From a virus, in the IMG/VR virus record IMGVR_UViG_3300025319_000113, positions 1-22,158 of that record: a stretch of 22,158 bases of DNA; one strand, 5' to 3'. Positions 1 through 22,158 of the stretch are shown here, one piece after another. Both the position numbers and the translations under genes were made by a program. The notes beneath the pieces were generated by a model. That model saw only the letters and a list, made by a program, of their open reading frames with translations. It was not told the DNA's origin and did not search any database. Numbering within the stretch: the first letter of the stretch is position 1; the number at the start of each line of letters is the position of its first letter.

Positions 1-2116
1 CGCGCAGTTCGCGGCCCAGGAGCGTCACGGCGGCGCGCGCGACTTCGCCCGCGTCCTGCCCCGGCGCGGCGTTGACCACGACGGCGCCGGGCATGATCGT
101 GACGCTGCCCGCGCTGGCGAGCGCCGCCATGGCGTCCTGGCGCGTCAGGACGTATCCGCCCGTCTGCGGCGTCACCACGACCTCGGGCCGCGTCGCCCAC
201 GATTCGTTCACGCCGATCATCTGCCCGGCCATGAAGCTGCCGCCGTGCTGCCGCATTCCGCCGATCTCAATTTCCGGCTCGCTAGGGACAATCACGACGC
301 CGCCCGCCTGCGCGCCGCCGCCTCCGCCCCCACCCCCGCCCGTGTGACCTTCGTCCGGCGGGATGCCCGCATCGGGTACTGGCCCCCCGCCTGGGACATT
401 GCTCTGGATGCGGACGCTGACCCGAACTTCAGTCGGGATTTCTAGGATGGCGTTCGTGATGAGGTCGATCTGCTCCAGCCAATCATCCCAATTCCCGGAT
501 TCAGCGACATCCCCCACCGCGCCGATAACAGCCTGCGTCGCGTCAGCAGTCTTTTCGTCGATCAATCCCCACTGCCGGGCGAGCTCGGTCAGATGCCCCG
601 CGCCCTCCTGCGTCAGATCGGCGTTCGCCAGCTGCTGCGCAACGATGTTGAAGATGATCTTGCGCGTGGCCTCGGTGTGCGCGGCTTCGTTCTCGGCGTA
701 TTTCGTTTCGAGCTCCCCCAGGCTCTCCATTTCCCGCGCCGCCGTTTCGCTCTGCACGCCCGCCAACTCGTTTAAACGCTCTTTCGTCTGGTCGATCTCG
801 TCCTGGATGCGGTCGCGCCGCTCGATATAGTTCTCGTCTTCCTCGCGGATCGGCCCGGCGATCAGAAAGTTCAGATCCTTCAAGGCTTCGTTGTAATCTT
901 TGAGCGATTCTTTGGCCGCCTGCTCTGCAACTTCCTGATCTTGCAGCGTCGGGCGCAAGTCCAACAGCGCCTGGTTATTCGCTTCCAGCAGCCCGATGCT
1001 TTCGCGGCGCTGGTCGCCGACGTTGATGAGCGCGCGCGCCTGGTTGTATTCGGCCTCGGTCAGGATATTGGTCGTGTCTGCCACGAGCCGACCGGTCGGA
1101 ACGCCTTCCTCCCAGAGTTCGATGGCGCGTCCGGCGATGATGTTCGTGCGCTCCATTTCGGCGCGGTAATCGGCGTAACTGCGCGACGTGCCGACGATCG
1201 TCTGTTGGTGCGCGTCGATCTCCTTTGTGACACTCGTCCAGAAACCTGGACCCGCGATGGAGATGAACGTGTCCAAACCTTGCGTCAATTCGGTGAGCGC
1301 GACGAATGTATCGCGCAATGCCGGGTTTAAATCTTCCCCCAACTTGGTCCCCGTCGCTTCCAGCGCGTCCACCAGGTTGGAGAGCGCCCCGCCAGCCGTC
1401 TGCGCCTGCTGCGCCATCAAGCCGCCGAAGTCGGCGCGCATCCCGGCCAGGATGGCCTGGATGCCCTGCTCGGCGGGGATCAGGCCCTTCTCGACCATCT
1501 TCTGCACTTCGGCGGTCGTGACGCCCATGCTCTCGGCCAGCAAGCGCCAGGCGGGAATGCCGGCTTCGGTGAGCTGCAGCATCTCCTGACTAGCGATCTT
1601 GCCGCGCGTCTGCATCTGGCCCAGCGCGCGCGTGATGCGGTCAATGCCGAATGATCCCGTGCCGAGGGCGGCGGTGGCGTCGCCCACGTCGCGCAGGATG
1701 GGGATGATCTCCGAGGCGGTGAAGCCGTAAGCCATCAGGCGCTTGCTGGCTTCGGTCAAATCGGTGAATTGAAACGGGGTCTTGGCGGCGAAGGCGCGCA
1801 GCTCTTCCAGGTGCCGCTGCGCTTCGGCGGACGAGCCGGTGAGCGTCGTGAAGGCGATGCGCGTCTGCTCCATATTCATCCCCAAGCGGACGATCTCTTT
1901 GCCCAGGCCCACCACGCCGGCCGTGATGGCCGTCACGGAGATGTAGCCCCCCAGAGTCTTGAGCAGGTCCCCGGATTGGGTCTGCGCCGCCCGCGTGCTG
2001 TTCCCCAGGCTTTTTACGCCCCTCTCGCCTTCGTCTATAGCGCGGGCGAAGGCGCGCAGCTGCGCGGAGAAGTTGTCGGCGACCGAGAGCCGGATGGTGG
2101 TTTCGCGCGTCGCCAT
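1..2116 (-). CDS. Tail tape measure protein, C-terminus beyond window
   Basis: The frame starts at ATG 2116, directly after the stop of the chaperone T frame (2117-2119), and stays open to base 2 (705 codons). It should set tail length and be packed in the tail lumen. Residues about 165-205 carry a stretch typical of TP901-type tape measures (GKIASQEMLQLTEAGIP, then GLIPAEQGIQAILAGM). Residues about 405-485 are strongly charged and look coiled-coil (DRIQDEIDQTKERLNEL). A run of nine glycines (about residues 590-600) acts as a hinge. It is followed by an AGQMIGVNES...PEVVVTPQTGGY stretch resembling the VGExGPE motif near the end of many tape measures. Position after the G/T chaperones fits. 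It is partial because the stop lies outside the window. Long plus-strand frames over it are antisense shadows. The identity is secure; the full length is unknown. Confidence 0.93.
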   Translation of the reverse strand, partial: MATRETTIRLSVADNFSAQLRAFARAIDEGERGVKSLGNSTRAAQTQSGDLLKTLGGYISVTAITAGVVGLGKEIVRLGMNMEQTRIAFTTLTGSSAEAQRHLEELRAFAAKTPFQFTDLTEASKRLMAYGFTASEIIPILRDVGDATAALGTGSFGIDRITRALGQMQTRGKIASQEMLQLTEAGIPAWRLLAESMGVTTAEVQKMVEKGLIPAEQGIQAILAGMRADFGGLMAQQAQTAGGALSNLVDALEATGTKLGEDLNPALRDTFVALTELTQGLDTFISIAGPGFWTSVTKEIDAHQQTIVGTSRSYADYRAEMERTNIIAGRAIELWEEGVPTGRLVADTTNILTEAEYNQARALINVGDQRRESIGLLEANNQALLDLRPTLQDQEVAEQAAKESLKDYNEALKDLNFLIAGPIREEDENYIERRDRIQDEIDQTKERLNELAGVQSETAAREMESLGELETKYAENEAAHTEATRKIIFNIVAQQLANADLTQEGAGHLTELARQWGLIDEKTADATQAVIGAVGDVAESGNWDDWLEQIDLITNAILEIPTEVRVSVRIQSNVPGGGPVPDAGIPPDEGHTGGGGGGGGGAQAGGVVIVPSEPEIEIGGMRQHGGSFMAGQMIGVNESWATRPEVVVTPQTGGYVLTRQDAMAALASAGSVTIMPGAVVVNAAPGQDAGEVARAAVTLLGRELR

Positions 2117-2317
2117 TTAATCGCCTAGCAGGATCAGGAATTGCGCCAGAAGTCCGGCTTCATTTCCAAGCCGGACGGCCTGCTCCAGGAGCGCAGCGCG
2201 CTCCATTTCACGCCAGCGTTCATAGGCCAGCATTTCGGCCCGTTCAAGGCGCGGCAATCTCCGCCATTGGCTCGGCGTCAGCCCCCGGCGGATCATCGTC
2301 TTGTGGGAGAGCAGCAT
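2117..2317 (-). CDS. Tail assembly chaperone T frame, probably expressed as a G-T frameshift fusion
   Basis: This is a short frame overlapping the 3' end of the G-like gene and ending one base before the tape measure ATG. The sequence after the overlap (GLTPSQWRRLPRLERAEML) resembles the T part of gpGT-like chaperones, which recruit the tape measure and tube subunits. A free start is possible at ATG 2317, but no Shine-Dalgarno sequence lies upstream of it. I therefore prefer synthesis as an extension of the upstream frame through slippage near 2282-2286. The predicted fusion would be roughly 215-220 residues. The frame is +1 (equivalently -2) relative to G, unlike the -1 shift of lambda. The order G, T, tape measure is the classical one. 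Frameshifting itself is inferred, not shown. Confidence 0.72.
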   Translation of the reverse strand: MLLSHKTMIRRGLTPSQWRRLPRLERAEMLAYERWREMERAALLEQAVRLGNEAGLLAQFLILLGD

Positions 2318-2771
2318 CAACGGATCGAAAGGAGCGCAGGATGTTTCCCATCTCCTCCTCCGTCACCGCGTTCAGGCGGTTGGAGACGGTCAGCAGCGCG
2401 CGCCAGGCCCATCCGCCCATGCGATTCTTGAGCGCGTCAATTTTTTCAGTTTCAGTTTCGCCGGGGATTTCGATCTGCACCGCCGCCAGAAGCACGCGGT
2501 GGGCCAGCAGTTGGTCAGCCTCTTCGACGCCGCGCACGTAGTCCGGATGGTCGTAGTCCAGGATCTCCGTCACGCGCCCGTTGACCTTCTGAAAATCTTT
2601 GACCGGCGGTTTGGGCCTGCTTATCGTGCGCCGCAGCTGCCACAAGGCCTCTTCCGAAAGCGGCTTGACGGGGACCAGGATCAACTTTCCGTCCGGGCGC
2701 GTCAACGTCACAAGCACCGGGGTTGTGCCCAAATCGTCCAATGTTGTAGCCAGCATCGGCTCATTAAGCAT
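2244..2771 (-). CDS. Tail assembly chaperone, G-like
   Basis: A 175-residue acidic protein with no signal peptide or membrane segment. It lies between the tube gene and the tape measure gene, where lambda gpG-type chaperones sit, and it overlaps a short second frame as those genes do. I chose ATG 2771 because an AGGGA ribosome site lies about 8 bases upstream. An in-frame GTG at 2798 would add nine residues but has weaker support. The C-terminal part (DDDPPGADAEP) is low-complexity and acidic, as expected where ribosomes may leave the frame before the natural stop. No sequence motif proves the family, so the call rests mainly on gene order and the overlap. It would act in the cytoplasm during tail assembly and not be part of the virion. 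Confidence 0.75.
   Translation of the reverse strand: MLNEPMLATTLDDLGTTPVLVTLTRPDGKLILVPVKPLSEEALWQLRRTISRPKPPVKDFQKVNGRVTEILDYDHPDYVRGVEEADQLLAHRVLLAAVQIEIPGETETEKIDALKNRMGGWAWRALLTVSNRLNAVTEEEMGNILRSFRSVDAALPQDDDPPGADAEPMAEIAAP
2282..2286 (-). other. Candidate programmed frameshift site (five G run)
   Basis: On the minus strand the overlap of the two chaperone frames reads CCG CCG GGG GCT GAC in the G frame. The T frame reads CGG GGG CTG. A Gly-tRNA on GGG could re-pair perfectly after a +1 slip along the G run. A -2 slip, as described for the Mu tail chaperone at a similar G-rich heptamer, would give the same new frame. The exact slip codon cannot be proved from sequence. Confidence 0.5.
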
Positions 2772-2801
2772 GGGTAATTTCCCTGAAGGTGATCTCACCT
2801 G

Positions 2802-2823
2802 CCCTGGCGGGCATGCGCCAGGG
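2802..2823 (-). repeat. Intergenic GC-rich hairpin, CCCTGGC type, copy 1
   Basis: Arms CCCTGGC (2802-2808) and GCCAGGG (2817-2823) enclose an 8-base loop. It lies in the 65-base gap between the tube gene and the G-like chaperone. The 12 bases GCCCTGGCGGGC starting at 2801 recur exactly at 16485. No U-tract follows on the transcribed strand, so it is not a classical intrinsic terminator. A role in RNA processing or stability, or a dispersed palindromic element, is possible. Confidence 0.7.
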
Positions 2824-2836
2824 TTAGATCATCCGC

Positions 2837-3265
2837 CTAGTTCCCGAAGGCGCTCCAGGCGTTGGCGGCCATCGCGTAGCGCCCGCGCATCAGGTCCCCG
2901 CCAGCCTGCTGGAAATTGGCTTCCGAGACCGCGCCGGAATACAGCACGAATTGCGCGCTTTGCGTTACGCCGCTGGAAATCAAACCTTCAAATTTCGCGT
3001 TGACGGCGGCGGAAGCATTGGCGAGCCGGAAAAGAGTCAGGTCGGCCAGGAGCGTTTCGATCGCCAGCTCTGCACGCCGCCCGGTCAGAACGCGCCGATA
3101 GACCTGCCCGAAACCGCGAAATTCCTGCCAGCCGTAGACGAAACGCAGGCTGGCATTCTGCGCGAAGCCGATCCCGCTGCCGCTCGTGCTCCCCGACGCG
3201 CTGGCATATAAGTAGAGTTTGCCCTCAGCGAAGGCATAGACCTCGCCCGTTCCCGGCCCTGGCAT
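2837..3265 (-). CDS. Probable major tail tube protein
   Basis: A 142-residue protein encoded two bases after the tube-like gene at 3269 and just before the tail chaperones, which is the usual place for the tube subunit. The sequence is rich in beta-forming stretches and alanine/glycine, starts with an AFAEGKLYLYASASGS strand region and has a GQVYRRVLTGRRAELAIETL segment of the sort seen in siphovirus tube proteins. It ends with a small-residue-rich tail. No clear ribosome site precedes ATG 3265, so it is probably translationally coupled to the gene before. It could share the tube or tail-tip role with that neighbour. The family is judged by pattern and position, not by a diagnostic motif. Confidence 0.65.
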   Translation of the reverse strand: MPGPGTGEVYAFAEGKLYLYASASGSTSGSGIGFAQNASLRFVYGWQEFRGFGQVYRRVLTGRRAELAIETLLADLTLFRLANASAAVNAKFEGLISSGVTQSAQFVLYSGAVSEANFQQAGGDLMRGRYAMAANAWSAFGN

Positions 3266-3268
3266 GGC

Positions 3269-3742
3269 TCAGGCGATATAGCCGCTGCCGGTGGGCCCGG
3301 TCATGGAAAGCGCGCGCCAGGTCTCCTGCCACTGGTTGCCGTTTTCGCCTTCCGTCCAGCCCTCCGTGACCTTGACGCAGTTGTGAAACTGATAATACTG
3401 CGCCGTGACGCTCGGCAGCTCTGTGTCCGTGCCCTTGATCTCAAAATGGACTTGGGGGGTCGAAGCGCCCGAGGCGGTCGCAGGCGCGGCCTTGTTGCCG
3501 GTCACAGCTTGCAGGTAGGTGAATTGCAGTTCCTGCGCATTAACGGTCGTGACCTTGTGATGATGGGCCGTGCCGCGCTCCATGACCGTCGCCACGCCGC
3601 GCGCCGAGTTGTAGGTCGTTCCGGCCTGGACGAACCCGATGAGCGCCGTCAATGCGCCCGAGGCCGTGGCCCAGCCGCCGGTGCCCGAGGCCTGCGCCCA
3701 GCGCAGCGCTCCTTCAGCAAACGTCCTGACTTCTCTTGACAT
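3269..3742 (-). CDS. Tail-tube-like protein, paralogue of the gene at 18094
   Basis: A 157-residue protein with a strong ribosome site (AAAGGAG, about 8 bases before ATG 3742). By hand alignment about two thirds of its residues match the C-terminal 155 residues of the protein at 18094-18741. Shared blocks include RTFAEGALRW, SGTGGW, HHHK, VHFEIK and WRALSMTGPTGSGY. The beta-rich composition and the EGWTEGENGNQW segment resemble tail tube or related baseplate/tail beta-barrel proteins. It sits between the tail terminator candidate and the tube gene at 2837. It may be the main tube subunit, a second tube protein, or a tube-decorating protein. The paralogy is directly visible; the exact role is an inference. 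Confidence 0.7.
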   Translation of the reverse strand: MSREVRTFAEGALRWAQASGTGGWATASGALTALIGFVQAGTTYNSARGVATVMERGTAHHHKVTTVNAQELQFTYLQAVTGNKAAPATASGASTPQVHFEIKGTDTELPSVTAQYYQFHNCVKVTEGWTEGENGNQWQETWRALSMTGPTGSGYIA

Positions 3743-3760
3743 AGCCTGACTCCTTTGTTA

Positions 3761-3788
3761 GTAAGGGCGGGACGCTACGCGCCCGCCC
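3761..3788 (-). repeat. Intergenic GC-rich hairpin, GGGCGGG type, copy 1
   Basis: Arms GGGCGGG (3765-3771) and CCCGCCC (3782-3788) surround a 10-base loop in the 74-base gap before the tube-like gene. On the transcribed strand the hairpin ends in TTAC and is followed closely by the AAAGGAG ribosome site. The same arms plus a KTAC end recur at 11215-11238, and a near relative lies at 14635-14657. There is no U-tract. Confidence 0.65.
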
Positions 3789-3816
3789 CTTCAGGCTCTC
3801 AGGCTCTTGGGATCGT

Positions 3817-4344
3817 TTATCCAGCTGTCACTCGCTCCAGCCAGCGGTATTGTACCACCAGCCGGACGCGCATCACATCCGGGTTTGGGTCGGGCGCGAC
3901 CGGCGTCTCGCGCGCGGGATTGGCGCGGATGATCGTACCGTTCGCGGTCGGGCTGGCGGTTGTACCGTATATGTCCAGAATAGAGATGCCTGCGCCGGTG
4001 GCGAACACGCGCGCGGCCATGTCGCGCATCTGGCGCAGATTGCGCACGTGCAGCCCGCTGGCGCGCGCGTAGGATTCCCAGCAAGAGACTTCCGCCAAGC
4101 CGATCTGCTCCGCGCCGCGCCAGCCGTCGTCCAGCGCGCGGCCTTGCGCCATTTCGCGCGTCTCCGTTCCCAGGTGTGCGACGCTGAAGCTGGGGAATGT
4201 CAGCGGCTGCTGCGGCATGTCAAAATTCACGACGGCGCTCGTCATCCATGACGGCAGCCCTTTGGCCGTGATCTGCGTCTCGAAAAAGTCATTGAAAGAA
4301 CCGGCTACATTGAAGAACGCGCCGGGGTGGGCGGTGAAGGGCAT
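3817..4344 (-). CDS. Putative tail terminator / tail completion protein
   Basis: A 175-residue protein whose ATG 4344 overlaps the stop of the upstream small gene by one base (TGATG). It falls between the HK97 gp10-like gene and the tube genes, the usual slot for the tail terminator (lambda gpU or HK97 gp11 type). The sequence begins with an aromatic segment (FFNVAGSFNDFFETQI). It ends with a beta-strand stretch (MRVRLVVQYRWLERV) like the closing strand of small alpha/beta tail-completion folds. No family-defining motif is visible. I infer the role from position and size, and a minor tail protein is the alternative. Confidence 0.5.
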   Translation of the reverse strand: MPFTAHPGAFFNVAGSFNDFFETQITAKGLPSWMTSAVVNFDMPQQPLTFPSFSVAHLGTETREMAQGRALDDGWRGAEQIGLAEVSCWESYARASGLHVRNLRQMRDMAARVFATGAGISILDIYGTTASPTANGTIIRANPARETPVAPDPNPDVMRVRLVVQYRWLERVTAG

Positions 4345-4556
4345 CAGTTTTTATCCGCCCCTTTGTCGGCTTGCATGGCTTCTTCGAGAAACGCCTTAAG
4401 CGTTTGGATGCCACCCGCATCAGTCTGATACATCAGATTATAAGCCCCGCATTCTTCGCCGTCGTCATAACGCCAATAGATATACGTTTTGTCTTCGGGC
4501 TTTTCAAAAACGGCTACAATCTTCTTTTTTCGTGAAAAGGGATAGTTTTTTTGCAT
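4344..4556 (-). CDS. Small AT-rich hypothetical protein (moron-like)
   Basis: A 70-residue lysine- and tyrosine-rich protein (MQKNYPFSRKKKIVAVFEKP at the start). Its ATG overlaps the stop of the gp10-like gene in TAATG, and its stop overlaps the next ATG in TGATG. The coding DNA is strikingly AT-rich: by hand count only 18 of 60 bases at 4501-4560 are G or C, against about 60% in neighbouring genes. That suggests recent acquisition of a small extra gene inside the connector-tail module. A central YIYWRYDDGEECGAYNLMY stretch is aromatic and acidic. I recognise no family and assign no function. Confidence 0.7.
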   Translation of the reverse strand: MQKNYPFSRKKKIVAVFEKPEDKTYIYWRYDDGEECGAYNLMYQTDAGGIQTLKAFLEEAMQADKGADKN

Positions 4557-4990
4557 TACAACTCCAGCCAGCGCAGGTTAGGGTCGAGCGGGTCGATCAA
4601 TCCCAACTCTTTTTCAAGTTCTACCTGCCCCGTGAGTTGGGCGGTGTCCAAAAATCCGGCGGGGGCCTGGCGCGAATGGCCCTGATTGAGCTGCTCAATG
4701 TAGCCGACGTTGCTACCCTGCGTGATCGTCAGCCCGCCGTCTTCGCTCCGCCAAGTCGCATCGGCGGCGCTGGCCTCGTTGCCCGGCTTGCCGATATCGC
4801 TCGGCGTCCAGTGCCCCCAGGAGGCGCGCGCCCGGCCCGTGTCCACGGGCATCTCGATTTTGACGCGCTTCTCGACCGCGAAGCTGGCGCTCTTCACCGC
4901 CTGGCGCGCGGCGCGGGCCGTGGCGCGCTCGGCCTGGCTCGCCTGGCGCGCGAGTTTGCGGTAGTCGCTGGCGTCAATCGTGATTTGCAT
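4556..4990 (-). CDS. HK97 gp10-like head-tail joining / tail completion protein
   Basis: A 144-residue protein. The open frame reaches far upstream, but ATG 4990 is the likely start because it overlaps the radical SAM stop (TAATG), and the upstream extension is an out-of-frame shadow of that gene. The N-terminal half is a basic/alanine-rich helix (ARQASQAERATARAARQAVK). It leads into KIEMPVDTGRARASWG, the MPVDTG-R motif typical of HK97 gp10-like proteins. These act at the neck, joining heads and tails. It resumes the structural module after the accessory cassette, so in the ancestral order it probably followed the head-closure gene at 11239 directly. Confidence 0.8.
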   Translation of the reverse strand: MQITIDASDYRKLARQASQAERATARAARQAVKSASFAVEKRVKIEMPVDTGRARASWGHWTPSDIGKPGNEASAADATWRSEDGGLTITQGSNVGYIEQLNQGHSRQAPAGFLDTAQLTGQVELEKELGLIDPLDPNLRWLEL

Positions 4991-6270
4991 TAATAAGGTA
5001 TCCCTTCCCGTTCGATGTCTTGCATCAACCGGTCGCGGAACTCCGTGATCTCCTGGCGCGTCAGGTGCGAGGTGGAGACGATAGACTCGTTGTGCTCGCG
5101 CGCTCCCTTGAACCAAAATTCCTCGGGCAGTTCTTCTTCCCATTTCACATCGTATTTTACACCCAAATAATCTTCCGCGCGCCGCGTCATAGGCGTGCCA
5201 GGGAACGGGATGAGCGTGTTCACGTCCACCCGGTCGGGGCGGTGCGTAAGAATCCAATCGCGTGTGCGCTCCATGCTCTCGCGGTCTTCTCCCGGCAGGC
5301 CCAGGATGAAGGACGCTTTGAACTTAATGCCCAACTGCTTACACCAGCCTAAGACTTGCGTATCCTGCTCGATGGTCGTGCCTTTATGGACGTTGGCTTT
5401 GATGCGATTGTCGGCGCTCTCCACTCCGGCCAGCACTTGGACCAGGCCGCCCTCGGCCATCTGCCGCAGGTAGTCCAGGCCGCCCTGGTGCGAGATCACG
5501 TCCGTGCGCAGGAAGCAGCGCCATACGACGCTGTACCTTTTCATCACTTCCAGGAGGGAGAGCATGCGCGGCTTGTTGAGCGGCAGGATGTCGTCGTAGT
5601 ACATCAGCCCCGTGTGTCCGCGCTCGACCGCTTCGCGGATTTGCGCCTCGACGATGGAGAGGGGTTCGTAGCGCACGGAACGGTCCCAGATCACGCCGTT
5701 CCTGCCCGACTCGCAGAAGGCGCACGCCATCGGACATCCGCGCGAAGTGAAGAGCGTGGTCGTGCGATGAGGACGCCCCTCGCGATCGTGGAGCGTCGCG
5801 TGATATTTGTCGTCCCATCTCCTGACGGGCGGCAAGGCCCAATCCAGCGGGCCGGGCGTGATCGGCGGCGCAAAGGAAAGCGTCGTTGCGCGCCGCGCGG
5901 CCCCGGATACGATCCGACTGACCGTCTGCGGATGGTCGCTCTCGCCCGACACGATCACATCGAAGCCCAAAGCGCGGCAAGAATCGGGGTTCGTCCAGGG
6001 CGCAGCCCCGCCGAGGACGACCGCGCTTTTCTCCCAGGCGCGCGTGAGTCCGGCCAGCCGCCTGACCTCGTGCATCTGCGGGCTGGTGGCGCTGATCCAG
6101 ACCTGCTCGAATTCACCGTCCTGGGGAAACGGGTCGCAAGTCAGGTCGCGGAAATCGGTCGCGTATCCCTGCGCTTCCAACTGCGCGGCCAGATACCAAA
6201 CGCCCAAAGGTGGATATACCAGCGGGTCTATGAGAAAAGTTGAACGAGGAAATACTAGACAGATATTCAT
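4990..6270 (-). CDS. B12-binding-type radical SAM enzyme
   Basis: A 426-residue protein with two recognisable parts. Residues 1 to about 130 resemble the cobalamin-binding Rossmann-like domain of BchE-type radical SAM proteins (YPPLGVWYLAAQLEAQGY at 19-36, VVLGGAAPWTNP at 84-95). I see no DxHxxG motif, so direct B12 ligation is unproven. Residues about 170-400 form the radical SAM core, with the 4Fe-4S motif C179-x3-C183-x2-C186 (SRGCPMACAFC) and a later GLPGED segment. Members of this superfamily methylate unreactive carbons or rearrange substrates. The start overlaps the LAGLIDADG stop (ATGA) and the stop overlaps the gp10-like ATG. It lies downstream of glycosyltransferases and a methyltransferase, which suggests tailoring of a sugar, lipid or peptide. 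The substrate cannot be deduced. Confidence 0.88.
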   Translation of the reverse strand: MNICLVFPRSTFLIDPLVYPPLGVWYLAAQLEAQGYATDFRDLTCDPFPQDGEFEQVWISATSPQMHEVRRLAGLTRAWEKSAVVLGGAAPWTNPDSCRALGFDVIVSGESDHPQTVSRIVSGAARRATTLSFAPPITPGPLDWALPPVRRWDDKYHATLHDREGRPHRTTTLFTSRGCPMACAFCESGRNGVIWDRSVRYEPLSIVEAQIREAVERGHTGLMYYDDILPLNKPRMLSLLEVMKRYSVVWRCFLRTDVISHQGGLDYLRQMAEGGLVQVLAGVESADNRIKANVHKGTTIEQDTQVLGWCKQLGIKFKASFILGLPGEDRESMERTRDWILTHRPDRVDVNTLIPFPGTPMTRRAEDYLGVKYDVKWEEELPEEFWFKGAREHNESIVSTSHLTRQEITEFRDRLMQDIEREGIPY

Positions 6271-6704
6271 CTAGGTTCCCAATGATATGATTGTCCTCGA
6301 AGTGTCTTCATTTTTTCACAGATCCAGCTCCGCAATTTCCATTCTTCGGCTCGTATATCTGGATGACCGCGCATAAGGCGCAAATCAGGACGAGATACCA
6401 ATTGTAATCCCAGGGCTGCTTGGGAATGTTTAATCACAAGATATGGCAAAATCTCTTTAAGGAATATCCCTGCCTGTTGTGAGTAAATATGCCATTGATA
6501 GAATGGGCGTTCATTTGGCTTCGGTATGATATTATTGCGGGTAATCTTTCCTCCCCACAAATTTTCAAAAGGCAACAACATTTTCGGATCTGTATTTCCG
6601 ACACTACAATGGAGCTGCATATTCTGCTGTCCCCCTGCCGTTGAGACACAACCTTCACCGTCAAAAATGCCGGCCAAATAAGACAATTCTATTTCCGTTA
6701 TCAT
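6267..6704 (-). CDS. Free-standing LAGLIDADG homing endonuclease
   Basis: A 145-residue protein with one LAGLIDADG motif near the N-terminus (LAGIFDGEG, residues 10-18), the hallmark of homodimeric homing endonucleases that cut long DNA sites. It is not inside an intron or intein that I can see: both neighbours are complete. Its ATG overlaps the methyltransferase stop (ATGA) and its TGA overlaps the radical SAM ATG (ATGA). The coding DNA is poorer in GC (25 of 60 bases at 6301-6360) than the flanking genes, which suggests independent origin. It may promote spread of the surrounding cassette by cleaving phages that lack it. Activity is inferred; the motif acid D15 is intact. Confidence 0.88.
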   Translation of the reverse strand: MITEIELSYLAGIFDGEGCVSTAGGQQNMQLHCSVGNTDPKMLLPFENLWGGKITRNNIIPKPNERPFYQWHIYSQQAGIFLKEILPYLVIKHSQAALGLQLVSRPDLRLMRGHPDIRAEEWKLRSWICEKMKTLRGQSYHWEPR

Positions 6705-7393
6705 GACTCTTCTCCCTTCACCGCCCGCAGCACGATGCGGATCTCATCGGCCACGTTGAAATAGCGGTAGACCATCTTCTCGGCCAGCGCGTGCGGCATG
6801 GCCTGGATGATCTCGGCGTTGCCCTCGGTGAAACGCAGCAGCACCGGCTCGGCCTGCTCGAACTTGAGCGGCGCATGGTAGTCGAACGGCGCGTCGGGAT
6901 TGTCGCCGGTCAGATAGGAGAACGTTCCGGGCGTGACGTATCGCGTGTGCGTCGGGTCGGAAAGCGCCGCGTTGCTCGTGGCGAATGGCGCGCGCACGTA
7001 CAACAGGCCGTCCGGCTTGAGAATGCGCCAGCATTCCGCGAAAAACACGAACCAGCCGTCCAGATTTTCCACTCTTTCGTTATAGATCCTATGCCAGATC
7101 GCTGGCAGCGCGCGCACGAGTTTCACCTGGTGCGGAACGTGCTCGACCAGATGGCTGCAATAGATCGCGTCGGCAGAGTTGTCATTCCAGGGACTGCCGG
7201 TGGACGAGCGCAGCCAGGGGAAGGCGAACAGGTCGATTTGTTCGTTCACGCCCGGCATAAGGAATTTGTCCACGTTGACCCAGCCCGGCTCGTAGCAAAT
7301 ATCCGGCAGCGGGTCCAGATGCGCGGGATAGGGCGAAGGCGCGCCGCGCTCCAACGGGAAGATCACGCGTCCGCAGCCGAGATTTAGCTTCAT
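6701..7393 (-). CDS. Class I SAM-dependent methyltransferase
   Basis: A 230-residue protein beginning at ATG 7393, which overlaps the stop of the CgeB-like gene (ATGA). Residues 2-8 (KLNLGCG) are motif I of class I methyltransferases, binding S-adenosylmethionine. A segment YCSHLVEHVPHQ and, further on, WRILKPDGLLYVRAP match the Methyltransf_11-like pattern (helix after motif III, then the L-x-P-G-G strand variant). Methyltransferases of this size in glycosyltransferase clusters often cap or modify sugars, but protein or small-molecule substrates cannot be excluded. It has no DNA-methylase NPPY or PC motif, so DNA modification is unlikely. Its stop overlaps the LAGLIDADG ATG. Confidence 0.87.
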   Translation of the reverse strand: MKLNLGCGRVIFPLERGAPSPYPAHLDPLPDICYEPGWVNVDKFLMPGVNEQIDLFAFPWLRSSTGSPWNDNSADAIYCSHLVEHVPHQVKLVRALPAIWHRIYNERVENLDGWFVFFAECWRILKPDGLLYVRAPFATSNAALSDPTHTRYVTPGTFSYLTGDNPDAPFDYHAPLKFEQAEPVLLRFTEGNAEIIQAMPHALAEKMVYRYFNVADEIRIVLRAVKGEES

Positions 7394-8271
7394 GCTATTT
7401 TTAACTCTCGGACGCGCCGCAGGAGTTCCAACGCGCGCGCGTCCCAGGTGTACGATTTGACCTTTTCCTTGCCCGCCGCCGCCAGCGAGCGCCAGCGGTC
7501 ATTCACCAGGAGCGCGTGCGCCGCTTCGACGGCCTCGGGCGCGGAAGCATAGGGCCAGAAGTCCGTCCCGGCGATGAAGCCCAGCCGGTCAATGTCCGGC
7601 GCGGTATCGGCCAGGACGCAGCATCCCTGCGCCATGTTCTCGAAAAAGCGCGTCGTCAGATCGCCGTAGGAGCTCCGTACCAACGCGATCTTGGCGCGGT
7701 TGTAGAGCGCGTTGTACTCGTCGAAGAGTGGGCCCAGCATGCCCACCGTATTTTTTAGTCCGCTGGCATCCATCGCAGCCAGGATCTCCACCCGTTCGCT
7801 GTAGGGATAGCCAATTATCAGCACGTCAATGTCGCGCTCCCTGCCCAAGTCGGTATGCATTTCTGGATCATAACCCGGCGGCAGCCAGTAGGCGTTCGGC
7901 TCGGAAGAGCGCGCGCCCCAGGAGTGGGCGAAGAACATAGCGTCGTAATCCGCGCTAGCATAATCGCGCACGTGGTTATCCATGCCCCACAGGATGAGCG
8001 GAACGCCATTGATCCGATGGCCGGCATAGGCAGATTCGGCGTGAATGACTAAATCGGGATGGAATGTTCGGCGCGTTCCGGGAGCAAAGCCATCTTCCCA
8101 ATCGGGCTTCCAGACGTATCGTTCGTCCACTTCCATCCCCCAGATTTTTGTCCCGGTTGAATGGCCCGCCGTCTGCACGTCGTGGCCGAGCCGCCGGAAG
8201 GCGCGCGCCATGTAGCGGCCCGAGGCGACGGGATAGTGGATGCAGGTGATGAGGATGCGGAGCGAAGTCAT
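7390..8271 (-). CDS. CgeB-like glycosyltransferase (GT-B type)
   Basis: A 293-residue protein. The frame reaches 8289, but ATG 8271 overlaps the HNH stop (ATGA) and gives a clean start, MTSLRILITCIHYPVASGRY. The C-terminal half matches the CgeB/Glyco_trans_1_2 pattern: a new strand at VLIIGYPYSERVEIL, then the sugar-nucleotide site LTTRFFENMAQGCCVL (about 205-220). It ends with YTWDARALELLRRV, the usual closing helix. Such enzymes use a nucleotide-sugar donor. The substrate is unknown. The N-terminal half, with FHPDLVIHAES and LILWGMDNH, is the acceptor-side Rossmann domain. Coupled to the methyltransferase below, so the two products are probably made in similar amounts. Confidence 0.83.
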   Translation of the reverse strand: MTSLRILITCIHYPVASGRYMARAFRRLGHDVQTAGHSTGTKIWGMEVDERYVWKPDWEDGFAPGTRRTFHPDLVIHAESAYAGHRINGVPLILWGMDNHVRDYASADYDAMFFAHSWGARSSEPNAYWLPPGYDPEMHTDLGRERDIDVLIIGYPYSERVEILAAMDASGLKNTVGMLGPLFDEYNALYNRAKIALVRSSYGDLTTRFFENMAQGCCVLADTAPDIDRLGFIAGTDFWPYASAPEAVEAAHALLVNDRWRSLAAAGKEKVKSYTWDARALELLRRVRELKIA

Positions 8272-8981
8272 AAAAGCCGTCCGTTCCATTCGTGAGGCAG
8301 TTTGTCTCGTCTTGAAGTATTACAGGACGGGCAGCTGATCACAATGTTTTCCGGGCCATTGCTGCCACCCCGCGCTAACGGTATGCGATGGTCAACATGG
8401 TACTGCTGCCCCAATTCGTAACTACACCACCAGCATAAACCCTTTTGCATTGTGTATTGTTTCTTGGTATCTGCTGCTGTATGTGTGCCAGCCGCCTCGC
8501 GCTTGCGTGCGCGGTAGTTCCTTGTACGGGCCAGATAGGTATCACGGTTTCGCTGATACCGGAGTCGGGATAATTCTTTGGCCCTTTCCGGGTTATTAGC
8601 CTTGCGATTTTTATCAGCCTCTTTCTTTTGCTCCCGATGATTTCTGGCATACTCACGCGAATAAGCACGGCTTCTTTCGATATGCTTCCACTTGCATTTC
8701 AAAGTAATGGCACGAACCTTATCTACGTTGGCCGCTGCCCAACGTCTTGCGTTCGCTCGATGCTGCTCTTTATTTTCCTGATACCACTGATTTGCTCTTG
8801 CCTTAGATCGCTCAGGGTTATTTGCATTCCAAATTCTTGTCCGAGCGGCTGTACATGGCTTGCAATATGATGCAAGCCATACTTTGTCACCCTTCCGGCA
8901 TGGTGAAAAGTATTCGGTTGTAGCAGGAAGTGATCGGGAACAGTCCTTGCAGGTTTTGTAATGCGGGATAGAATCAATCAT
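8268..8981 (-). CDS. HNH homing-type endonuclease with N-terminal Cys-pair finger
   Basis: The frame is open from ATG 9086, but I choose ATG 8981 because it begins just before the usual N-terminal module: CKDC (11-14) and YCKPC (39-43), a four-cysteine zinc site. Residues about 50-165 are basic and repetitive (two NNPER units with xxYxxN spacing), probably a DNA-reading region. Residues 183-220 hold the nuclease: CWWC, then HVDHRIPLARGGSNGPENI and CPSC, i.e. catalytic H-N-H with a zinc pair on each side. By hand count 27 of 60 bases at 8641-8700 are G or C, well under the surroundings. It sits between two glycosyltransferase genes and its stop overlaps the next ATG. The start is the least certain part. 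Confidence 0.85.
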   Translation of the reverse strand: MIDSIPHYKTCKDCSRSLPATTEYFSPCRKGDKVWLASYCKPCTAARTRIWNANNPERSKARANQWYQENKEQHRANARRWAAANVDKVRAITLKCKWKHIERSRAYSREYARNHREQKKEADKNRKANNPERAKELSRLRYQRNRDTYLARTRNYRARKREAAGTHTAADTKKQYTMQKGLCWWCSYELGQQYHVDHRIPLARGGSNGPENIVISCPSCNTSRRDKLPHEWNGRLL

Positions 8982-9072
8982 GCTGGACTTCTCGTGTAGG
9001 TTCAGCCACGCTCCGGGATGTTTCCGCATCGCCGGAGCACTTCCTATAGTATAGAACATTATGGCGCTCACA

Positions 9073-9978
9073 TCAATATGCCACATGGATTATCGAGGTG
9101 TCCGGCGTAATGCGCCGATCCCATTTTTCGTGGAAGCGTAATGAGTTGGCGCGGAAACTTTCCGCCGTCGCCGCGTTGGATGCGCCGACTCGATGCGTGA
9201 AGACGGCTTCCGGGCAGTACCAGACTTCAAAGCCGCGCAGTTTCACGCGCTCGCACAAATCCACGTCTTCAAAATAGCCGCGTCCGTAACCAATATCAAA
9301 CAGACCCGCTGAAGCAAACAGATTATTTCGGATCGCCAGCGCCGCGCCGGTCGTCCAGGAGACGCGCTCGGCAATATTCACGCGCCAATCGTCGGCGGCG
9401 AAACCAATATAGCGATGGAACGGGCCTTTGCCGCCGTCGTAGAGTCCGCCGCAGGATTGGATGGAATACGCGGGCGGGCGCGGCGCGGTCAAACCGGGTA
9501 ATGCGCCCGTCCCATTCGGGCCGAGCGGGAAAACGAGTTTCGGCCCGACGATGCCCACGTAGGCGCGTTCGTCGAACATCCCCATAAGCGGCCCGAACCA
9601 GCCGGGCTGCGCCTGCGTGTCCTGGTTCAGAAAGAACAGCACGTCGCCCCCGGCGCGCGCCGCGCCTGCATTGCAATTGCCGGCAAAGCCCAGGTTGCGC
9701 GGATTGCGCGCCACCTGCGCCGGCGGGCCGATGATCTCGGTCAGGTCGACGTCCGGGCTGGCGTCATCCTGCACCAGGATTTCCATCCGGCCGGCCATCC
9801 CCTCCGCGCCCGCCGTCGCTACCAGCGATTTCAGGCACAAGATGAGAGCCTTCAGGTCGTTGTAGGCCGGGATCACGATTGACAATCTCAGGCTCGCGCC
9901 CATCACCGGGGCGGCTCGCGGGGCCGCGTGTATCGCTAAGTTGGTTGGCGTCAGGGGCAGGGCTTGGGGCAGGCTCAT
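9073..9978 (-). CDS. Family 2 glycosyltransferase (rhamnosyltransferase-like, GT-A)
   Basis: A 301-residue protein. Start ATG 9978 is supported by AAAGGA at 9990-9995, while the later ATG 9903, close to the domain start, has no ribosome site. The GT2 core begins at LSIVIPAYN (32-40), followed by QDDAS (70-74), RNLGFAGNCNAG (94-105), the NQDT acidic site (118-121) and EDVDLCERVKLRG (237-249). Together they are typical of rhamnosyl- or related sugar transferases acting on a growing glycan. The first 25 residues are proline/alanine-rich and overlap the previous gene. No membrane segment is visible. The acceptor may be a virion protein or a host surface glycan; neither is shown by the sequence. 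Confidence 0.9.
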   Translation of the reverse strand: MSLPQALPLTPTNLAIHAAPRAAPVMGASLRLSIVIPAYNDLKALILCLKSLVATAGAEGMAGRMEILVQDDASPDVDLTEIIGPPAQVARNPRNLGFAGNCNAGAARAGGDVLFFLNQDTQAQPGWFGPLMGMFDERAYVGIVGPKLVFPLGPNGTGALPGLTAPRPPAYSIQSCGGLYDGGKGPFHRYIGFAADDWRVNIAERVSWTTGAALAIRNNLFASAGLFDIGYGRGYFEDVDLCERVKLRGFEVWYCPEAVFTHRVGASNAATAESFRANSLRFHEKWDRRITPDTSIIHVAY

Positions 9979-11197
9979 GGCTCGGTTTGTCCTTTCGTTC
10001 GCGCTTCAACGCCGATTGTAGCACAGTTTCTACCTGGTCGGCGGTCACGTCCCATGTCTGCCGGATCGCCCACTCGTAGCCGCGCTCGGCCGTGTACGCC
10101 GCCAATGCGCGATCGGCGTAGAGCATTTCCATTTTTTCGATCAGATCGGACACGTCCGGGAAGGCGTCGCGCGCGCCGCCCCAGGTGCCATGCTCCATGT
10201 AGGCCAGCCGTTTGACGAGCATTCCCCGCCCCTCGCCGACGATCTCCGGGCCGCTGCACCAGTCCAGCGCCAGCGTCGGCACGCGGCAGGCCATCGATTC
10301 CACCAGCGGCAGGCCGAAGCCCTCACGGTGGCTGATGACCATGTGCGCATCCATCAGCGCGTAGCGAGAGCGCAGCGGGTGGAAGGGCGACGCGCCGCTG
10401 GCCGCGTCGGTCGTGCGCTCGAACAAATCCTGGCGGTAATCTGCGCGCTTCTGTTCGGCTTCCGTCCAGCCGGTTTGTTTCAGCAGCGTAGGAACGTCCC
10501 AACCCGCCGGACTCACCTTGTCCATGTCCAGGAACAGGCGCGCTTCGGGTTTGGCGCGCGCAAATTCGTGGAAGGCTTCGAGCATGGGCGGGATGGCCTT
10601 GCGGCCCTGGTTCATGCACACGACGCCGACGACGTAATCGCCCGCGTCGTAACCGGCCTTCTCACGCAGCGTCTTTTTTTCGTCGTCCGCCGCCGGATAG
10701 AACTCCTGCAAGTTCACGCCCGGATGACAGAGCGCGGCGCGCTTCCCAGACTGGCGCAGGGCTTCGACGCCGAAGCGCGAGATGACCATCCCGCCGTCGG
10801 CGTAATCGGCCATTTTCAACCAGTCGGGATGAACGGGCGTCCCGTCGATGGGCGTAATCCAGACCCATTTGACGCGGGAAAAATCGATCCGGCAGGCGTT
10901 CCATAGCGTCTGATGATAGGGGAAGTCCTGGCAGGAAATGAGCAGGTCGGGCCGGGTCGTGTTGACGATCGTAACCAGGGAGTTCCAAATATCCTGCCCG
11001 CCGAGCGGCCAGACGTGAAAGGGGAAATCGTGCGGCCAGCCGGTGTAATTAAGCGCCGCGGCCTGGATGCTGTAGCCGCGCTGGTGCAGGCGGCGCAGGA
11101 CCTCGTTGCCGATGCGCCCGAAGCCGCTTGGGGCCACCAGGTCGCCGAACCACAGGATTTTATAGGGCTGTTGTGTTTGGGGATTCAGATTTTTCAT
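9764..11197 (-). CDS. GT4-type glycosyltransferase
   Basis: A 477-residue protein. I choose ATG 11197, preceded by AGGAG, over an upstream ATG (11227) that lies in a hairpin loop. The N-terminal Rossmann part starts at YKILWFGDLVAPSGFGRIG, a donor/acceptor-side motif of GT-B enzymes. The C-terminal part carries SHREGFGLPLVESMA (about 289-303), the E-x-F-G-x-x-x-x-E element that binds the nucleotide sugar in GT4 enzymes. The last 70 residues, from SHEPAPSPAP onward, are proline-rich and lie in a 215-base overlap with the next gene in another frame. That tail is probably not part of the fold. It opens the accessory cassette directly after the head-closure gene and a GC-rich hairpin. Confidence 0.86.
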   Translation of the reverse strand: MKNLNPQTQQPYKILWFGDLVAPSGFGRIGNEVLRRLHQRGYSIQAAALNYTGWPHDFPFHVWPLGGQDIWNSLVTIVNTTRPDLLISCQDFPYHQTLWNACRIDFSRVKWVWITPIDGTPVHPDWLKMADYADGGMVISRFGVEALRQSGKRAALCHPGVNLQEFYPAADDEKKTLREKAGYDAGDYVVGVVCMNQGRKAIPPMLEAFHEFARAKPEARLFLDMDKVSPAGWDVPTLLKQTGWTEAEQKRADYRQDLFERTTDAASGASPFHPLRSRYALMDAHMVISHREGFGLPLVESMACRVPTLALDWCSGPEIVGEGRGMLVKRLAYMEHGTWGGARDAFPDVSDLIEKMEMLYADRALAAYTAERGYEWAIRQTWDVTADQVETVLQSALKRERKDKPSHEPAPSPAPDANQLSDTRGPASRPGDGREPEIVNRDPGLQRPEGSHLVPEIAGSDGGRGGDGRPDGNPGAG

Positions 11198-11214
11198 GGC
11201 TCTTTGGCTCCTAG

Positions 11215-11238
11215 CGGGCGGGGTCATCCCGCCCGTAC
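11215..11238 (-). repeat. Intergenic GC-rich hairpin, GGGCGGG type, copy 2
   Basis: Arms CGGGCGGG (11215-11222) and CCCGCCCG (11228-11235) with a 5-base loop fill the 41-base gap between the head-closure gene and the first glycosyltransferase. The plus-strand element ends GTAC. The AGGAG ribosome site of the glycosyltransferase lies two bases from the stem. No U-tract follows. It marks the boundary between the head module and the accessory cassette. Confidence 0.7.
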
Positions 11239-11631
11239 TTACCCGGTTTTGCTCGCCAGCCGCAGCGGTTGGCGGAACAACACGCGCCCGCCCAGATTTT
11301 CAGGCATGGCCGCGCCCGCGACGCGGTAGGCCGTGCCGCGCCAAACGATCTCGTCCTGCGCGCCGAGCGCGCTCAGCGTGGTAAATAGCATGTCGGCGTT
11401 CTGCGCCTGCCCGCCTGCCAGGTCGCGCTCGTTCGGGCGCGGCGCTCCGAAGAGCGTGCTGGCGAAAAGCCCGGTGACGGTGCGCTCGACGTAGTTGAAC
11501 GTCGTCGCCGCGCCGAATTTTGGCGTGCCGGTCACGCCGCTGATGTACTGGCGCACGGTCGCCGTCTCGCCGGCGTTGCCGATCACGTCCAGCGCGTTGC
11601 GCTGGATGCGCGCCGGGTCAGGACGGCTCAT
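11239..11631 (-). CDS. Putative head closure / stopper protein
   Basis: A 130-residue protein. Its ATG 11631 overlaps the stop of the connector gene (ATGA). Sequence features are beta-rich: VRQYISGVTGTPKFGAATTF, then a segment on a reference axis (DEIVWRGTAYRVAGAAMPEN) resembling the small beta-barrel of SPP1 gp16/HK97-type head-closure proteins. These form a ring under the connector and close the head channel after DNA packaging. No decisive motif is present. The location between connector and (originally) gp10-like gene supports the role. The accessory cassette is inserted immediately downstream, so the connector-neck order is now interrupted. Confidence 0.55.
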   Translation of the reverse strand: MSRPDPARIQRNALDVIGNAGETATVRQYISGVTGTPKFGAATTFNYVERTVTGLFASTLFGAPRPNERDLAGGQAQNADMLFTTLSALGAQDEIVWRGTAYRVAGAAMPENLGGRVLFRQPLRLASKTG

Positions 11632-12176
11632 CCGCTATATTCCGACGACCAGTATTGCTGCTGCTCGGCCCAGCTCTCGATCCCGCCCTGCGCGCCGTCG
11701 TCGCGGGTCGACTCGTCCAGGAGCAGCGCGTGCATGGCGCGCAACTGCGCCATGGCCGCCGTGTCGTCGTATTCCGTGCCGTCCGGCGCGGCCCACTTCG
11801 CCCGCCGCAGTGAGTCGAACATGAGCGTTCGCACGGCCTCCAGCGCCGCGCCCGCGATGGTCGCGCCGGCGGCGGTGAACTGGCCGATCTCCTCGTCGCT
11901 GAACACGGCCCACTGATACTCCGCGCGCCAGGCGGAATTGGCGCTGACCAGGCCGGAGAATTCCACCAGGCCCAAGCCGGTGTCGAACGTTCCGCCGGTC
12001 GCGCTCCAGCCCGCCGCGACCGGCACGAAGGCCGAAAGCGCCGACAGATTGCTAAACGGCGCGCCCTGGCCGAGCTTGAACTTCAGTGCCGTCCCGTCGC
12101 CGCCGCGATATTCCTCCGCCCAACGCCAACGGTCGGAAATTCTCAGCCGCACCTGCTGCGCGGTCGTGAGCGCCAT
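11628..12176 (-). CDS. Putative head-tail connector / adaptor protein
   Basis: A 182-residue protein that starts at ATG 12176, directly after the stop of the preceding gene (12177). The N-terminal half is beta-rich (ALKFKLGQGAPFS, GWSATGGTFDTGLGLVEF). The C-terminal half is helical (SDEEIGQFTAAGATIAGAALEAVRTLMFD and a DGTEYDDTAAMAQLRAMHALL helix). Helical bundles of this kind are seen in gp6/gp15-like connector proteins, which attach below the portal. The last residues are glutamine/serine-rich. The role is inferred from gene order and fold pattern; no catalytic residues are expected or seen. It overlaps the next gene by ATGA, so it is translationally coupled to the head-closure protein. Confidence 0.6.
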   Translation of the reverse strand: MALTTAQQVRLRISDRWRWAEEYRGGDGTALKFKLGQGAPFSNLSALSAFVPVAAGWSATGGTFDTGLGLVEFSGLVSANSAWRAEYQWAVFSDEEIGQFTAAGATIAGAALEAVRTLMFDSLRRAKWAAPDGTEYDDTAAMAQLRAMHALLLDESTRDDGAQGGIESWAEQQQYWSSEYSG

Positions 12177-12527
12177 TTAGCCCTTGAGATACCAGACGAA
12201 ATTCCGGTCAGCGGCCTGGTTCGCATTGGCCGAGACGCGCACCTGTCCCGGATAGCCTTCCAGGAAAGACAAGCCTTCCGCGCCCAGGAGCATCCCGCCC
12301 GTGCCGCCGGGCGTGGCGGCGCTGTACTGCGCTCCGGCAGTATTGCGAAAGAGTGTCCAACTGCCGCCGGTGTTCTCACCTAGCCAGCCAACCGCGGCGC
12401 TGGTCAGCACCGGGATGAGCAGGCCGAAAGCGCGGTATCCGCCCAGGAAGAACGCGCTGGAAGTCGGCGCGCCGCTGGCGATGGTCGCGGTGAAATGTTT
12501 GATCTCACCCACCGTCGCTTGTGTCAT
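12177..12527 (-). CDS. Small beta-rich phage structural protein
   Basis: A 116-residue protein at ATG 12527, overlapping the previous gene by 23 bases. The pattern GGYRAFGLLIPVLTSAAVGW, then GGSWTLFRNTAGAQ, and near the end AADRNFVWYL, follows a family of small beta-sandwich proteins often found in phage head or connector regions. They are usually annotated as hypothetical. It is probably a virion component. I do not know its exact place; decoration of the capsid and a role at the neck are both possible. No signal peptide, metal site or membrane segment is present. Confidence 0.6.
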   Translation of the reverse strand: MTQATVGEIKHFTATIASGAPTSSAFFLGGYRAFGLLIPVLTSAAVGWLGENTGGSWTLFRNTAGAQYSAATPGGTGGMLLGAEGLSFLEGYPGQVRVSANANQAADRNFVWYLKG

Positions 12528-12894
12528 CGGCGGGAGTCTCCGGTACAGTCTCCTGAGCAGCGGGCGCGGCGGCCAGGTTTACGCGCTTTTCCAGTTCCGC
12601 GATCTTCGCCTTGAGCGCGTCAAGATCGGCCTGCGTCAAGGGAGCAGGCGCGCCGCTCTCCGGTCCTTCGGCTTCGCACAGCCGCATGACCTCGGTCAAC
12701 TGCTCGGTGTATTTCGGATACTGCGCGAACCAGTCCTCTGGTTTGAGCGAGGCCATCAGCGAGACGTTGACCGCGTAGTGCTGCAGCATGGGCGAATGCG
12801 TCAGCCCCAGGCGGTAGACCGGGTGCTGCGGGTTGCTGAGCGCCGCTTCCACGAATTTCTGTAGCTTGACGTGATCGGGGAGTTTATCGGCCAT
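12505..12894 (-). CDS. Hypothetical helical protein downstream of the major capsid gene
   Basis: A 129-residue protein. I choose ATG 12894, with GGAG 8 to 9 bases upstream, over the TTG at 12909. The first two thirds are helical with many aromatic residues (WFAQYPKYTEQL). They are followed by a short coiled-coil-like stretch (ADLDALKAKIAELEKRV) and an acidic, proline-rich tail (ETPADDTSDGG). The gene follows a 9-bp hairpin after the major capsid stop and opens the connector group. I do not recognise a family. A structural or assembly role is likely from position only. Confidence 0.6.
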   Translation of the reverse strand: MADKLPDHVKLQKFVEAALSNPQHPVYRLGLTHSPMLQHYAVNVSLMASLKPEDWFAQYPKYTEQLTEVMRLCEAEGPESGAPAPLTQADLDALKAKIAELEKRVNLAAAPAAQETVPETPADDTSDGG

Positions 12895-12913
12895 TCTGTT
12901 TTTCTCCAAACGG

Positions 12914-12944
12914 GGGGAGCGAGCCGGACCTACGGTCGCTCCCC
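12914..12944 (-). repeat. Hairpin after the major capsid gene
   Basis: Arms GGGGAGCGA (12914-12922) and TCGCTCCCC (12936-12944) form a perfect 9-bp stem with a 13-base loop. CCG and CGG inside the loop could extend the pairing. It lies in the 69-base gap behind the major capsid stop. Without a U-tract it is not a standard terminator. Partial termination, or protection of the capsid message from 3' decay, is plausible. Confidence 0.7.
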
Positions 12945-12963
12945 GTGGTAATCCCTATTCCAG

Positions 12964-14028
12964 TTAGTCAACCGCCGGAGCAGTCGTCGAAGAACTGAAG
13001 TACGCGTATCGATCGTTCAGCATGCCGACGCCGTACCAATCGCGCACGCGGTAGCGCACGTGGTCGTAGACGAAATACCCTTCGTGCTCGACGCGACCGG
13101 CGGATTCTTGCAGGATTTGCAGCCCTTCGACTTCCTGCAGGATTACGGCTTGCTTGGCTTCCATCAGCACCCACTGGTAGGACGAGCCGACGCGCGGGCT
13201 GACGATGATGCGGTTGACCACGCCCCGGAAGGGGTTGGTGGTGCCGGTACCATACGTCTGCGCCGTGACGACGTCGCTCGGCCCGATCAGGAAGGGCGAC
13301 AAAAGCAATTGCTTGACCGCCATTTCCAGGCGCGGCGTGACGAGCAGCGTGTCCGGGTTGACGCCCAGATAACTCCCCGTCTTGCGGTCCTTCATGGTGC
13401 GCAGCGTGGTCAAGGCCGTGTTCAACCCGGTCGCGCTGAAAGTCGTGGCCGCCGTATTGTTGCCGATGTCGTTGTCGGCGGTCGTGCGGTTGTAGTTCCC
13501 GGCGGCCGTGGCAACCGAGTAGCAGGCCACTTCGCGCGTGCGCGCCGCCGCGCGGCCCAGCTTCTCGGCGTGCCGCTTCAGGATGTTCAGGCGGTTGAAG
13601 CGGATCATCTCTTCAGTGACGGAGATGATCAGGCCGCGTTTCTGGTTGCGGATTTCGAGCGTCCGATCCAGATCGAGCTTAGCCTCCGGGAAGGGCGTGT
13701 CTTCGTGCACTACCGGCAGCTCCCCGATGTCGTTCTCTTCGGCCCAGTTTTCGGCCTGCTTGTCGGAGGGCATGGTCATGGCCCATTCCTGCCAGGTGGT
13801 CGGGACGCGGGCATAAGAGTCGAACGTGATCGAGCGGATGCCGTCGCGCAGGATGACCGGGAATTCGTTGGTGGTCGAGGCCTCCTGGAGCGTGATCCGG
13901 TGTCCGTTGCGGCGCGCGGCGAAAAGCTGCTCGACGTCCAGCGCCGGGCCGGTGTAATGCTGCCCGATCGTTTCGCGGATCTTGCCGGCTTGCGGGTCGA
14001 GGATCTCGATGATCTTCTGTGTATTCAT
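12964..14028 (-). CDS. Major capsid protein, HK97 fold (Mu gpT-like candidate)
   Basis: A 354-residue protein. The open frame extends far upstream, but ATG 14028 has a strong AGGAG 7 bases before it, and the upstream part is a shadow of the decoration gene. The central pattern supports an HK97-fold shell protein: RVPTTWQEWAMTMPSDKQAE, SVTEEMIRFNRLNILKRHAE as the spine helix, and VNPDTLLVTP in the A domain. I lean to the gpT-like group because a gpF-like gene and a protease-scaffold lie upstream. The gene order protease, decoration, capsid is standard. The first residues IIEILDPQAGKIRETIGQHY are helical and could be trimmed or act as a delta domain. Confident as major capsid; the subgroup is tentative. 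Confidence 0.87.
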   Translation of the reverse strand: MNTQKIIEILDPQAGKIRETIGQHYTGPALDVEQLFAARRNGHRITLQEASTTNEFPVILRDGIRSITFDSYARVPTTWQEWAMTMPSDKQAENWAEENDIGELPVVHEDTPFPEAKLDLDRTLEIRNQKRGLIISVTEEMIRFNRLNILKRHAEKLGRAAARTREVACYSVATAAGNYNRTTADNDIGNNTAATTFSATGLNTALTTLRTMKDRKTGSYLGVNPDTLLVTPRLEMAVKQLLLSPFLIGPSDVVTAQTYGTGTTNPFRGVVNRIIVSPRVGSSYQWVLMEAKQAVILQEVEGLQILQESAGRVEHEGYFVYDHVRYRVRDWYGVGMLNDRYAYFSSSTTAPAVD

Positions 14029-14045
14029 GGTCTCATCTCCTCGGC

Positions 14046-14588
14046 CTAGTAATAGTCCACCGCGAGATTGCGCGCGTCGAACAGGATGTCCCACTGCGCG
14101 GCGGTGATGTCGCCCGCGGCGACGATCCGCACCAGCTTGGCGACGCCCGAGGCTACCGCCCCGGTCGGGTTGGCGCTGATGGCCTGGCGCGGCGCGGTCA
14201 GCCATACGCCGCCGACGCCGGTCGCGCCCGTCTGCCCGACGATGCCTGAAGCGGTCGAGGCCGGATAGACCGCCGCGCCGTATCCGGGCGCGCCGGTCAG
14301 CGAGGCCGCCGAGCCGCCGGAGACGCGCAGCACGCCGTGCGTCAGGACGGGCAGCGCGCTGTTGTTGATCGCCCGGCCCAGGTCGTCGTATTTCGGATTG
14401 TGGTCGAGCGCCACGCCGATGCCGGAGAGCCGGAAGGCGGGGCTGGCCTGGGTGTTCAGGCCGACGATGACGCCGCCCGACCATTGCACCCAGTCCCCCT
14501 TTGTGAGAATGTTCGTCCCGTTCCCGCTACCGTAGATGATCGTGTCCGTCGGGAACAGGTTGGGATTGCCTAAAATCGCAGTTGCCAT
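14046..14588 (-). CDS. Probable capsid decoration (cement) protein
   Basis: A 180-residue protein encoded between the protease-scaffold and the major capsid gene, the usual place for lambda gpD-like cement proteins. ATG 14588 follows AAAAGGA. The sequence is rich in glycine, alanine and threonine, with many short strands (GDWVQWSGGVIVGL, HGVLRVSGGSAASL). Near the C-terminus it has VAKLVRIVAAGDITAAQWDILFD. The ratio of small residues and lack of charge clusters fits an exposed beta-barrel on the capsid. The exact family is not proven. The gap of only 17 bases to the capsid ATG allows coupled expression in comparable amounts. Confidence 0.6.
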   Translation of the reverse strand: MATAILGNPNLFPTDTIIYGSGNGTNILTKGDWVQWSGGVIVGLNTQASPAFRLSGIGVALDHNPKYDDLGRAINNSALPVLTHGVLRVSGGSAASLTGAPGYGAAVYPASTASGIVGQTGATGVGGVWLTAPRQAISANPTGAVASGVAKLVRIVAAGDITAAQWDILFDARNLAVDYY

Positions 14589-14611
14589 AGCCGTATCCTT
14601 TTCTCATCGTC

Positions 14612-14624
14612 CGGCTCACGGCTC
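14612..14624 (-). repeat. 13-base intergenic repeat, also at 16460-16472
   Basis: The 13 bases CGGCTCACGGCTC occur at 14612-14624 and again at 16460-16472, both times in a spacer upstream of a head gene and next to a hairpin. On the transcribed strand it reads GAGCCGTGAGCCG. Each copy is followed by YGCG. Whether it is functional is unclear. Confidence 0.6.
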
Positions 14625-14634
14625 CGCGATGTTG

Positions 14635-14657
14635 GGGCAGGATTACCCTGCCCTTAC
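14635..14657 (-). repeat. Intergenic hairpin behind the protease-scaffold gene
   Basis: Arms GGGCAGG (14635-14641) and CCTGCCC (14647-14653) with a 5-base loop ATTAC. The plus-strand element ends TTAC, and that end includes the protease stop codon. It is a close relative of the GGGCGGG hairpins at 3761 and 11215. No U-tract is present. Confidence 0.65.
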
Positions 14658-16411
14658 TGGCCGCGTATTTTACGCAGCCGGTACTCTTCCGCCGATTCTC
14701 CTGGTTGCGGCATTGCGCTCTCGTCTAATCCCATGAGCGCGACCGCCGGATGAACCGGTTGCGGCGCGGCGTCTGGCGGCCCGCCGGACTTCTGGCCCGC
14801 GCCGCTGACCGAAACCGGGACGCGCGGCAGGCTGTCGTATTTCGCCTTTTCCCGCGTGAGGACTGTCTTCATCCCGGCTTCGTCGGCGCAGGTCAAGAGT
14901 TCGGGGCGCACCGCCGCCCGCAGTTTGTGGGGCAAGCCGCTCTCGGCCAGCAGCCCGTCGGCCAATTTCTCCCGGCGAAGATTCGCCAGCTCGGAGTCGT
15001 CGGCCCGGCTCGCGGCAGAAAGCTGCTCGATTTTTTGTTTGGCTTCCATCAGTTCTTGCTTGAGCGATTGCGCGGCTTCCGACTCGCGCACGGTCTTCCA
15101 TTCCCCCTTGAGCTGCTCGATAAACTCTGGGCGCGCGGCGCGCCATTCGTCGAAGGAGAGCGCGGCGAGCAGTTTCCCCGTCCAGTCGCCGCCGTCCGAA
15201 TGAAGCAGCGCGCCCGCGAAACTCCCGCCGGCCGCGCCGGTCGTCACCACGTCCACGCTGTTAGCATCCACGATGCTCTCGACGATGATTGCGGCTCTTC
15301 CCTCAGCCTCGCCCAGGCGGGTCCTGCCCAGCGCATTGATGGAAAGTTCCACCAGATCAGGCTTGTGTTGTACGGCTTCGGTGATGAGCGGCCACAGCCA
15401 TTGCCGCGCCTCGCCCACGACCTTGTAATCTCCGACCAGCCGTCCGTCATCCAGGGCGGACACATTGGCGTAATAGCCGACCAGATCGCGTATGCTGCGC
15501 TCCGGCAGCTCCTTCTCATCCGAGCGGCGCGGATGGTCGGCATAAGCGCGCGTGCCCTCGAAGATCTTGGCCGCCTGGCGCAACGTCTCAGGCGGGTAAT
15601 AGCGCACACGGCCCGCCTTGTCCGTGTTGGTCGAGAAGCCGGGCCGGATGAGCGTCACGCGCCGCGCGATGAATTCAGCCGCGTCCAGTTCGCTTTCGCG
15701 CAGATCGATCCGCTCGGCAAAATAGCCAGTGCGTAAAGATTCTGCGTTCTTCGCGCCCGTCTGAGCGGCAGCTGAAGACCATTTTTCCGGGAGCATGGCC
15801 GCCGCGCCCAGCGCGCGCGCGCGTTTCGTGATGTGGCGTTTGGTGGCCTCGTCGGGGGAGCGTCCGTAGGCTTGGATGGCGTCCGAGAGCGCGGCCTTGT
15901 CGGGGATGGGATACGAGCCGTCCGGCATGGCGATCCCCTGTTTGGCGTACTGCTTGCGCAGTTCGGTGGAATAAGTGCGTTCGTAGAGCCGTTTAGATTC
16001 AGCCGTGTAAGTCAGTTGAACCTTTTTCCATTCGCTTTTTTCCGGGAATTTGTATTCGTCATCGCTTTTTGAAAAATCAACCCGGTAAAGATCAGCCCCC
16101 TTTTCCGCGATCAGATAGCCATCATCCAGGAAGAACTCTTTGATATAGCAATAATCTGCCTGGATCGCATTACCCGATTGCGGATTGAACTTTTCGGTAA
16201 AAGCGCGCCGCACGGCATCCATTTTCTGATTGGTGCTGACGGCTTCTAAAAGAGTCGGCCATAGGCCGCGCTCCGAATCCTTGACGTTGGCGTACAGCGC
16301 CTTGACGTGCTCGGCGGCTTCCGCCGGCGTCTTGTGACACTTGACCCGCTCGCCCTTCGACCCGTCGGCGTTTAGTTTATGAACGCATAAGCCGAAAACT
16401 TTGTAAGGCAT
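14654..16411 (-). CDS. Prohead protease fused to scaffold, with an extra N-terminal domain
   Basis: A 585-residue protein from ATG 16411; a GTG at 16480 would add 23 residues from intergenic sequence and is less likely. Part one (about 1-215) starts MPYKVFGLCVHKLNADG. It includes MPDGSYPIPDKAALSDAIQA (162-181), followed by RHITKRARALGA, a module I have seen often near phage proteases (DUF6582-like). Part two (about 240-405) is the protease: ADHP with H293, then VELSIN with S357, and D382 or D387 as possible third residue, as in Mu-type/S78-like prohead proteases. Part three (about 435-525) is a charged coiled-coil scaffold (KQELMEAKQKIEQL). It would cut itself and the capsid during head maturation. 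The N-terminal region is somewhat poorer in GC. Confidence 0.82.
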   Translation of the reverse strand: MPYKVFGLCVHKLNADGSKGERVKCHKTPAEAAEHVKALYANVKDSERGLWPTLLEAVSTNQKMDAVRRAFTEKFNPQSGNAIQADYCYIKEFFLDDGYLIAEKGADLYRVDFSKSDDEYKFPEKSEWKKVQLTYTAESKRLYERTYSTELRKQYAKQGIAMPDGSYPIPDKAALSDAIQAYGRSPDEATKRHITKRARALGAAAMLPEKWSSAAAQTGAKNAESLRTGYFAERIDLRESELDAAEFIARRVTLIRPGFSTNTDKAGRVRYYPPETLRQAAKIFEGTRAYADHPRRSDEKELPERSIRDLVGYYANVSALDDGRLVGDYKVVGEARQWLWPLITEAVQHKPDLVELSINALGRTRLGEAEGRAAIIVESIVDANSVDVVTTGAAGGSFAGALLHSDGGDWTGKLLAALSFDEWRAARPEFIEQLKGEWKTVRESEAAQSLKQELMEAKQKIEQLSAASRADDSELANLRREKLADGLLAESGLPHKLRAAVRPELLTCADEAGMKTVLTREKAKYDSLPRVPVSVSGAGQKSGGPPDAAPQPVHPAVALMGLDESAMPQPGESAEEYRLRKIRGQ

Positions 16412-16485
16412 AATCCCTGCTCCGCAAAACAAAAGCCGCTCCCGGAAGCGATCCCGGCGCGGCTCACGGCTCTGCGGCACAACTG

Positions 16486-16506
16486 CCCTGGCGGGCGTTG
16501 CCAGGG
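16486..16506 (-). repeat. Intergenic GC-rich hairpin, CCCTGGC type, copy 2
   Basis: Arms CCCTGGC (16486-16492) and GCCAGGG (16500-16506) with a 7-base loop lie in the 114-base gap before the protease gene, the longest gap in the window. It shares 12 exact bases with the copy at 2801. No U-tract. The second copy of the 13-base repeat lies 14 bases away (16460-16472). Confidence 0.7.
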
Positions 16507-16525
16507 AACTCGGACGTATTGTATG

Positions 16526-16777
16526 TCAGATTTTCGCGGGCGGCAAGAGGCCTGTCAAGTCGGACAAGCGTATGGGTATCTCGCGCCCGGCCTTCTTATC
16601 CCAGGCGAAGAGCGTGCCTGAAACGGTATCCAGCCGGAAAAGCAGCGTCCCCGCCTGGCTGACGACGAACAGGCCGCTGCCCGTGCGGTGCTGCAAGAGC
16701 CAGCCCTGAGCGACAGTTGAAGGAGGGCGCGTCGGAGAAACGACGAGTGGCGCGGCGGGGAGCGTCGAAAGAGTCAC
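16526..16777 (-). CDS. Small hypothetical protein between gpF-like and protease genes
   Basis: An 83-residue protein with a GTG start at 16777 that overlaps the stop of the gpF-like gene (GTGA). The first 20 residues are proline- and threonine-rich. The rest looks beta-rich (GWLLQHRTGSGLFVVSQAGTLLFRLD, then SGTLFAWDKKAGREIPIRL). I recognise no family. Translational coupling to the morphogenesis gene and position argue for a role in the head, possibly a minor capsid component. No ribosome site is clear, as expected for a coupled start. Confidence 0.6.
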   Translation of the reverse strand: MTLSTLPAAPLVVSPTRPPSTVAQGWLLQHRTGSGLFVVSQAGTLLFRLDTVSGTLFAWDKKAGREIPIRLSDLTGLLPPAKI

Positions 16778-17838
16778 GTGGAATACAAATGCGGCGCGGC
16801 TTTGACTGCATCTGCGCTAGGGGATTTCGGCGGCGGCGTCGAGCGGAAGTACAGCACCCCGCCGTCCTGCGCGATGGTGATCCCGCGCGCGGCTGCCCAT
16901 TCGCGGTAGGTCTGCCGTGCGCCGACGATGCGCTCTTCCAGCGCGGAATTGATCAAGACCGGCGTCGGCGTGCAGCGGCAGCGCGGATGGCTGCCGGTCG
17001 GCGGCGGCAGGTGCTGGCTGCCGAAACGGAAGATCTGCCCGTCCAGCGCGCCGCAGATCGGGCAGGTGCGCTCGTCCTTTGTCGCCGTCCACTGCCAGCC
17101 GCGCAGCACATCCTGGTTGCGCTCATAGATCGCCAGCGCGCCGTTGTTGCTGGCGCGCAGTATCTCCGTGCGGGCGATCAACTCGGTGCGATAGAAATAA
17201 GCCTGGTTCGCCGCGCGCGCTGCCGCCGTGCGCCGGGAGATGTCTACGCCCAGCGCGCGCGCCAAGCGAACCTGCGCCTGGTAAATGGACTCGCCTTCAA
17301 TTTGACTTTCAACCATGGCGCGGCGGACGATCCGCTCGAACTCACCGCGCGCGTCCAGGAAGCGGTCTACGAACGTCAGGCCAATATACGGTTCGAGAAT
17401 GGCGGCGCGGATGGCGTCCGTCGGCAGGATCGGAATTTCTAGCGGCAGGCCGGTGCGCAAACCTTCTTCCAACTGCCATGCGCCGCCGTAATAACCGGCC
17501 TGGTAGCCGCGCACACTGGCGCGCAACGCCGCATCCATCGCCGCGCTGTTGAGCGATTCCAGTTCCGAACCGATCTGCGCCAGAACCGCCTCGGTGCGCG
17601 TGCGGAAGGCCAGATCGGACGCGCTCCAGGTCTCGCCCGCGCCGTACTGCGCCGCCACGCTGCGCAGCCGCGAGGCCATGCGCTCGAACGCCTCGCGGTA
17701 AATGGCGTAAAGTTCATTGACCGCCAACTCTTCCAGCGCCCACAGCCGGGAGCGGATATAGGCCTCCGCCTCCTGGATCGTGCGGGCGCGGATGGCTGAA
17801 TTGCGCGCGATGACGGTAACTAAATCGGGCAGGGCCAT
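16774..17838 (-). CDS. Phage head morphogenesis protein, Mu gpF-like
   Basis: A 354-residue minor head protein. Its ATG 17838 overlaps the previous stop (TAATG). The C-terminal part carries the family signature: RTELIARTEILRASNNG (217-233), GWQWTATKDERTCPICGALDG with C259 and C262, then SHPRCRC with H284, C287 and C289. The Cys/His set looks like a zinc site. Members of the SPP1 gp7/Mu gpF family bind the portal and are injected or built into the prohead. The N-terminal half is helical, with alternation of charged residues. It follows the portal/adhesin group and precedes the protease, as expected for head modules. Confidence 0.9.
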   Translation of the reverse strand: MALPDLVTVIARNSAIRARTIQEAEAYIRSRLWALEELAVNELYAIYREAFERMASRLRSVAAQYGAGETWSASDLAFRTRTEAVLAQIGSELESLNSAAMDAALRASVRGYQAGYYGGAWQLEEGLRTGLPLEIPILPTDAIRAAILEPYIGLTFVDRFLDARGEFERIVRRAMVESQIEGESIYQAQVRLARALGVDISRRTAAARAANQAYFYRTELIARTEILRASNNGALAIYERNQDVLRGWQWTATKDERTCPICGALDGQIFRFGSQHLPPPTGSHPRCRCTPTPVLINSALEERIVGARQTYREWAAARGITIAQDGGVLYFRSTPPPKSPSADAVKAAPHLYST

Positions 17839-18059
17839 TATGAAAGTAATTCAATCTCATGATCCGTGATCTGGGTCAACGGCTTGACCCGGTTGCAGCC
17901 GACGCACTGATAGAGCGTCTCCAGCACCCGGAACTCGCCGTCCACGATCTCGCCGCGCGTGAACGGCCCCTGAAAGCGGGTCGCGCCGCACTCGCACATT
18001 TTGACCGTCTTGGTGCGCGTGGTCGTGGCGATTGTGTATTTGGCTTTTGGCTCACTCAT
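17838..18059 (-). CDS. Small protein with two Cys pairs (zinc-ribbon-like)
   Basis: A 73-residue protein. ATG 18059 follows AGGAG at a spacing of 9 bases. It has CEC (C22, C24) and CVGC (C52, C55) flanking a stretch of about 27 residues, an arrangement able to bind one zinc ion. N-terminus is Thr/Lys-rich (TIATTTRTKTVKM). I cannot assign a function; DNA binding or a structural role in the head are both conceivable. It precedes the gpF-like protein, which itself has a Cys/His zinc-site-like cluster, and overlaps it in TAATG. Confidence 0.65.
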   Translation of the reverse strand: MSEPKAKYTIATTTRTKTVKMCECGATRFQGPFTRGEIVDGEFRVLETLYQCVGCNRVKPLTQITDHEIELLS

Positions 18060-18093
18060 GGCTCTTGTCTCCTATCTGAAGATAGTCTTTAGA

Positions 18094-18741
18094 CTAAGAT
18101 AGATAACCGCTTCCGGTTGGCCCGGTCATGCTAAGCGCCCGCCAGCGTTCCGTCCAGACGTTGCCCTGCTCGGTCTCCGTCCATCCCTCGGCTATTTTAG
18201 CACAGTGCTCGAATTGGAAATACTGCGCGGTGAAGGCAGGGGCTTCAGGAATGGTCGTCTTGATCTCGAAATGCACCTTGGGCACGCTGGCCCCGCTGCC
18301 GGTCGCCGGATCGGGCCGGTTGGCCGTCACCGCCTGCCGGTAAGTGAACTGGAATTCGACCGGATCGTTGCTCAAGAGTTTGTGATGATGCGGCGTATCG
18401 CGTTCTAGCACCGCCGCGACCGTGCGCGCGCTGCGGTAGGCCGCGCCCGGCAGGACAAATCCGACGAGCGCCGTGGGCGCGGCGGAGGCCGTCGTCCATC
18501 CGCCCGTCCCAGAAGCTTCTACCCAGCGCAGCGCGCCCTCCGCGAAAGTGCGGGCTTCGTACCCGGTCGCCGTGCCAGCGGCTGCCCCGGTCGTATATTC
18601 GAGTTGTATCCCCGCGACGGTAACGCGGCGGAACGCCGAGGGCGCGTATTCGATTTCCGCGTCCGCGACCGTGACGCGCCGGAACGCCGAGGGCGCGTAT
18701 TCGATTTCCGCGTCCGCGACCGTGACGCGCCGGATGCTCAC
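18094..18741 (-). CDS. Tail-tube-like protein with N-terminal 17-residue repeats; paralogue of 3269-3742
   Basis: A 215-residue protein with GTG start 18741. Residues 4-20 and 21-37 are two identical 17-residue units (RRVTVADAEIEYAPSAF). A divergent third unit (RRVTVAGIQLEYTTG) ends near residue 53. From residue 61 to the end it aligns without gaps to the tube-like protein at 3269-3742, at about two-thirds identity by hand (102 of 155). It is encoded far from the tail genes, between the adhesin candidate and the Cys-pair protein. It is probably a virion protein made by duplication of a tube-like gene and gain of a repeat tract that may attach it to another structure. The start is plausible but lacks a strong ribosome site. 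Confidence 0.72.
   Translation of the reverse strand: MSIRRVTVADAEIEYAPSAFRRVTVADAEIEYAPSAFRRVTVAGIQLEYTTGAAAGTATGYEARTFAEGALRWVEASGTGGWTTASAAPTALVGFVLPGAAYRSARTVAAVLERDTPHHHKLLSNDPVEFQFTYRQAVTANRPDPATGSGASVPKVHFEIKTTIPEAPAFTAQYFQFEHCAKIAEGWTETEQGNVWTERWRALSMTGPTGSGYLS
18631..18732 (-). repeat. Perfect 51-bp tandem duplication (two copies)
   Basis: Bases 18631-18681 and 18682-18732 are identical. Each unit encodes 17 residues, so the reading frame is kept. A diverged third copy lies next to it (about 18580-18630). Exact identity at the DNA level shows a very recent or actively homogenised duplication. Confidence 0.95.
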
Positions 18742-18750
18742 TATGTATTC

Positions 18751-19752
18751 TCACACGACTTCAAAGCGCGCTTGGAGCGCGTCTATCTCGGCCTGCGTCC
18801 AGGCAGCCAGCGTTTGCGGATTGGTCGCGTAATTCGTGCCCGCGTAACGCGCATAGCTCGACGTGACCGCCTGGGCGCTCCCGGCATATTCTACGCTATT
18901 GGTCTTCAGACCGACCTTGATCGAATCTCCGGCGGCGGTCTCCTCGCGCGCGCGGCACTCGGCCCACACGCGCAGAACGGTGTTGCCGGCGATGGTGAAC
19001 GTCGTCAGGTTGTACAGGTCGTATTGCGTTGCAGTGCTGGACGAGTTATAGGTCGTGTCGGAGTCGGGCGGGATCTCGTCCACGTTCTGGTAATTGCTGC
19101 CCGCGCTGGGCGTGAGCTGCGTCACGTCGCCCGCTGCGTTGGGCGCCAGGATGACCACCTTGCCGTCGCCGGGGTAGCCATCGTCTACGCCGCCGGTAGT
19201 GTCATTGAAAGCCAGGTCATCATAGTAATTGTTGGGTCCGCCCGTACCGCCCGCTCGAAAGATAAGCGTATCAAAGGTCGTATCCGCGCCAGGCTTGGTG
19301 TCGCCGCTGAACGTAACCCAAACCGTTCCGTCTACCTTGACTTCCAGTACGCCCGTGGTGTCGTGGATATTGACGCGCCATTCCAGGTTGTACCAGGTAT
19401 CTAAGGTGAGCGAATTAGTACTAGTCGCTACGAGCGTGCCAGTGCTGGTATATAACTCAATGCGGCCCGTGGCGTTATAACGGATGGAGCCCAGATCGGT
19501 AGTTCCCTTGAACCAGCGCATGATCGACGCGGCAATGGCGGTATTGCTGGACCGAAAACCGATCCGGCCATAACCGTCCGCCAGAGCGGTGATATTTTTT
19601 TGCAGTTGGGACGCGGCGCCAGAGCCAGAGGGAACGCGATAACTGGCTGCGCCACTGCGGAAAACCGCCGTATCGATTACTGGCGAGCCGACTGTGGTCG
19701 AAAAGAAAAGAAAGTCTTGGAATTCCGCCCCGTCGGTGAAGATCCTCGTCAT
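18751..19752 (-). CDS. Concanavalin/LamG-like virion protein, putative adhesin
   Basis: A 333-residue protein; ATG 19752 follows AGGAG. Residues about 10-195 look like a LamG/concanavalin A-type jelly roll: GYGRIGFRSSN, MRWFKGTTDLGSIRYNATG, DTWYNLEWRVNIHD, GVLEVKVDGTVWVTFSGDT and NNYYDDLAFND. Residues about 200-333 form a second module starting at DDGYPGDGKVVILAPNA, which occurs in other phage proteins of this kind. Such folds often bind glycans. It is probably a surface-exposed virion protein that helps attach to the host. Its place between the portal and the gpF-like gene is unusual for an adhesin. The last residues ALAAWTQAEIDALQARFEV are helical. Confidence 0.7.
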   Translation of the reverse strand: MTRIFTDGAEFQDFLFFSTTVGSPVIDTAVFRSGAASYRVPSGSGAASQLQKNITALADGYGRIGFRSSNTAIAASIMRWFKGTTDLGSIRYNATGRIELYTSTGTLVATSTNSLTLDTWYNLEWRVNIHDTTGVLEVKVDGTVWVTFSGDTKPGADTTFDTLIFRAGGTGGPNNYYDDLAFNDTTGGVDDGYPGDGKVVILAPNAAGDVTQLTPSAGSNYQNVDEIPPDSDTTYNSSSTATQYDLYNLTTFTIAGNTVLRVWAECRAREETAAGDSIKVGLKTNSVEYAGSAQAVTSSYARYAGTNYATNPQTLAAWTQAEIDALQARFEVV

Positions 19753-19764
19753 TGTTGGCTCCTA

Positions 19765-19950
19765 TCAATGCAAAAGCAGCAGGATTTCATCGTATATTTC
19801 AAATTCCCGCTCCGCGTCCGCATGTCGCCCGCTCAACAATGCGGCCACGCCGCCCGTCGGCGCTTCGGCTTCAGCGGGCGCGCCGTCGCCGTCGCCGAAC
19901 CAATAGTCGGTCGCGAAATAGTCGGCGGCAAAATAATCGCGCCCAAACAC
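19765..19950 (-). CDS. Small aromatic-rich phage protein
   Basis: A 61-residue protein with GTG start at 19950, one base after the upstream stop (19952). The beginning is a repeating aromatic tract (FGRDYFAADYFATDYWFGDG), which I have seen in short phage structural-region proteins. The centre is alanine- and glycine-rich, and the end has many acidic and leucine residues. A competing ATG in another frame (19952) gives a short, unlikely product. It sits between the fibre and the adhesin candidate, so a small virion part is likely, though no function is known. Confidence 0.55.
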   Translation of the reverse strand: MFGRDYFAADYFATDYWFGDGDGAPAEAEAPTGGVAALLSGRHADAEREFEIYDEILLLLH

Positions 19951-19951
19951 A

Positions 19952-21034
19952 TTACGTCCCGTCGCGCGTCGTGATGGTCGTCCGGCTGCCCGCGCCGTCG
20001 GTCGTCACGTCCAGACGGTCTTTCGCATCCGCCACGTCGCGGTATTTGAACACGTTGCCGACTTTGCTCGATTTGCCGCTGACGGCGGCCAGGGCGATGC
20101 GCAGGACGTCGCCTGCCGTATGCGCGCCTTCCAGGACGCTGAGCCAAACTTTATCCGCCGCGCCTTGCGCGAAATCTCCCGCCGCCTGGATAGACGCATC
20201 AAGTTTGTTGGTAAGGGTAAAGGTCAGTTGGTCGGTCTTGGCTTTGATGGCTGCGACTTCCGTATCAATGTAGCCTGCTATCGCTGCGAGTTGCGTGTCC
20301 AGGTTGGCCGCCGCCAGCCCAACCGCCGTCCGTATGTCACCAGCGGCCAAATCATTGAAGCCGGTGATGTCTGTGCCTTTCGCAAGCGTGGCCTTGAGCG
20401 CCACGTCATCGCTGGCCGTGGCTGTCGCCGCCCAGAGTTTCACGTCGGCATAGCGGATCAGGGCGGCCTCGGCCAATAGGATTTCGTAAGTCGTCGTCGC
20501 GTCCGGCGCGGTCTCCCAGTTCGGCGTCACGCTCGCCACGCGGCCCGACGTATAGGCCGTGATGACGCGCGCCTGGTTGTTGAGCGAACCGGAGCCGCCG
20601 CCGCCGCCCGTCCCGCCGGTCGTGCGCACGATGCAGCCGATGAGCAGGTCGGCGACCGCCGGGGCGGGAGATACGAGCGTGATACTCCCTGCCGCGCCCG
20701 CGCTGGCCGTGCCGGAGAAGAGCGTCGCCAAGACGTGCGGATAAAGAGTCAAGAGCGTAGGCTTCGGGCCGGACGCGACTTTAGCCGCCACGCCGACGAG
20801 TGCGCCGTTCAGTTCATCGCCAGTCAGAGTGATATAGCCCATGCCGTTGCTCCCGGTCAACACGGTCAGCTCTTCGGTGCAGTCCGCGAAGGCCGCGCCG
20901 TCAATCGAGCGTTCCGTGTCCGGCGCCACAGGATCTTCGGGCTCGCCTTTGTTGTTCAGATATGGAATCAGGACCGTGAAACGGCAGCCGCGCACGGGAT
21001 AGGGCAGCGCGGCGTGAGAAACGGAATTAGCCAT
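19952..21034 (-). CDS. Putative phage fibre-like protein
   Basis: A 360-residue protein; ATG 21034 is preceded by GGGAGG. Residues 1 to about 150 resemble a BppU-type N-terminal attachment domain (RFTVLIPYLNNKGEPE, GYITLTGDELNGA). Next is a glycine-rich hinge (TGGTGGGGGSGS, about 138-150) and a beta region. Residues about 245-330 are helical and probably trimeric coiled coil (LDTQLAAIAGYIDTEVAAIK, TLTNKLDASIQAAGDF). The C-terminus (VFKYRDVADAKDRLDV, then TTITTRDGT) is typical of fibre-associated phage proteins. It likely forms part of the adsorption apparatus together with the next genes. Placement next to the portal is unusual. Confidence 0.65.
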   Translation of the reverse strand: MANSVSHAALPYPVRGCRFTVLIPYLNNKGEPEDPVAPDTERSIDGAAFADCTEELTVLTGSNGMGYITLTGDELNGALVGVAAKVASGPKPTLLTLYPHVLATLFSGTASAGAAGSITLVSPAPAVADLLIGCIVRTTGGTGGGGGSGSLNNQARVITAYTSGRVASVTPNWETAPDATTTYEILLAEAALIRYADVKLWAATATASDDVALKATLAKGTDITGFNDLAAGDIRTAVGLAAANLDTQLAAIAGYIDTEVAAIKAKTDQLTFTLTNKLDASIQAAGDFAQGAADKVWLSVLEGAHTAGDVLRIALAAVSGKSSKVGNVFKYRDVADAKDRLDVTTDGAGSRTTITTRDGT

Positions 21035-21059
21035 CGCCTCCCGACTCCGTCTGCCCCGG

Positions 21060-21299
21060 TCAGTAAATTCTTACGCCCTGGACGCCGATCATCACGGGCC
21101 TCGCATAGTCCGTCATGCCGACCCAGCGCGCGGCCGGCTGCTCCTCCACGTATTCGATCATCATTCCAATCATCGTGATACGTCTGACCTGCGGCAATAC
21201 ATACTCGATCTCCCCGCCGATAGTCGTAATCCGCCGTACAGGATCGGGCGCATACTCGATCTCCCCACCGATGGTCGTTACGCGGCGAATGCTCGGCAT
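21060..21299 (-). CDS. Small repeat protein (three 17-residue units)
   Basis: A 79-residue protein. Residues 5-21, 22-38 and 39-55 are three copies of RRVTTIGGEIEYAPDPV-like units, each probably a beta-hairpin. The units match those of the protein at 18094 in the pattern RR-[VI]-T-x(4)-[EQM]-[IL]-E-Y. The C-terminal part (WVGMTDYARPVMIGVQGVRIY) is beta-rich too. The gene lies right behind the portal C-terminus. It may be a small virion component that binds the same partner as the repeat tract in the other protein. I do not know its family. Confidence 0.7.
   Translation of the reverse strand: MPSIRRVTTIGGEIEYAPDPVRRITTIGGEIEYVLPQVRRITMIGMMIEYVEEQPAARWVGMTDYARPVMIGVQGVRIY
21135..21287 (-). repeat. 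Three imperfect 51-bp coding repeats
   Basis: The three 17-residue units of the small repeat protein are encoded here. DNA copies differ at several positions, unlike the perfect pair at 18631-18732, so these are older. Confidence 0.8.
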
Positions 21300-21302
21300 G
21301 AT

Positions 21303-22158
21303 TTATTCTTCTTCCGTATCTTCGGGCGTATACCGCGTCACCTGCTCGATCACGACGGGATGGCCCATGCGATCCTGCTGCACGACGCTGGTCGTCTTGA
21401 CGCCGACCGGCATCTCGACTTTGGCCGTGACCTCGATCGCGGGCTGCTCCTTTAGCGCGTCGGCGATAGGGGTCACGTCCAGGGGCGGGATGACCGGCGC
21501 GGGAATGTCGCGCACCGCCCGCTCGATGGCGTCGGCGATCGGCTGAGTGTCCGGCGCCGGGGTGGTGATCTGCGGCTTGATCTCGATGCCCGGCTGCGGC
21601 AGGGAGACGTTGAGATGGATCGGCAGGGTCAGGTCAAGTTTTTGCGGCGTCGGTTCGGGGAGCGCCAATTGCGCGCGGGCGATAATCTCCTGCTCCTGCA
21701 AGACGGTCATCGCTTTTTGCACGGCGGCCAGAGAATCGGCCAGCGCGCTCATTCGCGCGCCGTCGGCGGCCTGCGCCTGCCGATGCGACTCGCGCTCGAC
21801 TTCCTGCTCCATCTCTTGCGCGCCGTTATTTCCATTGGGCGGATATTCCGCCAATCCCGGCAACCGTAGGCCGTTGGGCGGCGCGCTGCCCAGGCCGCCC
21901 GCCGCCTGCCGCTCCAGGTCAGCTTGTTCTTCGCGCCTGATCTTTTTCTGCTCTATCTGCCAATCGAAGCCCATGCGGCCCGACGAAGTTTCATTGCTCG
22001 CCCACCCATAACCCACGGCAATCTTCAAGGCCTCGGCGAGCGTCTTGGGGTCTTCTTCTTCAAGCTCGGGCGCGGCCAGGTCGAAGGCTTCAATGGCCGG
22101 GATGCGCTTCGGCGCGCTGTCCGCGTCCAAGACCGGCTCGCCCTCGGCATCCTGTTCC
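21303..22158 (-). CDS. Portal protein, C-terminal part (N-terminus beyond window)
   Basis: The frame is open to the right edge with no stop; the apparent TTG start at 22130 is internal. About 284 residues are visible. DPKTLAEALKIAVGYGWASN and ETSSGRMGFDWQIEQKKIR look like the last helices of a portal subunit. A proline-rich tail with repeated P-x-I-x-L-x-V strands follows (LDLTLPIHLNVSLPQPGIEI). It ends in QDRMGHPVVIEQVTRYTPED, a pattern I associate with portal C-termini. The gene is the first of the head module in transcription order and lies upstream of the gpF-like gene, as expected. Alternative: a separate large protein with a disordered tail. Confidence 0.6.
   Translation of the reverse strand, partial: EQDAEGEPVLDADSAPKRIPAIEAFDLAAPELEEEDPKTLAEALKIAVGYGWASNETSSGRMGFDWQIEQKKIRREEQADLERQAAGGLGSAPPNGLRLPGLAEYPPNGNNGAQEMEQEVERESHRQAQAADGARMSALADSLAAVQKAMTVLQEQEIIARAQLALPEPTPQKLDLTLPIHLNVSLPQPGIEIKPQITTPAPDTQPIADAIERAVRDIPAPVIPPLDVTPIADALKEQPAIEVTAKVEMPVGVKTTSVVQQDRMGHPVVIEQVTRYTPEDTEEE

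Follow-up and report, generated by a model that had tools for sequence, protein, structure and literature searches.

Glycosylation of phage particles by phage-encoded glycosyltransferases (GTs) has been described in mycobacteriophages, in which capsid and tail tube are reported to carry glycans (PMC12363180), located at the C-terminal ends of their subunits (PMC12619734), and Che8 gp110 and Corndog gp38 are linked to virion glycosylation (PMC12363180, PMC12619734). GT-rich host-recognition regions that include radical SAM gene cassettes are known from pelagimyophages and have been interpreted as a means of modifying the host O-chain (PMC7029224). Two described phages, moreover, carry GT and methyltransferase genes close to the capsid gene. 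In Synechococcus phage S-CBS4 (HQ698895) a stretch comprising a GT4 gene, a hypothetical gene, a methyltransferase gene and an HNH gene lies between the portal and capsid genes, while in the Manatee Spring podovirus MW202524 the capsid gene is followed by GTs, two methyltransferases, a further synthase and a phage stabilisation gene.

The locus analysed here belongs to a viral record of 22,158 bases (IMGVR_UViG_3300025319_000113), the whole of which is referred to as the window. It resembles the mycobacteriophage systems, whose glycans are carried by capsid and tail tube subunits, in that its GTs are phage-encoded; it differs from them in that its glycan is a predicted one, in that three GTs and a methyltransferase occupy a fixed slot beside the neck gene and in that a B12-type radical SAM enzyme is present in two lineages. 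S-CBS4 has a GT4 from the same family as that of the window, at 26% identity, next to methyltransferase and HNH genes, whereas no GT2, CgeB-like GT or radical SAM enzyme is annotated in that phage and its stretch lies upstream, not downstream, of the capsid gene. MW202524 shows a similar succession of genes, but its other structural genes differ, no radical SAM enzyme is annotated, and the methyltransferase alone is detectably similar (25%). The pelagimyophage regions also bring GTs and radical SAM genes together, but they lie near tail fibres, are hypervariable and are dominated by GT8 (PMC7029224); in view of this precedent, the statement in a first-pass annotation of this DNA that such a combination is not recognised from phages was too strong. 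A literature search returned no paper joining B12-binding, radical SAM, phage and GT. Phage-encoded virion glycosylation and capsid-adjacent blocks of GT and methyltransferase genes, as in S-CBS4 and the Manatee Spring podovirus, are already known; new are the conservation of a block in the neck slot across an undescribed lineage and the recurrence, in that setting, of a B12-type radical SAM clade that appears to be confined to phages.

All main genes of the window are on the minus strand. In the direction of transcription, MuF, protease/scaffold, decoration and capsid genes and four small genes precede the block, and the gp10-like neck gene, the tail tube and the tape measure follow it (Table 1). 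The identity, order and strand of the seven block genes given in the first-pass annotation were borne out by the minus-strand reading frames and by Pfam and PHROGs, and so was the proposed stop-start linkage from the HNH gene to gp10: read from the DNA, the HNH/CgeB, CgeB/methyltransferase, methyltransferase/LAGLIDADG and LAGLIDADG/radical SAM junctions are ATGA overlaps and the radical SAM/gp10 junction is TAATG. Its placement of the genes in the late operon is likewise supported, as is a role in a glycan of the virion or the host surface; the name head-closure for the gene upstream of the block suits its position and is otherwise marginal, given that the phrog_939 head protein family is matched by three of eight orthologues (best E 0.002) and not by the window's own protein. 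The reading frame of the GT4 gene opens at 11227, its start being placed by homology at about 11197, and its end is overlapped out of frame by the GT2 gene over 215 nt, an arrangement also seen in near relatives and not in L067. Within this stretch, neither promoter nor terminator patterns showed a clear excess over the shuffled expectation, and PADLOC recognised no defence system. The LAGLIDADG-like gene fell slightly short of the Pfam cut-off (2.5e-4), so that its assignment leans chiefly on PHROGs and PADLOC.

Table 1. Features of the block and of its surroundings in the window.
Feature	Position	Strand	Evidence
HK97 gp10-like / Neck1 tail completion protein	4556..4990	-	PF04883 9e-5; phrog_169 1e-12
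B12-binding-domain radical SAM enzyme, optional, last before gp10	4990..6270	-	PF04055 1.5e-16; PF02310 1.5e-10
LAGLIDADG-like homing endonuclease	6267..6704	-	phrog_5046 9.6e-24; PADLOC HEase 1.8e-5
Class I SAM methyltransferase, core	6701..7393	-	PF08241 2.7e-7
CgeB-like GT-B glycosyltransferase, core	7390..8271	-	PF13524 1e-16; orthologues 33-54%
HNH homing-type endonuclease, optional, between GT2 and CgeB-like GT	8268..9086	-	PF01844 1.2e-8
GT2-type glycosyltransferase, core	9073..9978	-	PF00535 1.1e-19
GT4-type glycosyltransferase, first core gene	9764..11197	-	PF00534 6.8e-9; phrog_2170 glycosyltransferase 8e-26
Gene upstream of block, head-closure by position	11239..11631	-	phrog_939 head protein, weak
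Major capsid protein, Ser/Thr-rich C-terminal tail FSSSTTAPAVD	12964..14028	-	phrog_133 2e-30

Capsid-based searches yielded 13 phage lineages including the window, the 12 relatives having 35-70% capsid identity to it; the capsid search itself gave relatives at 64-69%, a capsid alignment extended the reach to 35%, and profiles of the window genes were then searched in the reading frames of the relatives' loci. Records L002-L004, in which the stretch is 100% identical at the protein level, and L005, which carries its end, represent the same virus type and were not counted as independent. G003 (46.5 kb) appears to be an almost complete genome of that type in circular permutation. The slot is spanned in seven lineages (window, L012, L016, L063, L067, L068 and L072), in all of which the head gene is followed by GT4, GT2, CgeB-like GT, methyltransferase and gp10, in that order; in six others (L018, L064, L066, L069, L070 and L071) the record stops, or the genes cease to be detectable, within the slot, yet GT4 is found in every one of these and GT2 wherever the sequence extends that far. 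A GT4 orthologue is thus present in 12 of the 12 other lineages, an empty slot in none, and phage-encoded GTs conserved together with structural genes, the pattern that characterises phage virion glycosylation, extend over 13 lineages. The recurrence of this gene order in independent lineages places it far beyond chance.

The four enzymes also diverge in step with the capsid. Between window and L012, identities of GT4, GT2, CgeB-like GT and methyltransferase are 64, 63, 51 and 46% (capsid 70%), and between window and L072 they are 48, 44, 34 and 36% (capsid 35%), with correlations of pairwise identity to capsid protein identity of 0.90, 0.84, 0.88 and 0.71 (r), respectively. A main split between window, L012, L016, L018, L063 and L064 on one side and L067, L068, L070, L071 and L072 on the other (bootstrap at least 98) is common to the structural-gene trees and the four-enzyme trees; within the two clades the branching differs between core and structural trees or lacks resolution. 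With conservation equal to that of the capsid and a main split shared with the structural genes, the GT4-GT2-CgeB-methyltransferase core belongs, on this phylogenetic evidence, to the ancestral make-up of the late operon. Since Stenotrophomonas phage S1 and Methanoculleus virus Blf4, with about 25% capsid similarity, have no annotated GT at this place, acquisition of the core probably dates to the base of the window lineage or earlier.

The remaining three genes behave differently from the core. The HNH gene occurs in three of eight lineages (window, L016 and L067) and is absent from its site in L012, L063, L064, L068 and L072, a distribution requiring three changes on the tree; the LAGLIDADG gene is found at its site in the window-type phage and in none of the relatives; and the radical SAM gene is present in two of the seven spanning lineages (window type and L012), being absent from the slot and from the available records of the other five. 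Judged from these distributions, the three are separate additions, independent of the core. Both nucleases combine an endonuclease domain with presence or absence at the same site, as free-standing homing endonucleases do, and they would be selfish passengers. The first-pass description of an inserted seven-gene cassette consequently does not hold for four of the seven genes, and the comparison of relatives with and without it that had been proposed found the core always at the same slot, in each relative whose record covers it.

The radical SAM enzyme has an N-terminal B12-binding domain (PF02310, residues 18-114) fused to a radical SAM core (PF04055, residues 175-340), both above cut-off, the architecture of cobalamin-dependent (class B) radical SAM methyltransferases, and its motif RGC179PMAC183xFC186E (CxxxCxxC) is invariant in 14 sequences. 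The nearest curated profiles are HpnJ, PhpK, ApyD, MgmA, BchE and AprD4, although no curated NCBIfam subfamily cut-off was reached (97.1 of 577.6 bits for HpnJ, 64.3 of 500 for AprD4 and 66 of 481 for BchE), so that the enzyme is nearest to HpnJ by profile (97 bits) while lying far under both the AprD4 and the HpnJ cut-offs. An AlphaFold model built from the 14-sequence alignment (pLDDT 78, pTM 0.80) is structurally closest to AprD4 (6fd2, with paromamine; TM 0.70), followed by MgmA (9ccb) and TsrM. AprD4 is a diol dehydratase and not a methylase, whereas MgmA, TsrM and CysS are methylases, MgmA acting on protein as a C-methyltransferase. HpnJ catalyses the last step in which bacteriohopanetetrol (BHT) glucosamine is converted to the cyclitol ether (PMC12583986), and AprD4 acts on paromamine. 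With two of the nearest characterised relatives acting on amino sugars, a tailoring step on a glycan would fit the predicted enzyme.

The same gene is found in phages of other kinds. Relatives at 65-74% identity occur in L006, L007, L020 and L021, with a 61% fragment in L024; the capsid family of these phages differs from that of the window (phrog_1328 for L007), BLAST revealed no other gene cluster shared with the window, and their layout runs from capsid through one or more GT-like genes, GT4s and a methyltransferase to the radical SAM gene and the tail genes. In L022 (57%) and L025 (55%) the neighbours of the gene are another radical SAM gene and a GT2-like one, and in L026-L032 distant B12-type radical SAM genes (25-28%) are accompanied by GT17, GT2, GT4, epimerase and methyltransferase genes, the cluster of L027 sitting between capsid and tail genes. 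Wherever records are sufficiently flanked, in four phage types, the neighbours include GT or GT-like genes and mostly also a methyltransferase, and this association in unrelated phages would strengthen the link to a glycan. The first-pass annotation had held that GT and radical SAM genes located elsewhere would tell against its proposal; the radical SAM gene does occur elsewhere in unrelated phages, but still beside GT and methyltransferase genes and, where the records show it, between capsid and tail genes.

The window enzyme shares 74% identity with its counterpart in L020, a phage whose capsid is unrelated, but only 66% with the one in its own kin L012. The tree is star-like and its topology does not give the direction of transfer; window and L012 on the one hand and L006, L007, L020 and L021 on the other are not separate clades (6% of bootstrap trees), and it is the 74% identity despite unrelated capsids, not the topology, that argues for transfer between phages. 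When 84,980 genomes of bacteria and archaea were scanned with the alignment of the radical SAM enzyme, by a method that relies on short exact peptide patterns and would miss remote relatives, no full-length relative, host or prophage was found, the only matches being four weak and partial ones in bacterial MAGs. A structure search showed B12-type radical SAM proteins also in uncultured Caudovirales. The gene, found in viral records only, appears to form a separate phage clade (55-74% identity).

Among the possible functions, glycosylation of virion proteins, with methyl and radical SAM tailoring, is the reading that we put first, tentatively. The locus would encode a late-expressed, soluble glycan-modification pathway in which a short glycan is assembled by the GT4, the GT2 and the CgeB-like GT and is capped or methylated by the class I methyltransferase. 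Its acceptor would be cytosolic and most likely a capsid or tail protein from the same operon, much as capsid and tail tube are glycosylated in some mycobacteriophages. In the window type and in L012 the radical SAM enzyme, using SAM and possibly host cobalamin, would make one further change to a sugar, for which C-methylation, dehydration or ring rearrangement are candidates. The constant position of the genes, their coupling to the neck gene and their co-inheritance with structural genes tell in favour of a virion protein as the target. The methyltransferase motifs L-LGxG, HxxEHxPH and DPxHTR are kept in seven lineages and its fold model has a weak likeness to a generic class I fold (TM about 0.45) that does not indicate a substrate, sequence searches of solved structures found none for the CgeB-like GT or the methyltransferase, and among 50,697 records of described phages there was no match for GT2 or the CgeB-like GT and remote matches only for the methyltransferase and the radical SAM enzyme.

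A weak lead to the acceptor is offered by the capsid C-terminal tail (YSSSTTAPTV), a candidate rather than evidence of the site. This Ser/Thr-rich tail is present in nearly all lineages, with a Ser/Thr mean of 46% in the last 12 capsid residues against 15% overall, and is richer in Ser/Thr than nine other structural proteins compared; on the other hand, another capsid stretch is equally rich, Blf4 has a Gly/Ser capsid tail although it is a phage without annotated GTs, and the Ser/Thr tail is not common to the unrelated radical SAM phages. That several unrelated environmental phages share a dedicated, phage-only radical SAM enzyme of the B12 type which places an unusual sugar (C-methylated, deoxy or ring-rearranged) on their virions is a more doubtful extension. 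To our knowledge, such sugar chemistry has not been described for any virus particle.

The main rival to a virion target is the host surface, on which GTs encoded next to the capsid gene could act just as well towards the end of infection. The enzymes would then alter a capsule, O-chain or S-layer glycan and block re-adsorption of progeny or superinfection, late timing accounting for their place in the structural operon. The pelagimyophage cassettes of GTs and radical SAM genes have been so interpreted (PMC7029224), and the GT2 weakly resembles GtrB-like and PglI-type GTs. However, the window shows no recognisable flippase, GtrA or polymerase; no segment exceeds a hydropathy of 1.6, and hence no membrane segment is seen, in GT4, GT2, CgeB-like GT or methyltransferase of any lineage; and the slot always lies inside the neck genes and not by lysis or tail-fibre genes. 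Since the membrane-anchored GTs and GtrA flippase of Gtr-type seroconversion, which modifies the host O-antigen, were not recognised here, envelope modification of that type is disfavoured, and we consider action on the host surface in general rather unlikely.

Less probable still is the view that the radical SAM enzyme stands apart from the glycan pathway as a passenger, for instance as a protein side-chain modifier like MgmA, its second-best structural match and a protein C-methyltransferase, and shares no more than the late promoter with it. Its absence from five of seven full-core lineages and its occurrence in unrelated ones would agree with this; the GT and methyltransferase neighbours in four phage types and the amino-sugar substrates of its nearest characterised relatives speak for a place in glycan metabolism instead.

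GTs and radical SAM enzymes occur generally in phage DNA modification, and two unrelated radical SAM carriers (G006 and G011) possess 7-deazaguanine-type genes, yet glycosylation or hypermodification of phage DNA is very improbable. The hydroxymethyl-pyrimidine synthesis gene expected in DNA glycosylation was not found, PF00303 (thymidylate synthase/hydroxymethylase family) being absent from nine records that include the near-complete 46.5 kb relative while controls were positive; QueC occurs in G006 and not in relatives of the window, and the genes lie in the structural, not the replication, block. DNA glycosylation was rejected as the main reading on account of the missing thymidylate synthase family gene and the restriction of QueC to G006. 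A recent transfer of all seven genes from a bacterial polysaccharide locus, where GT, methyltransferase and radical SAM genes are typical, is scarcely credible, being refuted for the ancestral core by its co-inheritance with the capsid across 35-70% identity without an empty slot, and no close cellular relative of the radical SAM gene was found in the genome scan, although such an origin could apply to that gene alone.

Virion glycosylation is known mainly from mycobacteriophages, in which it is reported to shield the particles. Here, a whole undescribed lineage has glycan enzymes as an ancestral and invariable component of its operon at the head-tail junction, and the arrangement of capsid, glycan enzymes and neck or tail genes recurs in unrelated phages. 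If the virions are decorated, complex glycans that alter adsorption and recognition may be a feature of many environmental phages, and the radical SAM enzyme, encountered here in viral records only, would be a new sugar-tailoring catalyst.

The tail tube-like protein of the window shares 66% identity with the C-terminal domain of a longer protein encoded upstream of the MuF gene, so that the tail tube-like domain is present there as a duplicate. The N-terminus of the longer protein resembles that of another window protein, both carrying short repeats of the RRVTVADAEIEYAPSAF type that correspond, in the DNA, to near-identical 72-base copies. The protease/scaffold gene contains a stretch that varies with respect to G003, an apparently near-complete genome of the window type; here the protein of the near copy L004 is 72% identical, in viruses that are more than 99% identical elsewhere.

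Within the core block, the GT4 and GT2 genes overlap out of frame by 215 bases, an arrangement that recurs in three capsid-related lineages (L012, L016 and L064); in a fourth, L067, the overlap is only 4 bases.

Coordinates of the features described
Feature	Record	Position	Remark
Tail tube-like protein	window	3269-3742	
GT4/GT2 overlap	window	9764-9978	
Variable stretch in the protease/scaffold gene	window	about 15172-16783	compared with G003
Protein with tail tube-like C-terminal domain	window	18094-18741	N-terminal repeats
Second repeat-bearing protein	window	21060-21299	N-terminal repeats
Second, short radical SAM protein	L022	11314-12057	weak similarity, tungsten-enzyme maturase family
Second, short radical SAM protein	L025	12976-13707	weak similarity, tungsten-enzyme maturase family

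In the phage records L022 and L025, the short radical SAM protein adjoins the B12-type one, accompanied by a GT2-like gene. In the spring-water podovirus MW202524, genes for several glycosyltransferases and for two methyltransferases, together with one synthase-like gene, separate the capsid from the stabilisation genes; the arrangement recurs here among structural genes that are unrelated.

G006 and G011, phages unrelated to the window, each carry a relative of its radical SAM protein (65-74% identity). QueE-, QueD-, FolE- and DpdA-like proteins were recognized by eye in both (L051-L053 in G006, L054-L056 in G011), and QueC was matched by profile in G006; because of these proteins, it is likely that these phages have 7-deazaguanine DNA modification in addition to the late glycosyltransferase block.
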